A stretch of DNA of 64,000 nucleotides from Actinobaculum suis. Lineage in GTDB: Bacteria > Actinomycetota > Actinomycetes > Actinomycetales > Actinomycetaceae. Where the stretch lies: the NCBI RefSeq assembly GCF_900102025.1, contig NZ_FNAU01000011.1:1-64000 (forward strand), written 5' to 3'. Positions 1 through 64,000 of the stretch are shown in pieces (the stretch's first letter is position 1; each line of letters starts with the position of its first letter). Under the pieces are notes generated by a model. The model did not search any database, had not been told where the DNA came from, and saw only the letters and a program-made list of their open reading frames with translations. The translations under genes and the position numbers were made by a program.

Positions 1-491
1 GCAGAAAACAATACCCACCCCACCCCAAAAACACAAACCAAAACCCCAGTGACACCAAACACACACCCACAAAACCCCACCAACACAACAAAAACACAAA
101 CCAACCAGACTGATTTACTTCGGGTTCACCGGCCCGTAACCCAGTCTGACGGTCTCTTAGTCAGGCACAGGTTCATCTTTCTGCCTCCGCCCCACCCACA
201 CCCGCCGCTTCTTAGGGCAAAAGACTCTGCAAGCCCGAGGGGCCTGCAGAGTCTTCGTTATCTGGCAGCGACCGCTAATTTCGCTAGTACCAAGCTCCTT
301 ATAAACCTAGTAGTCGCTCATAACCGCCCAGTAACCTCCTATTGCATCCTCATCTTGCTGCTTTACTTCTACTTTGCCGGGGTGCGCTTCGCGTGATGTT
401 CTCACTCTTTTAGTGGTATCCCAAGCCTCTCAGCTTTGTTGTATGCACTTTGCGACGCCCTTAGCGCGTTCGCATTTTCTAGGCCCAGCGC
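1..491. other. Left-edge non-coding stretch
   Basis: No convincing gene is visible. The first 100 bases are a low-complexity C/A-rich stretch. CAGACTG at 106-112 pairs with CAGTCTG at 142-148, with an inner GGTT/AACC pair, forming a possible RNA hairpin. A second, stronger hairpin lies at 221-255. The open frames here have atypical composition and no recognisable domain. Confidence 0.5.
221..255 (-). terminator. Hairpin terminator downstream of the malic enzyme gene
   Basis: AAGACTCTGCA (221-231) and TGCAGAGTCTT (245-255) form a perfect 11-bp stem. Read on the minus strand it is followed by TTTT, consistent with intrinsic termination of the malic enzyme transcript about 240 nt after its stop codon. 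Confidence 0.55.
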
Positions 492-2015
492 TTATCGTTC
501 GCTCGCCGCTCCCGCGCTCTTTGGCGCAGCTCTTTCCACGCTGTCTTGCACAGCTTCAGCCACGGCGGGCGCAATACGCGAATCGAAGGCGGTCGGAATT
601 ACGTAGTCGGGCCGCACTTCATCGCCCACTACATCCGCGAGCGCGCGAGCCGCGGCGAGGAGCATGGCGTCGTCGATGGCGGCGGCGTCGGCATCAAGTA
701 GGCCTCTAAACAGGCCGGGGAACACGAGAACGTTATTGATCTGATTCGGAAGGTCTGAGCGTCCGGTGGCAACTACCGCGGCGTAACGTCCCGCTTCTTC
801 CGGGTCAACTTCGGGAACCGGATTGGCAAGCGCGAAGACGATCGCATTGGCGTTCATGGTGGCGATATCGGCACCGGTGAGCAGGTTCGGGGCGGAAACT
901 CCGATAAAGACGTCGGCGCCGGCGATGGCTTCGCGCAAGGTTCCCGTAATGCCGGCGGGGTTTGTGGTGTGGGCGATTTCCTGCCACGCGGGGTTTTCGT
1001 AGGTAGCGTCGGTTTTCAGCACGCCCGCGCGGTCCACCGGCACGATATCGCGCGCACCCGCCACCGTGAGGAGCCGAATAATCGCACACCCGGCCGCCCC
1101 AATGCCGTTCACCACAATGCGAATATCGTCGATGTTTTTCCCGGTCACTTTCAGTGCGTTACGTAGTGCGGCGAGCACGACGACGGCGGTGCCATGCTGG
1201 TCGTCGTGGAATACCGGAATATCTAGTTCAGCACGGAGGCGTTTTTCGATTTCGAAGCAACGCGGCGCGGAAATGTCTTCCAGATTAATACCGCCGTATG
1301 CGGGAGCGATTGCTTTCACGATGCGGATTATTTCTTCCGGATCTTTGGTGTCGAGCACGACCGGCCAGGCATCTACCCCGGCGAAGCGCTTGAAAAGCGC
1401 GGCTTTCCCCTCCATCACGGGAAGCGCGGCGGCGGGCCCGATATCGCCAAGCCCGAGCACCGCCGTGCCATCAGAGACGATAGCGACCGTATTGCGCCGG
1501 ATCGTATACCGGCGCGCGAGTGCAGGTTCGCGGTTAATGGCCGTGCATACCCGGGCCACGCCCGGCGAATAAACCCGGGCGAGGGTCGTCATATCTTCGA
1601 GTGGGGCACGCAACTCCGTGGTCAGTTTTCCGCCTTCGTGGAGGGCGAAGACTTCATCTTCGGTACCGCAAACTTCGGCCTTCGGGACGGCCTGCAAAGC
1701 TGCCACCACTTCCTCTTGGTGAGAGGCGGAAGCGCAGTCAACTGTGAGGAGCACCACGCGCTGGTCAGGATTCGGATCGGTGCAAGGTTGCTTTTCCGAT
1801 TCGTCATCTGAGCTGCCTGCAGCATGCAGTTCGCGGCCTTCCGCATGCGGCAATTTCTCTGGGCTCTCTAGCTGCGTGTTTTTCTCTAGCCGTATATTCT
1901 CCAGCTGTGTGAGTTTCGCCCCGGTTTTTTCTACCGCGGTTGCGAGCGCGGCAGTGGTCACGGCCGCAGGGGACTTAACTGTAATTCGCAATGTGTAACT
2001 TACCGATACGCCCAT
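492..2015 (-). CDS. Malic enzyme with N-terminal ACT-like domain
   Basis: Oxidative decarboxylation of malate to pyruvate with NAD(P)H production, in the cytosol. Visible family motifs are SDGTAVLGLGDIGP (about residues 181-194), the lysine segment MEGKAALFKRFAGVDA, FHDDQHGTA (about 269) and the Rossmann motif VVNGIGAAG (about 301). The first ~100 residues look like the ACT domain found on some bacterial malic enzymes, but that domain is interrupted by a charged low-complexity stretch (about 43-86, rich in Glu, Ser, Asp) that such domains normally lack. I chose the ATG at 2015 because AAAGGAAG lies just upstream. A longer frame to 2117 would run into a 14-bp tandem repeat array and is unlikely. 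Cofactor preference (NAD or NADP) cannot be read from the sequence. Confidence 0.9.
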   Translation of the reverse strand: MGVSVSYTLRITVKSPAAVTTAALATAVEKTGAKLTQLENIRLEKNTQLESPEKLPHAEGRELHAAGSSDDESEKQPCTDPNPDQRVVLLTVDCASASHQEEVVAALQAVPKAEVCGTEDEVFALHEGGKLTTELRAPLEDMTTLARVYSPGVARVCTAINREPALARRYTIRRNTVAIVSDGTAVLGLGDIGPAAALPVMEGKAALFKRFAGVDAWPVVLDTKDPEEIIRIVKAIAPAYGGINLEDISAPRCFEIEKRLRAELDIPVFHDDQHGTAVVVLAALRNALKVTGKNIDDIRIVVNGIGAAGCAIIRLLTVAGARDIVPVDRAGVLKTDATYENPAWQEIAHTTNPAGITGTLREAIAGADVFIGVSAPNLLTGADIATMNANAIVFALANPVPEVDPEEAGRYAAVVATGRSDLPNQINNVLVFPGLFRGLLDADAAAIDDAMLLAAARALADVVGDEVRPDYVIPTAFDSRIAPAVAEAVQDSVERAAPKSAGAASER

Positions 2016-2075
2016 CGGGCTTCCTTTCGTTTTCGTTTCCCCCGGCTCCGGTTTATCCCGCTTCCGGTCAATCCC

Positions 2076-2173
2076 GTTCCGGCCGCCGTGTTCCGGCCGC
2101 CCTGTTCCGGCCGCCATGTTCTGACAACCATGTTCCGGCCGCCCTGTTCTGGCTGACCCGTTCCGGCCACCCT
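2076..2173. repeat. 14-bp tandem repeat, 7 units
   Basis: Seven consecutive 14-bp units of the type GTTCCGGCCGCCCT, four nearly identical and three diverged, fill the gap upstream of the malic enzyme gene. The array ends about 60 nt from the start codon. Confidence 0.85.
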
Positions 2174-2217
2174 GTGTAAAACTGTCTTACCTCATATAGA
2201 ACCGGTCACTTTGTACA

Positions 2218-2251
2218 GAACGCGGCAAAGCCAGAAGGCCTTGCCGCGTTC
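2218..2251 (-). terminator. Hairpin downstream of gatB
   Basis: GAACGCGGCAA (2218-2228) pairs with TTGCCGCGTTC (2241-2251), with a small inner GGCC pairing. It lies about 115 nt after the gatB stop and is the likely end of the gatCAB transcript, although no long U tract follows. Confidence 0.5.
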
Positions 2252-2363
2252 ATGTTTATCTCATCCGGGTCTGCCGGTATCTCATCCTGGCCTGCCGTTT
2301 CAGCTTTAGCGCCTGCAGATTCAGTTTTCGATACCGGCAGGTGCTGCTTTAGTGCCCGCAGGC

Positions 2364-3866
2364 TTAGCTTTCGATACCTGCTTTTTGCAGAATGATCTTA
2401 TTTACCTGTGCGGCATCTGCCTTGCCCCGGGTGGCCTTCATTACGGCACCAACTATTGCACCAGCTGCCTTCACCTTTCCGTCCTTGATCTTCTCAAGCA
2501 CGTCGGGCTGGGCGGCGAGGGCCTCGTCCACGATTCTTTCGATTTCTCCGGCGTCGGAAACCACCTCAAGGCCGCGCGCCTTTACCACCTCTTGCGGGCT
2601 GCCTTCTCCGGCGAGCACGCCGTCCAAGGCTTGGCGGGCAAGCTTATCGGTGAGCTTGCCGCTGGTTACTAGTTCGTCAAGTTCGGCCACAGCTTGCGGG
2701 GTGATAGGCGCATCTTCCAATTCGATCGCGTGATCCTTGGCATAGACGGCGATTTGCCCCATCCACCATTTGCGCGCCCCGGCCGGGCTGGCACCAGCTT
2801 GCACGGAAGCTTCGATCGGTTCGAGCGCACCGGCACTCACTACATCGCGCAATTCTTCATCCGAAAGCTCCCATTCCTTTTGCACGCGGGCCTTTTTCGC
2901 GGCCGGCAATTCCGGCATAGATTCGCGAATCTCAGCCACCATTTCTTCCGTGCAGATAACGGGCACCAAATCGGGATCCGGGAAATAGCGGTAGTCATCG
3001 GCGTCGGACTTGACCCGCCCGGGAAGCGTGCCGCTAATCGTATCGGAATAGTTACGGGTTTCCTGCTGTATTTCCCCACCTGCGGCCAAAATCGCAGCCT
3101 GCCGCTGAATTTCGTAGCGGATGGTGTTTTCGATCCCGCGGAAGGAATTGACGTTCTTCGTTTCGGTACGAGTGCCAAACGGAGCATCCGGGGATTCGCG
3201 TAGGGAAACGTTGACGTCGGCGCGGATATTACCGCGTTCCATGCGGCCTTCCGAAATGCCGAGTGCCCGCACAATCTCGCGGATCCCCCGCACATACGCC
3301 CCAGCAATTTCCGGCGCGTTCTTCCCCACCCCGGTAGCTGGTTCGGAAACGATTTCAATCAGCGGAACGCCGGCGCGGTTGTAATCAACGAGCGAATACT
3401 TAGCGCCCGCGAGCCGACCGTCCGCGGCGCCCACGTGCGTGTTCTTTCCGGCGTCTTCTTCCAGGTGCGCGTGTTCGATCGGGAACCGATACGGCGTGCC
3501 GTCAGCCAGTTCCACATCCAGATATCCACCCAAAATAATCGGGCTGAAGTTCTGGGTGATCTGATATGCCTTCGGTAAGTCCGGGTAGAAATAATTCTTG
3601 CGGTCGAAACGCGAACACGGGTTGATTTTCGAGTTCAGTGCCAGGCCGAGCCGTACCGCATATTCGACGGCGGCTTTATTCAGCACCGGGAGCGAGCCCG
3701 GCAACCCCACGGATACGGGCTGAATGTCCGTATTCGGTTCGTGGCCGAAAGCCACGGGCGCGGCGTCGAAAATTTTGGTTTCCGTGGACAGCTCCACGTG
3801 CACTTCCAGACCAATCACGGGATCGAACCGAGCAATGGCCTCGTCAAAATCCATCAATTCATCCAT
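2364..3866 (-). CDS. gatB: Aspartyl/glutamyl-tRNA(Asn/Gln) amidotransferase subunit B
   Basis: GatB of the GatCAB complex, which turns misacylated Glu-tRNA(Gln) and Asp-tRNA(Asn) into Gln-tRNA(Gln) and Asn-tRNA(Asn). The GatB core opens with [13 protein letters not shown] and contains [24 protein letters not shown] and [13 protein letters not shown]. The C-terminal ~150 residues form the YqeY-like tRNA-binding tail. The 500-residue length is normal. GGAGGA lies 8 nt before the ATG. It starts 3 nt after the gatA stop codon, so the two are almost certainly translationally coupled. It is the third gene of the gatC-gatA-gatB operon, which supports use of the indirect Gln and/or Asn aminoacylation route. 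Confidence 0.97.
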
Positions 3867-3869
3867 TAC

Positions 3870-5486
3870 TTATTCCTCCCAGTTCTGTGCCGGCGAGGTG
3901 GCGGCCAAACGTCCGCACACCTTTTCCACGATTCCAGCCACCTTGTACATGAGTGCATCGGCCCGGGCTGGAGCCATTACCTGCAGGCCCACGGGCAAGC
4001 CGTCCGCCAGCCCGCTCGGCACGGACATGGCCGGCACGCCCGCCAGATTGGCGGGGATTGTCGAAGCATCATTGAGGTACATGGCCAACGGATCATCGGA
4101 CTTCGCGCCGAATTCGAAAGCTACTTCCGGAGCGGTGGGCGAAAGAATCACATCAGCCTGCGTGAAGGCTTTCTCCAGGTCACGTTGCACGAGCGTGCGG
4201 ACCTTGAGCGCGGCGCCGTAGAATTGGTCATAAGCACCGGCGGAAAGCACTTGCGTGCCCAAAATAATGCGCCGCTTCACCTCATGCCCAAAACCGGCCG
4301 CCCGGGTTGCTCGCATCACCGTTTCCGCAGTGACCGGGCCTTTCTTCGGTTCTACGCGAATTCCGTAACGCATCCCATCAAACCGCGCCAGGTTCGAAGA
4401 AACTTCAGCCGGCTGAATCAGGTAATAGGCTGGCAAAGCGTACGTAAATGACGGGCAGGAGATTTCCACGGTTTGTGCACCGAGCGCTTCGAGCTTCTCC
4501 ACTGCGGCATGGAAGGAAGCCAAAACCCCTTCCTGGTACCCTTCGCCTTCCAGTTCTGCTACCAAGCCAATCCGCAAACCAGCAAGCGGTTGGGCGCTAT
4601 CCGTGCCAGAAGCTGCGGCTGCAGACTCGGCATCCTCGGCGTCAGAAGTTCCGGCAGCTGCAACCGGCTCGGCGCCAGAAGTTCCGGATTCGGCAGAAGC
4701 TGCGGCAACAGACTGCGCGCCAGTGCGAGCAGCAGCTGCCAATTCTGCTACCGGATCAGGCAAGGACGTGGAATCGTGCGGGTCGTGCCCGGAGATGAGT
4801 TCTTGCAGGAGGGCGGCGTCTTCTACCGTGCGTGCCACCGGGCCGATCTGATCCAAGGACGAAGCCATGGCGATCAAACCGAAGCGCGAAACGGCTCCGT
4901 AAGTGGGTTTGGCCCCCACGGTTCCGGTTACCGCACCCGGTTGCCGGATGGAACCGCCCGTATCTGAACCGAGTGCCCAGGGCACCATAAATGCGCTGAC
5001 CGCGGCCGCGCTACCTCCGCCGGACCCACCCGGAATACGGCTGGTATCCCAGGGGTTTTTCGTAGCCCCGAAAGCCGAATGTTCGGTGGAAGACCCCATG
5101 GCGAATTCGTCCAGATTAGTCTTTCCGACGATCGGCAACTTTGCCGCCTTGATCTTCTGAATCACCGTGGCATCGTACGGTGGTTTCCAGCCTTCCAGAA
5201 TCTTGGAGGCCGCCGTCGTCGGCACACCACGCGTAACAATATTATCCTTAATGGCAATCGGAATGCCGGCCAGTGGATGCAGGGCTTCCCCTGCTTCCCG
5301 AGCGGCGTCAACCTCCCGCGCCGTGGCGAGAGCCCCTTCCCGATCTACATACAAAAAGGCATTGATTTTCGGGTCGACGGCGGCGATGCGCTCGAGCACT
5401 GCTTCGGTCAGCTCCACGGAGGTCAGTTCCCGCGCGCGGAGCAGCACCGAAAGCTCTGCCGCCGTTTTCTTCAGCACGTCTTTCAC
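3870..5486 (-). CDS. gatA: Aspartyl/glutamyl-tRNA(Asn/Gln) amidotransferase subunit A
   Basis: Amidase subunit that releases ammonia from glutamine for the GatB transamidation step. The amidase-signature catalytic triad is visible: Lys80 in PIAIKDN, the cis-Ser in [13 protein letters not shown] (about 155) and the nucleophilic Ser in [11 protein letters not shown] (about 179). The protein is 538 residues, longer than typical GatA (about 480-500), because of an Ala/Ser/Gly-rich insertion at about 249-299 that repeats variants of [12 protein letters not shown] and lies between conserved blocks (...DSTSLPDP and LAGLRIGLV). The start is a GTG that shares its first base with the gatC TAG stop. The insertion looks like an in-frame repeat expansion in a surface loop. 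Confidence 0.96.
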
Positions 5487-5782
5487 TATTCGCCTCCCAG
5501 AATTTGCGGAACCAGGAATTTACCGTCCTCTGCGGCGGGAGCGGCCGCGAGCAATTCGTCGCGATCGAGCGTTTCTCCCGGGACGTCCGGCCGCGTCACG
5601 TCTTCAATCGGAAGGGGGTTCACGGTTCCCGGAATATCCGGGCCGGCAACCTCAGAAACGGCTTTAACCCACTCTTCGACTGCTTCAAGTTCGGTGGACA
5701 TCTGCCGAGCTTCGTCTTCCGTCAAGCTTATTCGTGCAAGGTCTGCGATATGCGCGACCCGTTCTTTGGAAAATGACGACAT
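5486..5782 (-). CDS. gatC: Aspartyl/glutamyl-tRNA(Asn/Gln) amidotransferase subunit C
   Basis: Small (98-residue) linker subunit that wraps around GatA and stabilises the GatAB complex. The family pattern is clear: an N-terminal helix [17 protein letters not shown], a middle [18 protein letters not shown] segment and the C-terminal [10 protein letters not shown]. The frame stays open upstream to 6334, but that extension crosses non-coding repeat elements. The ATG at 5782 matches GatC homologues and lies 7 nt after a TACACT -10 box, so the operon mRNA is probably leaderless. It is the first gene of gatCAB. Confidence 0.95.
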
Positions 5783-5789
5783 AACCCCA

Positions 5790-5795
5790 AGTGTA
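5790..5795 (-). promoter_or_regulatory. -10 box of gatCAB (leaderless)
   Basis: TACACT on the minus strand, 7 nt before the gatC ATG, puts the transcription start at or next to the A of the start codon. Confidence 0.55.
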
Positions 5796-5840
5796 GATGA
5801 CCGGGCGGCCCGTGGCGGAAACACACCGCATTGCGGCCGC

Positions 5841-5967
5841 ACCAATTCCGCGGTTTGTGTTTTTGCAAATATCGCGGAATTAGCATTCGCAGGCACCAAT
5901 TCCGCGAAACTGTTCCGCCCCAAAACCGGCACCCAAACTTCATCACGGCAACCAATTCCGCGAAATC
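5841..5967. repeat. AATTCCGCG dispersed-element cluster
   Basis: Between the divergent gatC and PLD genes. ACCAATTCCGCGGTTTGTGT (5841-5860) faces ATATCGCGGAATTAG (5869-5883), giving a hairpin with AATTCCGCG/CGCGGAATT arms. Two more forward copies follow (about 5894-5910 and 5951-5967, ending CGAAA). This is the first cluster of an element family found across the whole window. Confidence 0.85.
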
Positions 5968-6124
5968 TGCGGCGGCTCCGGCGGCTCCGGAAATAATCCC
6001 CAAACATTCTCCAAACATCTTCGGTGCTTCGGAAATACCATGAGCCCAGCTCAAACTGCCCTTCGGGCGAAAATCCAGGCCCGCCGATGTGAGGCATCTG
6101 TAGGCACAGAAAGCCGGCGGCGTC

Positions 6125-6130
6125 TAAAGT
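6125..6130 (+). promoter_or_regulatory. -10 box of the PLD gene (leaderless)
   Basis: TAAAGT is followed by 7 nt and the ATG at 6138. This supports 6138 rather than the in-frame GTG at 6129 as the start. Confidence 0.5.
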
Positions 6131-6137
6131 GAAGCCC

Positions 6138-7385
6138 ATGGTCAAGCTAAACCCGCGAGCGCGGAAAGCTCTAAAGTGGGGCGCGATAGCCACGGCGGCA
6201 GCGCCAGTTATCGCTACCGGCGCTGTTGTAGCTATTGATGAAGCTCGTAAACGCCGCACGCCACCTACCGGTGAGTTTCCGCATTTGCCGCCGCAACCGG
6301 CAAACGTGGGCGAAAACGAGACCTTAATTTTCACTTACGGGCGCGATCTGTACGAAGCGATGCTGGCCGATATCGAAAAGGCCAAAGAATACGTGTACTT
6401 CGAAATGTTTATTTTGAAGGCAGACGCGTGGGGTTACCGTTTCCGAGAGGCTTTCCAGCGCGCGGCACGCCGCGGCGTACGCGTGCATGTGCTGCTAGAC
6501 ACCTGGGGAAACCTAAATCAAGATCCATGTTTCCGCCATCCCCCGGCGCAGAAAAATCTGCATTGGATGAACTTCCCGCTCGTGCGCACCGGAATCTTTA
6601 CTGGACGTTCGCGCGATAAGGGCCGTGATCACCGCAAGATTATGGTGGTTGATGGCCGCGTGGGATACGTGGGCGGATACAACATCGGCACAATTTACGG
6701 CACCAAGTGGCGTGATACGCATATGAGGATTGCCGGGCCCGGGGTGTGGGAGCTAGAAGCGGCATTCACGGAAATGTGGAACTCCTATCGCCAACGCAAA
6801 CACCCGCGTTTAGAAATCGAGCCGGGCCACAGATGGAATCCGGCGTTGCGGGCGGTGCATAACTCGCCCGCCCAAAATGTTTACCCCATAGCCGCGCTAT
6901 ACATTGACGCTCTAGCCAGGGCAAAGGATCGCGCGTGGATGACGATGGGCTATTTTATTCCGGACGATCCCATGCTCGATGCGCTTACTGGCGCTGCCCA
7001 GCGCGGTGTGGACGTGCGTATCCTCATCCCCCAATATTCAAACCATATTTATACAGATTGGGTGGGCCGGCCGCATTATGAGCGTCTTTTGGAATCCGGG
7101 GTGCGCATGTTCCTCTACCGAGAGGCGATGATTCACGCCAAAACGATGACGGTAGACGGACATTGGTCCACCATCGGCACCGCGAACATTGACCGCTTGT
7201 CCCTGCGCGGAAACTTCGAAATCAACATGTCGATCTTTTCCGACGATCTTGCGCGCGTGATGGAGAAACTCTTCCTGGTGGACCTCACAAACACCTTCGA
7301 ACTTACCCTCGAAGAATGGAACAAGCGCGGCACGCTCGCACGCGTAACCGAATCGATTCTCCGCCCTCTCGCCCCACTCCTCTAG
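6138..7385 (+). CDS. Phospholipase D-superfamily protein, cardiolipin synthase-like
   Basis: Probable phosphatidyltransferase that makes cardiolipin at the membrane. Two HKD motifs are present: RDHRKIMVVDG with downstream GGYNIG (about residue 165) and IHAKTMTVDG with TANIDRLS (about 335), the two half-sites of a PLD active site. One hydrophobic segment near residues 12-35 (GAIATAAAPVIATGAVVAI) anchors the N-terminus, so the enzyme is membrane-bound by a single helix rather than the two of classical Cls. The start at 6138 is chosen from the leaderless promoter geometry. It is divergent from gatC. The family also contains nucleases and other phosphatidyltransferases, so the substrate is inferred. 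Confidence 0.85.
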   Translation: MVKLNPRARKALKWGAIATAAAPVIATGAVVAIDEARKRRTPPTGEFPHLPPQPANVGENETLIFTYGRDLYEAMLADIEKAKEYVYFEMFILKADAWGYRFREAFQRAARRGVRVHVLLDTWGNLNQDPCFRHPPAQKNLHWMNFPLVRTGIFTGRSRDKGRDHRKIMVVDGRVGYVGGYNIGTIYGTKWRDTHMRIAGPGVWELEAAFTEMWNSYRQRKHPRLEIEPGHRWNPALRAVHNSPAQNVYPIAALYIDALARAKDRAWMTMGYFIPDDPMLDALTGAAQRGVDVRILIPQYSNHIYTDWVGRPHYERLLESGVRMFLYREAMIHAKTMTVDGHWSTIGTANIDRLSLRGNFEINMSIFSDDLARVMEKLFLVDLTNTFELTLEEWNKRGTLARVTESILRPLAPLL

Positions 7386-7441
7386 GTTTGGCTTTGCCTG
7401 GCCTGCCTACCCCGGAGCCAGCCCGGCCCCCTGGCACCTAT

Positions 7442-7585
7442 TTCGCAGTGCCTTTTGCCGCGCCTTTTCGCAGTGCCTTTTGCAGTGCTTTTTTGCAGTG
7501 CCTTTTGCCGCGCCTTTTCACTGTGTCTTTTCGCAGTGCCTTTTAGCTGTGCCTTTTCGCTGTGCCTTTTTGCCGTGCCTTTTCG
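7442..7585. repeat. ~15-bp degenerate tandem repeat at the ligA 3' end
   Basis: About ten units of the form GCAGTGCCTTTT plus 2-3 variable bases (GCTGTGCCTTTTC, GCCGCGCCTTTT) occupy the gap between the convergent PLD and ligA genes and abut the ligA stop codon at 7587. Confidence 0.8.
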
Positions 7586-7586
7586 C

Positions 7587-10316
<2,730 letters not shown>

Positions 10317-10353
10317 TCATTTTCGTTCGCTTTTCCCTGCCGATTCCCGCTCG

Positions 10354-10430
10354 CACCAATTCCGCGGTTTGTGTTTTTGCAGATATCGCGGAATTAGCCC
10401 GCGCGGTAGGTACCAATTCCGCGGTTTGTG
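10354..10430. repeat. AATTCCGCG dispersed-element cluster with hairpin form
   Basis: CACCAATTCCGCGGTTTGTG (from 10354) and the inverted ATATCGCGGAATTAG (10383-10397) form a 9-bp stem around a ~20-nt loop (GTTTGTGTTTTTGCAGATAT). A further forward copy (TACCAATTCCGCGGTTTGTG) follows at 10411-10430. The loop is nearly identical to the one at 5841-5883. Confidence 0.88.
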
Positions 10431-10480
10431 TACGTGGTGCTGCGCGCATACTCCCCCGCCCAGCGCCGCTAGATACTCAC

Positions 10481-11377
10481 TCAATCGTGCAACGGACGCA
10501 CATTTTCTGGCGAGTTATTTCGCACATTGTTCACTTCCTGCCGCACCGCTACCGCTTCCAAGAGCGGAGCCGGGCGCCGCAATAGTTCACGCGCGGCCGC
10601 GCCATCCTGCAAATTCGGATCTAGCCAAACCGCGTATTCCTCGGAGCGGAGCGCCACCGGTTCACGATGATGAATATGCCGCAGGTTTTCTTGCGTCGGC
10701 CGGGTCAAAATTGTGGCGGAAAGCAACCACGCACCGCCCGGCTTTCTCCACCAGGAATACAAACCTGCCATTCCCAAAAGTTCCGGTGTGGCTCCACTTC
10801 CCCGCTCTTGCACCTTTTCCGCGGTTTCGGTGCCAGGCTCTCCTACCTTTTCCGCGGTTTCGGTGCCATACTTCCGCACCAATTCCGCGGTTTCTGCTGC
10901 TCCCCCAAGTTTCGGAACCCCGCCGTTTTCCTCGGCCTCTCCGCGTAACGGCGTCGTAGGCACAGAAATATAAAACGGTTGTTTATCCCCTTGCCGTGTT
11001 TGCCATTCAAAATAGCCATTCATCGGGAAAATGCATCGCCGTTTTGCCATAGATTCCGCAAAACTCGGTTTCTCCGCTGCCGTTTCCAGCCGCGCGTTGA
11101 ACAGCACCGGCCCGTTGCCACCCGCCCGTGCCCAGCCGGGCACCAAGCCCCAGCGGGATAGTAAAAGTTCACGCACCGCTCCCTGCGGTTCCGGTACGAC
11201 GCCGCCGCGGGGCTCCCCCACCGGCCGCCCGTAATGTTCCACCACGATGGGGACATTCGCGGTCGGAGCAACGTTGTAATTCGGCGCAAGATTTGTGGCC
11301 GCAGGGTCCGCAAATTCGAATTGAAATTGGAGCTGCACGCCCTGCGTCGGCTGAAATAACGCATATCTGCCACACAT
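10481..11377 (-). CDS. SRAP/HMCES-family abasic-site protein (YedK-like)
   Basis: Shields abasic sites in single-stranded DNA by forming a thiazolidine crosslink through the N-terminal cysteine. The start MCGRYA puts Cys2 at the required position once Met is removed. NARLETAAEKPSF (Asn about 94), GYFEW (Glu124) and HHREPVAL (the His position) match the catalytic residues. Between FYISVPTTPL and LLGMAGLYSWW, where relatives have only a few residues, there are about 55 extra residues (about 144-198) with three copies of an ETAEKV/ETAELV unit. Their DNA (10811-10893) contains variants of the dispersed TTCCGCGGTTT element, so the element has been accommodated in frame inside the catalytic domain. 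The ATG lies 6 nt after a TACGCT -10 box (leaderless). Longer upstream starts cross the repeat cluster. Confidence 0.92.
   Translation of the reverse strand: MCGRYALFQPTQGVQLQFQFEFADPAATNLAPNYNVAPTANVPIVVEHYGRPVGEPRGGVVPEPQGAVRELLLSRWGLVPGWARAGGNGPVLFNARLETAAEKPSFAESMAKRRCIFPMNGYFEWQTRQGDKQPFYISVPTTPLRGEAEENGGVPKLGGAAETAELVRKYGTETAEKVGEPGTETAEKVQERGSGATPELLGMAGLYSWWRKPGGAWLLSATILTRPTQENLRHIHHREPVALRSEEYAVWLDPNLQDGAAARELLRRPAPLLEAVAVRQEVNNVRNNSPENVRPLHD
10811..10893. repeat. Dispersed element copies inside the SRAP coding region
   Basis: TTTTCCGCGGTTTCGG (about 10815 and 10848) and ACCAATTCCGCGGTTTCTG (about 10879-10896), roughly 33 bp apart, are three variants of the dispersed element. They encode ETAEKV, ETAEKV and ETAELV in the SRAP protein. 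Confidence 0.8.
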
Positions 11378-11383
11378 ACACCC

Positions 11384-11389
11384 AGCGTA
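11384..11389 (-). promoter_or_regulatory. -10 box of the SRAP gene (leaderless)
   Basis: TACGCT on the minus strand, 6 nt before the ATG at 11377. Confidence 0.5.
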
Positions 11390-11420
11390 TCGCGCATGCC
11401 ACGGGCCGGCCGGTACCGCG

Positions 11421-11551
11421 TACACAAACCGCGGAATTGGTGCCCAAGGAATACTAATTCCGCGAAATCCGCACCCACACAAACCGCGGAATTGGTACCT
11501 ACGCGCGTGCTAATTCCGCGATATCTGCAAAAACACAAACCGCGGAATTAG
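11421..11551. repeat. AATTCCGCG dispersed-element cluster, five arms
   Basis: Arms in order: CACAAACCGCGGAATTGGTG (reverse), CTAATTCCGCGAAATCC (forward, about 11454), CACAAACCGCGGAATTGGTA (reverse), CTAATTCCGCGATATCTGC (forward, about 11510) and CACAAACCGCGGAATTAG (reverse, ending 11551). The last two make the same hairpin as at 5841 and 10354, in the opposite orientation. The cluster lies between the divergent SRAP and kinase genes. Confidence 0.88.
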
Positions 11552-11653
11552 TCCGCGCAGCGGCAAACCCCGCGCCCCTTACTACGACTTCGGGCCTACC
11601 TCTATCCGGCTACAGGCGGAGAAAACCTATCCATTCCGTACCCAAAAGCGCGT

Positions 11654-11659
11654 TACAGT
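11654..11659 (+). promoter_or_regulatory. -10 box of the sensor kinase gene (leaderless)
   Basis: TACAGT is followed by AGCGGC and the GTG start at 11666. Confidence 0.5.
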
Positions 11660-11665
11660 AGCGGC

Positions 11666-13066
11666 GTGGAACGCGACAAAATTCTGCGGATCGCAGGTTT
11701 TAGCCCCTTGGATTTGGCCCTCGCCCTGTGCATTCTGATTTTCAAAATCGTGTTTGGGCCCATGGGGTTCTATCTGCTGGATACCGATATGCCGGCCTTC
11801 TCGCCGCTAGATTATGTTATGCAGGTACTGGTCTTCCTCGCGATTTTCACCTGCCTGCTCCTGCGCCGCACCCATCCGGAAATTGCGCTCATTATTATGA
11901 CCGTTTCCTATAGCGCAAACTACCTATTGGGAACTTTTGCTTTCCCCGAACTGGACTATTTAGTTGCGGGAATGGTGCTCTACGGGGTTGGAGCCTACGG
12001 CAAATCTTGGACCCGCTACGGCGTAATAGTAAGCCTCGTCTGCATGATTCTTGCTTCCGCTTTTGCTTGGGGAAGGTCTTTGCAAGACGCCCAGGTTTTC
12101 TTCCTCTTAGAAGTAATCCTCTTCCTCACTTTCTCCTTAGCGGGTTTTATATTAGGGCGTTCCCGCGCGAACGATTTTGCGCGCTTGCGGCAGATCGATG
12201 CGGAAGCGGAAGCAGCTCGGCGTGAGGCTGAACAAAGCGCGCGGATCGCCGTCTTAGCGGAACGTAACCGGATTGCGCGGGACATGCACGACGTCGTTGC
12301 CCACACGCTTTCCGTAGTGATTGCGCAGGCGGACGGCGGCCGGTATGCCGCCCAGAAAGACCCCGCGGCGCCCGTGCAAGCACTCGAAAAGATCTCCAAA
12401 ATAAGCCGCTCTGCCCTCTCCGATATTCGCACGATTATCGGAGTTTTACGGGAAGGAAATGATGGAGCACCGCTGGTACCCACCCCGGAGGTAAGCGATT
12501 TGGGCCAGCTGGTGGAAGACATTCGCGCTACGGGCCGCACTGTAGAATTCGCGGAAGTGGGCGATATTACAGTTTTGCCATCGGGCACTTCCGCTGCCCT
12601 GTATCGCATCTGCCAAGAAGCAGTGACGAATGTGCTCAAACATGCACCGCGCGATGCCCGGATTGCGATTACCCTCACCCAAACCTCGGAGGGGGTGACG
12701 CTCACCGTCGATAACGACCGCGGTGAGCACGCCCCCACCGCCGCTACTAGTTCCGACCCCGCTCCCCGCGCCGTCAAAAGCTCCGATTTAGTTACCCGCG
12801 CGGCCAAACGTTCCGATTCGACTCTCGCCTCCGCTGGTAACTCTTATTCGCCGCCCGCGCCCACTAATTCCGATTTAAATGCCCCTCACCTGCCCGGCAG
12901 AAATCGCGGAATTGGTAATTCTGCGGGTGGGAACGGGATTATTGGGATGCGAGAACGGGCCGCGGCCTTTGGCGGCACGCTTATGGCTGGCCCCTTAGGC
13001 GATTACGGGTGGCGCGTGCAAGCACACCTCCCCACCCCGGGGCAGAAAAGTACCGATTTCCGCTAA
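11666..13066 (+). CDS. NarL-type sensor histidine kinase
   Basis: Membrane sensor of a two-component system with the response regulator at 13275. About five or six hydrophobic helices fill residues 15-165, with no evident extracellular domain. A short coiled coil follows, then the HisKA_3 phosphoacceptor motif RIARDMHDVVAHTLSVV (His about 208), and a HATPase_c domain with AVTNVLKHAP (N box) and GNGIIGMRERAAAFGG (G box). Between the N-box region (TLTVDNDRG) and the G box are about 65 extra residues (about 355-420) with repeated S/RSD units (KSSDLVTRAAKRSD...) and NRGIGNSAGG. The latter is the translation of a dispersed CGCGGAATT element at 12899-12916. The insertion sits in the ATP-lid region, which can vary in length. 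The stimulus is unknown. The GTG start is placed by the leaderless promoter. Confidence 0.9.
   Translation: MERDKILRIAGFSPLDLALALCILIFKIVFGPMGFYLLDTDMPAFSPLDYVMQVLVFLAIFTCLLLRRTHPEIALIIMTVSYSANYLLGTFAFPELDYLVAGMVLYGVGAYGKSWTRYGVIVSLVCMILASAFAWGRSLQDAQVFFLLEVILFLTFSLAGFILGRSRANDFARLRQIDAEAEAARREAEQSARIAVLAERNRIARDMHDVVAHTLSVVIAQADGGRYAAQKDPAAPVQALEKISKISRSALSDIRTIIGVLREGNDGAPLVPTPEVSDLGQLVEDIRATGRTVEFAEVGDITVLPSGTSAALYRICQEAVTNVLKHAPRDARIAITLTQTSEGVTLTVDNDRGEHAPTAATSSDPAPRAVKSSDLVTRAAKRSDSTLASAGNSYSPPAPTNSDLNAPHLPGRNRGIGNSAGGNGIIGMRERAAAFGGTLMAGPLGDYGWRVQAHLPTPGQKSTDFR
12862..12916. repeat. Dispersed element pair inside the kinase gene
   Basis: CCACTAATTCCGATTT (about 12861-12876) and AGAAATCGCGGAATTGGT (12899-12916) are inverted with respect to each other, so a hairpin could form in the coding DNA. 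They encode PTNSDL and RNRGIGN in the ATP-lid insertion. Confidence 0.7.
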
Positions 13067-13087
13067 CCTATTGGGCAGGGCACATGG

Positions 13088-13167
13088 CAGGCTAAACGCA
13101 CACCAGGCTAAACACGTGCCAGGTTAAACGCACACCAGGCCAAACATATGGCAGGTTGAACACGAGC
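13088..13167. repeat. 16-bp tandem repeat, 5 units
   Basis: Five consecutive 16-bp units of the type CAGGCTAAACGCACAC lie between the kinase and response-regulator genes. Confidence 0.85.
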
Positions 13168-13274
13168 CTGGCAAGGGCATCTGGCAACCGGCGTGCATAT
13201 TGCGCAAAGCACATAAACTGGCTGCCGTGTGAGGTTAGCGCGATACCGCCGGCGGAGGCGGTAAGGAGGTCACC

Positions 13275-14015
13275 GTGGGAACTGTAAAGGCGCAGGATCC
13301 GGCAGAAAGTTCGGAAATGGCCGCGCAAAAACCACTGATCCGCGTGGGAATTATCGATGATCAGCAGCTTGTTCGCACCGGTTTTTCCATGGTTATCGAT
13401 TCCCAAGACGATATGAAAGTAGTTTTGGAAGCTCCCGATGGGGAACTCGCGCTGCAACGTCTTGAAGTTGTGCCCGTGGATGTAGTTCTCATGGATGTGC
13501 GCATGCCCAAACTCGACGGCTTAGAAGCCACCCGGCGCATCACGAGCACCGAATATTCTCACGGCGCACACCCTAAAGTTATCGTGCTCACCACCTTTGA
13601 CCTCGATGAGTACATGATAGGCGCGGTTACCGCGGGCGCTTCCGGGTTCCTCGTCAAAGATGCACCGCCGGAAGAAATGTTGCGCGCCATTCGTACTGTC
13701 TTTTCCGGCGACGCCGTTATCGCGCCCACTTCCACCAAGCGCCTGCTGGCACATGTGGCCGCGCGGGAAGCCCAGGACCAACGCATCGATCCTTCCGTCC
13801 TAGACGGTTTGACCGAACGTGAGTTGGAGGTCTTGGCGCATATGGCCCGCGGGGAGTCAAACACGGAAATTGCAGAATGCCTCGATGTGGCCGAAGCAAC
13901 CGTAAAAACACATGTGGGCCGCATTTTTGCGAAACTGCATGTGCGTGATCGGGTACAAGCAGTGGTCCTAGCCTTCGCCTCCGGGCTCGTAAACCCCGGC
14001 GACATGTCCTTCTAA
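13275..14015 (+). CDS. NarL/LuxR-family response regulator
   Basis: Partner of the kinase at 11666. The receiver domain (about residues 20-140) shows the acidic pair in VGIIDDQQLVRTGF, the phosphoacceptor Asp in VVLMDVRMPKLDG, a conserved Thr (VIVLTTFD) and Lys (GFLVKDAPPEEM). The LuxR-type HTH (about 180-240) has LTERELEVLAHMARGESNTEIAECL and ATVKTHVGRIFAKL. GGAGG lies upstream of the GTG at 13275. The 20-residue N-terminal lead before IRVGIIDD is somewhat long, and a later start is possible. A 208-nt gap with a tandem repeat separates it from the kinase, so it may have its own promoter. Confidence 0.92.
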   Translation: MGTVKAQDPAESSEMAAQKPLIRVGIIDDQQLVRTGFSMVIDSQDDMKVVLEAPDGELALQRLEVVPVDVVLMDVRMPKLDGLEATRRITSTEYSHGAHPKVIVLTTFDLDEYMIGAVTAGASGFLVKDAPPEEMLRAIRTVFSGDAVIAPTSTKRLLAHVAAREAQDQRIDPSVLDGLTERELEVLAHMARGESNTEIAECLDVAEATVKTHVGRIFAKLHVRDRVQAVVLAFASGLVNPGDMSF

Positions 14016-14346
14016 GCATTGCGCATCGGCGCTTCCAACCACCGGCAATATTACGGGTGGGCTTGGAATATACGGGCGGGCTTGAAATATACGGGTGGGC
14101 TCGAGGAGGGTCCAGGAGTGCAGAATAAATTCTGCGGGAGGGTAACTACTTCCCTTATCACTAATTCCGCGCTTTCGGCGCTGTCAAAACCTCACACATT
14201 CCACCTCTTTACCTGGCCCGTGCCCTCTGCAATGATCGGTTGTTGCATTTTTGTTGACAGCGCCCCAACCGGGCGATGTGGCGCCGCGCGCCAGATAATA
14301 ATCGCGCGGGTCAAACGAACGCCCACACGCGGGCGAAGGAGGCACT
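14016..14346. repeat. Gap with 19-bp repeat and whiB1 promoter region
   Basis: About three copies of GAATATACGGGCGGGCTT (14044-14102) and one CTAATTCCGCG copy of the dispersed element (14160-14170) occur here. TTGACA at 14254-14259 and AGATAAT at 14293-14299 are promoter-like hexamers before whiB1, but their spacing does not fit one promoter. Confidence 0.5.
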
Positions 14347-14613
14347 ATGGATTGGCGCGTACGAGCAGCCTGTCTGAAAGAAGATCCCGAACTGTTTTTC
14401 CCAGTTGGAAGTTCGGCGTCCGCACTAGCACAGGCAGAGCGTGCCAAAGCAGTGTGTTCACGCTGCACGGTCCGCGAACAGTGCTTGGATTACGCCCTAG
14501 CCTCTTGCCAAGATTCGGGTGTGTGGGGCGGCGCTACAGAAGACGAGCGCAAAGCGCTGCGCCGGCGGCGCAGCCGGCAACTTCGAGCCGCAGCCGCTGC
14601 GGCACACGCGTAA
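14347..14613 (+). CDS. whiB1: WhiB-family iron-sulfur transcription factor, WhiB1 type
   Basis: Small (88-residue) redox- and NO-responsive [4Fe-4S] regulator that works with the primary sigma factor. Cluster ligands are Cys9 in AACLKEDPELFFPVG and the CSRC...C set (C37, C40, C46). The GVWGG turn and the basic tail (RKALRRRRSRQLR) contact sigma and DNA. The N-terminus MDWR...C...EDPELFFPVG closely matches mycobacterial WhiB1 as I remember it. A strong AAGGAGG precedes the ATG. In mycobacteria whiB1 and pdtaS are near neighbours, and pdtaS is present here at 18604-20043 with two genes between, which supports the assignment. WhiB1 is essential in mycobacteria. Confidence 0.93.
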   Translation: MDWRVRAACLKEDPELFFPVGSSASALAQAERAKAVCSRCTVREQCLDYALASCQDSGVWGGATEDERKALRRRRSRQLRAAAAAAHA

Positions 14614-14632
14614 TACAGCTTTAGTACTAACA

Positions 14633-14670
14633 ATGCGAGCCGTGGGAGCGTCTGCTCCCACGGCTCGCAT
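14633..14670 (+). terminator. Strong hairpin after whiB1
   Basis: ATGCGAGCCGTGGGAGC (14633-14649) and GCTCCCACGGCTCGCAT (14654-14670) make a perfect 17-bp stem with a 4-nt loop, 20 nt after the whiB1 stop. There is no U tract; the stem strength alone suggests a terminator or 3'-end stabiliser. Confidence 0.7.
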
Positions 14671-14689
14671 CGCCATATTCACCGGTTTT

Positions 14690-14868
14690 TGTTTACAACC
14701 AATCCGGTAGTTACAACCAATCCGGTAGTTACAACCGCTCGGGCGTCCGCTATCAATCCAGCGTCCACAACCGATCCGGCGTCCACTACCAATCCAGTGT
14801 CCACTATCAATCCAGCGTCCACTATCAATCCGGCGTCCACAACCAATTCGTTGTTTACTACCAGCCCG
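14690..14868. repeat. 18-bp tandem repeat, about 10 units
   Basis: Degenerate 18-bp units such as ACAACCAATCCGGTAGTT and ACTATCAATCCAGCGTCC fill the space between the whiB1 terminator and the convergent DHA2 gene. The open frame across the array (TTNPAS repeats) follows from a period divisible by three and is not called a gene. Confidence 0.85.
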
Positions 14869-14881
14869 GCTTGGCCTGGAT

Positions 14882-14905
14882 AGTCAGAACCTCGCGGTTC
14901 TAACT
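14882..14905 (-). terminator. Small hairpin at the DHA2 stop codon
   Basis: AGTCAGAACC (14882-14891) and GGTTCTAACT (14896-14905) pair with one mismatch and overlap the stop codon of the minus-strand exporter gene. Confidence 0.4.
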
Positions 14906-16663
14906 CTGATATTCGTCCACTATTTTGACTAGCACTTCTCTATCTAGATCTTGAAGCCGGTTTGTCAAGACTTGCCGCTCCAGAGCTTCTAGTTCCGCCA
15001 TAGAGAGTGTGGAGAGGTGGGCGATAATCTGCTGACGTTGTTCGTCGTCGGTAGGATGCGGTTCCGGTGCGGCGCTCGGTGCCACCACACCCAGATCCCG
15101 CGTGCCGCCACCCTTAGGTACCGTCACCGCAATCGAAATAATGGCGATCAAGGTGAGCAGGATATTGAAGAGCATCACCACCATGCCGGCAAACCGCAGC
15201 GAGGTATTGTCCTGCACGCCAGACATTTGCAGCGCATACGTAACCGACTGGCCTTCACCACCCTTGAGGGCGTTGAAGATAGAAAGAGAAAGCGCCAAAC
15301 CGATTGCCCCGCCCAGCGAGGAAGCCATCTTGTAAATACCGGAACCAGAACCGGACTTTTCGGACGGCAAGTTGGACAGTGCGGCGTCGGTGGAAGGCGT
15401 GGCGTAGAAAGCCAAGCCCAAACCGAACAGACCATAACCAATAACGGCAAGAATCTTGTAGGTGCCCAGGTTGACGAAGGTCGGGGTGAGGCAGGCGCCA
15501 GCCAAAATCACGATGCACGAACCCCACAGCATGGGCTTGCGCGGGCCGAAACGCTGCAGGAGTTTTTCACCCACGCGAATGAAAGCAATAATCGTGATCG
15601 CGTAAGTGATCGTGAGCAGACCAGCATCCCAGGTGGTCATGAACTGGTCATGAATCCCATCGCCGTTCAGATCCACAAAGTTTTGCCGGCACAGTTCCGT
15701 ACCGCAATCTTCGATCGTGCGCGGGCGTGCCCCCAGGAATACGAGTTGGGAAACATTGAGCAGGCCGATGGTCGCGTTGATCATAAAGTTCGAAATCGTC
15801 GCCCCGGTGAACGTGGTGTTCTTGAACAGCGAGAAATCAATGAAGGGGTTCGATTGGTGCATCTCCCAGCGCACAAAAATAATAATCCCCACCACGGCGA
15901 TCGCGAACAGGGCCAGCGTAATCGGGCTGCCCCAACCGCCATTGGGCATTTGTGCGCCAAACATGAGCGCCACCATCAGGGCCAGCAAGGCGATCAGGAA
16001 GACCACGAGGCCAACGACGTCGAACTTCTTCTTCGTTACCACTTCGGCCTTCGATTCCGGGGTACCCAGAATCATGAAGAAGGCGAACACGCACACCACG
16101 ATGGAAATAATGAAAATCCAGCGCCAGTTCAGTTGCTGGGATATGAGGCCGCCGAACAGCGCGGCCAGGCCCGAACCACCCCAGGAACCGATCGACCACA
16201 TAGACACCGCGCGCTGGCGGGCCGGCCCATCCCAGTAGGCCTTCAACAGGGCCATGGTGGAAGGCATAATGCACGCCGTGGAAAGGCCCTGCAAGGCGCG
16301 GCCCACGAGCATCAGCGGGGTAGCCAATGGTCCCATCGCCAAAACCAGCATGAGCGAACCAATTGCGCTCAACACAATGCCAATAAGCGTGACCTTGACG
16401 CGCCCGATTTTATCGCCCAAACCGCCCATTACTACGATAAAGAGGCCGGAGAACAAACCGGCTAGCGGGGCAGCCAGCGAGACTACCGATTCGGAAATGT
16501 TTTCCGTGCCAATATCGGCAACTACAACGGTTACTAGGTTTCCGAGTGTCCCCGCAAACAGCCAGTAGGTGAGCACCGCGAGCACGATACCCCACAGAAG
16601 TTTTTCACTTCCTACAAATTTGGTTTCACCGCTACTAGCGGTGGTTTCTTTCGTTTTTGCCAT
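14900..16663 (-). CDS. DHA2-family (14-TM) MFS drug:H+ antiporter
   Basis: Proton-driven multidrug exporter of the 14-helix DHA2 family. Helix 2-3 motif A is GGLGDKIGRVKV, and the antiporter motif C region reads GGSGLAALFGGLISQQLNWRW. A soluble loop (FVDLNGDGIHDQFMT) lies between later helices, and a C-terminal cytoplasmic tail is rich in Glu, Leu and Gln (STLSMAELEALERQVL...). The start is the ATG at 16663 (MAKTKETTASS), with GGAAAG upstream. The frame runs on to 16825, but that part crosses a copy of the dispersed element and a tandem repeat and has no signal character. Substrate unknown. Confidence 0.88.
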   Translation of the reverse strand: MAKTKETTASSGETKFVGSEKLLWGIVLAVLTYWLFAGTLGNLVTVVVADIGTENISESVVSLAAPLAGLFSGLFIVVMGGLGDKIGRVKVTLIGIVLSAIGSLMLVLAMGPLATPLMLVGRALQGLSTACIMPSTMALLKAYWDGPARQRAVSMWSIGSWGGSGLAALFGGLISQQLNWRWIFIISIVVCVFAFFMILGTPESKAEVVTKKKFDVVGLVVFLIALLALMVALMFGAQMPNGGWGSPITLALFAIAVVGIIIFVRWEMHQSNPFIDFSLFKNTTFTGATISNFMINATIGLLNVSQLVFLGARPRTIEDCGTELCRQNFVDLNGDGIHDQFMTTWDAGLLTITYAITIIAFIRVGEKLLQRFGPRKPMLWGSCIVILAGACLTPTFVNLGTYKILAVIGYGLFGLGLAFYATPSTDAALSNLPSEKSGSGSGIYKMASSLGGAIGLALSLSIFNALKGGEGQSVTYALQMSGVQDNTSLRFAGMVVMLFNILLTLIAIISIAVTVPKGGGTRDLGVVAPSAAPEPHPTDDEQRQQIIAHLSTLSMAELEALERQVLTNRLQDLDREVLVKIVDEYQS

Positions 16664-17150
16664 TCTTTTTTGTATCTTTCCGTGGTGAGCAATACCAATT
16701 CCGCGATTTGTGCGGTTAAGTGAGGGGCATGGGTGCCGCGCGGCTCCCGCACTCGCCGGCCAGCGCGCGTTAGCGGGCACCGGCTGGTAATAGCGCGTCC
16801 AAGCAGGTTGTGTACCGTGCTCCAAGCAGCTGGTTACGTACCGTGTGTCAAACAGTAGGTTACGTACCGTGTGTCAAGCAGCTGGTTACGTACCGTGTGC
16901 CAAACAGTAGGTTACGTACCGTGTGTCAAGCAGCAGGTTACGTACCGTGCGTCAAGCAGCCGGTTGCATACCGTGCGTAGCGTGTGCGTGGTGAGCGATG
17001 CACAACGCCTAGCCCCTGGTGAGTGAAAGTCTTCCAAGCATCCGTAACTTGGTCTAGACCGAAGGGGCAAATCCCCAGTGCGCGCAAGTCTTCGGCTACG
17101 GGTGCCGGTTGCGGACCGGGCTTCCCGTTAGCCCCTAGTGTGCCGGAGCT
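16664..17150. repeat. Gap with dispersed element and 26-bp tandem array
   Basis: One element copy (ACCAATTCCGCGATTTGTGC, about 16694) lies just upstream of the exporter gene. About seven 26-bp units (core GGTTACGTACCGTGTGTCAA) run from about 16799 to 16978. TACGTA inside each unit is palindromic. No gene is seen in the remainder up to the amidohydrolase stop. Confidence 0.85.
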
Positions 17151-18377
17151 TTACTTTCCGAGGAAGGAAAGGATGGATACCGCGGCAGCTTCCGCGCCGG
17201 TGCGCAGGGTTGGCTGCATAATCGGCCCAAAGTGCGGATTGTGGTTCGGGTAGACCTGCTGGTCCTTAGCAAATCCGCCAAAGCCCCAGTAGCAGTACGG
17301 CACGCCGAAAGCATCCGGCACGATCGAGAAGTCTTCAGAGGCAGTGACCGGGTCGAGGTGTTCTACGCGATCTGCACCGAAGTATTCGATGAAGCCGGCG
17401 CGCACGGTGCTGTGTACATCGGCGTCGTTATTGGTGAGCGGGAAAACGTCATAAACTTCGATTTCGGGAGCTTCTGGGGCATCCGATGCTTCGCATTCCG
17501 CGGTTACGATGCGCTTGATTGCGGCAATAATCTGTTCGCGCGTTTCGTTCGAGTACGCCCGCACGTTGAGTTGCAAGGTTGCGCTATTGGGGATGATATT
17601 TGCTTGCGTGCCCGCGTGGATGGAGCCTACGGTCACGACGCCGAACTCCGCCGGCGCGAGTTCGCGGGCCACAATTCCCTGCAAGCGGGTAACAATCGAA
17701 GCTGCCAGCAGGATCGGATCCACACCCAGGTGCGGCATGGAGCCGTGCGAGCCGCGCCCGGTTACGGTGATGCGAAGCGAGGCCGCGGTGGAAAGCGCCG
17801 GACCGGCCGTGGTTCCCACTTTGCCCGCTTCCGGATCGGTAAGGACGTGCTGGCCGAGGGCCACATCCAGCTTGCCAATCTTGGCATTCACCTTTTCAAC
17901 CAGGCCATCGTTGACCATCGAGCGGGCCCCTTCCGCGGTTTCTTCCGCCGGTTGGAAGAGAGCCACATAAGTGCCGCTCCAGGCGTCCTTATTTTCTGCC
18001 ATTACCCAAGCCGCGCCGATCGCGGCTGTCATATGCATATCGTGCCCGCAGGCGTGCATTACCGGTTGCACAGTGCCGGTGCGGTCTTTCATGGTTTTCG
18101 TAGATGCGTACGGCAAACCGGTTTCTTCTTTCACCGGCAAACCATCAATATCGGAACGGAAAAGGACCGCCGGGCCGTCCCCGTTACGGAGGATGCCTAC
18201 TACGCCTCCGCCGATGCTCATTGTTTCGTATCCAAACTTATCCAACAGCCCTTGCAAGCGGGCCGCGGTTTCGGTTTCGAGCATAGAAAGTTCCGGATTC
18301 TGGTGGAGCTCTACATATAGCTCTTCCAGTTCCTTTTCCACTTTCGCAAGCGACGATACCGCGCTGAATCGGCTCAT
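17151..18377 (-). CDS. M20D-family metallo-amidohydrolase (N-acyl-amino-acid hydrolase-like)
   Basis: Two-metal aminoacylase/carboxypeptidase of the AmhX/hippurate hydrolase group; cleaves an N-acyl amino acid or related amide in the cytosol. Metal-binding motifs are HACGHDMH, FQPAEETAEGA, the GQHV segment and the C-terminal HNPHFG. The dimerisation-domain His is in GRGSHGSMPH, and SEDFS is also present. Length (408) is normal and there is no signal peptide. A strong AAGGAGGA precedes the ATG. A perfect 7-3-7 palindrome overlaps the predicted transcription start (18391-18407), so a dedicated repressor is likely. Substrate not predictable. Confidence 0.9.
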   Translation of the reverse strand: MSRFSAVSSLAKVEKELEELYVELHQNPELSMLETETAARLQGLLDKFGYETMSIGGGVVGILRNGDGPAVLFRSDIDGLPVKEETGLPYASTKTMKDRTGTVQPVMHACGHDMHMTAAIGAAWVMAENKDAWSGTYVALFQPAEETAEGARSMVNDGLVEKVNAKIGKLDVALGQHVLTDPEAGKVGTTAGPALSTAASLRITVTGRGSHGSMPHLGVDPILLAASIVTRLQGIVARELAPAEFGVVTVGSIHAGTQANIIPNSATLQLNVRAYSNETREQIIAAIKRIVTAECEASDAPEAPEIEVYDVFPLTNNDADVHSTVRAGFIEYFGADRVEHLDPVTASEDFSIVPDAFGVPYCYWGFGGFAKDQQVYPNHNPHFGPIMQPTLRTGAEAAAVSILSFLGK

Positions 18378-18603
18378 TCTTCCTCCTTAAGTGGCCACTT
18401 TGGCCACACACTACCGATTCTAGCGCCGTAAATAACCACGCTCAGCACTGTTTTTTCGGCTCCATTATTCGCCCAGTTCAAAAGCGTGTAAGCGCGCTAT
18501 CTTGGGCGCCCTCCCGCAAACGTCGCGCACATAAATGGTGCTCGATTACACCGGTTAGCAGGGGGCATTTTTCCGGGAAATCCTGCTCAAAAAGCCCGCG
18601 CGG
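18378..18603. other. Intergenic region upstream of the amidohydrolase gene
   Basis: Apart from the operator and -10 box, no gene or repeat array is seen between the amidohydrolase start and the pdtaS stop. Confidence 0.4.
18391..18413 (-). promoter_or_regulatory. Palindromic operator and -10 box of the amidohydrolase gene
   Basis: GTGGCCA-CTT-TGGCCAC (18391-18407) is a perfect inverted repeat lying between the Shine-Dalgarno and a TAGTGT -10 box (18408-18413, minus strand). Transcription would start inside the palindrome, a classic repressor arrangement. Confidence 0.5.
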
Positions 18604-20043
18604 TCAATCCGTGACGTCCACATCAAAATCAATCAGGACTGAAGTCCCGCCACTGTCATTGCGTTTCCATTCGATATTGCCGCGCAGCTCGCCTTCTACC
18701 ATGGTGCGCACAATCTTGGTGCCCAATCCTGGCCCGGGCCCTTCGCTGCCCATGCCCACGCCGTCGTCGCGCACTTCTACCGCCAGATGATCTCCGGTGC
18801 GTTCGACGATCACGTCGATGCTCCCACCCTCCGGTAGGCCGTGTTCGACGGCGTTCGAAACCAGCTCGTTGAGGACCACCGCTAAAGTGGTGGAACTGGA
18901 GGCACCCACGTTTCCGAAACTGCCGTGTTGGCAGGCTTTTACGGGTACACCGGTGGCTGCAATGTCAGTAGACATGGCAAGCAAAGGCGAAAAGATTTCG
19001 TCGAAATTCACCGATTCGGTGATCGACTGGGAAAGAATCTGGTGGACGAGGGCGATTGTTTCTACCCGCCGTTGGGCCTGCACGAGGTCTTCAATAACTT
19101 CCGGGTCGGTAGCGCGCCGGGCTTGCATCCGCAAAAGCGCGGAAACCGTTTGCAAATTGTTTTTGACGCGGTGGTTGATTTCCCGGATGGTGGCGTCTTT
19201 GGTAACCAGTTCCATTTCCCGACGCCGCAGCTCGGTAACGTCGCGAGAAAGAAGCACCGCGCCTATGCGTTTACCGTCTTCGATGAGCGGGACCGCGCGG
19301 AAAGTGACCACTACGCCGTGTAGTTCAAGTTCGGAAAGCCACGGCGCCCGGCCCATGAGCACAACGGGCAAAGATTCATCCAGAGTCGTCTTATCATCAA
19401 TGACGGACACGATTTGTTCCGCCAGAATTTGGCCTTCTGCGGTGGCGCGCACGCCCAGCCGATGCAGATTAGAAGTGGCGTTCGGAGAGGAAAAAATAAC
19501 CGCGCCTTCCGCATCAAGTTGGGTGAATCCGTCAGTGACGCGCGGCGTGCCGTGGCGGTACCCGGTAGGCGCATCCTCCAGCGGGAATTCCCCTTCGGTA
19601 ACCATGCGCAGAAGTTTTTCTTCAATGTCTGCATATGAGGGATGTGGCAAAGAAACCCGCCGGCCCGGAATGTCCGAACTAAGTTCAGCCAAAACCGCGA
19701 TCGGTTCCTGCCCCTTTTTTCGTACCGGGTAGCAGGAATAGGTTATTCCGTGCAGGTCAAATTCGCGGTGTTCCCCGGTTTCCAGAACCTCGAACAAAAT
19801 CGCGGAAGGTTCCGGGGAGATATGGGTGCCCACGACGTCGTTATCCAGCACCGTAGAAGCCGTAGCCGGGCGCGCGACCGCACCGATCATAAATCTCCCA
19901 TCCATCATGGGGACGAGGAGAGTCAAATCCACAAAAGCAAAATCGGCGATCAGTTGCCAATCCCCCACCAACTGGTGGAGCCATTCACGTTTTTCCGTAT
20001 CCAGCTCGGTCGCGCGATCGAGGATGTTACTCAAAGACGGCAT
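18604..20043 (-). CDS. pdtaS: PdtaS-type cytosolic sensor histidine kinase
   Basis: Soluble kinase that in mycobacteria phosphorylates the RNA-binding antiterminator PdtaR. The N-terminal GAF-like domain includes VGDWQLIADFAFVDLTLLVP and VVGTHISPEPS. A PAS domain follows at about residues 150-275, then a HisKA_2 dimerisation helix with REINHRVKNNLQTVSALLRMQ (His about 294) and HATPase_c with ELVSNAVEHGLP, DDGVGM and GLGTKIV. No membrane segment is present. Length (479) is close to the mycobacterial protein. Its position near whiB1 matches mycobacterial gene order. No pdtaR-like gene lies in this window. The ATG is 6 nt after a TAAGGT -10 box (leaderless). Confidence 0.9.
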   Translation of the reverse strand: MPSLSNILDRATELDTEKREWLHQLVGDWQLIADFAFVDLTLLVPMMDGRFMIGAVARPATASTVLDNDVVGTHISPEPSAILFEVLETGEHREFDLHGITYSCYPVRKKGQEPIAVLAELSSDIPGRRVSLPHPSYADIEEKLLRMVTEGEFPLEDAPTGYRHGTPRVTDGFTQLDAEGAVIFSSPNATSNLHRLGVRATAEGQILAEQIVSVIDDKTTLDESLPVVLMGRAPWLSELELHGVVVTFRAVPLIEDGKRIGAVLLSRDVTELRRREMELVTKDATIREINHRVKNNLQTVSALLRMQARRATDPEVIEDLVQAQRRVETIALVHQILSQSITESVNFDEIFSPLLAMSTDIAATGVPVKACQHGSFGNVGASSSTTLAVVLNELVSNAVEHGLPEGGSIDVIVERTGDHLAVEVRDDGVGMGSEGPGPGLGTKIVRTMVEGELRGNIEWKRNDSGGTSVLIDFDVDVTD

Positions 20044-20477
20044 AAGTACACCTTACCGGCCCGCAACCAATTCCGCGGTTTGTGCTCCCCACGTTTTGTG
20101 CCCCAACCTCCGGATTTACCAATTCCGCGGTTTCGGTTCCCGCAACCTCGCGCCCACCTCCCGCCCAACTCCTGCCCAACTCCTGCCACCAAGCGCCACC
20201 CAATCACCAATTCCGCGGTTTGCGTTTTTGGGGCCCCATTTTTGGAGGCCCCATTTTTTAGGGCCACAAAAATTGGTGCTTCGGCATGCTTGGTGGACTA
20301 TAAGCGCACGTTCCGGTACTTTTCACTAGTCTGGTCCGACCGGGGAAAGCGACGGGCTGGCGTAACATTGCCTTGCGAAATATCGTCACGCGCTTTCGCA
20401 CAAACCTCGGAATTGGTAAAAAGACGCGCGTAGCAGCAGCTCGTAGCAGCAGCTGACGAGATGAGGGATAGGAAACA
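20044..20477. repeat. Gap with dispersed-element copies
   Basis: Divergent promoter region between pdtaS and the permease. Three forward copies start at about 20066, 20118 and 20206 (ACCAATTCCGCGGTTTGTGC, ...TTTCGG, ...TTTGCG), and a degenerate reverse copy (AACCTCGGAATTGGTA) lies at about 20403. The pdtaS -10 box (TAAGGT) is at 20050-20055 on the minus strand. No gene seen. Confidence 0.85.
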
Positions 20478-21980
20478 GTGGCGCAAAAGAATCTTGGCAA
20501 CAAGAAAGCGGGCATGCACACCGAGCTCTCCCGCCAGCTCACCAGCCCGCAGATCGCGATGATCGCACTTTCCGGAGCACTGGGTACCGGACTGTTTTTG
20601 GGCGCGGGAAGCACCATTCAGCACGCCGGCCCGGCTACCGTTATTTCTTATATGCTCGCGGGCAGCCTGGCCCTCGCCGTCGTGTGGGCCCTGGCTGAAC
20701 TCGTATCTGCGCACCCGGTACCGGGCGGGCACGGCACCGTAGCAGCGTCGTACCTGGGCCGATTTGGCGGTTACCTCACGCGCTGGAATTTCGCGGTGAC
20801 GATGCTGGTCGCGGTGGGCGCGGAAGTGACCGCGAGCGCGAAATATCTGCATCGGTGGTTGCCCTGGCTGGATCAGGGGCTGGGCACGGTGCTGTGCTCG
20901 CTGTTTATTGTGAGTTTGAATCTTGCCACGGTGCGGCTGTATGGCACCTCCGAGTATTGGTTCTCGATGATCAAAGTGGTAGCAATCTCGGTCTTTATTT
21001 TGCTCGGCTTGGTTATCGTTTTCTTCGGTCTGCCGGAGCAAGAGCCGATTGGTTTTGTCAATTTGACCGGCCACGATGGGTTTATGCCTTACGGGGTGCC
21101 GGGTATTTTGGCGGCGGCGTGCATGGCCGTCTTTTCCTTTGGCGGGATTGAAAACGTTTCGGTTTCGGCGGCAGAATCGCAGCATCCGGAGCGCGATATT
21201 CCGCGCGCCGCGCACACCATGATTTGGCGGCTCTTGCTGTTTTATGTGGGCGCTATCTTGGTGGTGGTGATGATCCAGCCGTGGACGGTGACGGCCCAGC
21301 CACTGGCGAGTATTGAGCAGTCGCCTTTCGTAATCGCTTTGGATGCGGCGGGGATTCCGGGTGCGGGGCATATTATGAATGCGGTGCTGTTGGTGGCGGC
21401 GCTTTCGGCAGCGAATGGGTGTTTGTATTCTTCTTCCCGGATGATTCACGCGCTGGCAATCGATGGGATGGCACCGGCTTTTGCGGCGCGTTCCAGCGCG
21501 CATGGGGCCCCGCGCGGAGCGGTTTTGATCGCCACTTTGGGAATGGTGATTGCTTCCGTGCTGGCGATTGTTTCCCCGGATGCCGCTTTTTCCTATCTTT
21601 ATGGTTGTGCCACGGTCGGCATTTTGGTGACCTGGGTGCTGACGATGCTCACGCATTTGGCTTTCCGCCGGCACCGCGCCCAGCTTGGTTTGCCGGATGC
21701 TCCGGCACGTTTGTGGGGTGCGCCGGTGGTACCGGTACTGGTGATTGTGGCTTCGATCGCGATTTTTGTGGCCCTGTTCTGGTTAATACCGGTGGCTTGG
21801 TATGCCGGGATTCCCTACCTGATTTTGTTGAGTGCTTCTTATTTGTTGGTACGACGCTCGCCGGCTTTGGCTCCGGTGCGAGACCTTGCCGCGGAGGAAT
21901 ACGCGGAACTGCACGGCCATAAACCCGGCCCTCTCTCACCTGGTGCCGCACAGGCGAATACCCAGAACACAAATGAGTAA
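20478..21980 (+). CDS. APC-superfamily amino-acid permease (AAT type)
   Basis: Twelve-helix proton-coupled amino-acid importer of the AAT group. The N-terminus carries the family signature LTSPQIAMIALSGALGTGLFLGAG in helix 1, with the unwound GTGLF substrate motif. VPGGHGTVAASYLGRFGGY and FSFGGIENVSVSAAESQHPERDIPRA follow at the expected spacing. The 500-residue length is normal. The start is a GTG with AGGAAACA upstream. The last ~40 residues are a hydrophilic tail. Substrate (an aromatic, branched or basic amino acid) cannot be told from sequence. It starts a plus-strand run of permease, DUF2505, thyA and dfrA, but 63- and 416-nt gaps suggest separate promoters. Confidence 0.9.
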   Translation: MAQKNLGNKKAGMHTELSRQLTSPQIAMIALSGALGTGLFLGAGSTIQHAGPATVISYMLAGSLALAVVWALAELVSAHPVPGGHGTVAASYLGRFGGYLTRWNFAVTMLVAVGAEVTASAKYLHRWLPWLDQGLGTVLCSLFIVSLNLATVRLYGTSEYWFSMIKVVAISVFILLGLVIVFFGLPEQEPIGFVNLTGHDGFMPYGVPGILAAACMAVFSFGGIENVSVSAAESQHPERDIPRAAHTMIWRLLLFYVGAILVVVMIQPWTVTAQPLASIEQSPFVIALDAAGIPGAGHIMNAVLLVAALSAANGCLYSSSRMIHALAIDGMAPAFAARSSAHGAPRGAVLIATLGMVIASVLAIVSPDAAFSYLYGCATVGILVTWVLTMLTHLAFRRHRAQLGLPDAPARLWGAPVVPVLVIVASIAIFVALFWLIPVAWYAGIPYLILLSASYLLVRRSPALAPVRDLAAEEYAELHGHKPGPLSPGAAQANTQNTNE

Positions 21981-22043
21981 GCGGTCAGCCAGATTTTTGG
22001 GCTTAGCTTGGCAGGCAGGGGGTAAATAGGGCACAGTAGTTTC

Positions 22044-22511
22044 ATGCAAATTTCTCACACTTACACGGTAGAGGCAGAGCCCGCAGCCGTGTTGGACGCA
22101 TTGCTTTCGACCGAATTGAATACTGCCCGGATGGAAAAGTTCTCCATCTCGGATTACGAATTTAACACTGATGGCGCCCAGGCCACTCTCGACATCACTG
22201 TGGCAGCCGACCGTTTGCCGAAAACCGTTGGCAAGCTGTTACGTAGCGGTGCACAAGCAACGCTGACGATGCGGCGCGAGGATGACGTTGTTCACCTCGA
22301 AGTTTCCACCAAGGTTCCGGTTAAGGTGGAGTTGACCTTGCGGGTTGCTCCCCAGGTGGATGGGACGACGTCGGCCGTACAGGCAACCGGCGAAGTCAGT
22401 GTTAATATGCCGTTGATCGGCTCGAAGATCGAGGATGCGGTTTCGCAACGGGCCGCCCGTGCTTTGGAGAGCGACGCCGCTCTCATCGCCAAGGTTGCTG
22501 CGAGCAAGTAA
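22044..22511 (+). CDS. DUF2505-family protein (SRPBCC-like fold)
   Basis: 155-residue cytosolic protein of the actinobacterial DUF2505 family, thought to share the START/SRPBCC helix-grip fold that binds hydrophobic ligands. It opens with MQISHTYTVEAEPAAVLDALL, continues with alternating beta strands (ATLDITVAADRLPKTVG, VHLEVSTKVPVKVELTL) and ends in a long helix (IEDAVSQRAARALESDAALI), the expected pattern. Function unknown. The ATG lies 6 nt after CACAGT (22032-22037), a slightly diverged leaderless -10 box. Confidence 0.8.
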   Translation: MQISHTYTVEAEPAAVLDALLSTELNTARMEKFSISDYEFNTDGAQATLDITVAADRLPKTVGKLLRSGAQATLTMRREDDVVHLEVSTKVPVKVELTLRVAPQVDGTTSAVQATGEVSVNMPLIGSKIEDAVSQRAARALESDAALIAKVAASK

Positions 22512-22927
22512 AAAATTCGGCACGCTACATGTGCAAACAATCAGCTCGCTACATGCGAATACGAATAGCTAGTAGCGGGTGGCGAGCATTCGCATACAAG
22601 TAGCAAGTAATAATAAAATAGCAAATAATCCGCAAGGAACCGGCTGGTACTCGCAATGATGCGAATTCCAAATAGCAACTAGCTATGGTCGAGGCCTTGC
22701 GGATTATGCATGTGCGCTATCACGTTACATATGCGTGCTATCACGGTCGCGGGGCGGATAATACGGCGCTGGCGGGCAAGACGACTCCCCCGGCAACCGG
22801 TCCCCCGGCAACCGCTCCCCCAGCAACCGGCGGAATGCCTATCACGGTGGCGGGCAAAACGATACGGTAGCGGGCAGCGCGCTGGTACGGCGTCGATCTT
22901 CTTCCCAAAAACTTCTACACTGGCGGC
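22512..22927. other. Gap with degenerate repeats, thyA promoter
   Basis: The first part repeats short AGCAAGTA/ATTCGCATAC-like words. About 22788-22832 has three 15-bp units (CCCCCGGCAACCGGT type). TACACT at 22916-22921, then 6 nt, then ATG is the leaderless thyA promoter. No gene is seen. Confidence 0.6.
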
Positions 22928-23734
22928 ATGGCAAAAGTGAACCGACAGTATGAAGACCTGCTTGCTTACACCCTGCGGGAGGGGACGCGAAAGGGTGACC
23001 GCACAGGAACCGGCACACTTTCGGTGTTTGGGCAACAGTTGCGTTATAACTTGGCGGAGGGATTCCCGCGCGTTACCACGAAATTTGTGCCCATGAAATC
23101 CGTGAAGGGCGAGTTGCTGTGGTTCCTTTCGGGTTCGACGAATATTGCTTGGCTCCAAGAAAACGGGATTTCTATCTGGGATGAATGGGCGGATAGCGAA
23201 GGCGAACTCGGGCCGATTTACGGGTATCAGTGGCGGAGTTGGCCCACGCCCAATGGCGGTCATATTGACCAGATCGCGAACCTGATTTCGGAGCTGCGGG
23301 AAAACCCGGATTCGCGCCGCCTCATTGTTTCGGCATGGAATGTGAGCGATTTGGAGGCGATGGCGCTACAGCCGTGCCACGCGCTGTTCCAGTTTTATGT
23401 GGCAGATGGAAAGCTTTCTTGCCAGCTGTATCAGCGTTCGGCCGATTTGTTCTTGGGAGTTCCTTTCAATATTTCCTCGTATGCCTTGCTGACGCATATG
23501 GTGGCGCAACAGGTTGACCTAGAAGTGGGCGAGTTTATTTGGACCGGCGGGGATTGCCATATTTATTCGAACCACGTGGAGCAGGTGCGGGAGCAGCTTT
23601 CCCGCGAACCGTACCCCTTCCCCACTTTGCACCTGCGCAAAGCCCCTTCAATTTTCGAATACGAAATGGATGATATTGACGCTTCTGACGGGTACCGGCA
23701 CCATCCAAAGATTTCCGCACCGGTGGCCGTATAG
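22928..23734 (+). CDS. thyA: Thymidylate synthase
   Basis: Makes dTMP from dUMP using methylene-tetrahydrofolate. The classical ThyA motifs are present: [12 protein letters not shown] at the N-terminus, the catalytic Cys in [25 protein letters not shown] and the C-terminal DGYRHHPKI...APVAV. Length 268 is typical. The ATG follows TACACT-GGCGGC, so the transcript is probably leaderless. The next gene, 60 nt downstream, is dihydrofolate reductase, which regenerates the folate cofactor oxidised by this reaction, so the pair is a functional unit. Confidence 0.97.
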
Positions 23735-23794
23735 GGAGACGCCGTTGCCGCTAAGGCTGTTGCGATATAAGGCTGTTACTGCTTAGGAGGTGCC

Positions 23795-24358
23795 GTGCGC
23801 ATTGGCATGATTTGGGCGCAGTCCGCGAATGGGGCGCTCGCGCAGGGAATGGATTTGCCCTGGGATATCCCGGAAGACCGTTCCTTCTTCCGGGAAAGTG
23901 TACGCGGCCGGCCGCTCGTTATGGGCCGGCGTACCTGGCTGGCTACCGGGGCGCGCGTAATTAAAGGCTCCCCCACTTTTGTGCTAACTACGAATCCGGA
24001 TTTTGACGCGGGAAAAGCCCGGGTGGTTACGAGCTTCCCGCAAGCGCTTAGCGAAGCGGCGGCGCTGGGCACAGATTTGTTGTGGGTAGCGGGAGGTGCC
24101 CGGATTTATGCGGAGGCAGAACCGCTAGCCGATATTTTGGTACGTACCGCGGTAGATATGAAGGTGGACGACGCCGATGTGTTCGCGCCGCCGCTATCGG
24201 GAACCTGGCTTTTGCGGGCCGCAGCGCCTAGCTCGGAAAGCTGGCAGTTTTCCAAAACTGGCACCCGCTACCGCTACGAACTGCTAACCCGGCCCGGCGT
24301 GCAGCTCCCCTCCGGAGTTCCCTTCGACCCACCCGAAACAGCTTTTCGTACGAACTAA
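23795..24358 (+). CDS. dfrA: Dihydrofolate reductase
   Basis: NADPH-dependent reduction of dihydrofolate to tetrahydrofolate, the target of trimethoprim. Motifs: IGMIWAQSANGALAQGMDLPWDIPED (catalytic Asp in WDIPEDRSFF), VMGRRTWLA and VAGGARIYAE (cofactor). Length is 187 residues. The GTG start has AGGAGG 6 nt upstream. It follows thyA by 60 nt and is probably co-transcribed with it. The C-terminus (PGVQLPSGVPFDPPETAFRTN) runs a little beyond the last beta strand. Confidence 0.95.
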   Translation: MRIGMIWAQSANGALAQGMDLPWDIPEDRSFFRESVRGRPLVMGRRTWLATGARVIKGSPTFVLTTNPDFDAGKARVVTSFPQALSEAAALGTDLLWVAGGARIYAEAEPLADILVRTAVDMKVDDADVFAPPLSGTWLLRAAAPSSESWQFSKTGTRYRYELLTRPGVQLPSGVPFDPPETAFRTN

Positions 24359-24637
24359 GCGCATGCCTTCCACATGTGGCTAAGCGCACGTCCTTCCGCC
24401 TGAGCTAAACATGCATTTCCGCCTGAACTAAACACGCAGTGAGATATTGCGCTAAACCAGCGGCTCTCGCACCCCTCAGAACTAATTCCGCGGTTTGTGC
24501 GAAAGGTATCGAACCACCAATTCCGCGTTTTCTGCGCTGGTTACCACGCCACTAAACCGCGGAATTGGTGCGTGCCACAACCCAAAAAAACAGAAACCGC
24601 GGAATTAGTGAAATCGATGGGGATTTTTGGACGGGTC
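24359..24637. repeat. Gap with 25-bp repeats and dispersed-element cluster
   Basis: 24360-24455 holds about three diverged repeats of a TCCGCCTGAGCTAAACATGC-like unit. 24481-24610 holds four element copies: two forward (ACTAATTCCGCGGTTTGTGC; ACCAATTCCGCGTTTTCTGC) and two reverse (TAAACCGCGGAATTGGTG; AGAAACCGCGGAATTAGTG), so several hairpins are possible. Confidence 0.8.
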
Positions 24638-24665
24638 TTGACTCTCTGTTGAGAATGATTATCAT
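24638..24665 (+). promoter_or_regulatory. Promoter overlapped by a Zur/Fur-like box, no clear gene downstream
   Basis: TTGACT (24638-24643), a 16-nt spacer and TATCAT (24660-24665) form a good promoter. TGAGAATGATTATCA (24650-24664) is a near-perfect 6-3-6 inverted repeat covering the spacer and -10. It closely resembles the box at 48765 and the general Zur/Fur operator pattern. Transcription would run rightwards from about 24672 into a region with no recognisable gene. Confidence 0.5.
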
Positions 24666-24671
24666 TTAGCT

Positions 24672-24950
24672 AAGTGGGTTCTCCGCACAACCTGCTTTAC
24701 GTGTGGCGCCACGCGCGTCAGTTGCGCCTTTCGCTGAGTGAACACCGGCGCGCGGGGCGTAGTGTTTTTGTTTTCGCAATATAGGCCTGCCGCGCATTTG
24801 CGCTGGCCAGCCTCGGTGATTCGAAGCAACTTGTGGTTTGTTTGCTTCGAAAATACGGGTCTCGAGGCTGCTTCCCGCGGCGCTAGCACCCTCCGGTTAG
24901 CACCGCACCCGCCCGGTGGGGTTCTGCCCCGCCGGGCTAAGCTTTCTCTC
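24672..24950 (+). ncRNA. Possible metal-regulated small RNA (speculative)
   Basis: Downstream of the box-covered promoter are two stable hairpins. TTCGAAGCAA (24820-24829) pairs with TTGCTTCGAA (24842-24851). GCCCGGTGGGG (24911-24921) pairs with CCCCGCCGGGC (24927-24937) and is followed by TAAGCTTTCTCTC. No reading frame here has a recognisable product. A regulated non-coding RNA is one reading; a decayed gene is the other. Confidence 0.25.
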
Positions 24951-24998
24951 AGTCCCGCCGCCGGGTGGCCCGGGCGCTACCCCGTCCTGCGGTTCGCT

Positions 24999-25020
24999 AA
25001 TTACCTACGGTTTGGTAATT
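24999..25020 (-). terminator. Hairpin just after the fumC stop
   Basis: AATTACC (24999-25005) and GGTAATT (25014-25020) form a 7-bp stem directly after the fumC stop codon. It is short and lacks a U tract. The GC-rich hairpin at 24911-24937 may act with it. Confidence 0.35.
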
Positions 25021-25021
25021 C

Positions 25022-26404
25022 TTAGACCATGGCCTGCGGGTCTACCCAGCGGTCGAAATCATCTGCACTTATCCCGGCCGCCAGCGCCGCCTCGCGTAAA
25101 GACTGCCCGGATGCTTCGGCGTCGCGCGCGATTTTTGCGGCGGCCTCGTAACCAATATGTGGCGAAAGCGCTGTTACGAGCATGAGATTATCGGCTAGAT
25201 GCGCGGCGATATTCTCCTTTTGCGGAGTAATTCCCACCACGCACCGCTGTGTGAAGGACGCGATTGCCTCCCCGAGCAAAGAAATCGACTCCAATGTGCA
25301 CCACGCCATTACTGGCTTATACACATTGAGCTGGAAATTCCCCTGCGACCCCGCAAATGCCACCGTGGCGTCGTTGCCATAAACCTTCACGCACACCATC
25401 GTCAACGCCTCGGCCTGCGTCGGATTCACCTTTCCCGGCATAATCGAACTGCCCGGCTCATTTGCCGGAATATGCAACTCCCCGATGCCCGTGCGCGGCC
25501 CGGAAGCATACCAGCGAATATCGTTCGCAATTTTCAGTAAGGCACCTGCCAAGGTGCGTAGCGAAGCAGAAAGTTCGACGACGGCGTCGTGCGCGGAAAG
25601 GGCGAAGAAAAGATTATCTTCTCGCCGGAACTCGATCCCGGTTTCTTGAGCAATCACGCTTGTCACTCGGGCCCCAAAGTCCGGGTGCGTATTTAGCCCG
25701 GTTCCCACGGCAGTGCCGCCGATTGCCAGCGCCAACACTGCTTTTTCTGCCTGCCGGATGGCGGCGAGTGCGAAATCGACCTGCTGTGCCCACCCGGAAA
25801 ACACTTGGCCCAAGGTGACCGGAGTCGCGTCTTCCAAATGGGTGCGCCCCGTCATCACAAGGTTGGCATACTCTTTTTCTTTAGCGCGCAATGCTTCCGC
25901 CAGCTGGGTAGCGGCCGGATACAGTTTTTCCCGCAGCTGTTCGGCGATTGCCACATGCATGGCCGTGGGGAAAGTGTCATTGGAAGATTGGCCGCGATTC
26001 ACGTGATCATTGGGATGTACCGGCGTGTAGGTGCCCGCACTCCCGCCGGCCAGAATATTGGCCCGGTTCGCAATCACTTCATTGGCATTCATATTGGTTT
26101 GCGTGCCCGAACCGGTTTGGAAAGCCACGAGCGGAAATTCGGCGTCGTGCTCGCCAGCAGCTACTTCGCGGGCGGCACGGCTAATAAGTTCTCCTCGAGT
26201 TGTGTCTAGGCGCCCCAGTTCCATATTGACCTGCGCGGCCGCGTATTTGAGGAGCCCGAAAGCACGAATGAGCGGCCCGCCCCATACGAAACCGGGCCGC
26301 CCGATCGGAAAGTTCTCCAAACTTCGCTCGGTTTGTGCACCCCACAGGCGGTTGGCGGGAACCTTTACGGTTCCCAACGAATCATGTTCCTCACGTGTAC
26401 CCAT
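25022..26404 (-). CDS. fumC: Class II fumarate hydratase
   Basis: Reversible hydration of fumarate to malate in the TCA cycle, without a metal cluster. Fumarase/aspartase-superfamily signatures: [55 protein letters not shown] and the mobile-loop signature [15 protein letters not shown] with its catalytic Ser. Length about 460 is typical. The frame extends to 26467, but the ATG at 26404 fits homologues and lies 7 nt after a TATGCT -10 box (26412-26417), so leaderless. The AGGAGG directly abutting the ATG is too close to serve as a normal Shine-Dalgarno. Together with malic enzyme it gives a fumarate-malate-pyruvate link. Confidence 0.95.
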
Positions 26405-27081
26405 GCCTCCTAGCATAGGAGGTAGGCGCAAACGCAGCGGGAGGCATCTGTGCCAAGCGCGCCGCAAACGCAGCGGGAGGGCACTTTGCTGGAGCGGCGC
26501 GCAGCCGGAGAAAAGGCGCGACGCGGGGACAGCGCGAAACCAGCAAAAGGCACGACGCTAGCTATCCCAAAGCCGCTCGCGATGCTAGGCGCAGCGCACG
26601 CGCCACAGGCGGGCGTGAAGTTGCACGCGGCGCATGTGCCTCCGAGGAAAACGGGCCGGCCGGTTCGTACTTTCGCCCCGCGCAGGGGAAATCACTAGCT
26701 GGTAAGTTGAGCTAGTCGATTTTTTGGCAAATAAGGAACGGTAGGTTAGCCGGAGCCCTGGCGGCGAAATCCGCACCGCGCGAGCAGTGCTTTGCCGCGC
26801 GAGCTGGGATTAGCCGCGCGAGCAACGGCTCCCAAACTAGCTCCGCAACATGCGTGGTAACCGGTTCTCCGGGCACATAGCCAGGCCGATGCCACATTGA
26901 CGCTCCAGCCGCGAAGCCGGTGCGTCAAGTAAAGTCGGACCTAACTAGCGGCGCTCGGGGCGAGACCGGTTGAGTTCGGGGTAAGTCCCGGGCGAACGAG
27001 TTCGGGGCAAGTCCGGTAATAACTTAATCAAGCCGGTGCGCCACCTGAGGTGTGCGAGGTTTTATCCGTAGAGGAGGAAAG
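26405..27081. other. 677-nt gap with minor repeats, no gene seen
   Basis: GCAAACGCAGCGGGAGG occurs at 26428-26444 and again at 26464-26480. GAGTTCGGGGTAAGTCC and GAGTTCGGGGCAAGTCC are repeated near 26970-27015. The open frames are short, Arg/Ala-rich and lack ribosome sites. The right end presumably contains the promoter of the coiled-coil gene. Confidence 0.5.
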
Positions 27082-28005
27082 ATGGCTGAACGGGAAGTTT
27101 CTGGCAGGCGTGCCCGCAGATCCCGTAGCTATGCGTCTGCGCAAGCCAGCGAAGAGCCGCGGGCAGTTCCCGGGCATACGCGTTTGCGTGAACAACTCAA
27201 TGCGGAACGCCAGGCCCGCGCCAACGCGGAAGCAGCCGCGGCGCAACTCGAAGAAAACCATCGCATACTCAAACAGCAAGCCACAGATTCGGCGCAACGG
27301 GCTTCCCAGTTGACAGTCGAACTGGCCCGGGTCCGCGCCCAAGAACAACAACGCACCCAAGAACTCGCGATTGCGCAAGAAAGGGAACGCCAAGCTCGCG
27401 CCGCCGCAGCTTCGGCCCAAACTCGGGCAGAAACCGCCGAACACCGCGCCCGTGATTTTGAGGCCGAACTCAATCGCGTCACCTCCGAACTTTCGGCTGC
27501 CACCGAAAAGTTTCAAGACTCTTCTGACGAGGCCGATGTTTTGCGTGGCCAAGTAGCGCAACTGGTTGCCGTCCAAGATTTCCGGCAAGGCGAACGTAGC
27601 GCCCTCGAACACGCCCAGCAACGGCTTGATGATGCCAATAAGCGCGCCGCCGAACTTTATACTCGCACTACCCAGCTCGAAAAACTCTTGCAAGAAGAAG
27701 AGGAGAGGACGGCGCTCCTGGAACGCGAACGCGATGCTTCCGCTTCCAAGTCCACGGTTCTCACCGCTGATCTTTCCCAGTCGATCCGCAACCTAGAAGA
27801 ACGCGAGAGGATTGCCCAAGAACGCACCGAGCAAGTAGCCGGTTTGGAAGCCAGTCTTGCTGACGTACGGAGTGAACTGGCCGCCGCCCGGCGCAGCCTC
27901 ACCACTGAAAAGGAACGCAGCGCCGCTCAGCGTCGCATTATGGTGCTCCTCGGTATCGGCTTTGCGTGTGCGGTAATCGCCCTGGTGCTTCTGGTTGTCT
28001 TGTAA
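27082..28005 (+). CDS. Tail-anchored coiled-coil protein of unknown function
   Basis: 307 residues. A basic, disordered N-terminus (RRARRSRSY) is followed by nearly 230 residues of predicted continuous coiled coil rich in Ala, Glu, Gln and Arg (LREQLNAERQARANAEAAAA ... LEASLADVRSELAAARRSL). It ends in one hydrophobic helix at the extreme C-terminus (MVLLGIGFACAVIALVLLVVL), so it is anchored in the membrane with the coil in the cytoplasm. There is no enzymatic motif. The topology recalls scaffold proteins of cell-envelope or division machinery, but I cannot assign a role. The ATG at 27082 follows GAGGAGGAAAG; an in-frame GTG at 27052 is less likely. It is not in an obvious operon. Confidence 0.8.
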   Translation: MAEREVSGRRARRSRSYASAQASEEPRAVPGHTRLREQLNAERQARANAEAAAAQLEENHRILKQQATDSAQRASQLTVELARVRAQEQQRTQELAIAQERERQARAAAASAQTRAETAEHRARDFEAELNRVTSELSAATEKFQDSSDEADVLRGQVAQLVAVQDFRQGERSALEHAQQRLDDANKRAAELYTRTTQLEKLLQEEEERTALLERERDASASKSTVLTADLSQSIRNLEERERIAQERTEQVAGLEASLADVRSELAAARRSLTTEKERSAAQRRIMVLLGIGFACAVIALVLLVVL

Positions 28006-28671
28006 TTAGGTATCGCGCAGTTTCGTACCCGTGCACCGCGCTGATTATCTTAGGTATAGCGCAGTTTTACAAAATTTCACGCCGCGCCGATGACGCCACC
28101 AGCACTTCCATAAAAGTGACACAACGCAAAGGAATACCTCTAGAATCCACCCCGCCCTGGGTGATTAGAATGGCATCGTCCATCCAATGTTGTATTCGGA
28201 TGGGCTTTTTCTTGTCTGCACAAGCATCTTGTTTACACAAGGCTCTTGTCCGAACATGTTTCCTGTCTGAACAGACTTCTTGTCTGTACAAGTTTCTTGT
28301 TCATACAAGGCTTTCTTGTTTATACAGGGCAAACTAATCGTCACAAAAAGTCGAGGTCAGCTCCGCAAGACGGATCCACAACTTCCGTTTCAGTGGCTCA
28401 CGGCTCGCAACTCCCGGTTCTGGGGTAAGGGTTCCTGGGTAACGGTTCTACAACTATCGTTCCGCGTCTAATAGCTCCGGAGCGGCTGTTTTCACAACCT
28501 CCGGTTCCATTATTTCCGGTTCCGCAATTTCGTATTCCAGTACGACGATCCGCGTTAGGCGTACATAAAACGCCAGCCCGGTCCGCATCATTCATCTTTT
28601 CGATTACAACCAGCGTTTTCATTGGTTACAACCAGCGCTTTCACACCTATTAGTTATGTTAGGAGGCCTTC
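28006..28671. other. 666-nt gap upstream of the OFA transporter gene
   Basis: Contains a repeated TTAGGTAT(C/A)GCGCAGTTT word (about 28007 and 28050), the 17-bp palindromic array at 28211-28329, and then a degenerate stretch of ACAACTTCCGGTT-like words (28380-28560). No gene is seen. AGGAGG at the right end serves the transporter gene. Confidence 0.6.
28211..28329. repeat. 17-bp tandem array of small palindromes, 7 units
   Basis: Seven head-to-tail units begin at 28211, 28228, 28245, 28262, 28279, 28296 and about 28314. Each has the form CTTGT-N4-ACAAG-NNN with small variations (CTTGTCTGCACAAGCAT, CTTGTTTACACAAGGCT, CTTGTCCGAACATGTTT). The inverted CTTGT/ACAAG arms are kept in most units while the middle varies, which distinguishes it from the other tandem arrays here. 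Confidence 0.85.
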
Positions 28672-30390
28672 GTGGCACGTTTTGGCACTCCCGTGGCACC
28701 TCTACGCACGGGTCTAAATCGCGTCGGACGGGGCGGCATCGTCACCGGCGCCAGCTTCGTCATCTTCTGTCTGTCCGCGGTCAGCGTGCTTTCCGTCGTC
28801 ATCCCGGCACTGGCGGAATCCCACGGTTGGGACGTGGCCGCTACCGGTTGGATTTACCCGGTCTTCCAAACTTTCCAGGTGGCCGCTGGACTTCTTGCCG
28901 GGAGCCTTTCTGACCGTGTAGGCCCGCGCCCGGTACTGTTCTGGGGCGGCGTGTTGTACGGGGCGGGGTGGATTCTCACCGGGTTCGCTAACTCAGTACC
29001 GGCCGTATATTTCGCCTTCTGTGTGCTTGGTGGCATCGGTAACGGTTTCGCCTACTCGCCCTCTCTTTCGACGGCGCAACGCTGGTACCCCGATAAGCGG
29101 GGCGCAATTTCTGGACTGCTCATTGCCATTTCTAACCTGGCTACCGCGGCATTTTCGCTGGTTTCGGCTTCCCTTTTGCTGCCGCTAGTAGGCGCGGCCG
29201 CGACCTTCAAGATTATTGGCGTTTTCGCGCTGATCTTCACCTGTGGTGGAGCCCTGCTCACCCGCAATCCGCAACCCGGATGGCAGCCCGAAAACTGGCA
29301 GGCCCCGCAGGGAAGTAGCGCGACTGTAGGTTCTTACGGCGATCTGAGCCCCCGGCAAATGCTGCGTACCCGGCGCTTCTACTTCCTCTTCGTCATCTTT
29401 GCCTGCGCCTCCACCGCCGGCGCCATGATGATCAGCGCCTCCTCCCTAATCGCTCGCACCCAGCTTTTCCCCGACCCTTCCGCGCCCAGCGCGATTGCGG
29501 CCGGCGGGCTCGTCGTCTCTCTCACTACCATTGCTGGAGCGGTAGGTTCTTTCCTGGGTGGTACGATTTTCGATCGCATTGGCGGGCACCGTTCTTTGGT
29601 GATTATTTTTACGACGACGATCATCGCTCTCATCGGGCTGTCGATGGCACCCGTGCTGGGGTTTTATATTTGTGCTGCGGTCCTGCTCGGCATGGCGAAT
29701 GGGGCACTCGGGGCTATCTACCCGCCTTTTACCGGGCAGACTTTCGGTACCACGCATCTGGGTTCGAACTGGGCCACCATGTATTGGGGGTATGCCGTGG
29801 CCACGTGGGTTTCCGCCCCGCTTTCCACAGCGCTCTACGACGAAAGCGCGGGCCGCTGGGCCTACCAAAATACTTTCTACGGCGCGGCGCTGATCAGCTT
29901 GGCAGGTCTGCTACTGACCCTGTACTTGATGCTCGCTGCCCGCTTGCATAATGCCACCCGGCGTCTGCTTTCTATTCTGCGGGTCTGGGACTACGCGCGC
30001 AGCCGGCGCAGCGAAACGCGCGCGGAATCGCGCCGTGAATCTCGGGGTTCACGTCAACTGCCCGGTACCTCGATAGCTCGGCGCTGGCGGCAGGCAACCA
30101 CATGGCTACTTCAGCAAGCTGTGCCCGCCCGAATGCAAAAGCCCGGCGCCCAAGCGGGGCCAGAACCGTGGCCGGCGGTCGAACCGCGGACGGCCACAAA
30201 GCCGATCGCAAAGCCTACCGCTATGCCAACCACAAAGCCGGCTACGCGGCCCGATGCTTTGCCGGCAACGCAACCCGCAGCCCGGCAACAGCCCGCACCG
30301 CCGGCAGCTCTGCCCGAAACACAATCTGCCGCGTATTTTGACGCGCAGCCCGCCCGCGAAACTAAGGAACCATGCCTTTCGTGTGAGTGA
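28672..30390 (+). CDS. OFA-family MFS transporter with long repeat tail
   Basis: Twelve-helix carrier of the oxalate/formate antiporter family, which exchanges or imports small carboxylates such as lactate, oxalate or formate. Family features: WDVAATGWIYPVFQTFQVAAGLLAGSLSDRVGPRPV, GGIGNGFAYSPSLSTAQRWYPDKRGAISG and GANGALGAIYPPFTGQTFG-like segments. The transport domain ends near residue 430. The remaining ~140 residues are a hydrophilic tail, first Arg-rich (SRRSETRAESRRESRG), then Pro/Ala/Thr/Lys repeats (KPIAKPTAMPTTKPATRP), which family members normally lack. GTG start after AGGAGG. It is followed by a small overlapping frame and a second OFA gene. Confidence 0.87.
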   Translation: MARFGTPVAPLRTGLNRVGRGGIVTGASFVIFCLSAVSVLSVVIPALAESHGWDVAATGWIYPVFQTFQVAAGLLAGSLSDRVGPRPVLFWGGVLYGAGWILTGFANSVPAVYFAFCVLGGIGNGFAYSPSLSTAQRWYPDKRGAISGLLIAISNLATAAFSLVSASLLLPLVGAAATFKIIGVFALIFTCGGALLTRNPQPGWQPENWQAPQGSSATVGSYGDLSPRQMLRTRRFYFLFVIFACASTAGAMMISASSLIARTQLFPDPSAPSAIAAGGLVVSLTTIAGAVGSFLGGTIFDRIGGHRSLVIIFTTTIIALIGLSMAPVLGFYICAAVLLGMANGALGAIYPPFTGQTFGTTHLGSNWATMYWGYAVATWVSAPLSTALYDESAGRWAYQNTFYGAALISLAGLLLTLYLMLAARLHNATRRLLSILRVWDYARSRRSETRAESRRESRGSRQLPGTSIARRWRQATTWLLQQAVPARMQKPGAQAGPEPWPAVEPRTATKPIAKPTAMPTTKPATRPDALPATQPAARQQPAPPAALPETQSAAYFDAQPARETKEPCLSCE

Positions 30391-30550
30391 CCTCAAAACG
30401 GATTTTCTGCGAGTAACCAAGCTCCAGGCCGCGCGCGAAGCCGGTGGCTTCTCCCCTATGATGGGCGGCATTGCACCCAAACCGGGCGCAATGGATCCGT
30501 TTATGGCACGTGCGGTCCACGCTTTATTACTAAACACTTCGCTCACATAG
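30383..30550 (+). CDS. Possible small protein between two OFA transporters
   Basis: A 55-residue frame starting with GTG inside the last codons of the upstream transporter (8-nt overlap) and ending 22 nt before the next transporter. Codon choice resembles real genes and the sequence is non-repetitive (LQAAREAGGFSPMMGGIAPK...MARAVHALLLN). AAGGAA lies 13 nt upstream. I do not recognise it; it has no clear membrane helix. Translational coupling between two transporter genes is the main argument that it is real. Confidence 0.35.
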   Translation: MSDLKTDFLRVTKLQAAREAGGFSPMMGGIAPKPGAMDPFMARAVHALLLNTSLT

Positions 30551-30572
30551 AGCGGGCTATAGAGAAAGAAAA

Positions 30573-31850
30573 ATGGCAGAAACACATACTGAGCACCGGC
30601 ATACTAACCGCGCGCTCATTATTGGCGCCGCGTGCGTCATTATGTTCTTCAGTTCTTCAATCGCCCTATACTCGATCATCCAACAGGCAATAACTGCTAT
30701 CCATCCGGAATGGGAAAAATCTTTGGCCTATGCCTTCCCCATGTTCCAAACCGCAATGGCCGTGACAGGAATTTTTGCGGGCCGGATCTCCGATAAACTC
30801 GGCCCGCGCAATGTCGTTTTCGTGGCTGGGATTAGCTACGGCCTCGGCTTTGGCCTTTCCGGCTTCATCACCGCGCCCTGGCAGTTCTACCTCACTTTCT
30901 CGCTGCTTGGCGGCATCGGTAACGGGCTGGCTTATACCCCGGCACTCACCACCGGGCAACGGTGGTTCCCCGATAAGCGCGGAACCATTGCGGGTATAAC
31001 TTTGGCCGCTGCCACGCTTGGGCCGGCCGCCCTCTCCCCATTCCTTTCTTCCTTGCTAATCCCGCACCTAGGCATCTTCAATGCCTTGAAGTTCCTAGGG
31101 GTACTCTTCTTCATTACTATTTCTGTTCCGGCGCTGTTTATGCGCAAGCCGGCCGATGGCTGGCTACCCGAAGGCTACACGCCGCCGCAAACGGCCACGG
31201 GCTCGGTTACCGCGGGCGTGTACGGCGATTTGGGCCCGGGTGCCATGATCAAAACCGGCCAGTTCTGGCTTATGGTTGTCACTTTTGCGTTTGCTGCAAT
31301 CGCTGGCACCATGATGGTGGGCAATATGTCTACCATTGGCGGACTGCAGATCTTTGGGGATCCGAAAATTACCGCCGCCGTAGCCTTCTCCGGCACGATC
31401 GTGATGACAAATACGATCGCCAACTTCTTTGGCCGGCTCTGCTTCGGCTGGCTTATCGACAGAATTGGCGGTTTCAAGGCTCTCTTAGGCATGCTCGTAA
31501 TTACTACGGCAGCCCTGCTGTTGATGACAGTCTCTCACAGCCAAGCCCTCTTCCTGTTCTCCGTGGCTCTGTTCGGGTTTTCTTTCGGAGCGCTCATGGT
31601 AATCTACCCGCCGCTCACCTCCTCCCAATTTGGCACCACGAACTCCGGGGTGAACTACGGAATCATGTTCCTCGGCTACGCCACCTCCACCTGGATTCAG
31701 TCACTTTTGGTAGCCACTTTCCATGATCCGACCGCCGGGCAAAAGGCTTACCAGCCGGTGTTCCACGCCGCGATTGCCATCATGATCGTTGCCTTCGTAT
31801 TGGTATTGATCATGATGCGTAACGAAACTCGCGAAAAGGCACGGGCCTGA
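30573..31850 (+). CDS. OFA-family MFS transporter
   Basis: A second carboxylate carrier of the oxalate/formate antiporter family, 425 residues and of standard length without extra tails. Twelve hydrophobic helices; FPMFQTAMAVTGIFAGRISDKLGPRNV (helix 2-3), GGIGNGLAYTPALTTGQRWFPDKRGTIAG and FSFGALMVIYPPLTSSQFGTTNSGVNYG are the family blocks. GAGAAAGAAAA precedes the ATG. It is the last gene of a transporter, small ORF, transporter run that is likely one transcript, followed by a strong hairpin at 31984-32025. The nearby frameshifted dehydrogenase could have belonged to the same catabolic function. Confidence 0.9.
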   Translation: MAETHTEHRHTNRALIIGAACVIMFFSSSIALYSIIQQAITAIHPEWEKSLAYAFPMFQTAMAVTGIFAGRISDKLGPRNVVFVAGISYGLGFGLSGFITAPWQFYLTFSLLGGIGNGLAYTPALTTGQRWFPDKRGTIAGITLAAATLGPAALSPFLSSLLIPHLGIFNALKFLGVLFFITISVPALFMRKPADGWLPEGYTPPQTATGSVTAGVYGDLGPGAMIKTGQFWLMVVTFAFAAIAGTMMVGNMSTIGGLQIFGDPKITAAVAFSGTIVMTNTIANFFGRLCFGWLIDRIGGFKALLGMLVITTAALLLMTVSHSQALFLFSVALFGFSFGALMVIYPPLTSSQFGTTNSGVNYGIMFLGYATSTWIQSLLVATFHDPTAGQKAYQPVFHAAIAIMIVAFVLVLIMMRNETREKARA

Positions 31851-31983
31851 GATATGGCCGGCCTAAGAAGGCACGGCCCTGAATTAAGGCCGGCCTAAAA
31901 AAACGCGGGCCTAAAGCCAACCGCAAGGGGCTACATAAACCAATACTCGCGAACCTAGAAGGAAAACGGTAACAAGCCTAAAA

Positions 31984-32025
31984 CCACCGCCGCGTATGCG
32001 GCCCCAGCCTCGTACGCGGCGGTGG
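31984..32025 (+). terminator. Hairpin after the second OFA gene
   Basis: CCACCGCCGCGTA (31984-31996) and TACGCGGCGGTGG (32013-32025) form a perfect 13-bp stem with a 16-nt loop. Between the gene and this hairpin are three short GGCCGGCCTAA-like repeats (31857-31915). No other gene is seen in the 304-nt gap. Confidence 0.55.
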
Positions 32026-32154
32026 CAGGGCGAGCGGGGCAAGCCGGACGATCTCAACGAGCCGAACGAGCCGCTATTTATAGCCCACAACCTGGCAAAC
32101 ACCACACAATTGATCTAATGTTGAATTACTTCACAGAGCCAAAGGAGACTTCTG

Positions 32155-33194
32155 ATGAATAACCCTGTACGTATTGCAGTTATTGGCGCTGGCGCCATGG
32201 GCCGAAACCACATTCGCTTCGTGCAAGAAGAACCTGAAGCGGAATTGGTAGCTATTGCAGATGCTTTTGAGGCTGCCCGCCCGGTAGCCGAAGCCGCCGG
32301 CGTTCCTTTCTATTTGGATAATGAAGAGATGTTCAAGGAGGCGAAGCCGGACGGCGTCATTATCGTCACGCCGAATCACCTCCACTTGCCGGTAGCGCGT
32401 CAGGCGCTCGCGTACGGCGTCGTACCCCTGGTAGAAAAACCGATTTCGGATGATTTGGACGATGCGCTCCGCTTCGCGGAAGAAGCTGAAAAGCCGGGAT
32501 TCCGGTGCTCGTGGGTCAGCACCGCCGCCACAACCCGAAGGTCAATAAGGCGAAGGAGATTATTGCTTCGGGAGTTTTGGGGACGCTCACAGTTTCGTCG
32601 TTCCACTACCTGATTTACAAGAATGATGAGTATTACGACTTCGAATGGCGGCGCAAGAAGGGCGCCGGGCCGATTCTCGTAAACCTCGTCCACGATGTGG
32701 ATCTGATGCGTTACCTGATCGGAGAAATCTCCGAGGTGCAAGGCATGCAGTCTTCGAACGGGCGTGGTTTCGAAACGGAAGATTCGGCCGTCCTGACGGT
32801 GCGCTTCGAAAACGAAGCACTCGCCGCGGTTTCCATTTCGGATGCCACTGCCTCCCCGTGGAACTGGGAAGCTACCGCACGGGAAGATCCCCAGTACCGC
32901 CCCTTCGACGCCGATGCTTACTTCATTGGCGGCACCAAGGGTGCGCTGTCCTTGCCGCGTTTGCATCACTTCTCTTACGACGGCGCTTCCAGCTGGCACA
33001 AGCCGCTGAATATGGACATCCCGGGTGTGGATGAAGCGCTCCCGCACAAGATGCAACTCAAGCACTTCGTGCAGGTAGTGCGCCGCGAAGTCGCGCCGAT
33101 CGTCACCCCGGCCGACAACGTCAAGACCTTGCGGGCAATCACGGCCATCAAGGAAGCTACCGAAACCGGCAAGCTCGTCAAGATCGAAAACTAG
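32155..33194 (+). pseudogene. Gfo/Idh/MocA-family dehydrogenase, frameshifted
   Basis: NAD(P)-dependent sugar/cyclitol dehydrogenase-like protein split by one frameshift. The N-terminal frame (32155-32613) has the Rossmann motif VAVIGAGAMG-type (IAVIGAGAMGRNHI), TPNHLHLPVARQAL and the EKP motif (VEKPIS). The remainder (GQHRRHNPKVNKAKEIIASG...LVNLVHDVDLMRYL...) continues in another frame to 33194. Restoring one A in the run at 32489-32492 (GAAAAG to GAAAAAG) would give EKAGIPVLVGQHRRHNP, exactly what the family has. So it is a one-base deletion in a homopolymer: a recent mutation, a phase-variable site or a sequencing error. AAAGGAG precedes the ATG. The closest functional guess is a myo-inositol-dehydrogenase-like enzyme. 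Confidence 0.85.
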
Positions 33195-33272
33195 CGAGCG
33201 GCCGGCTAGCGGGTGCGGCTGCGGCTGCCAGTTAGTAACCCGCACTCGCATACGGCCACAGTACTAACAAAT

Positions 33273-33335
33273 AAAACGGCGGCTGGGCTACACCTGCGTT
33301 CTGTTTTCACGCATGTATAGCTCAGCCGCCGTTTT
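33273..33335. terminator. Bidirectional terminator between the dehydrogenase and tal
   Basis: AAAACGGCGGCTGGGCTA (33273-33290) pairs with TAGCTCAGCCGCCGTTTT (33318-33335) with one mismatch. It has A and T tracts on the proper sides for both strands and serves the convergent genes on each side. Confidence 0.75.
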
Positions 33336-33404
33336 GTATTAATTCCAGCTCTGCCGCGGTGGGGAGCAGCCCGGGTTAAGCCCGGGCGCCCCGCCGCTAA
33401 AAAT

Positions 33405-34514
33405 CTAGGCTTGTGCCTTATCGATGGCAGTGTTCACAGTGTTTTGCAGTTCCTTCCAAGACACGATGAACTTTTCCACGCCTTCCTTTTCCAGCAGGTC
33501 GGTTACGTCCTTCATATCCACGCCTACCGCGGTGAGGGCGTCGAATACTTCATGGGCGTCCGTGAAATTCGCGGTAATGGTGTCCCCGGTTACTTCGCCG
33601 TGGTCATATACCGCTTCGAGCGTTTTCTCCGGCATCGTGTTGACCGTTTCGGCAGCCACGAGTTCCGTCACGTACAAAGTATCCGGATAAGCGGGGTTCT
33701 TGACCCCGGTGGAAGCCCAGAGCGGCCGCTGGAGATGCGCACCGGCGTCGGCAAGTTTCTCCCACCGTTCGCCCGAGAACTTGCGCTGGAACAGTTCGTA
33801 AGCAAGCCGAGCATTTGCCACCCCGGCCTTGCCGGCCAAAGCCTGCGCGGCGGGCGTACCCAGAGCTTCCAACCGCTTATCAACTTCCGTATCCACGCGG
33901 GAAACGAAGAAGGAAGCCACGGAACGAATTTCCGCGAGCGCTTTACCATTGCGCTGTGCCTTTTCGAGGCCTTCCAGGTAGGCCTCGATGACTTCCGCAT
34001 ACCGTTCCAGGGAGAAAATGAGGGTGACGTTTACCGAGATGCCCTCCCCGATGGCTTCCGTGATTGCCGGTAGGCCTTCGCGCGTGGCCGGAATTTTGAT
34101 CATCGCGTTCGGGCGGTCCACCTTGGCCCACAGTTCTTTGGCCTGCGCGGCAGTTGCCTCGGTTTCGAAAGCTAGATCCGGAGAAACTTCGATCGACACC
34201 CGGCCGTCTTCGCCCGAGGTCGTATCGTAGATCGGCCGCATAATCGTGCACGCGTTACGCACATCTTCCGTAATGATTTCGAAAATTGCGGCGTCCCCGC
34301 GCAGTCCTTGCGCGGCAACTCCTTGCACCTGCTGGGCATAGGATTCGCCGTCGGTTAGCGCGGCGGCGAAAATTGTTGGATTCGTAGTAACGCCAGAAAT
34401 ATCCCGCGTTTCGATGAGCTCAGCCAAATTGCCGGAAGTGATCCGCTCCCGAGAAAGGTCATCCAACCAGATGCTGACGCCCTGTTCGGCAAGTTTTTGT
34501 GTACGCCGTACCAT
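33405..34514 (-). CDS. tal: Transaldolase
   Basis: Non-oxidative pentose-phosphate enzyme transferring a dihydroxyacetone unit from sedoheptulose-7-phosphate to glyceraldehyde-3-phosphate. TIM-barrel motifs: [40 protein letters not shown] and the Schiff-base Lys in [19 protein letters not shown]. At 369 residues it matches the long actinobacterial Tal subfamily. GAGGAG lies 6 nt before the ATG. It stands alone here rather than beside transketolase or zwf. Its tail ([11 protein letters not shown]) is normal. Confidence 0.95.
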
Positions 34515-34975
34515 GTATGCTCCTCACTGCGCGCCGCGCGCGCTTCAGGCTTAGTCTTCCCGGCGCCGTGAAAAAGTGCGCCACCCCCATCGTAGTTCGC
34601 CGCGCCCCGAAAATGCGGCCCTCCCAATCAGCGGCCAGCGGCGAGCCCTGCGAGCGGGCAACTTGGTGGCACCAATTCCGCGGTTTTGGTCGCTGGCGCG
34701 GCGGGGTTGGCAGACACGTTTCGGGCACACGTTTCGGTTACACGTCCTGGGCACACGTTTTGGTTACATGTTTTCGGCGCACCTTCTGCAGGCCTACTTT
34801 AGGAGGCACGCTTTGGACGCCTGTTCCTGTGTTTCTGCTACCGCATGTTTTGGGTGCACGTTCCTGCTACGCGGTACCAGCTGCCGGTTCCTGCTACGCG
34901 GTACCAGGCCGCTGGCTCGCAAACCGAGTAGCCTAGAAACCAAATGCTAAGCCAGGCAAACGATCGAGGGGAAAG
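34515..34975. repeat. Gap with element copy and 13-bp / 24-bp repeats
   Basis: One dispersed element (ACCAATTCCGCGGTTTTGG, from 34671). Five 13-bp units of the type ACACGTTTCGGTT (34714-34778). Then two 24-bp copies containing TTCCTGCTACGCGGTACCAG (34862-34910). No gene seen. TAGCCT near 34929 is a possible -10 for the esterase gene. Confidence 0.75.
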
Positions 34976-35941
34976 ATGACGCAAGAGCAGACGCCTTATT
35001 CCGTTAGCAACGCGAAGTATCCGGAAGGTGCGCAGGTGCGCGGGCAGGAACTACGCCGCCGCAAAGTCATTTCTTACGGAAAGGTGACTTACCGGCAGTG
35101 GTTCGATACGCATTGGCCCCGCCAGCTCACGATGGACATTCTTACTCCCGATGAGGTTGGCCCGCACCCGGCCCTGATTTTCTTTACGGGCGGTTCTTTT
35201 GTGCGTTCTCACACCGGTAATTTTCAGCAGTTGCGCACGGCTTTCGCGGAAGCGGGGTTCGTGGTGGCGTCTGCCGAATACTCCACGATTCCGCATCCTT
35301 TCCCCGCCCAGATTGAGGACGGTAAGGCCGCCGTCGCTTTCTTGCGCACGCACGCCACCGATTTCCAGATTGATCCGGAACGTATCGCGGTGCTTGGCGA
35401 TAGTGCTGGTGGGTACCTGGTGCAGATGCTGACGACGACGAACGGCACCGCCGAGTTTCTGCCCGCCGGAACTAGCGCGGCCCAGGCCTGGATTGGGGCC
35501 GCGGTTTCCCTCTACGGGGTGTCATATTTCATGGATCCGGCTGCCTCTGATGCGGACGTGCAAAAGGCCGCGCTTTCCGATTCGGAATTAGCCGCGATCG
35601 GGTTGGCTTTGGTGCGCGGGGTGGAATCTCCGCTTCCCTATGCGGGTTTGGCTGAGGCTGGCCATCGGGCCGCGCCAATTTTGCATGTACATGCGGACCA
35701 GCCGCCGCTGTTCTTGTTACATGGTGGGAAGGATGATTTGGTTTCGGTACGGCAGTCCACGGATATGTATCAAGCTTGCCGGCGGGTCGGGGCCGCGGCG
35801 GATTTGCGCATTATTCCGGAGGCCGGGCACGGGGATGCCTACTGGTATCAGGATGAAATAATTCAGGAAATTATTGCGTGGACGGCAGAGCGGCTCGGCT
35901 ATGACCCGAGTTTCCGGCCGGGCGTACCAGTAATTTCCTAG
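34976..35941 (+). CDS. Alpha/beta-hydrolase, HSL/BD-FAE-like esterase
   Basis: 321-residue cytosolic hydrolase. LIFFTGGSFVRS is the oxyanion-hole region (HGGG replaced by FTGGS), the nucleophile elbow is GDSAGGY (Ser about 143), and FLLHGGKDDLVS (Asp) and EAGHGDAYW (His) complete the triad. It resembles acetyl-xylan- or carboxyl-esterases of the BD-FAE group. There is no signal peptide. AGGGGAAAG precedes the ATG. The next gene starts 9 nt downstream, so the two are probably co-transcribed. Substrate unknown. Confidence 0.85.
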   Translation: MTQEQTPYSVSNAKYPEGAQVRGQELRRRKVISYGKVTYRQWFDTHWPRQLTMDILTPDEVGPHPALIFFTGGSFVRSHTGNFQQLRTAFAEAGFVVASAEYSTIPHPFPAQIEDGKAAVAFLRTHATDFQIDPERIAVLGDSAGGYLVQMLTTTNGTAEFLPAGTSAAQAWIGAAVSLYGVSYFMDPAASDADVQKAALSDSELAAIGLALVRGVESPLPYAGLAEAGHRAAPILHVHADQPPLFLLHGGKDDLVSVRQSTDMYQACRRVGAAADLRIIPEAGHGDAYWYQDEIIQEIIAWTAERLGYDPSFRPGVPVIS

Positions 35942-35950
35942 GGCGCGGCC

Positions 35951-37255
35951 GTGCAAATTTTCGGTGGCGAATTTTTCGCTCCCTTGGACGCCGCGTTTCT
36001 GCGTACGAACTCTGCAACCTGTGCGGATTCTGCACTCTGCGCGGACTTTACACCCCGCACGGACGCGGTGACCCACGCGGACCCGGCGCCGCGCACAGAC
36101 CAGGTGCCCCACATAAACCCGACGCCCCACACAAATACGGCGCCGCGCACAAATCGCGGAATTGGTGTGGCGGGGGTGGCTTCGGGCCGGCAGGGCATTT
36201 CTCTGCTCGCACAGACCCTGCGGGATCTGGGTGTGCGCCGGGTGGGGATCGCCAGTTTTGCGTGCTGGACGATGGTCGAACCCTGGGAACTGGAAGGAAT
36301 CGGAATAGATTTCCTGCCCGTGGGGGCCGATTTGCTCCCCTGCCCGCGTGCCCTTGCCGAGTATCCGGGGCCCGCCCATGCCCTGTTTTTTGCCACGGTT
36401 TTCGGGATCCAACCCGGCTCCGCACTGCGCCGCGAACTGGCGGCTTTTCGCTCCCGCGGCGGGGCCATTGCCCTCGACCTCACCCACGAAGCACTCACCC
36501 ACAAACCGCTCATGTACGAAGCACTCACCCACGAAGTTCTCACGAGCGAAACGTTCACCACCGCAGCACCACCCCACGAAGCACCCGCCCACGAAGTTCT
36601 CACGAGCGAAACACCTGCTCCGAAACAGCTCACGCACAAAGCTTTGCAGCCGCAGCTTCCTGATTATGCGGATTTTGCGGTGGCTTCTTTACGGAAGTGG
36701 TTACCGATTCCAGATGGCGCCTGGGTGGCCGGGCCGGGTATAACACAACCGCTTTCCCGGAGCTCGCACGACGCCGCCGTCACTTCCCGCACCTGGCAGC
36801 AAATCTGCACGGGGCAAGATTGCGGCGCGGAGGCCTTGGTAGATCAGGCGCTTACCCCAGCTCCACTGAGCGAGATCAGCCGTGGCATACTCCGCCGGTT
36901 GGATACGCGTGCGCTATTAGAGCGACGCCTGGAAAACAGCCGCGCCTTGCGCGCAGCTTTAAAGGCACGAATCGCGGAATTGGTAAATCCGGGGGCACGC
37001 GGCGCTTTGCGTTTTCTGGGAGATGGCCGGTTTGCTGTGGTTATAGATTTGCCGGTGCCGGCCACCAGAGCCTTGCAATATGCGCAAACGCTAGCCGCGC
37101 AGGGGGTTTATTCGCCGGCTTTTTGGCCGCCGGTGCGCAACTCGTTAGCGGACACTTGGCCGGCAGTGCTGGCCTTGCCTATCGATCAGCGCTATACGCC
37201 GGCTGACATGCAAGTTTTAGCGCGCCGCGTGGTGCGCGCCCTGCATGATAGCTAG
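35951..37255 (+). CDS. DegT-like PLP-dependent aminotransferase-fold protein with repeat expansions
   Basis: Fold-type I PLP enzyme related to DegT/DnrJ aminotransferases. Recognisable parts: GISLLAQTLRDLGVRRVGIASFACWTMVEP, the PLP-aspartate region ALDLTHE, the Schiff-base Lys in FAVASLRKWLPIPDG, and the C-terminal YSPAFWPPVRNSLADTWPAVLALPIDQRY. Two repeat-rich insertions disrupt an otherwise ordinary enzyme. Near the N-terminus (about residues 18-70) PRTD/HTN units end in a dispersed-element translation (TNRGIG). After the PLP Asp (about 178-235) HEALTH/HEVLTSET units of 15 bp occur. RIAELVN near residue 340 is another element. GTG start with a weak ribosome site, 9 nt after the esterase stop. 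Reaction unknown. Confidence 0.75.
   Translation: MQIFGGEFFAPLDAAFLRTNSATCADSALCADFTPRTDAVTHADPAPRTDQVPHINPTPHTNTAPRTNRGIGVAGVASGRQGISLLAQTLRDLGVRRVGIASFACWTMVEPWELEGIGIDFLPVGADLLPCPRALAEYPGPAHALFFATVFGIQPGSALRRELAAFRSRGGAIALDLTHEALTHKPLMYEALTHEVLTSETFTTAAPPHEAPAHEVLTSETPAPKQLTHKALQPQLPDYADFAVASLRKWLPIPDGAWVAGPGITQPLSRSSHDAAVTSRTWQQICTGQDCGAEALVDQALTPAPLSEISRGILRRLDTRALLERRLENSRALRAALKARIAELVNPGARGALRFLGDGRFAVVIDLPVPATRALQYAQTLAAQGVYSPAFWPPVRNSLADTWPAVLALPIDQRYTPADMQVLARRVVRALHDS
36006..36170. repeat. Coding repeats ending in a dispersed element
   Basis: Repeats of CGCACGGACGCGGTGACCCA-like and CCCCACACAAATACGGCG-like units, then CACAAATCGCGGAATTGGTG (36149-36168). All in frame in the DegT-like gene. 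Confidence 0.7.
36478..36645. repeat. 15-bp coding repeat
   Basis: GAAGCACTCACCCAC / GAAGTTCTCACGAGC units and a duplicated segment starting CCCACGAAGTTCTCACGAGC (about 36526 and 36588) encode HEALTH and HEVLTSET in the DegT-like protein. Confidence 0.75.
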
Positions 37256-37298
37256 GCATCTCGGTTATATGCGCGCATGCGCCCTTGGCGCAATTGGG

Positions 37299-38114
37299 TT
37301 AGGCATAGTCGCCGCCGCGCCAGAGGCGGATGCTGCCGGCTTCCCGGGTGGCGGGCACGTCAATGATCCGCTGGTTTTTGGAGCCGCGGAAAGTTAGTTC
37401 GCGCACGAAAAGATTTTTGATGAATGGCCCATCTACCAGCACGTCTACCAGGGAAAGCAGTTCCTGTTTGTCTGGGGTTTCCCCTTCTGCCATTAACTGT
37501 TCGTAGGTGTAACCCGTCCAGCACCAAATGGTTTTGGTATTGCCAAAACGTTCCCGGAAAGCTTTGGCCAAAGGTAGCAGCACCGGAGTGTTGAGCATAG
37601 GCTCACCGCCCACGAAGGATATGCCAGCCACGTAACTGTGGGCGCAGTCTGCCAGGATGCGTGCTTCTAGTTCGGGCGTATAGGGCGTGCCGTAGCGGAA
37701 GTTTTGGGCCGCCTTGTTGTAGCAGCTGGGGCATTTGAAGGGGCAGCCGGAAACATAGAGCGCGCAACGCACTCCTTCCCCATCCACCATGACGAAGGGT
37801 TTGTAGTCCGCCACATAGCTTTGACTCATGCGCCGGCCATCCCAAGCCCCGGGCTGGCGCGGTTGGCGCACCCCGTGCTCGCTGGCAGCCTGGGCCGGGT
37901 GCACTACTTCCTCTTGGTGGGCGGCCGTTAAATCCGCCCGGTATTCAAAAGCGCTTTGGAGCTGCTTACCGCTATCAGAAACCGAAAGCCCGGGCCGTTC
38001 CCCCTGTGCGAATGCTTGTGCCGCACTGGAATACTGCCCGGCAGGCCGGGGCGCCCCGGAAGTTTCCGGGGCGCCCCCAGCGGCGTCGTCAATTAAATTC
38101 AAGTGCCGTGCCAC
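37299..38114 (-). CDS. nrdG: Anaerobic ribonucleotide reductase activating protein
   Basis: Radical-SAM enzyme that makes the glycyl radical on NrdD. The [4Fe-4S] ligands are in the Cx3Cx2C motif CPFKCPSC, preceded by FVMVDGEGVRCALYVSG. SFVGGEPM and the VDVLVDGPF segment follow. The core begins at YVADYKPF (about residue 100), so the frame has about 95 N-terminal residues not seen in ordinary NrdG. The GTG at 38114 lies 2 nt after the nrdD stop with GGAG in range, so the long form is plausible. An internal ATG at 37829 (MSQSYVADYKP) gives the standard-length protein with a weaker ribosome site. Confidence 0.93.
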   Translation of the reverse strand: MARHLNLIDDAAGGAPETSGAPRPAGQYSSAAQAFAQGERPGLSVSDSGKQLQSAFEYRADLTAAHQEEVVHPAQAASEHGVRQPRQPGAWDGRRMSQSYVADYKPFVMVDGEGVRCALYVSGCPFKCPSCYNKAAQNFRYGTPYTPELEARILADCAHSYVAGISFVGGEPMLNTPVLLPLAKAFRERFGNTKTIWCWTGYTYEQLMAEGETPDKQELLSLVDVLVDGPFIKNLFVRELTFRGSKNQRIIDVPATREAGSIRLWRGGDYA

Positions 38115-38116
38115 GG

Positions 38117-40324
38117 CTACTCCATGAGCTCCTGTGCTTCCGAAAGCGGGCCGTCCATGTGCTTGACGCGGTGCACGATTTCTTCGTGCCGGCCGTGAAC
38201 CATTGGGCGCTTCTGCGGGTTACCCAGGTAACCGCAGGTCCGCTTCACCACATCGCAACGATCCGGATCATCATTGCCGCATTCGGGGCACTTGAAACCT
38301 TCTGCGGTAGGCGCGAATTCGCCGTTGTAACCGCATTCGTAGCACCTATCAATCGGCGTATTCGTACCCAGGTAAGCCACCCGGTCGTAGGCATAGTCCC
38401 ACACGGCTTCCAAAGCCTTGAGGTTATGCGTCAACTTCGGGTATTCGCAGTAGTGGATGAAACCACCGGCCGCGTACTGCGGGTAGTCCTTTTCGAAGTC
38501 GATCTTTTCGAAAGGCGTGATCTTCTTCCGCACGTCATAGTGGAAGGAGTTCGTGTAGTAATCCTTATCCGTAATATCGGGAATGGAACCGAACTTTTCC
38601 TTATCCATGGAGCAGAACCGGTTGGTCAACGATTCGGCCGGGGTGGAGTAGACGGAGAACCAGTACGGGTACTCCTGCTTCCACTCATCTGCTTTCTCCT
38701 TGAGCGACTTCACAATATCGATCGTGAACTGCTTCGCCTCCGGGTTGTGTTCCCAAGCCGGCCCATAGAAAGCGGTAGCGGCTTCGTAGAGCCCGATGTA
38801 ACCGATCGAAAGCGTGGCCCGCTGGTTACGGAAGAACTTGGTGACGTCTTGATCGTCATCGGCCTCCCGAATTCCGAAAGCTCCGTGCCGGTACAGAATC
38901 GGCGCGTTATCTGCCACCGCTTCCTCGCACCGCTGCGCCCGGTAAACCAGTGCCTTCTTCACGATCTCCATGCGTTCGTTGAAGATCTTCCAGAAGTTTT
39001 CTTGGGAACCATTCGCCTCAATAGCAATACGCGGCACGTTCAAGGTAACGACGCCGAGGTTCATCCGGCCCGCGTTCACCGCTTCGCCCGTGGAAGGATC
39101 CACCCACTTGGGCAGGAAGGAACGGCACCCCATGGGAGCCTTGTAATCACCTTCCAGCTCCACGAGCTTGTCATAGCTGAGCACGTCCGGGTACATGCGC
39201 TTGGCCGAACATTCCAGAGCCAGCTGCTTAATGTCATAGTTCGGGTCTTGCGGTTCCAGGTTCACGCCCCGGCGCAAACCGAATACCAGCTTCGGGAAGA
39301 TCGCGGTGTGGTGATCGCGCCCAATCCCTTCGATCCGGATCTGCAAAATCGCCTTCTGAATTTCGCGTTCCAGCGGCTTGGTTCCCATCCCAAAACCGAG
39401 GGTCACGAACGGCGTTTGCCCATTCGAGGAATACAGGGTGTTGATCTCGTATTCCAGCGACTGCATGGCGTCATAAATATCCTTGCGCGTCTTTTCCTGG
39501 GCGTATTCCACGCGGTTTTCTTCCGGCACCCAGCGGTTCGCGTCCGCCATGTGCTTTTCAAAGTTGATCTGCGCGTACGGGGCCAGCACTTCATCAATGC
39601 GATCCACCGAGCACCCGCCGTACTGGCTGGAAGCTACATTGGCAATAATCTGCGCGATTTGCGCCGTGGCAGTGTTGATCGACCGCGGCGATTCCACCCG
39701 TGCGTTACCGATCTGGAAGCCGTCTTTGAGCATGCCCTTGATGTCAATCAGGCAGCAATTGGTCATCGGCTGGAAGGGGTTGTAGTCCAGATCGTGGAAG
39801 TGAATATCGCCTTTGAGGTGAGCGTTGGCAACTTCCGGGGGCAGCATGTGCTTGAGCGCATAGGCCTTGGCTACCGAACCGGCGGTGAGATCACGCTGGG
39901 TGTTGAAAACTCCCGAATCCTTGTTCGCGTTCTCATTCACCACGTTCTTATCGCGGCCGAGTAGCTTCTCCACGGCAACTTCCACGTCCATGGAACGTTC
40001 CCGCGCCTGATCACGATCATGCCGGTATTCGATGTATGCCCGGGCAACTTCCGGATACTCCGACTTCATGAGCACGTTTTCCACGTGGTCCTGGATGGTC
40101 GGAATGTCCAGTTCGCCACCGCCCAAGGAGGCGACGACGGCGCGCGTAGCTTCTTCCTGGAAGGTCACGTTTTCTACGCCTTGCGAATTCATCGCCTTAC
40201 CGATGGCGCGATAAATCTTCGCGGCATCGAATTCGACAACGCGCCCATCCCGCTTGCGCACGCTCCCGCTCTGCTGCGTGAGTTTCGCCGGGTCTTCCAC
40301 CATTCTCCGCTCTGTCACTGACAT
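38117..40324 (-). CDS. nrdD: Anaerobic (class III) ribonucleoside-triphosphate reductase
   Basis: Oxygen-sensitive glycyl-radical enzyme reducing NTPs to dNTPs without oxygen. Order: N-terminal ATP-cone (VRKRDGRVVEFDAAKIYRAI, about 20-110), the ten-stranded barrel with IHFHDLDYNPFQPMTNCCLID and SSQYGGCS, a zinc ribbon (CYECGYN ... CPECGND) and the glycyl-radical loop RTCGYLGNPQKRP near the C-terminus. Length 735 is typical. TTGGAGATCGC precedes the ATG. It is coupled to nrdG 2 nt downstream. A candidate NrdR box pair lies about 155-200 nt upstream. Its presence shows that the organism can replicate without oxygen. Confidence 0.97.
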   Translation of the reverse strand: MSVTERRMVEDPAKLTQQSGSVRKRDGRVVEFDAAKIYRAIGKAMNSQGVENVTFQEEATRAVVASLGGGELDIPTIQDHVENVLMKSEYPEVARAYIEYRHDRDQARERSMDVEVAVEKLLGRDKNVVNENANKDSGVFNTQRDLTAGSVAKAYALKHMLPPEVANAHLKGDIHFHDLDYNPFQPMTNCCLIDIKGMLKDGFQIGNARVESPRSINTATAQIAQIIANVASSQYGGCSVDRIDEVLAPYAQINFEKHMADANRWVPEENRVEYAQEKTRKDIYDAMQSLEYEINTLYSSNGQTPFVTLGFGMGTKPLEREIQKAILQIRIEGIGRDHHTAIFPKLVFGLRRGVNLEPQDPNYDIKQLALECSAKRMYPDVLSYDKLVELEGDYKAPMGCRSFLPKWVDPSTGEAVNAGRMNLGVVTLNVPRIAIEANGSQENFWKIFNERMEIVKKALVYRAQRCEEAVADNAPILYRHGAFGIREADDDQDVTKFFRNQRATLSIGYIGLYEAATAFYGPAWEHNPEAKQFTIDIVKSLKEKADEWKQEYPYWFSVYSTPAESLTNRFCSMDKEKFGSIPDITDKDYYTNSFHYDVRKKITPFEKIDFEKDYPQYAAGGFIHYCEYPKLTHNLKALEAVWDYAYDRVAYLGTNTPIDRCYECGYNGEFAPTAEGFKCPECGNDDPDRCDVVKRTCGYLGNPQKRPMVHGRHEEIVHRVKHMDGPLSEAQELME

Positions 40325-40477
40325 GCGATCTCCAACCCCTTAAACTCTTACCTACTCCCCGCTTGGCGGCACCACCCGCGGGGCAAAACTATTCGTACTT
40401 GGGTGCGACATACGGTTTCTAACGCATCCCACACGCCCGAAGTAAAGCGTTAGCAACATTCTGGTAACGCCCAATTG

Positions 40478-40521
40478 ACTACATATTGTGGTCGATCCTC
40501 CGCGTGAACACAAGATAGCGT
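40478..40521 (-). promoter_or_regulatory. Candidate pair of NrdR boxes upstream of nrdDG
   Basis: ACTACATATTGTGGT (40478-40492) and ACACAAGATAGCGT (40508-40521) each resemble the NrdR palindrome (ACAC-A/T-rich-GTGT) and their centres are about 30 bp apart, close to the three-turn spacing usual for NrdR. The rest of the 414-nt gap shows nothing recognisable. Confidence 0.45.
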
Positions 40522-40738
40522 AGCGCAGAGAAATGACAAAGGTGTAACTTCATTGCGTTACCGGCGTGCCCGGCGCGTCGCCACGCACTCCCCCGCGGCC
40601 ATGCCAATGTTTGCGCGGAAAGAGCGACTACTGCCAAAAAACTTCGGCGTCGTCATAAAAACACCAGCAGCCAAACTGTGCCATTACGCACAATAAGACC
40701 GCTAGCCAGTTTGCTCCCTTTTAGTGAGCTTTCCAGGT

Positions 40739-42142
40739 TTACCGGGCTTTGCCGCGCGCAGCTTCCACAGTTTCGCCGCGGCTGGCAGGTTGCGGAGCCA
40801 GGCGGTAGAGAATCGTTAGCCCCAGGCCTACCGCTGCCAAGATCATGCACACGATCAGCGCGCCGGTGAAATCTCCGCCGGCGGTGGCGGCCATGCTCGC
40901 ACCCCACCGCGGGGCCAAGAAGCTTGCCAAGCAGAAGGCGATGAAAACGATACCGTAGTTGACGCCGTTAAATTTAGGGCCGAAGTTTTCCACGGTGAGC
41001 GGGGCGAAGAGGCTCATAATCCCGCCGAAAGCGCAGGAAATGATCACCACGCCCACTGGGGACACCCAGGTACCGGTACCAAATGCGAGGATCGCGAGCG
41101 CGAGCACCCCCAGGCTGAAAACCGCGGCGAGAGTATTGATAATGCCCCAGCGGTCGGCGATACTGCCCCACACAATCCGGGCCGCGGCATTGCAACCGGC
41201 GAAGAGCGAAACGTAGAGCGCGGCGGTGGCTGGCGCCAGGCCAAACATGTTTTGCCCAATGCTCGCCAGGCTAGACATAATCACCGCACCAAAGCATCCA
41301 CCCAGGAAGAACATGCCGGCAATAATCCAGAACCTGGCCGTGCGCAGTATTTCCCGCCACTGCAAATTTTGCGGGGCGCTCGCTCTGGCGCTCGCCCTGG
41401 CTCTCGCCTTGGCGCTCCCCCTGTTGGCGGCAGGGTTTTTAGCGGCCGGTTTTTGGGCGGCCTTACCTTCCACATTCTTAGCCGCAGCCTTTGCCGGCCC
41501 GGTGTAACCGGCGGGTACGTATCCGGCCGGGCAGGAACGTACGAGGAAAAGAGCTGCCCCGAGGTTTAGCACCGCAAATGCCAGGCCTAGGGCAATGAAG
41601 GTGGCCGAAACTCCCATCTTCGCGATGAGGCTCACGGCAAGCGGGGCCACCAAAACCGCGCCCAGACCCATGCCGGCAGTAATCAGCCCGGATACTTGCC
41701 CGCGCCGATCCGGGAAATAACGCATGGTATTGGTGAGCGCCGAAGAATAGAGCAAACCTTGGCCGGTACCCGTAACGAGTCCGTAGCCGAGTACAAAGAG
41801 CGGCAAGTTCGGGGCCAGCCCGGCCACAATATGCCCCAGTCCGAACAGGCCGCCACCGATGAGCATCAGCGTGCGGGCATAGCCGGCGTCGAGCCACTTG
41901 CCGGAAAGGATCATAACCACCGGAACCAACAGGGAAGTAAAACCGAAGGCGAGCATAACGTCTGGCAATGCCCACCCCTGCGTGGCGGAAACCGGCGGTG
42001 CGAACACGGAGAAGGCCTGCAATGCCCCGGTGGTCAGCATCATGAGAACGGTACCCACGAGCACCGCCCAACGGTTGCCAGCCAGCGCCGCAGTGCCTTC
42101 TTTCCGCCCTCCGGCTGTTACTAGAGTCGAGGCTTTGTTCAT
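40739..42142 (-). CDS. OFA-family MFS transporter with basic central loop
   Basis: Third oxalate/formate-antiporter-type carrier in the window. Twelve helices; APNLPLFVLGYGLVTGTGQGLLYSSALTNTMRYFPDRRGQVSG and GGIMSLFAPLTVENFGPKFNGVNYG are the family blocks. The loop between helices 6 and 7 is extended by a repeat-like Lys/Ala/Arg-rich stretch (KAAAKNVEGKAAQKPAAKNP...KARARASARASAP). I place the start at the ATG at 42142 (MNKASTLV). A run of ten G bases (42148-42157) separated from the ATG by AAGTT acts as the Shine-Dalgarno region, an unusual arrangement that could vary in length. The frame remains open to 42298 without coding character. Confidence 0.87.
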   Translation of the reverse strand: MNKASTLVTAGGRKEGTAALAGNRWAVLVGTVLMMLTTGALQAFSVFAPPVSATQGWALPDVMLAFGFTSLLVPVVMILSGKWLDAGYARTLMLIGGGLFGLGHIVAGLAPNLPLFVLGYGLVTGTGQGLLYSSALTNTMRYFPDRRGQVSGLITAGMGLGAVLVAPLAVSLIAKMGVSATFIALGLAFAVLNLGAALFLVRSCPAGYVPAGYTGPAKAAAKNVEGKAAQKPAAKNPAANRGSAKARARASARASAPQNLQWREILRTARFWIIAGMFFLGGCFGAVIMSSLASIGQNMFGLAPATAALYVSLFAGCNAAARIVWGSIADRWGIINTLAAVFSLGVLALAILAFGTGTWVSPVGVVIISCAFGGIMSLFAPLTVENFGPKFNGVNYGIVFIAFCLASFLAPRWGASMAATAGGDFTGALIVCMILAAVGLGLTILYRLAPQPASRGETVEAARGKAR

Positions 42143-42147
42143 AACTT

Positions 42148-42157
42148 CCCCCCCCCC
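42148..42157 (-). promoter_or_regulatory. Poly-G(10) tract in the ribosome-binding region of the OFA gene
   Basis: Ten consecutive G on the coding (minus) strand, ending 6 nt before the ATG. It is the only candidate ribosome-binding sequence for this gene, and homopolymers of this length are prone to slippage. Confidence 0.7.
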
Positions 42158-42368
42158 CTTTGAACTCGCACAATTCGGATAGCAATGGGTCCCAAGGTAC
42201 AAAACCGGGCAGTTACTTCCTAGTAGGCACCTCTCTGTTTTTAACTTGCATTTTGGCCGGCGCTGTGAATTTGGCGCGGCCGGTGGGCTTGTGTGCAAAT
42301 GCGCGAGACTGGGACGGCCGAAATAAGCAGATCATTGATAGCGTTGATGCGAACAAGATTGGGGAGAC

Positions 42369-43250
42369 ATGCCGAAAGTAGAAGAAACTGCGGTCATATT
42401 TGAAGGTGGGGCGTTTCGGGCTGTGGCCACGGCGCCCGTCGTCGAAAAGCTAATTGCGCTGGGCATTGAGTTTCCGTACGCGGCGGGTATTTCCGCGGGA
42501 GCCACGCATACCGCAAACTATATTTCCAAGGATGCGGGCCGCTCGCGTGCCTCGTTCATTAACCTAGCTGCCGACAAGCGTGCCGGTTCCTGGCAGAGTT
42601 TCTTACAGGGACGCGGGCTTTTTGATTCCGAGTACATCTACCACCATACTTCCGCGCCGGGCGAGCTCCTGCCTTTTGACTATCCGGCGTTGGAAAACTC
42701 TTCGCAGGACTACCGCATCCTGGCTTTCCGCATTGCCGACGGGCAAACCGTGGCCTGGGGGCGCGAGGATGTGCATTCGAAAGAAGATTTTTTGGTGCGG
42801 GTGCAAGCTTCTTCTTCGATGCCCGGGCTGATGCCTTTCACAGCGGTTGATGGGGAGTTTTATGCCGACGGCGGGATCGGGGCCACGGGCGGGATTGCCA
42901 TCGATGCGGCGGAAGCGGACGGGTATGAGAATTTCTTCGTGGTGATGACGCGCAGCCGGGACTACGTGAAAACTTCCAACCCGGTTTCCGATCACCTCAT
43001 GCGCACGCTATTCCGCAACGCTCCCAAGGTGGCCGAAGCGATTGTGGAACGGCCCGAACGTTACAACCGCACGCGGGAACACCTGTTTGAACTTGAACGC
43101 CAAGGGCGGGCCTATCTTTACTTCCCCGAACATGCACTTCCGGCCAACCGGGAACGCGATCCGGAAAAGCTCACCGTCGCCTATGAAGCTGCACAGGCCC
43201 AGGTAGAAGCCGAATACCCGCGCTGGCTGCGTTTCTTGGAACTGGACTGA
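42369..43250 (+). CDS. Patatin-like phospholipase
   Basis: Ser-Asp dyad lipid acyl hydrolase, 293 residues, of the bacterial RssA/YjjU type. FEGGAFRAVATAPV is the glycine-rich oxyanion loop, the nucleophile is in GISAGA (about residue 40), and the dyad Asp is in ADGGIGATGG (about 160). A C-terminal ~90-residue segment with RPERYNRTREHLFELERQGRAYLYFPE is typical of the YjjU group. GGGGAG precedes the ATG. No membrane helix or signal. Divergent from the OFA gene and followed by tRNA-Ser. Confidence 0.88.
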   Translation: MPKVEETAVIFEGGAFRAVATAPVVEKLIALGIEFPYAAGISAGATHTANYISKDAGRSRASFINLAADKRAGSWQSFLQGRGLFDSEYIYHHTSAPGELLPFDYPALENSSQDYRILAFRIADGQTVAWGREDVHSKEDFLVRVQASSSMPGLMPFTAVDGEFYADGGIGATGGIAIDAAEADGYENFFVVMTRSRDYVKTSNPVSDHLMRTLFRNAPKVAEAIVERPERYNRTREHLFELERQGRAYLYFPEHALPANRERDPEKLTVAYEAAQAQVEAEYPRWLRFLELD

Positions 43251-43333
43251 ATTTGAAATGTGCCCGACGGCTCACATCTAAAAACTCGCCAAAACTGCCT
43301 GTTATCGGTTATCCTATTGGGGCGCTAATGCGT

Positions 43334-43418
43334 GGAGGATTCGCCTAGTGGCCTATGGCGCTCGCCTGGAACGCGGGTTGGGTTAACGCCCTCGGGGGTT
43401 CGAATCCCCCATCCTCCG
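43334..43418 (+). tRNA. tRNA-Ser (anticodon GGA)
   Basis: The acceptor arm GGAGGAT pairs with ATCCTCC and the discriminator is G. The D arm is followed by an anticodon stem CTCGC/GCGGG with loop CTGGAAC (anticodon GGA, serine). A long type II variable arm (about 43376-43393) and a T arm GGGGGTTCGAATCCCCC complete the 85-nt molecule. CCA is not encoded. Its 3' end with the following terminator is duplicated 3.8 kb downstream, so this tRNA is the insertion site of the island to its right. Confidence 0.95.
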
Positions 43419-43471
43419 CAGTAAGCCGCTCCTAGAATTTCTGGGAGCGGCTTTTTCATGCGGTTTACGGC
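43414..43471 (+). repeat. attL-like copy of 58-nt direct repeat
   Basis: Runs from CTCCGCA (3' end of tRNA-Ser) through the terminator to CATGCGGTTTACGGC. It matches 47187-47244 at about 54 of 58 positions by eye, with no gaps. Confidence 0.8.
43423..43456 (+). terminator. tRNA-Ser terminator
   Basis: AAGCCGCTCC (43423-43432) and GGAGCGGCTT (43444-43453) form a 10-bp stem whose last two T bases begin a run of five T (43452-43456). Confidence 0.85.
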
Positions 43472-43877
43472 GAGACAGCGCGGGAAACTTGGGTCAGTCA
43501 TCCAATTCGCGAATATGCTTCCATATTGCTCTATGCACTCCTGTGTACATAGTGAGGGATACGTCCAGGGACACACGCAAGGGATACAAAATTCGAACAC
43601 CCCTCCCACCAAAAGGTTATGACCCTATTTTTATTGGAGCGCCAGGCGGAGCAATGGTCCAAATATGGTTGCCAGCTAAGAACCTTACCCAGGCCTTAAC
43701 AAAGGCTATCGCACTATTAGAGCCCCGCGTGCCCATGGTCGGGCTATCAGCGTTGTCTAAAGCCATTGCTGACGCGGGCTAGCCCATGCCCACCAACAAG
43801 GGCTCAGGCCCCGATTTATGTTAATAAGACAAATCGATGTTTTACGTATAGAAGGCGTTCCCTTTGGTTTTGCGGCA

Positions 43878-43917
43878 AAAGTGCCGGCGAGGAGATGATT
43901 AACCTCGCCGGCACTTT
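43878..43917 (-). terminator. Terminator of the island's secreted-protein operon
   Basis: AAAGTGCCGGCGAGG (43878-43892) and CCTCGCCGGCACTTT (43903-43917) form a perfect 15-bp stem with a 10-nt loop. On the minus strand the stem ends in TTTT. It lies 80 nt after the 43997 stop codon. Confidence 0.75.
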
Positions 43918-43996
43918 CGTAGTAACTATCATACAATCTCTTGTTACGAGTTTTTATACATGCAGCATTCCGCAAACGGCACTTACCTTATGAGGA

Positions 43997-44401
43997 CTAC
44001 TCAGTGGGAGTAGCTTCGGAGAGCAGCATCTTGGTGGTAGTGAAATGGGTCGCCCACGTTTTCCCGACCCCAAGTCTTACAGCCTCTTGTAAGTAATTCG
44101 AAACTACATCGAAGTGTCCGGTAGTGGGGTAGTGGATCCCGCGCATACCGTGCGATTCCGGGATCAGCAATTCTCCGCGTTCCCATTTGCCGCCGAAGGC
44201 TCGTCTCAATCCTTCACCCAAAAACATGGTGTATTTTTCTTGCACCCATGCCGATGCTGGATCTTGAGTTTGCAAGAATAGCTTCTCGCACTCGTGCAAA
44301 GAGCTCGTGGACCAGGGTGAATCGTGGTCCGCACCGGGGATTACGTACTTAAAATCTCCCGAGTCTATAAACGTTTGAGCTATGTTAGCGAACTGTTCCA
44401 T
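43997..44401 (-). CDS. Island protein of unknown function, possible immunity-type partner
   Basis: 134 residues, acidic to neutral, no signal peptide and no membrane segment, so probably cytoplasmic. Features: VIPGADHDSPWSTSSLHECEKLF, MFLGEGLRRAFGGKWERGELLIP, GIHYPTTGHFDVVSNYLQEAV. I recognise no family with certainty; the LGEGLRRAFGGKW pattern resembles small immunity or SMI1-like proteins, but this is only an impression. It begins one codon after the stop of the secreted protein gene, with CGAGG of that gene's end as ribosome site, so the two products are made together. The tight pairing with a secreted protein is why an immunity or chaperone role is considered. Confidence 0.6.
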   Translation of the reverse strand: MEQFANIAQTFIDSGDFKYVIPGADHDSPWSTSSLHECEKLFLQTQDPASAWVQEKYTMFLGEGLRRAFGGKWERGELLIPESHGMRGIHYPTTGHFDVVSNYLQEAVRLGVGKTWATHFTTTKMLLSEATPTE

Positions 44402-44404
44402 GTT

Positions 44405-44833
44405 TTACCTCGTTAGGACCCACACCTTGCCCCTTTTTCTGCACTTTAGCTTAGGCTTGTCAGGGAACTGGTTATTGTAAAAGGCACGTGCAGCCTCGCA
44501 GGCGGGCTTTGAAAGAAGAACTCTAAATACTGCACCCCAGGCAAAATTAGGCTGTACACGAGATGATTCTAGGTCAAATCTTTCGCCATGATGTAAGCTG
44601 CCTGGTTCATGTACGGGGTACAGCTTAGCGAATTCGAGAAGAAGATCATCGCTTTGAGAGCTTATGGCGTTCGAAACGATTGGCGAAGGTTGCGATTCCA
44701 CCTCTATGTGAGCGTCGGTAGACGCAACAGCGGGGGTGATATTCACGGTGGTGGCAAATAGCGCAGATGCGACTGCAGTAGCTACCGAGGCTTTCGTTAA
44801 TTTTCTTTTCATATCCAGAATGTTCCTTGCCAT
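44405..44833 (-). CDS. Secreted small cationic protein of the island
   Basis: 142 residues with an N-terminal signal peptide: basic start (MKRKLTK), hydrophobic core (ASVATAVASALFATTVNI) and a likely cleavage after TPAVAS. The mature part (about 100 residues) begins acidic (HIEVESQPSP) and ends strongly basic (KPKLKCRKRGKVWVLTR), with two cysteines (SKPACEAAR and KLKCRKR) that may form one disulfide. No known domain. The ATG at 44833 has GGAG 7 nt upstream; the ATG at 44812 is an alternative and keeps the whole signal. It is followed directly by the 43997 gene and preceded by a two-component system, an arrangement familiar from regulated bacteriocin or toxin loci. That function is inference. 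Confidence 0.65.
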   Translation of the reverse strand: MARNILDMKRKLTKASVATAVASALFATTVNITPAVASTDAHIEVESQPSPIVSNAISSQSDDLLLEFAKLYPVHEPGSLHHGERFDLESSRVQPNFAWGAVFRVLLSKPACEAARAFYNNQFPDKPKLKCRKRGKVWVLTR

Positions 44834-45043
44834 CGTGCCGCTCCTACGGCGGCTCGGTTGCGTTTGTGTATCTAACGTTACGGCCGGAATTATCCGAGCG
44901 ATATAGATGTTTTATAGAGTCTCATACCGATTTTCTTCGGTACGGAAAAGTGCCTGGCGGGCGGGTGCGGAGCCGACGATGTAAATAAAAAGGCTAGGGG
45001 GCCGGACTAAGGGGAGCTCGTGCATCTACTTTCTGCTTGTGTA
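44834..45043 (-). promoter_or_regulatory. Promoter region of the secreted-protein operon
   Basis: AT-rich 210-nt gap. TACCGA (about 44927) and TCGGTA (about 44937) form a small hairpin that could end the upstream regulator transcript. TAGATA near 44868 and TATAAA near 44911 (minus strand) are -10-like. A binding site for the island's response regulator would be expected here, but I cannot identify one. Confidence 0.35.
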
Positions 45044-45730
45044 CTACTTGTGTAATCCAGCCTTCAAAGCGGTCACTACCAGTTCGACGCGCGTATTACA
45101 ACTCATATGCGCAAGGATGTCGGAAACGTATGAACGTACAGTTGTTTCCTTGAGATTTAGCCGGCGCGCAATCGTCTTATTAGTGGCTGCTTCCAAAAGG
45201 AGATTGAAGGTGGGCTGCAATCGAGCCGGTAAGGACTGCACGGCGGCAATGAAATCGGCATATTTTCCCTGGCTAACGTGTGACTGAAAATACGCTTCGG
45301 CTAAGATTTCTGTGGGCCGCGCAGACATTATTTTTTCGCCCTTATATGCTTTTCTAATGGCCTGCACAAGATCTGGTATTAGAACGTCTTTCGTTAGGAA
45401 GCCGCGTACGCCCGCTCCGATAGACTGGGCAAGAGATTCTTCCTGATGAAAAGCTGTGAGCATAATGATCGCGATATTCGGATATTGAAAACTCACTTCT
45501 CGAGCAGTCTCAACTCCGTCTTTTATGGGCATATCAACGTCTAAGAGTAATACGTCTACGCTTTGCGTACATAAAAGGCGGAGGGCTTCTGCGCCATCCT
45601 GCGCCACCCAGGCGATCTCAATACCTTCCTCGTGTGCCAAGAGTCGTTGCAAACCCTCACGCATGATGTGGTCATCGTCGGCGATCGCAATTTTTAAAGT
45701 AATCTTTTCTTGTTTCGCTTCGACATTCAT
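45044..45730 (-). CDS. NarL/LuxR-family response regulator of the island
   Basis: 228-residue regulator. Receiver domain: IAIADDDHIMREGLQRLL with the acidic cluster, phosphoacceptor Asp in VLLLDVDMPIKDG, Thr in IIMLTAFHQEES and Lys in GFLTKDVLIPDL. The C-terminal HTH (about 165-225) has LLLEAATNKTIARRLNLKETTVRSYVSDILAHM. It overlaps the kinase gene by 4 nt (ATGA), a classic coupled pair. It lacks the usual LTxRE start of the LuxR HTH (here LPARLQPTFNLLLEAA), so it is rather diverged. The secreted-protein operon immediately downstream is its most likely target. Confidence 0.9.
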   Translation of the reverse strand: MNVEAKQEKITLKIAIADDDHIMREGLQRLLAHEEGIEIAWVAQDGAEALRLLCTQSVDVLLLDVDMPIKDGVETAREVSFQYPNIAIIMLTAFHQEESLAQSIGAGVRGFLTKDVLIPDLVQAIRKAYKGEKIMSARPTEILAEAYFQSHVSQGKYADFIAAVQSLPARLQPTFNLLLEAATNKTIARRLNLKETTVRSYVSDILAHMSCNTRVELVVTALKAGLHK

Positions 45731-46917
45731 TGTGGCTCCACATTCCTAAGTATCATTTTCCTAAGCGAAATGCTGCATGGCTGCCAGTTGTTTGGCAAGC
45801 CAGTTTTCACGGTATTCTCTGCGGAGATGGGCAGAGTTATGTAGGTGAGCCATTTCTCTCCGGGGAGTGCTCCCGCTTCTAATGTTCCACCTTGCGATTC
45901 CACTAGTTCCCGCAAATTACTCAAACCGAAACCACTTGTTACCCCGGGCGCGGGCTTACCGTCCGCCACGTCATTGCTGATCGAGAGAATAAGTTCTCTA
46001 GAAACAGGATGGAACTTTATCACGAGGTCCGCTTTGGAATGCTTAGGAGCATATTTCAGAATATTGGAGCCGCACTCCCTTAGTACAAGGATGCCCCCTT
46101 TTAATTGTGCAGGGCTGATTTTATTCTCGATATTCTCGGGCAGCGTGTATTTGAGGGTGATTTTACGCGTCGCGAGCATTTTCTGGATTTGCCTTACTAC
46201 CCGGTTAATATTTTTTTCGGATGGAGGAGAAGAAGCGTGTTGGGCTGAAATGATGGATCGCACTCGGCGTGAAGCGTGAGTTGCGATATTCCCCAGAGCC
46301 TCCATTCTCGGAGCTGTTTCCGGGTGTTCCCGCGCGATATCTTGCGTCAGGAGAATTATGTGGGCGAGGTCTTTGGCCGTGTTGTCATGCAGTTCTTGGA
46401 TTAGTTCTCGGGTATTTTGTGCGTTTGCTTCGCGAGCGTTTTCGAGTTCCTCTTCTGCACTGAGGAGCCGCGCGCTTTGCCATCGCAGCAATAATCCGAT
46501 AGATACAGCAAGCAGCCCAAGAAAAACGGAGATAAACATCTGCGCTGTTGGGTTAGAAGTGAGCAGTAACTTCGTTACCTCTACAGTCAACAAGAGAATC
46601 GCAGCACCTAGCATCCAAGCACGCACTATCCATATGATAATGACGAGATAAACACCTAAGGGAAGCATTCCTGGTTCGGACGGAGTGCTCAGCTTCAGGT
46701 GCAGTACGCATAAGCAAAAAGTAATCTCGAACAGTATTGAGCGTGAGGCCAAGGCCAGCAGTAGGGCAAGGGTGATCTCAATGCCAGCCTGTACACGGGA
46801 AAGGTCAACCAGGCCGAGGATGTGTCCATATATGTCAAAACCGATCAGCAATACGGCACCTACGGCATAGATTGGCGCATATCGCGTCCGGGTTAGCTTT
46901 GGTAACCACTCACTCAT
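45727..46917 (-). CDS. Membrane sensor histidine kinase of the island
   Basis: About 396 residues. Five or so hydrophobic helices (about 10-165) with short loops form the sensor, a topology used for peptide or membrane-stress sensing. Then a coiled-coil linker (SAEEELENAREANAQNTREL), the phosphoacceptor helix IQELHDNTAKDLAHIILL (HisKA_3-like, His in ELHDN) and a HATPase_c domain with RECGSNILKYAPKHSKADLVI (N box) and SGFGLSNLRELVESQGG (G box). The ATG at 46917 lies 6 nt after CATACT (46924-46929), so leaderless. The frame is open to 46995, but that part is not needed by the family. The ligand is unknown; the secreted product of the same island is one candidate. Confidence 0.85.
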   Translation of the reverse strand: MSEWLPKLTRTRYAPIYAVGAVLLIGFDIYGHILGLVDLSRVQAGIEITLALLLALASRSILFEITFCLCVLHLKLSTPSEPGMLPLGVYLVIIIWIVRAWMLGAAILLLTVEVTKLLLTSNPTAQMFISVFLGLLAVSIGLLLRWQSARLLSAEEELENAREANAQNTRELIQELHDNTAKDLAHIILLTQDIAREHPETAPRMEALGNIATHASRRVRSIISAQHASSPPSEKNINRVVRQIQKMLATRKITLKYTLPENIENKISPAQLKGGILVLRECGSNILKYAPKHSKADLVIKFHPVSRELILSISNDVADGKPAPGVTSGFGLSNLRELVESQGGTLEAGALPGEKWLTYITLPISAENTVKTGLPNNWQPCSISLRKMILRNVEPQ

Positions 46918-47036
46918 GGAGTCAGTATGACATTCGTGCAGTTGGAGAGTCAGGCGGTCCACTATGGAAGATGCTGTCCAGAGCGGGCGAGTCATTAGAG
47001 AAGCCTTTCGGTAACGGAGGTGGATGCCGTATTCTT

Positions 47037-47076
47037 GCCGGCTTTGTGGCTAGTTGAAGATGCGTGCAAAGCCGGC
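47037..47076. repeat. Inverted repeat near the island's right end
   Basis: GCCGGCTTTG (47037-47046) and CAAAGCCGGC (47067-47076) are a perfect 10-bp inverted repeat in the otherwise featureless 270 nt between the kinase and attR. Confidence 0.5.
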
Positions 47077-47186
47077 CAGGCAGCCGCCGCGGGAGGCCGC
47101 GAAATCACCGGAGGAACTGTTTCGATCTGCACGTCCAAAAGATTGCGCACGATTCGTCGATCGGGGTGCTCAGTTCACCTCTTATA

Positions 47187-47244
47187 CTCCGCAGTCAGCC
47201 GCTCCTTGATTTCCTGGGAGCGGCTTTTTCATGCGGTTTACGGC
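47187..47244 (+). repeat. attR-like copy of 58-nt direct repeat
   Basis: CTCCGCAGTCAGCCGCTCC ... GGGAGCGGCTTTTTCATGCG, the second copy of the tRNA-Ser 3' end and terminator. It keeps a working hairpin (47197-47205 with 47217-47225, then T5). Only the last bases of the tRNA are present. Confidence 0.8.
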
Positions 47245-47249
47245 CATTC

Positions 47250-47345
47250 CCCCACTTCCCGTATTCGGTTCCCTGCTTCCCGCAGCCATTCCCCGCTTCC
47301 CGCAGCTAGTCTCCACTTCCCGTATTCGGTTCCTCGCTCCCAGTA
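47250..47345. repeat. Repeat crossing the COG0523 stop codon
   Basis: CCACTTCCCGTATTCGGTTCC occurs near 47258 and 47311, one base apart from identical in context, with CCCGCTTCCCGCAGC units between. The array spans the stop codon at 47306 and encodes the last residues (SEEPNTGSGD) of the protein. Confidence 0.7.
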
Positions 47346-48505
47346 ACGGGCCCGAGCCAGGTTTCAAAACCGTCTTCGTTCACGTCCCAGCTAGTTCCGC
47401 ACACGTCCATTTCGGTATCGGTGAGCAGTGTTTCCGTAAAGACTTGCTTGATTTCTTCACGCCCCGGCCCGCGGCCCACAAATTGTAGACGCGTATAAGG
47501 TGCCTGCGTGGTAGACCCCATGCCAATTGCTAGGCCGCCGCCCACACCATCCCAATATCCGATCTGACCGTGCCGGGTGGGAAGCCAAAAGTTGCCACGG
47601 GCCCGCACCTGCCAATGGGCGAGGGAGGCCAGGTTCCGCAAAAGCCGTTGCGGGTGGAAGGGACGTTCCGATTCCAGCCGCAACGTCCAGATTTCCCCGC
47701 TGCATGCCTCGCCATATTCGCCGTTGCCGAATTCCAACCAGTTTTCAGTGGCCTCGGAATTAAAGCCGTCCGTGAGCACCTCCGGCATTAGGGCGAGCGG
47801 AGTGGCAGCGTCGGCAGTATCGAGCGGGGCGTGGATAACGGCGTCGGGCCGGGAAAGGATTTCCAATAGTTCCTTCGCACCGGTACTGAGGGAACCGTGG
47901 ACGTCGATCACATCCGCTCCTTCCACCAGGGCCGTTACCACTTCGGCAACCCCGCGCTCATCGTGGCCGAACCGCTCCTCCGGATACTCTTCCGCCAATA
48001 GGTTGTACCCGAGCGCGTCTTCGAGTACGCGGGGGCCCGCCACCGCAACTACCACGGAACCTATCCGCACGTGCGGCGCGGCCTGCGGCTCCGCCATCAG
48101 TGAATAGCAAAGCGGTACCGCTTCAATGGTAGGCGGCATCTCCACAATAATTGCCGGCCAATTACCCAGCCGTGCCAGCTCTTCCAGCACGCCCGAAATA
48201 TCGGCACGTACGGTACACGCCACACACCCGTGCTCCAGAAAACGTTCCGTTTCATCAAGCACGCCGGTCAGTTCGATGATGCTGCGCACCAGCAACTCGC
48301 GCTCAGCGTCCAGGTGATAGCGCACCACTACCGCTTCCGGCATCAGCAACTGCGCGCGCGTACTCGTTTGCGCGAGTTCTGTTTCTCCCATCCCGCACAC
48401 GAAAACCACCGGTACCGTTGCGTTCCACTGGCCTTGCGCGCGTTCTATTTTCGACGCCGCCGCGCGCCGCTGGCGCCCGGCCGAACCGGAAGGATTTGCA
48501 CTCAT
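47306..48505 (-). CDS. COG0523/CobW-family putative zinc metallochaperone, P-loop degenerate
   Basis: 399 residues. The metal-binding motif is EHGCVACTVR (GCxxC form; usual GCxCC). The CobW C-terminal domain begins near LLRNLASLAHWQVRARGNFWLP. The Walker A region reads VFVCGMGETELAQTS instead of GFLGAGKTT, so the nucleotide-binding Lys is absent. Actinobacteria have a divergent CobW-like class lacking a normal P-loop, and this looks like a member. It is divergent from the zinc-independent S14 gene with a Zur-like palindrome between, so a role in zinc starvation is likely. GAGG lies upstream of the ATG. The C-terminal tail is encoded by a tandem repeat and is probably dispensable. Confidence 0.82.
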   Translation of the reverse strand: MSANPSGSAGRQRRAAASKIERAQGQWNATVPVVFVCGMGETELAQTSTRAQLLMPEAVVVRYHLDAERELLVRSIIELTGVLDETERFLEHGCVACTVRADISGVLEELARLGNWPAIIVEMPPTIEAVPLCYSLMAEPQAAPHVRIGSVVVAVAGPRVLEDALGYNLLAEEYPEERFGHDERGVAEVVTALVEGADVIDVHGSLSTGAKELLEILSRPDAVIHAPLDTADAATPLALMPEVLTDGFNSEATENWLEFGNGEYGEACSGEIWTLRLESERPFHPQRLLRNLASLAHWQVRARGNFWLPTRHGQIGYWDGVGGGLAIGMGSTTQAPYTRLQFVGRGPGREEIKQVFTETLLTDTEMDVCGTSWDVNEDGFETWLGPVTGSEEPNTGSGD

Positions 48506-49029
48506 CTACTACCTCACCTCATACCCGTACATTACATATCCGGGCTACTGGATACAGCGGCCGCCGTATACCGGCCGCGCGCCCCGACCGTCGCACGCTC
48601 CCGGGCATCACAACTGTATGCCCAAGCCGCTGTAGCTGTTATATCCGGGACTCTGACTGCCTGTTTATCTAAAACACTCCGCGCGGCTTCCCGCCTCACC
48701 AACTAGCTAGTCACAAGTTGGCTCGTAACCGCGCGGTGGTCTTTTCCATTCCTCGCACCCTACTTGAGAATGATTCTCACTCTCAAGTAGAGTTCGGGTG
48801 AAGTTGCGCCCGGGCCGCGAATCGCTATCGAAAAACACGGAACTATTCGCGGTGCGTGTACGCAATATTGTCCACTACCTGGGGGTATAGCGCGCTCTCG
48901 CGTCCGCGTAGCGGGCACGAGCCAAAGTGGCTAGAACTTGGTAGCGGGCGCGAGTCGGGGCCGAACAGCCAGAAAGGCATGCACCGACCAAAAAGAATCA
49001 CTAGTTAGATAGGTAAACGTAGAGGAATA
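48506..49029. promoter_or_regulatory. Divergent regulatory region with Zur-like box
   Basis: TGAGAA-TGA-TTCTCA (48765-48779) is a perfect 6-3-6 inverted repeat. A second pair, ACTTGAGA (48762-48769) and TCTCAAGT (48781-48788), surrounds its right half. It matches the general Zur/Fur operator shape and the box at 24650. It lies about 260 nt upstream of both genes. The rest of the gap shows no gene. Confidence 0.6.
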
Positions 49030-49332
49030 ATGGCTAAGAAGTCGAAGATTGTTGCCAATGAGCGGCGCCGGGCTACGGTAGCGAAGTACGCAGAAAAACG
49101 GCGGGAATTGAAAGAAAAGGCACGTACCGCGAAAACTGTGGCCGAGGCAATGGATTTCCATCGCCAACTTTCCCTATTGCCACGCGATGCTTCGCCCACG
49201 CGGGTGCGAAATCGCGATCGGATTGATGGGCGCCCGCGCGGATATATTGGCAAGGCCGGCCTTTCCCGGGTCCGTTTCCGGGAACTAGCACTGCGCGGCG
49301 AACTACCCGGAATCAAGAAGTCTTCCTGGTAA
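49030..49332 (+). CDS. rpsN: 30S ribosomal protein S14, zinc-independent paralogue
   Basis: 100-residue S14 of the C-minus type: [72 protein letters not shown]. The zinc form is about 61 residues with two CxxC motifs; this one has none. In actinobacteria the long form is usually repressed by Zur and used when zinc is scarce, freeing zinc from ribosomes. The Zur-like palindrome upstream fits. GAGGAA lies 5 nt before the ATG. Confidence 0.95.
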
Positions 49333-49369
49333 AACTGCCGGCCAGAGGCATCCGCCGGCTACTCGCAGA

Positions 49370-49508
49370 ACCAATTCCGCGATTTATGCGGGCGCGGGCG
49401 CCTTTCGCGATACCAATTCCGCGGTTTGTGTTTTCACGCCGGTGGGACCAATTCCGCGGTTTGTGCCCTTGCACCCGCAGGGCCGTTTTCGCGCAAACCG
49501 CGGAATTG
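49370..49508. repeat. AATTCCGCG dispersed-element cluster, four arms
   Basis: Forward copies ACCAATTCCGCGATTTATGC (49370), ACCAATTCCGCGGTTTGTGT (49412) and ACCAATTCCGCGGTTTGTGC (49448), then reverse GCAAACCGCGGAATTGGC (49493-49510). The last two arms can pair. It lies between rpsN and the CMD gene. Confidence 0.88.
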
Positions 49509-49557
49509 GCTGCACCCGCAAGTTATGCACGACCTCGACACTTCTTCGCTTTCTGGA

Positions 49558-49563
49558 TAGCCT
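49558..49563 (+). promoter_or_regulatory. -10 box of the CMD gene (leaderless)
   Basis: TAGCCT is followed by GAACTC and the ATG at 49570. Confidence 0.45.
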
Positions 49564-49569
49564 GAACTC

Positions 49570-49950
49570 ATGTATGACGTTGCAAAAGGACGCCAGTTTG
49601 AAGAAGAAACCGCAACCCCGGAAGGTACCGCTACCTGGAAAGGGCAACTTGATAAGTATGCTGCCGGCAATCCTTCCGAATGGGTAACGGGAGCAGTTTT
49701 CGGTGGTACTTATGAGCGCCCGGGCCTCGAGTTGCGTGACCGCCAAATGCTAACCATGGCCGCGCTGGCCGCTATGGGCGGCGTGGAGCCACAACTCACC
49801 GGCCATATTGCTACCGCTTATAAGCACGCCGGGATGAGTAAAGAAGAAATCGCGGAATGCTTCGTGCACCTAATGCCATATATCGGGGTGCCCAAAACCT
49901 TGGCCGCTATGCGGTGCATGGATGCGGCCTTGAAAGATATTGACGAGTAG
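49570..49950 (+). CDS. Carboxymuconolactone decarboxylase-family protein
   Basis: 126-residue all-helical CMD/AhpD-fold protein. WVTGAVFGGTYERPGLELRDRQMLTMAALAAMGGVEPQLTGHIATAYKHAGMSKEEIAECF follows the CMD domain pattern with the conserved Glu and His (LTGHI). The AhpD CxxC redox pair is absent, so it is not an alkylhydroperoxidase of that mechanism. Despite the family name the substrate is unknown; it is unlikely to be in aromatic degradation here, since no such genes are near. Leaderless ATG. It is followed 34 nt later by mycoredoxin, which has its own promoter. Confidence 0.85.
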   Translation: MYDVAKGRQFEEETATPEGTATWKGQLDKYAAGNPSEWVTGAVFGGTYERPGLELRDRQMLTMAALAAMGGVEPQLTGHIATAYKHAGMSKEEIAECFVHLMPYIGVPKTLAAMRCMDAALKDIDE

Positions 49951-49972
49951 CCCGGCCCATCTGCTCCCGGGC

Positions 49973-49978
49973 TAGACT
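49973..49978 (+). promoter_or_regulatory. -10 box of the mycoredoxin gene (leaderless)
   Basis: TAGACT is followed by AGCCGC and the ATG at 49985. Confidence 0.5.
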
Positions 49979-49984
49979 AGCCGC

Positions 49985-50233
49985 ATGGCCAATATGAAGA
50001 TGTATACCACCACTTGGTGCGGGTACTGCAAAGTTTTGAAGCGGCAGCTCGAACGGGCTGGCATCACCTGGGAAGAAATCAACATCGAAGAAGCTCCCGG
50101 GGCCGCAGAGCATGTTGCCCGCATCAATGGTGGTGATCAAATCGTTCCTACCCTGGAGTTTGCGGACGGTAGCACGCTAACTAATCCCAGCCTCAAAGAA
50201 GTGCAAGAGCGCCTCGCGAGCCTCGGCGAATAA
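49985..50233 (+). CDS. mrx1: Mycoredoxin (glutaredoxin-like, CGYC)
   Basis: 82-residue thioredoxin-fold protein that reduces mycothiol mixed disulfides in actinobacteria. MYTTTWCGYCKVLKRQLERAGI carries the active-site CGYC. VPTLEFADGSTLTNPS has the cis-Pro and the mycothiol-binding segment seen in mycobacterial Mrx1. Presence implies mycothiol use, although no mycothiol synthesis gene is in the window. It is convergent with nudC, with a 24-bp tandem repeat between. Confidence 0.9.
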   Translation: MANMKMYTTTWCGYCKVLKRQLERAGITWEEINIEEAPGAAEHVARINGGDQIVPTLEFADGSTLTNPSLKEVQERLASLGE

Positions 50234-50309
50234 CCGCCCCGCTTTGCCAGCCACTTGCCGGCCAACCTACCGTCCAACCGCCGGTACACCCGCCGGCCGT
50301 TTTTTTGCC

Positions 50310-50433
50310 GCCTTACCGGTCAGCTTGCCGCCTTACCGGTCAGTTTGCCAATAGCCTTACCGGTCAGTTTGCCAATAGCCTTACCGGTCAGTTTGCCAAT
50401 AGCCTTACCGGTCAGTTTGCCAATAGCCTTACC
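50310..50433. repeat. 24-bp tandem repeat overlapping the nudC stop
   Basis: Units of GCCTTACCGGTCAGTTTGCC plus AATA start at 50310 (20-bp variant), 50330, 50354, 50378, 50402 and 50426 (partial). Four are essentially identical, which suggests recent expansion. The last, partial unit contains the nudC stop codon (50429-50431). No gene lies in the gap. Confidence 0.92.
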
Positions 50434-51547
50434 AACCGAAGAGTTCGGCGTAGGGCAAGGTTAGGCCAGAACCGGTGCCGCCGGCGCCGGTTCCTGCGGC
50501 GGCGTCGTTCCCGGCGCTTCCCGCACCGTAGCGCGAGAACCCGGCACCGCCACTACTCATTCGCGTGCTGCCTCCAGGGAACTCCGTATTTTCTCCGACC
50601 AGCCATTGGGAAATCATGAGCGCAGCAATCGAAGTGCGGCCCGGTAGGCTGATCCGCCCCGCGCGGGCGGCGTCGAGGAGAGCTTCGCGGCTATAGAACC
50701 CTGCGCTTTTGATTTCGCGATCGTCAACGCGAATATCGGCCGTGCTCTGTTCGGTGCGCGCAAAGAAAGCCACCATGAGCGAGCGCGGGAACGGCCAGGG
50801 CTGCGAACCAAAGTAGCGCACGCCCGTCACCTCGATACCAACCTCTTCGGCCACTTCGCGGCGCACGGCTGACTCCAGGGGCTCCCCGGCTTCCACAAAA
50901 CCTGCGAGTACCGAATGCCGATTTCCCTCCCACCGCGCATTGTGGGCGAGCAAAATCCGATCCTGGGCATCGAGCACTGCCATAATCACCGCCGCGTCCG
51001 TACGCGGATAAGTTGGATGCGAATCCGGGCACACAGCGAGCCACCCGGATTCGAGGATGCGCAGCGGCCTCCCACACATTTCACAAAAACGTTGCTGGCG
51101 CCAAGCCGCGCACAAAGCCACCGCTTCCGTAGCCAGAGCCACGTCGGAATCTTGCCAAAGGCCACCGTAAGAAATCAGCGCACACCATTCGACGCCGTCT
51201 ACCGTGCGGCGCGGGCGCTCCCGGTTCACCCCGGTTGCGAAACTATCCGTAAGATCCAAGGCGAAAAAGGCCGGTGTAGTGTTCGCCGCCGGCACCGTGC
51301 TTTCTTGCGCCGCCACCGTCCCTAAATAGTAGGCATCTTCGAGGTTGTATCCGCGCGCGCGAAGCTCGCTCACCGAGTAGAAAACCGGCCCGGCCTCCCC
51401 CGCGGCAGCCACGGCTTGGCCGCTCACTAACAGGTAACGAGCTTGCGCAGATTCTCGTAGCTCCGCCACCCGGGTGGGGTGCAGGCGCGCATTTTCGTCA
51501 CGATCTATAAAACCTCGCGAGAGCGCAGGTACAGGCAGTTCTGGCAT
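50429..51547 (-). CDS. nudC: NAD(+) diphosphatase (Nudix hydrolase)
   Basis: Hydrolyses NADH to NMNH and AMP; in other bacteria the enzyme also removes the NAD cap from RNA. Zinc ribbon CEMCG...C (about 153-180), Nudix box GFVEAGEPLESAVRREVAEEVG (Glu cluster binding Mg) and the NADH-type signature SQPWPFPRSLM immediately after. Length 372. A Gly/Ser/Ala-rich insertion (about 328-362, GAGSAGNDAAAGTGAGGTGSG) lies just before the terminal LPYAELFGW. The ATG lies 7 nt after TAAAGT (51555-51560, minus strand), so leaderless. Confidence 0.93.
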   Translation of the reverse strand: MPELPVPALSRGFIDRDENARLHPTRVAELRESAQARYLLVSGQAVAAAGEAGPVFYSVSELRARGYNLEDAYYLGTVAAQESTVPAANTTPAFFALDLTDSFATGVNRERPRRTVDGVEWCALISYGGLWQDSDVALATEAVALCAAWRQQRFCEMCGRPLRILESGWLAVCPDSHPTYPRTDAAVIMAVLDAQDRILLAHNARWEGNRHSVLAGFVEAGEPLESAVRREVAEEVGIEVTGVRYFGSQPWPFPRSLMVAFFARTEQSTADIRVDDREIKSAGFYSREALLDAARAGRISLPGRTSIAALMISQWLVGENTEFPGGSTRMSSGGAGFSRYGAGSAGNDAAAGTGAGGTGSGLTLPYAELFGW

Positions 51548-51681
51548 AGTTCAAACTTTAGCTTTTGTGCGCATTTCATGTAGCAGATGTTCACCGCAAG
51601 CCGTGCACTTGTGGGCCACCTACACCGTTCATAGAGAGCCCCGGCGTTCACTTTGGAGAGGTTCTCTGGAATAATTGGACG
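51548..51681. promoter_or_regulatory. Divergent promoters of nudC and glgX
   Basis: TAAAGT (51555-51560, minus) serves nudC. AATAAT (51670-51675, plus) with 6 nt to the GTG at 51682 serves glgX. Both look leaderless. Confidence 0.45.
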
Positions 51682-53910
51682 GTGACTTCTTTCCAATCTT
51701 TACCGCTGACTTCCACGCGTTACGTGGCCCGCGCCTCCGAGCGAGCTTTTCCGCCTCGGAATGCTCCAGTGCGCCTCGGCGCCCACATCGCGGATAGCGG
51801 TGTAGATTTTGCGGTCACCGCGCCCAATGCCACAGCCGTGGACCTGTGCCTGTTTACCATGTCTGCCGGGCGGCTGCAGGAAACCCGGTACGCTTTGCAC
51901 CGCACGGGTGAAGTGTGGGCTGGGCACGTGGCAAATGCGCGGGCCGGCCAGGAGTATGGCTACCGCGTCCACGGCCCGTGGGAACCGGAACGCGGCATGT
52001 GTTTCAACCCGGCCAAGCTCCTCCTCGATCCGTACGGCCGCGCGGTCACCGGCACGCCAAAGCTGTGCCGGGAGCTATACGCACATAAAGTAGACGATAC
52101 TTTAAAACCAGCCAGTTACCCGCTAGCGCGCGACGACGCCGATTCAGCCCCCTATCAGGCGCGCAGCGTGGTGATGGCCCCGCGAGCCTCGGAGCCGCAT
52201 CACCCGTACACGCCCTGGGATGAAACGGTTATTTACGAAGCTCATGTGAAAGGTTTTACCGCACAGCTGGATTGCATTCCGGAACCTTTGCGCGGCACCT
52301 ATTCGGGTTTCGCCCATCCCGCGGTAACGGACTATTTAAGAGCAATCGGGGTAACCGCCGTCGAACTTCTTCCTATTCATGCCAAGATGAGCGAACCGTT
52401 TTTGACCCAAAAAGGCATGACCAACTATTGGGGTTATTCCACGCTTTCCTATTTTGCGCCCGAACCTAGTTACGCCACAGAAACCGCGCAACTTGCCGGC
52501 CCGGTCGCGGTAGTGCAAGAAGTGAAGGATATGGTGGCGCGCTTGCACGACGCCGGCCTTGAGGTCATTTTGGACGTGGTATATAACCACACCTGTGAGG
52601 GTGGGGTGTACGGTCCGGCGATTTCGTGGCGCGGTTTTGGGCAGACGTCGTACTACATGCAGGCCCCCGATAATGCGGGCGCTTTTTACGACACTACCGG
52701 CACCGGGAACTCTTTAGATTTCCGCCGCCAAACGGTTTTGCGGATGACGCTCGATTCTTTGCGCTATTGGGTGCAGGAAATCGGCGTAGATGGTTTCCGT
52801 TTCGACCTGGCGGCCACGATGGCTCGCAAGGGCGAACAGTTTGATCCGCACCACCCGTTCTATATGGCCCTGGCTACCGATCCGGTACTCAGCAACGTAA
52901 AGCTAATTAACGAACCTTGGGATTTGGGGCCCAATGGCTGGCAGACGGGTAATTTCCCGCGCCCTACCGCGGATTGGAATGATCGTTTCCGCGATACCGT
53001 GCGTTCTTTCTGGGTGAGCGATCAGCGGGCTATTGCCCACGGCGGCTTGGGTGGAGATTTGCGTGATCTAGCTACACGGCTCTCCGGTTCGGCCGATATG
53101 TTCGGGCAGGGGCGTTGGCCGGGTGGCCGCGGCCCGAATGCTTCCATCAATTTCATTACCGCCCATGATGGTTTTACCATGCGCGATCTAGTTTCCTACG
53201 ATCGCAAACATAATGACGCCAATGCGGAAGATAACCGCGATGGAACGGATAATAACCGTTCCTGGAATCACGGTTTTGAAGGCGATGGGACGGCCGAAAA
53301 CCCGGTACCGCCAACAGTTCTGCAGGCCCGCGCGCAAACTTGCCGCAATCTGATTGGCACCTTGCTTTTCTCTGCGGGCACTCCGATGCTTCTCGCCGGA
53401 GACGAATTTGGCAACACCCAGCACGGCAATAACAATACATATTGCCAAGACAACGAGATTTCTTGGCTGAATTGGGATCTTACGGAAGAACAGCGTAATT
53501 CGCAGGCAACCGTTGCCTATTTGCTGCGTTTGCGGGCGGAGCATCGGGTTTTACGGCCGGCAGATTTCTTCACCCAAACGCCCTCGCGCAGCGATTCCCT
53601 CCCGGATCTCACCTGGTATGCCGATACCGGGGAGCCCATGCCCGAACATCGCTGGTTCGATCCCGCTAACCGAGTTCTGCAAATGCTCCGTTCCGGGCGT
53701 GACCGCGACGCCGACGCCCTCATTGTCATTAATGGTTCGGCCCAGGAAGTACGGATTGTGCTCCCGGAAGGCCGCGGGAATCCATACAACTTGGCTTGGG
53801 ATTCAACTTGGGAAAAGCCGCGCGAATCCGAGCAGGCCTACCGGCCCGGAGCGGCCACGGTAATCGCCCCGAATTCCATGCGGCTGTACTTCGCCAACCC
53901 CGTCCGCTAG
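51682..53910 (+). CDS. glgX: Glycogen debranching enzyme
   Basis: GH13 isoamylase-type enzyme that cleaves alpha-1,6 branches of glycogen. N-terminal CBM48 (APVRLGAHIADSGVDFAVTAPNATAVDLCLF), then the barrel with VTAVELLPIHAKMSE, VILDVVYNHTCEG, nucleophile Asp in DGFRFDLAATM, acid Glu in LINEPWDLG and FITAHDGFTMRDLVSYDRKHND, a GlgX-specific segment with NGDGTDNNRSWNHG-like sequence. About 742 residues. The frame runs upstream to 51565, but the GTG at 51682 fits the CBM start and the leaderless promoter. It belongs functionally with the glgE cluster although trpS separates them. Confidence 0.95.
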   Translation: MTSFQSLPLTSTRYVARASERAFPPRNAPVRLGAHIADSGVDFAVTAPNATAVDLCLFTMSAGRLQETRYALHRTGEVWAGHVANARAGQEYGYRVHGPWEPERGMCFNPAKLLLDPYGRAVTGTPKLCRELYAHKVDDTLKPASYPLARDDADSAPYQARSVVMAPRASEPHHPYTPWDETVIYEAHVKGFTAQLDCIPEPLRGTYSGFAHPAVTDYLRAIGVTAVELLPIHAKMSEPFLTQKGMTNYWGYSTLSYFAPEPSYATETAQLAGPVAVVQEVKDMVARLHDAGLEVILDVVYNHTCEGGVYGPAISWRGFGQTSYYMQAPDNAGAFYDTTGTGNSLDFRRQTVLRMTLDSLRYWVQEIGVDGFRFDLAATMARKGEQFDPHHPFYMALATDPVLSNVKLINEPWDLGPNGWQTGNFPRPTADWNDRFRDTVRSFWVSDQRAIAHGGLGGDLRDLATRLSGSADMFGQGRWPGGRGPNASINFITAHDGFTMRDLVSYDRKHNDANAEDNRDGTDNNRSWNHGFEGDGTAENPVPPTVLQARAQTCRNLIGTLLFSAGTPMLLAGDEFGNTQHGNNNTYCQDNEISWLNWDLTEEQRNSQATVAYLLRLRAEHRVLRPADFFTQTPSRSDSLPDLTWYADTGEPMPEHRWFDPANRVLQMLRSGRDRDADALIVINGSAQEVRIVLPEGRGNPYNLAWDSTWEKPRESEQAYRPGAATVIAPNSMRLYFANPVR

Positions 53911-54250
53911 CACTACTTCCGCAAGGTGGCGGTAGCGCGGCAGGTAACGACGCCGCAGCCGGTAACTGTTTCCCCGCCGGCGCCACAGCGGGCAGCTGAT
54001 TCCCCGCTGGGTGGCTGTCTTCCCACCGGGTGAGGCACAGCTGGTAGCGGTGCCACGGCGGGCACCGGCGCCACAGCGGGCAGCTGCTTCCCCGCCGGGC
54101 GGCGGCACGGCCGGCAGTTGCTACCGCCGCCCAGAATGTGATGCGTTCGCCGGCGGGCACGGAGCCGCGCGGGCGGCGTCGGCAATATAGTTACTGATAG
54201 TTACTAGGCGCTAGCACGCACTAGTGGGAAAAGAAGAACGAAAGGTAGTC
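53911..54250. repeat. Gap with long imperfect duplication
   Basis: GGCGCCACAGCGGGCAGCTG followed by (A/C)TTCCCCGC occurs at about 53979 and again at about 54067, within a repetitive GC-rich stretch (53930-54120). No gene seen. AAAGG before 54251 serves trpS. Confidence 0.7.
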
Positions 54251-55351
54251 ATGGCGGTTGAAGATACGCTCGCACCGGCAACATCGGACGCTTCCTTGCG
54301 GCACGCACTGGAGGTAAGCGCGAAAATCGACCAAAAGATCGATGCAGATCCAAGTGAGTTCCGCGTGCTCACGGGTGATCGTCCCACCGGGAATCTGCAT
54401 TTGGGGCACTACTTTGGGAGCCTGCGCAACCGGGTGAAGTTGCAGCGGCGCGGCGTGGAAACCTGGCTGGTGATTGCTGATTTCCAGGTGATTACTGACC
54501 GCGATGGCACCGGCCCGATCACGGAACGCGTAATGTCTTTGGCCACCGATTATTTGGCGGTGGGAATGGACCCGGAAAAGAGCGTGATCTTCACCCATTC
54601 GGCCGTGCCAGCGCTCAATGAGCTCATGCTCCCCTTCCTTTCTTTGGTTACCGATTCGGAGCTGTACCGCAATCCCACGGTGAAGGCGGAACATGATGCT
54701 ACGGGTGGGCGGCCTATGTCTGGCCTTTTGCTGACCTACCCGGTACACCAGGCTGCAGATATTCTTTTCTGCAAGGCCAATGTGGTACCGGTAGGTAAAG
54801 ACCAGTTGCCGCATTTGGAACAAGCCCGCGTAATTGCCGACCGTTTCGAAGCCCGTTACGGCCATCCCGAAGGCACTAGCGAACCCGTGTTCCCGCGCCC
54901 GCAAGCGTTACTTTCAGGTGGTGCCTCTATTCTGGGCCTGGATGGGCAGAAGATGAGCAAATCGCGTGGCAACACGATCGAACTGGGGATGAGCGCGGAT
55001 GAAACCGCAAAGCGGCTGAAGAAGGCCGTTACCGATTCGGAGCGCCACATTACTTACGATCCGGATAATCGCCCGGAAGTTTCCAATTTGGTACTCTTAG
55101 CCGCCCTCGCGCAAGACCGCGAACCAGAAGCCGTGGCAGCAGAAATTGGCGACGCCGGTTCTGGTGCCCTGAAGAAGCAGGTTACGGAAGCAATCAACGA
55201 AATGTTGGCACCGATCCGGGCACGGCGTGCAGAACTTGCGGCAGATCCTGGCTATATCGAAGGTATCGTCAAGCGCGGCAACGAAATTGCTAATGCGCGC
55301 GCGGAAGAAACCCTGCGCGAAGTCCGCGCCGCGATGAATATGAACTACTAA
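54251..55351 (+). CDS. trpS: Tryptophanyl-tRNA synthetase
   Basis: Class I synthetase charging tRNA-Trp. Signature 1 is TGNLHLGHYFGSL (HIGH-like), and signature 2 is KMSKS in DGQKMSKSRGNTIEL. The Trp-binding region (YRNPTVKAEH, LLLTYPVHQAADIL) and the basic C-terminal helices are present. The ATG at 54251 is preceded by GAAAGGTAGTC; an in-frame GTG at 54224 lacks a ribosome site. About 366 residues, normal. It sits between glgX and the glgE operon without functional relation and is followed by a strong hairpin. Confidence 0.96.
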   Translation: MAVEDTLAPATSDASLRHALEVSAKIDQKIDADPSEFRVLTGDRPTGNLHLGHYFGSLRNRVKLQRRGVETWLVIADFQVITDRDGTGPITERVMSLATDYLAVGMDPEKSVIFTHSAVPALNELMLPFLSLVTDSELYRNPTVKAEHDATGGRPMSGLLLTYPVHQAADILFCKANVVPVGKDQLPHLEQARVIADRFEARYGHPEGTSEPVFPRPQALLSGGASILGLDGQKMSKSRGNTIELGMSADETAKRLKKAVTDSERHITYDPDNRPEVSNLVLLAALAQDREPEAVAAEIGDAGSGALKKQVTEAINEMLAPIRARRAELAADPGYIEGIVKRGNEIANARAEETLREVRAAMNMNY

Positions 55352-55361
55352 ATACTTGTGT

Positions 55362-55416
55362 GTTAGCCCCTGCGTCCGTGCGAAACGAAGGAATTCGCGC
55401 GGACGCAGGGGCTAAC
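55362..55416 (+). terminator. trpS terminator hairpin
   Basis: GTTAGCCCCTGCGTCCG (55362-55378) and CGGACGCAGGGGCTAAC (55400-55416) are perfect 17-bp arms, with further pairing of the inner CGAA/TTCG. No U tract. Its build is similar to the hairpin after whiB1. Confidence 0.7.
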
Positions 55417-55546
55417 GCGTAGCAATGGCTCGCGCGCATTTTTATCCCGCGCATTCCGCGAAGGCACTTTCCGCAAAACTTCTCGCGCCCAAATCCCACT
55501 ACTTGTGCACCGGTAGCCACTAGCTCGCGCCCGGCCCGGCCTGCCG

Positions 55547-55665
55547 GTGGGTTGCGCGGCAGGCCGTGGGTTCCGCGGCGGGCTAGTGGATTGCGCGGCG
55601 GGCTAGTGGATTGCGCGGCGGGCTAGTGGATTGCGCGGCAGCCTAGTGGATTGCGCGGCGGGCCG
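55547..55665. repeat. 20-bp tandem repeat, 6 units
   Basis: Units GTGGATTGCGCGGCGGGCTA start at 55547 (19 bp), 55566, 55586, 55606, 55626 and 55646; the 55586 and 55606 units are identical. The array ends 25 nt before the promoter of the glgE operon. Confidence 0.92.
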
Positions 55666-55690
55666 GCGTGCAGGAAAATCTCAAACCGTT

Positions 55691-55696
55691 TAGGCT
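55691..55696 (+). promoter_or_regulatory. -10 box upstream of the glgE operon
   Basis: TAGGCT is followed by 7 nt and a GTG (55704) that opens a 77-codon frame ending 2 nt before glgE. It could serve either a leaderless small gene or glgE with a long leader. Confidence 0.45.
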
Positions 55697-55703
55697 AGTA
55701 CCT

Positions 55704-55937
55704 GTGAGCACTGCAACACCTTCGCGGGCGGTTCTGAGTAGTGCCGTTGTGCCTGCTCCTTCCGCTTTTGTGCTTCGCGTAGCCACCTACCTCACTCTGT
55801 TTTTAGGGCGAGATGGCGGACGTACCTGTGGCGGGCGGGAATGTAATGCCCACCCGTTTCCGCAGCACGCTTCTGCCACGCAACGGGCGCGAAGTAGCGA
55901 AACAGCGCAGTGGAAACCCCGGTTAGAAAGGATTTAG
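55704..55937 (+). CDS. Possible small leaderless ORF preceding glgE
   Basis: 77 residues from a GTG placed 7 nt after a TAGGCT -10 box. The stop codon TAG is 2 nt before the glgE ATG, and AGAAAGGA near its end doubles as the glgE ribosome site, so its translation would be coupled to glgE. The N-terminal half is Ser/Ala/Val-rich (AVLSSAVVPAPSAFVLRVATYLTLFL). The rest has two Cys and several His (GGRTCGGRECNAHPFPQHA). I recognise no family. The alternative is an untranslated leader. Confidence 0.35.
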   Translation: MSTATPSRAVLSSAVVPAPSAFVLRVATYLTLFLGRDGGRTCGGRECNAHPFPQHASATQRARSSETAQWKPRLERI

Positions 55938-55939
55938 CC

Positions 55940-58816
55940 ATGGATGCCTCGGGAGCTAAGAAGGAACCGTCAACCACAGGCAGCGCCGCGAAGGGCGCGG
56001 CAAGCCCCGCTGCAAAGGCCGGGGATTTACCGCAGGCCGCGACCGCCAAGGCCACTACTGCCAAAACCGCTGCTGCCAAAACCGCTGCTGTCAAGACTAC
56101 GGCCACCGCCAAGGCCGCTACAGCTAAGACCTCGACCACGCGGCCCGCGGCTGCGAAGGAAGCGGACACCAAGCCAGAGGCCACGCAGACCACAGCTAGG
56201 AAGACGGCGGGTACCAGGACCGCGAGCGCAAAGACCGCGGCGAGCAAGAGTACTACTACCGCGAAGAAGCCCGCTGCTACCAAGACGGCTACAGCGAAGA
56301 CCGCCACCACCAAGGCCCCCGCTACCAAGGCCCCCGCTACCAAGACCACCGCGAAAGCTGCCACGACCACGGCCGCCGCGAAGTCGGCAGATACCAAGGC
56401 TGCAGATACCAAGTCCACGGCGGCAACGACTACAGCGGCAACGAAGACTACAGCCGCAAAGAGCACAACAGCTAAGACCGCAGCCGCCAAGACTACCGCC
56501 GCGAAAGCTGCTACCGCCAAGGGCGCCACCGCGAAGGCTGCTACCGCTAAGTCGGCGGCGGCGCCGGCGGCCACTAAGACTACCGGCCGGCGGGCGACAG
56601 CTAAGACCACCGCCAAGGCCACCACCAAGACCGCTACTAAGGCCACCGCCAAGACCGCGGCGAAGCCGGCTGCCAAAACCGCAGCAAAACCGGCCACCAA
56701 GACGGCAGCAAAATCGAGCACCCGGACGGCCGCAAAAACCGCGGCTTCTCCGCACTTTGGGGAGCGGATTCAGGCTGCGGCCGCCAATGATCCGGCCGCC
56801 CCAACCGCGCCGATTCCGGCGCCTTATGCGGCGATTGGTCGCATTCCGATTATGGATGTGATGCCGCAGGTGCAAAATGGGTCCTGGCCGGCTAAGGCCA
56901 CGGAACGGGAAGCGTTCCCCGTGCAGGCCACGGTGTGGCGCGATGGTCATGATCTGTTTGCGTGCGAAGCCGTACTCGTTGGCCCGGACGGTACGGAAGT
57001 GCAGGCCTCCCCGATGGAGCTCATCCGCCCCGGGCTAGGCCGCTACCAGGGTTGGCTCACACCGCCAACCACCGGCAACTATGGGTTCTTTGTGCGTTCC
57101 TGGTCTGATCCGCTGGCCACGTGGAAGCACAATGCGGAAGCCAAGTTGCCGCTCGATCAAGATGTGGCACTCGTTTTCTTGGAAGCTGAGCAGCTTCTGC
57201 ACCGGGTTTTGGAACGCATTCCGGAAGATACCCCAGAGCACACGGTAATTAGTGACGCGCTGGGCGTGCTAACTTTGCAGACCGTTCCCAAGGAAGTGCG
57301 TTATGCCGCGGCTACTTCCAGCGCGGTGGAAGATGTTATCCGCCGCTATCCCCTGCGCGATATGCTCACCGAATCGGCGGTGTTCCCGTTGGAAGTGGAT
57401 CGCGAACGCGCGCTGGTGGGTTCCTGGTACGAAATGTTCCCGCGTTCTGTGGAAGCCTGGCAAGACGACGAAGGCGAATGGCATTCGGGCACTTTGCGCA
57501 GTGCCGCAGAAGATTTGCCGCGTATCGCCGGCCTGGGCTTCGACGTCGTCTACCTCACCCCGATTAGCCCTATCGGGCTTACGGCACGCAAGGGGAAGAA
57601 CAACTCTTTGACCGCGCAACCGGGCGAACCGGGCTCGCCGTACGCGATCGGTAGCGAGGCAGGCGGCCACGATGCGATCCACCCGGACCTCGGTACTTTC
57701 GAAGATTTCGATTACTTTGTGGAGCAGGCCCGCAAGGAAGGCCTCGAAGTTGCGCTCGACCTGGCTTTGCAGTGTTCCCCAGACCATCCGTGGCTGAAGG
57801 AACACCCGGAGTGGTTCTTGCACCGCCCCGATGGGACTATCGCTTACGCGGAAAACCCGCCGAAGAAATATCAGGATATTTACCCGCTGAACTTCGATGA
57901 TGATCCGGAAGGTATCTATCAGGAAATCAAGCGCGTGCTGGAAGTGTGGGTGAGCCACGGGGTGACGATTTTCCGGGTCGATAATCCGCATACGAAACCC
58001 CTCCCCTTCTGGCAACGGCTCTTGGCCGAATTCCGGATTGAACATCCCGAGGTTATTTTCTTGTCGGAGGCTTTCACAGCCCCGCCCATGATGCAAGGTT
58101 TGGCAGCGATTGGTTTCCACCAGTCGTACTGCTACTTCGCCTGGCGTAACGAAAAGGAAGAGATCGAAGAATACCTGCTGGAGTTGGGGCGGGAAACCGC
58201 GCACGTACTACGGCCCGCATTCTGGCCCACCACGCACGATATTCTCACGCCGTACATGCAAACCGGCGGGCCGAACGCGTGGAAGATCCGCGCAATTTTG
58301 GCGGCCACGGGATCTCCCACCTGGGGTATTTACTCCGGGTATGAATTTGTGGAAGATGTGCCGCGGCCTGGTTTCGAAGAAATGATCGATAACGAAAAGT
58401 ACGAATATCGGCCACGTGATTACAGCCAGGATCCACACGGCATACAGGCGCTCTTCGCGCGCTTGAACAAAATCCGCCGGGAACACACGGCACTGCAACG
58501 TTTGCGTGGAATCAATATTAACGAGACCACTAACGACCAAGTGCTTTCCTTCACCAAGCACGCACGGGCGGAAGAAACCCCGGATGGGGTGGCCGATTCG
58601 GTGATCGTGGTCCTCAATTTGGATCCGCATAACACCCAGGAAGCCGTTCTCCATCTGGATCTGACCCCGCTCGAGGTAGAACCGCGCAATGGTGCTCCAA
58701 TTATCGAGGTGACGGATGAGCTTACGGGTAACACCTTCTATTGGAATGAAGAGCCCTTCGTGCGGCTTGACCCGTCGGCACCAGCACATATTCTGTCCGT
58801 GAAAGTGTTGAAGTGA
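55940..58816 (+). CDS. glgE: GlgE maltosyltransferase with histone-H1-like N-terminal tail
   Basis: Alpha-1,4-glucan:maltose-1-phosphate maltosyltransferase, the polymerising enzyme of the GlgE pathway (GH13_3). The enzyme proper begins near RIPIMDVMPQVQNGSWPAKA (about residue 295) and has GFDVVYLTPISPIG, the nucleophile Asp in GVTIFRVDNPHTKP, the acid Glu in FLSEAFTAPPMM and ATHDILTPYMQ-type barrel ends. Before it are about 268 residues of almost only Ala, Thr, Lys, Pro and Ser (KTAAAKTAAVKTTATAKAAT...), like the tails of histone H1 and actinobacterial HupB. Typical GlgE is about 650-700 residues; this is about 958. The ATG at 55940 follows AGAAAGGA. It overlaps treS by 4 nt. Confidence 0.95.
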   Translation: MDASGAKKEPSTTGSAAKGAASPAAKAGDLPQAATAKATTAKTAAAKTAAVKTTATAKAATAKTSTTRPAAAKEADTKPEATQTTARKTAGTRTASAKTAASKSTTTAKKPAATKTATAKTATTKAPATKAPATKTTAKAATTTAAAKSADTKAADTKSTAATTTAATKTTAAKSTTAKTAAAKTTAAKAATAKGATAKAATAKSAAAPAATKTTGRRATAKTTAKATTKTATKATAKTAAKPAAKTAAKPATKTAAKSSTRTAAKTAASPHFGERIQAAAANDPAAPTAPIPAPYAAIGRIPIMDVMPQVQNGSWPAKATEREAFPVQATVWRDGHDLFACEAVLVGPDGTEVQASPMELIRPGLGRYQGWLTPPTTGNYGFFVRSWSDPLATWKHNAEAKLPLDQDVALVFLEAEQLLHRVLERIPEDTPEHTVISDALGVLTLQTVPKEVRYAAATSSAVEDVIRRYPLRDMLTESAVFPLEVDRERALVGSWYEMFPRSVEAWQDDEGEWHSGTLRSAAEDLPRIAGLGFDVVYLTPISPIGLTARKGKNNSLTAQPGEPGSPYAIGSEAGGHDAIHPDLGTFEDFDYFVEQARKEGLEVALDLALQCSPDHPWLKEHPEWFLHRPDGTIAYAENPPKKYQDIYPLNFDDDPEGIYQEIKRVLEVWVSHGVTIFRVDNPHTKPLPFWQRLLAEFRIEHPEVIFLSEAFTAPPMMQGLAAIGFHQSYCYFAWRNEKEEIEEYLLELGRETAHVLRPAFWPTTHDILTPYMQTGGPNAWKIRAILAATGSPTWGIYSGYEFVEDVPRPGFEEMIDNEKYEYRPRDYSQDPHGIQALFARLNKIRREHTALQRLRGININETTNDQVLSFTKHARAEETPDGVADSVIVVLNLDPHNTQEAVLHLDLTPLEVEPRNGAPIIEVTDELTGNTFYWNEEPFVRLDPSAPAHILSVKVLK
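55985..56743 (+). repeat. Low-complexity coding repeat (Lys/Ala/Thr tail of GlgE)
   Basis: Irregular tandem units such as GCCACTGCCAAGACC / GCTACCGCTAAG (ATAK, KTAA, KTTA) over ~750 nt, all in frame. Period is 9-18 nt. The repeated codons vary at third positions, so the protein composition is retained while the DNA drifts. Confidence 0.85.
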
Positions 58817-60666
58817 GTTTCCTGCCAAATATAAATCCCGCCAAATCCCAGCCGCATCTACAACCGGGCACCGCCCGCGGGCTTTCTGCCGATCCCGAAT
58901 GGTACAAGCACGCCGTGTTTTACCAGGTATTGCTGAAAGCCTTTGGAGATTCGGATGGCGATGGGGTGGGCGATATTCGCGGCCTGATTTCACATTTGGA
59001 TTACATCCAATGGTTGGGAATCGACTGCATCTGGATCCCGCCGTTCTATCCCTCCCCGGGCCGGGACGGCGGGTACGATGTAGCCGATTACACCGCGATC
59101 GATCCGCGCTACGGCACCATGGACGATTTCCGCGAATTGGTGGAACAGGCCCATGCCCGCGGCATCCGCATCATCATTGACATCGTTATCAACCACACTT
59201 CGGTTGACCATCCGTGGTTCCAATCCTCGCGCTCTAATCCGGACGGACCATACGGGGATTTCTACGTTTGGGCCGATGATGATTCTGGCTACAGTGACGC
59301 CCGGATCATCTTCGTGGATACAGAAACTTCGAATTGGGCTTTTGACCCGGTTCGCAAACAGTATTACTGGCATCGTTTCTTCTCCCACCAACCGGATCTG
59401 AACTTCGAGAACCCGAAAGTGCATGAGGCCGTGCTCGACGTAGTGCGGTTCTGGTGCCAAATCGGGGTGGATGGTTTACGGCTAGACGCTATCCCCTATC
59501 TTTACGAGGAAGAGGGAACAAATTGCGAAAACCTGCCGCAAACCCACGCTTTTATTGCGAAGATTCGCCGGCTTTTGGATACCGAGTTTCCGGGCACCAT
59601 TTTGGTGGCGGAAGCTAACCAGTGGCCGGAAGACGTCGTCGCCTATTTTGGTACTCCGGAAGCCCCGGAATGCCATATGTGTTTCCACTTCCCGGTAATG
59701 CCACGTATTTTCTATGCTTTGCGGGACCAGCGGGCGAACGCGATCGTCGATATTTTGCGGAAGACGCCGGACATTCCGGAAGGTGCCCAGTGGGCCACGT
59801 TCCTACGCAATCACGATGAGCTCACCCTCGAAATGGTGACCACGGAAGAGCGGGCCGCCATGTATGGCTGGTATGCGGAAGATTCGCGGATGCGGGCCAA
59901 TGTGGGGATTCGGCGCCGTTTGGCACCGCTCCTGGGAAACTCGCGGGCGGAAATCGAACTCGCGCACGCCCTCCTGCTTTCCCTTCCCGGTTCACCTTTC
60001 CTGTATTACGGGGACGAAATCGGCATGGGGGATAACATTTGGTTGGCAGATCGCGACGGCGTCCGCACCCCAATGCAGTGGACCCCGGATAGAAATGCCG
60101 GTTTTTCCACGGCTGACCCCGGCAAGCTTTATCTGCCGGTAGTTTCCTCCCTGGCATTTAATTACCAGGCGGTGAACGTGGAATCCCAGCTTTCCCAGCC
60201 GGCTTCCCTCCTGCATTGGATTCACGGAATCTTGGACGTGCGAAGCCAACATTCGGCCCTGGGGAACGGCGATTTCGCTTTGCTGGAAACCGATAATGAA
60301 GCAGTTTTGGCTTTCCTGCGGAGCGATGAAACGGAAGTTATTCTCTGTTTGGCGAATTTGGCGAACACGGCCCGGGCGGCCCGCGTGAAGGTGCCGGTGC
60401 GATATGCCGGTTGGCATGCCACCGACGTGTTCGGCGGGGCTGGATTCCCAAATATTGGCCCCGGCGGTGCATACACGGTAACGCTCGGCCCGCGCGATTT
60501 CTTCTGGTTGCAATTGCAAGCCCCGCGCACGGCCACACCGGCCCCGCGCGAGGGGGCTCGCGCGGATAACCGCGAAACTCGCCCGGTCGATTACACCGCA
60601 CTTTCCCGGCCCGATCCGCAGCCCACGAATCTGGCCGCGGCCACTCCCCCTGCGAAAGAAAGCTGA
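58813..60666 (+). CDS. treS: Trehalose synthase (maltose alpha-D-glucosyltransferase)
   Basis: Interconverts trehalose and maltose, feeding maltose to Mak. GH13_16: WYKHAVFYQVLLKAFGDSDGDGVGD, IIIDIVINHTSVDHPWF, nucleophile Asp in DGLRLDAIPYL, acid Glu in LVAEANQWPEDVV and RNHDELTLEMVT. 617 residues; the last ~50 are a Pro/Arg/Thr-rich tail not needed for the fold. Starts with GTG inside the glgE stop (4-nt overlap) and ends 7 nt before mak, so all three are translated as a unit. The kinase is separate here rather than fused to TreS as in some actinobacteria. Confidence 0.96.
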   Translation: MSFLPNINPAKSQPHLQPGTARGLSADPEWYKHAVFYQVLLKAFGDSDGDGVGDIRGLISHLDYIQWLGIDCIWIPPFYPSPGRDGGYDVADYTAIDPRYGTMDDFRELVEQAHARGIRIIIDIVINHTSVDHPWFQSSRSNPDGPYGDFYVWADDDSGYSDARIIFVDTETSNWAFDPVRKQYYWHRFFSHQPDLNFENPKVHEAVLDVVRFWCQIGVDGLRLDAIPYLYEEEGTNCENLPQTHAFIAKIRRLLDTEFPGTILVAEANQWPEDVVAYFGTPEAPECHMCFHFPVMPRIFYALRDQRANAIVDILRKTPDIPEGAQWATFLRNHDELTLEMVTTEERAAMYGWYAEDSRMRANVGIRRRLAPLLGNSRAEIELAHALLLSLPGSPFLYYGDEIGMGDNIWLADRDGVRTPMQWTPDRNAGFSTADPGKLYLPVVSSLAFNYQAVNVESQLSQPASLLHWIHGILDVRSQHSALGNGDFALLETDNEAVLAFLRSDETEVILCLANLANTARAARVKVPVRYAGWHATDVFGGAGFPNIGPGGAYTVTLGPRDFFWLQLQAPRTATPAPREGARADNRETRPVDYTALSRPDPQPTNLAAATPPAKES

Positions 60667-60673
60667 ACTGCGC

Positions 60674-62605
60674 ATGCTCGAAAACACCGACCAGGCCGGC
60701 TGCGCCGACCACACAGACCCCGCAGACCATACAGACCACGCAGGTTACGTTGGCCCCACCGGCCGCGCAGACTATTCCAGCCCGCAGATTCACCGCGCGC
60801 TGGCCCTGGCGATCACGCCGTGGGTACACGCGGCCCGTTGGTATCGCGGTAGTCCGCAAGAACTGCAAATCCGCGAGGCCATTTGGCTCGCCCGCGAACC
60901 GGCTCGCACAGCCCAGACGGCTTGCCCGGCCCCGGTAGCTACTCCGGCCCCGGCAACTAGCCCGACCCCAATGGCTCATACTTGCCCGGCCCCAATTGCT
61001 AATACTGGGCAGTCGGAGGCCGCGAGCGCGGCATCGCCGGATGCGGGTGGACGGGATCTGCTGTGGTTGCTCGTGGCGGCGGGCGAAGTGGTGTACAACG
61101 TGCCGGTAGTGGTTGATTTTGCCCGGCTGGCGGCTGCGTGCCCGCAGTGCTCCGCCTTGCCCGCAAACGCAACCGGTGTTCCTGCCGCGGGCCTGGCCCA
61201 CTCGGCCCTGGTGCATTCGGACGCAGCAGATTCGGGCCAAGCATATTCGCACCCGGCTAACGCAGAGCCAGGCCGTTCGCACCCGGCTAACGCAGACACG
61301 GCCAGCCCAGACTTAGCCCGTGATGCCTGCCAAGACAGTTTTGGCCAAGACTATATTTTCCGGGTAGCTACCTCTGGGGCCCGCACTATTGCGGCCCCCA
61401 GCATTCCAGTAGCGCAATCCCCGGCAGCTGAAGGGCCGCACTCAGACTTAGTCCCGGGGCCAACAATCCCGCAGGCGGCAAATTCGGACGCAACCCAGCA
61501 GGTCGCAAGCCGAACGGCTGTATCTTACTCGCCCGCAACCAAGCCGGCTCTAATCCAGCCAGCCACAACCCAGCCGTCCACAAGCCAGGCGGTCGGATCT
61601 GCGGCGGGAGTTATTCGCGGCCGGGTGCTGAGTGGCGAACAGTCGAATACTTCCATTGTGTACGAGGCAGACGGCGTCGAAAAACCCACTATTGTGAAGC
61701 TCTTTCGTGTTTTCTTACCCGGCACCAACCCCGACGTCGAACTCACTGCGGCACTGAGCGCGAGCGGTACCGTACCGCACCAGTATGGCGCGGCGGCGCT
61801 GGTAACGAGTACCGGGCAGCGGGCGGATGTGTTGGTAGCGCAAGAGTATTTAGCTACTGGGCGCGATGGGTGGAAGCTTTTTACCGCGCGCCTCGCGCAA
61901 GCCACTGCACCCGCCAACCTTGCAGAGCCCGCCAACCTTACAGAGCCCACCGACCTTACAGAACTCACCGAACTAATCCGGCAATTGGGCACGCTCACCG
62001 CAACTTTCCACCGGCAACTCGCCCGCACTTTGGGAACCACACCGGCCACGGCCGCGGCAATCCGTGCGCAACGCGAGTCCTGGGATAACCGGGCCCGCCG
62101 CGCTTTGCAAGACGCACCCGCACTCGCCCGGTATCGTGCCCAAATTGCCGCGGTTTTTGATGCTGGAGAACAGGCTACTTGGCCGGCCTTGCAACGCGTG
62201 CACGGCGATTACCATTTAGGGCAAGTTCTCTACGTGCCGGGCCGGGGTTGGGTGGCTCTCGATTTTGAAGGTGAACCTTTGCGTCCGCTAGCAGAAAGGC
62301 AGGAAGTAGATACGCCTTTGCGGGATGTTGCCGGAATGCTGCGTTCCTTTGGTTATGCCGCCGGGCAGGTAGCGCGGGAAGGCGGAGACCAGCAAATGCT
62401 GGAGCGGTGGGAGGCGACCGCCACGGAAACTTTCCTGGCCGGCTACGGGCAGATACCGCAGGACCAACGTCCACTCCTTTCTGCCCTACTTTTAGATAAA
62501 GCGCTCTACGAAGTTAGTTACGAAATGGCGCAACGCCCAGATTGGGTGGACATACCACTAAACGGGGTCGCGCAAGCACTTAAACTAAGCGAGAATAGAG
62601 GGTAA
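60674..62605 (+). CDS. mak: Maltokinase with several repeat insertions
   Basis: ATP-dependent phosphorylation of maltose to maltose-1-phosphate, the donor for GlgE. Kinase-like fold: IVKLFRVFLPGTNPDVEL, catalytic loop VHGDYHLGQVLYV and metal-binding WVALDFEGEPLRPLAERQ near the C-terminus, with the family end RDVAGMLRSFGYAA. Mycobacterial Mak has about 455 residues; this has 643. The excess is in low-complexity repeats: DHTDPADHTDHAG at the N-terminus, APVATPAPATSPTP (about 90), SHPANAEPGRSHPANAD (about 196), a long Ala/Ser/Thr/Pro stretch (about 235-310), and NLAEPANLTEPTDLTELTEL (about 416). All are in frame between conserved blocks. Directly downstream of treS. Confidence 0.93.
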   Translation: MLENTDQAGCADHTDPADHTDHAGYVGPTGRADYSSPQIHRALALAITPWVHAARWYRGSPQELQIREAIWLAREPARTAQTACPAPVATPAPATSPTPMAHTCPAPIANTGQSEAASAASPDAGGRDLLWLLVAAGEVVYNVPVVVDFARLAAACPQCSALPANATGVPAAGLAHSALVHSDAADSGQAYSHPANAEPGRSHPANADTASPDLARDACQDSFGQDYIFRVATSGARTIAAPSIPVAQSPAAEGPHSDLVPGPTIPQAANSDATQQVASRTAVSYSPATKPALIQPATTQPSTSQAVGSAAGVIRGRVLSGEQSNTSIVYEADGVEKPTIVKLFRVFLPGTNPDVELTAALSASGTVPHQYGAAALVTSTGQRADVLVAQEYLATGRDGWKLFTARLAQATAPANLAEPANLTEPTDLTELTELIRQLGTLTATFHRQLARTLGTTPATAAAIRAQRESWDNRARRALQDAPALARYRAQIAAVFDAGEQATWPALQRVHGDYHLGQVLYVPGRGWVALDFEGEPLRPLAERQEVDTPLRDVAGMLRSFGYAAGQVAREGGDQQMLERWEATATETFLAGYGQIPQDQRPLLSALLLDKALYEVSYEMAQRPDWVDIPLNGVAQALKLSENRG

Positions 62606-62708
62606 CGGAATACCTAAAGCTGGCGGGGTCCTCACCGTCGAAGATCCTCCGGCCACGGGCACGCCGTAACTCACGCTCTTAGAGCACGAAAAGGTAAGGG
62701 GTACACGT

Positions 62709-64000
62709 ATGGCGGATTACATCATGGTTGACGAGGATACTCTCGACGCCGTATCGAAAGGATGGTATTACGCACCTCACGACGTTCTCGGGCCGCATTC
62801 GGATGGCCAGAATGTGACCGTCCGGGTATTACGCCGGCTTGCGGATGAGGTCTACATTGAGACTCTCGCGCACGGGCGTATCCGGGCCGAACATGAATAC
62901 AACGGAATTTGGCGGGCCGTGGTACCGGGGGCGGAAGTTCCGGACTACCGGGTAGTTGCCCTGTATGGCGGGGTAGAAAACCGGACCGACGATCCCTACC
63001 GTTTCCTCCCCACCCTGGGCGAACTCGATATTTACCTATTCTCTGAGGGCCGGCACGAAGAGCTGTGGAAAGTTATGGGCGCACACGTCCACACTTTCGA
63101 ATCTGAACTGGGTGATACCCAAGGTACGTCCTTCAGCGTCTGGGCGCCCAATGCGCTCGCGGTGCGAGTGGTTGGCGATTTCAACGGCTGGGACGGCTCC
63201 CTGCACGCAATGCGTTCCCTAGGCGAATCCGGAATTTGGGAGATTTTCATTCCCGGTGCTGGGGAAGGTTCGCGCTACAAGTTCGAAATCCAATATAAGG
63301 ATCTGTCTTGGCATCAGAAGGCCGATCCGATGGCCCGCCAATCCGAAGAACCGCCTTCTACCGCTTCTATCGTCACGGTTTCGCGTTACGAATGGAACGA
63401 CGCCGAATGGGTTGCGAACCGGCGCGGAATCGACCAACCTATTTCAATTTACGAGGTACACCTAGGCTCCTGGCGGAAGGGACTTTCCTATCGCGAAGCC
63501 GCCGACCAGCTGATTGGGCACGTGAAGTACATGGGCTTCACGCACGTGGAATTCATGCCTTTGGCGGAGCATCCGTATGGCCCTTCCTGGGGTTACCAGG
63601 TGACGGGTTATTATTCGCCCACGGCGCGTTTCGGTCATCCGGATGATTTGCGCTATCTTATTGACCGCTTGCATCAGGCCGGGATCGGTGTGATTACCGA
63701 TTGGGTGCCCGCTCATTTCGCTACCGATGCTTGGGCATTGGCAAACTTCGATGGTGAACCGCTGTATGAAGATCCCAATCCTTCCCGCGGTTCCCAACCC
63801 GATTGGGGCACGCTCGTATTCAATTACGGGCGCCGCCAGGTACGGAACTTCCTCGTCGCAAATGCGCTGTATTGGATTGAAGAGTTCCATTTCGATGGTA
63901 TCCGGGCAGACGCCGTCGCCTCCATGCTGTACCTGGACTACTCACGCCAAGATGGCCAGTGGCAACCGAATATTTACGGCGGGCGGGAAAACCTGGAAGC
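62709..64000 (+). CDS. glgB: 1,4-alpha-glucan branching enzyme (cut by the window end)
   Basis: Introduces alpha-1,6 branches into the glucan made by GlgE. The visible 430 codons contain the N1 beta domain ([15 protein letters not shown]), CBM48 ([23 protein letters not shown]) and the first half of the GH13 barrel: [43 protein letters not shown] and the nucleophile Asp in [17 protein letters not shown]. The actinobacterial two-domain N-terminus is present. The ATG at 62709 follows AAGGTAAGGGG. It begins about 100 nt after mak and is probably in the same operon. The acid Glu and C-terminal domain lie beyond the window. Confidence 0.96.

What the first reader, a model, noticed from the sequence alone, without database searches (positions are those of the whole stretch)
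43997..46917. Possible secreted-effector system: two-component regulator plus secreted cationic protein and cytoplasmic partner
All four island genes run in one direction: polytopic kinase, regulator (4-nt overlap), then a signal-peptide-bearing small protein with a basic two-Cys tail, and a cytoplasmic protein starting one codon after it. A dedicated terminator (43878-43917) ends the unit. The layout resembles sensor-controlled bacteriocin/immunity loci, but neither small protein matches a family I know. I consider this the best candidate for an undescribed system in the window.
Basis: inference. Interest (0 to 1): 0.78.

Follow-up and report, generated by a model that had tools for sequence, protein, structure and literature searches.

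The report
Regulated bacteriocin-and-immunity island in an actinomycete
A small mobile island next to a tRNA gene carries a sensor-regulator pair and its apparent target, a secreted cationic protein with a soluble acidic partner that look like an undescribed bacteriocin and its immunity protein; related regulators across the family sit by other bacteriocin-like genes with the same DNA site.

Summary
The four genes lie in a 3.7-kb low-GC island flanked by a 61-bp repeat of the 3' end of tRNA-Ser(GGA). Neither small protein matches a known family. S is a signal peptide, an acidic pro-region and a 45-aa cationic C-domain (+9) with two Cys, predicted as helix plus hairpin. P is soluble and acidic. 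S and P co-occur in 7 of 9 P loci; S is often decayed while P is intact or alone, as expected of immunity genes. Relatives of the kinase sit beside bacteriocin-like genes (some EntV-like) and, in 20-22 of 33 loci, beside a secreted C-x8-C peptide, a likely pheromone. Their genes share a palindrome, ATACCGAC-N4-GTCGGTAT. A matching site lies in the S/P promoter at 44924-44943; its 12-base core occurs nowhere else in the 2.2-Mb genome. The window genome has no recognisable C-x8-C peptide, so its inducer is unknown.

The parts
43334..43419 (+). tRNA-Ser(GGA), integration site of the island
   Evidence: ARAGORN; same tRNA with the same patatin-like neighbour and no island in the genus-mate G001
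43411..43471 (+). left direct repeat (att-like): last 9 nt of tRNA-Ser plus its terminator
   Evidence: 61 nt, 92% identical to 47184-47244
43878..43917 (-). intrinsic terminator of the S-P unit
   Evidence: 17-bp stem, -33.1 kcal/mol, z -8.4
43997..44401 (-). P: soluble acidic 134-aa partner, proposed immunity protein
   Evidence: no family match; homologues 32-53% identical; pI 5.45, no transmembrane segment; AlphaFold pLDDT 78.7
44405..44833 (-). S: secreted precursor, proposed bacteriocin (signal peptide, acidic pro-region, cationic C-domain)
   Evidence: no family match
44408..44542 (-). S C-domain (45 aa, charge +9, two Cys): predicted helix + beta hairpin, proposed active peptide
   Evidence: pLDDT about 87-94 for residues 111-142; most conserved part, 24 invariant positions among 3 copies; dN/dS about 0.07
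44924..44943 (.). operator ATACCGATTTTCTTCGGTAC in the S/P promoter, proposed binding site of the regulator
   Evidence: only exact TACCGA-N6-TCGGTA in the 2.2-Mb genome; 15.1 bits, next best in window 6.2
45044..45730 (-). NarL/LuxR-type response regulator
   Evidence: Pfam Response_reg and GerE; 55% identical to the L053 regulator, with near-identical recognition helix
45727..46995 (-). polytopic sensor histidine kinase
   Evidence: closest relatives 34-41% identical in the family; sister to a second copy in this genome, basal to the peptide/operator clade
47184..47244 (+). right direct repeat (att-like)

Best explanation
The island is a regulated bacteriocin-immunity cassette of an undescribed family. 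S is exported by the Sec pathway and loses its signal peptide. Its acidic pro-region is probably removed, releasing a ~45-residue cationic alpha-beta-beta peptide held by one disulfide (Cys112-Cys131), which harms related bacteria. P, translated from the same message just behind S, stays in the cytoplasm and protects the producer. The kinase senses an outside signal and phosphorylates the regulator, which binds the palindrome at 44924-44943 and switches on S and P. Shown here: gene layout, island borders, sequence conservation, co-occurrence, operator match, decay pattern. Inferred: killing, immunity, processing, operator binding, signal.
For: (1) In 213 family genomes S and P fall in the same four genomes and are always adjacent; with order and class searches, 7 of 9 P loci keep S or its remnant. 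(2) Asymmetric decay: S is broken and P open in C34 and G296; P stands alone in G514 and G517. (3) S architecture parallels EntV, whose active form is the C-terminal part with one disulfide, cut from a Sec-exported precursor (PMC6606811); acidic pro-region -7/-8, C-domain +9. (4) Kinase relatives sit next to secreted bacteriocin-like proteins, often with a small transmembrane protein; three of the secreted proteins found match NCBIfam EntV_fam: L060 2e-12, L074 3e-6, and L016 9e-8, the last beside an S/P remnant in G233. (5) A shared operator lies upstream of the relatives' peptide and bacteriocin-like genes and in the S/P promoter; the regulator's recognition helix is nearly identical. (6) Mobility: tRNA island and a prophage site between large terminase and portal genes in G231.
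Against: No activity data exist. S itself matches no known bacteriocin, and the EntV_fam matches of the neighbours are below the curated cut-off (130 bits). G415 and G537 carry an intact S relative beside an ABC exporter without a detectable P. P is soluble, whereas the small neighbours of the EntV-like genes are membrane proteins. Intact S-P pairs are known from only two genomes of the family. The frameshift in G296 lies near a G-rich run and could be a sequencing error. A phage-borne location also fits non-toxin cargo.
Confidence: 0.7

Rival explanations
1. S is mainly a signal: the processed C-domain is the pheromone of the island kinase, P controls its production or reception, and any antibacterial action is secondary.
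For: The window kinase and its sister in C33 lack the C-x8-C peptide that relatives carry, so another inducer is needed. S is a secreted two-Cys protein, and its promoter carries the operator, which would give a positive loop.
Against: S/P occur without a neighbouring kinase of this kind in G231, G233, G234 and C34. The S C-domain is longer than the C-x8-C peptides and unlike them. The orphan, acidic P suits immunity better. As in nisin-type loops, this role does not exclude killing.
Confidence: 0.12
2. S and P are phage cargo with another role, such as superinfection exclusion or host-envelope modification, and their pairing with a sensor pair in the window is secondary.
For: G231 carries S/P between terminase and portal genes and two IMG/VR viral contigs carry the pair; the G233 copy lies beside a small terminase gene and the G234 copy before what reads as a portal remnant.
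Against: The window copy has an operator-like site matched to its own regulator. In G233 the pair sits next to an EntV-like gene and in G234 next to a second secreted/cytoplasmic pair. No hit for S in 50,697 phage genomes, and none convincing for P.
Confidence: 0.1
3. S is a secreted inhibitor of a protease or other enzyme, not a killer, and P is a chaperone or regulator.
For: Two related kinase loci (L064, L084) have peptidase-inhibitor family I36 proteins next to them, so this regulon class is not restricted to bacteriocins.
Against: S matches no inhibitor family; dedicated soluble partners that persist after loss of S are not expected for inhibitors.
Confidence: 0.05

Closest known systems
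EntV / enterocin O16 of Enterococcus faecalis (NCBIfam NF058576), controlled by the Fsr quorum-sensing system
   Same: Sec-exported precursor, pro-region, C-terminal active part with one disulfide (PMC6606811); controlled by a two-component system; EntV-like genes sit beside relatives of this kinase and beside an S/P remnant
   Different: S has no sequence match to EntV_fam; its C-domain is 45 aa alpha-beta-beta instead of 68 aa; it has a soluble dedicated partner gene; the regulator is NarL-type with a different operator
Peptide-pheromone-controlled class II bacteriocin loci (blp, plantaricin, sakacin)
   Same: sensor kinase, response regulator, promoter repeat and bacteriocin/immunity genes in one locus
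   Different: Sec signal peptide instead of a double-glycine leader, no dedicated ABC exporter, NarL-type instead of LytTR regulator, no pheromone gene in the window locus
Bacterial defensins actifensin/actinomycesin of Actinomyces (PMC9317813, PMC8819291)
   Same: small disulfide peptide from actinomycetes with a helix followed by a beta hairpin; weak, non-significant Foldseek resemblance of S to plant defensins (E 3)
   Different: one possible disulfide instead of three, no sequence relation found, long acidic pro-region, partner gene present
Polymorphic toxin / immunity modules
   Same: toxin-like gene followed by a small soluble immunity-like gene; orphan immunity genes after toxin loss
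   Different: S is a 142-aa precursor without any large delivery module

Membership tests
EntV family bacteriocin (NF058576) | sequence match to the family profile | tested here: not met
   S has no EntV_fam match; neighbours in related loci do match, below the curated cut-off
EntV family bacteriocin (NF058576) | Sec signal peptide, pro-region, C-terminal domain closed by one disulfide | tested here: inconclusive
   architecture predicted for S; processing and disulfide not observed
CS-alpha-beta defensin (actifensin type) | three disulfides in the CS-alpha-beta pattern | tested here: not met
   only two Cys in S
CS-alpha-beta defensin (actifensin type) | alpha-beta-beta fold | tested here: inconclusive
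   predicted helix 109-122, strands 130-134 and 137-141; Foldseek hits not significant
Class II bacteriocin with double-glycine leader | GG leader and dedicated C39 ABC exporter | tested here: not met
   Sec-type signal peptide; no transporter in the island
Bacteriocin-immunity pair | toxin and immunity genes adjacent and co-inherited, immunity able to outlast the toxin | tested here: met
Bacteriocin-immunity pair | killing by S and protection by P | not testable with these tools
   needs experiment
NarL-type two-component system | receiver plus LuxR HTH regulator and a cognate kinase | tested here: met
   Pfam Response_reg and GerE on the regulator; kinase matches sub-threshold, but conserved boxes and relatives support it
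Peptide quorum-sensing bacteriocin regulon (as in the related loci) | C-x8-C secreted peptide gene upstream of the kinase | tested here: not met
   absent from the window and not recognised elsewhere in the draft genome
Peptide quorum-sensing bacteriocin regulon (as in the related loci) | operator ATACCGAC-N4-GTCGGTAT in the target promoter | tested here: met
   44924-44943, with one change in each half-site next to the centre and T to C at the last base

The most novel reading that the evidence does not exclude
Actinomycetaceae have an undescribed quorum-sensing regulon: a Sec-exported C-x8-C peptide, its polytopic kinase, a NarL-type regulator and a fixed palindromic operator that drive a changing set of secreted bacteriocin-immunity cassettes. 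The window island is a mobile version that has kept kinase, regulator, operator and cassette but lacks the peptide gene, so it either listens to other cells' signal or is induced by its own S protein.
Probability: 0.5. Interest if true: 0.82.

Novelty: new variant of a known kind. Interest (0 to 1): 0.66.

Why it matters
S and P match no model in Pfam, NCBIfam, PHROGs or PADLOC, so a bacteriocin/immunity family would be new, and its proposed 45-aa active part is short enough to synthesise and test. The regulatory side may matter more. A peptide with exactly C-x8-C upstream of most relatives of one kinase, with a shared palindrome before the target genes, gives a testable signal, receptor and binding site for bacteriocin control in this actinobacterial family. 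None of the papers found here describes it.

Tried and rejected
Weak family hits for S (DUF4179 E 0.004, RsiV 0.31) cover the signal-peptide region and were rejected. P hits to MukF_C and to phage tail proteins (E 0.06-1) were rejected as chance. Foldseek with the P model (PDB and viral) and with the S model gave nothing significant. Sequence searches of solved structures found nothing usable. The first genome-contig scan with P alone found nothing; with the alignment it found only the G231 record. No plasmid hits. Two related-locus proteins (L071 7910-8266, L076 5232-5528) look to me like lactococcin 972 relatives, but neither Pfam nor NCBIfam confirmed this, so it is not claimed. The CobW neighbour could not be used to map the empty site because it is absent from the relatives tested. 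A weak S match in G135 (E 0.006, one stop) was not counted. Literature searches found no description of this kinase/peptide/operator set; the library holds open-licence papers only.

Full report
What is there. The minus strand carries kinase (45727-46995), regulator (45044-45730), S (44405-44833) and P (43997-44401), then a strong terminator. New here: a tRNA-Ser(GGA) gene ends at 43419, and its last 9 nt plus its terminator are repeated at 47184-47244 (61 nt, 92%). Between the repeats GC falls to about 49% against about 59% outside. This is a 3.7-kb island with att-like ends and no integrase. The genus-mate G001 has the same tRNA next to the same patatin-like gene and no island.

S and P are unknown proteins. 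Neither matches Pfam, NCBIfam, PHROGs or PADLOC in a meaningful way, nor a solved structure. S has a signal peptide, an acidic stretch (net charge -7; -8 in G231) and a 45-aa C-domain with net charge +9 and two Cys. Only this last part is predicted with confidence: helix 109-122 and a hairpin 130-134/137-141. It is also the conserved part; between the window and G231 its dN/dS is about 0.07 while the rest of S diverges. P is acidic (pI 4.1-6.2 among homologues), has no membrane segment and folds with moderate confidence (pLDDT 78.7) into a fold without a significant match in the PDB or viral libraries.

Who else has them. In 213 genomes of the family, S and P are found in the same four genomes and always side by side. 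Order and class searches add P in G514, G296, G517 and G815. By locus: intact S and P in the window and in G231; S cut to a 39-aa C-terminal frame with P open in C34 of the same genome; S frameshifted with P open in G296; both broken in G233, G234 and G815; P alone in G514 and G517. So 7 of 9 P loci keep S or its remains. An S relative without a detectable P occurs in G415 and G537, two near-identical loci beside an ABC exporter. In G231 the pair sits between terminase and portal genes, and two IMG/VR viral contigs carry it. Loss of S with survival of P is the expected history of a toxin and its immunity protein. The G296 shift may be a sequencing error.

What controls them. The window kinase and a second one in this genome (C33) are sisters (100/99) at the base of a clade (84/99) of kinases from other genera. 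Of 33 related kinase loci examined, 20 have a short ORF directly upstream that ends in C-x8-C, against 0.9% of ORFs of that size elsewhere in the same loci; two more (L079, L083) have it with an over-called kinase start. Nearby genes include secreted proteins with bacteriocin-like C-termini, often with a small membrane protein. Three of the secreted proteins found match EntV_fam (L060 2e-12, L074 3e-6, and L016 9e-8, the last beside an S/P remnant rather than a kinase), all below the curated cut-off. A palindrome ATACCGAC-N4-GTCGGTAT recurs before these genes, sometimes twice at 23-24-bp spacing.

The operator in the window. The S/P promoter holds ATACCGATTTTCTTCGGTAC at 44924-44943. The core TACCGA-N6-TCGGTA occurs once without mismatch in the 2.2-Mb genome, here. 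With a weight matrix from the relatives it scores 15.1 bits and the next site in the window 6.2; the maxima of 100 random 64-kb sequences averaged 9.5 and reached 18.5. The score alone is therefore not decisive, but its place in the 210-bp gap between regulator and S is; I estimate the chance of an exact core falling in that gap at about 1e-5 (inference from base counts). The regulator is 55% identical to that of L053, with a near-identical recognition helix. C33 has an operator-like site just downstream of its regulator too (15.1 bits), and G234 has one at 13.0 bits before the other secreted gene of its S/P cluster.

Mechanism. Best supported: the signal reaches the kinase, the regulator binds 44924-44943, S and P are made together, S is exported and trimmed to a disulfide-closed cationic peptide that harms relatives, and P protects from inside. 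Binding, target, processing and signal are inference. The window genome has no recognisable C-x8-C peptide (the draft is 95.5% complete, and the positive controls in that search were members of the alignment), so the inducer is a peptide from other cells, S itself, or something else.

Known and new. Works like: EntV/Fsr (PMC6606811) and other regulated bacteriocin loci. By the tests above it is not a member of EntV_fam, of the three-disulfide defensins, or of double-glycine class II bacteriocins. I rate it a new variant of a known kind. The kinase/peptide/operator regulon is the more surprising part and was not found in the papers searched.

Noticed in passing
L053 8486-8698, L055 8770-8985, L057 5806-6015, L061 6802-7011 and others (alignment A6): Secreted ~56-87-aa peptides ending in an invariant C-x8-C motif (such as ICKLFPNLRGCEKYRPR) directly upstream of the kinase in 20-22 of 33 related loci; a likely undescribed pheromone family.
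   Followed up: yes
L053 8765/8788, L054 7386/7409, L057 5724, L059 5036/8356, L061 6717, L062 7754/7777, L071 5414/7797/7821: Palindrome ATACCGAC-N4-GTCGGTAT before peptide and bacteriocin-like genes, sometimes in tandem at 23-24 bp.
   Followed up: yes
L060 6440-7033, L074 8077-8631, L016 6429-7220: Sub-threshold EntV-family bacteriocins in this actinobacterial family; the L016 one is next to an S/P remnant and is followed by a small membrane-protein frame.
   Followed up: partly
L015 6010-6546 and 6528-6884: A different secreted protein with an overlapping small cytoplasmic-type partner just upstream of a decayed S/P pair, with an operator-like site at 5947.
   Followed up: partly
L052 456-2828 (contig C33 of the window genome): A second kinase/regulator pair, sister to the one in the window, with an operator-like site at 895 and an 81-aa membrane protein downstream; the contig ends nearby.
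   Followed up: partly
L050 8021-8323, L051 7400-7702: Intact S relative without P, near an ABC exporter, in two genomes with near-identical loci.
   Followed up: partly
L064 8105-8518, L084 7643-8074: Peptidase-inhibitor family I36 proteins beside related kinases, so the regulon may not control bacteriocins only.
   Followed up: no
window 43489-43782: Open frame of 97 aa on the plus strand at the left end of the island (...GYDPIFIGAPGGAMVQIWLPAKNLTQALTKAIALLEPR...), perhaps a remnant of the mobile element.
   Followed up: no
L053 11738-13449, L054 7700-9976: Tandem arrays of ~173-179-aa paralogues with one hydrophobic N-terminal segment, ending VIDAQPEPLINLQWIYDWVNKDRFN, near the kinase loci.
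   Followed up: no
window 47252-47341: Short direct repeats of CCACTTCCCGTATTCGG just outside the right end of the island.
   Followed up: no
L021 (FQLW01000005.1): The public record of the G231 contig is titled Tissierella sp. Marseille-P2918 although the genome groups with this actinobacterial family; the label may be wrong.
   Followed up: no
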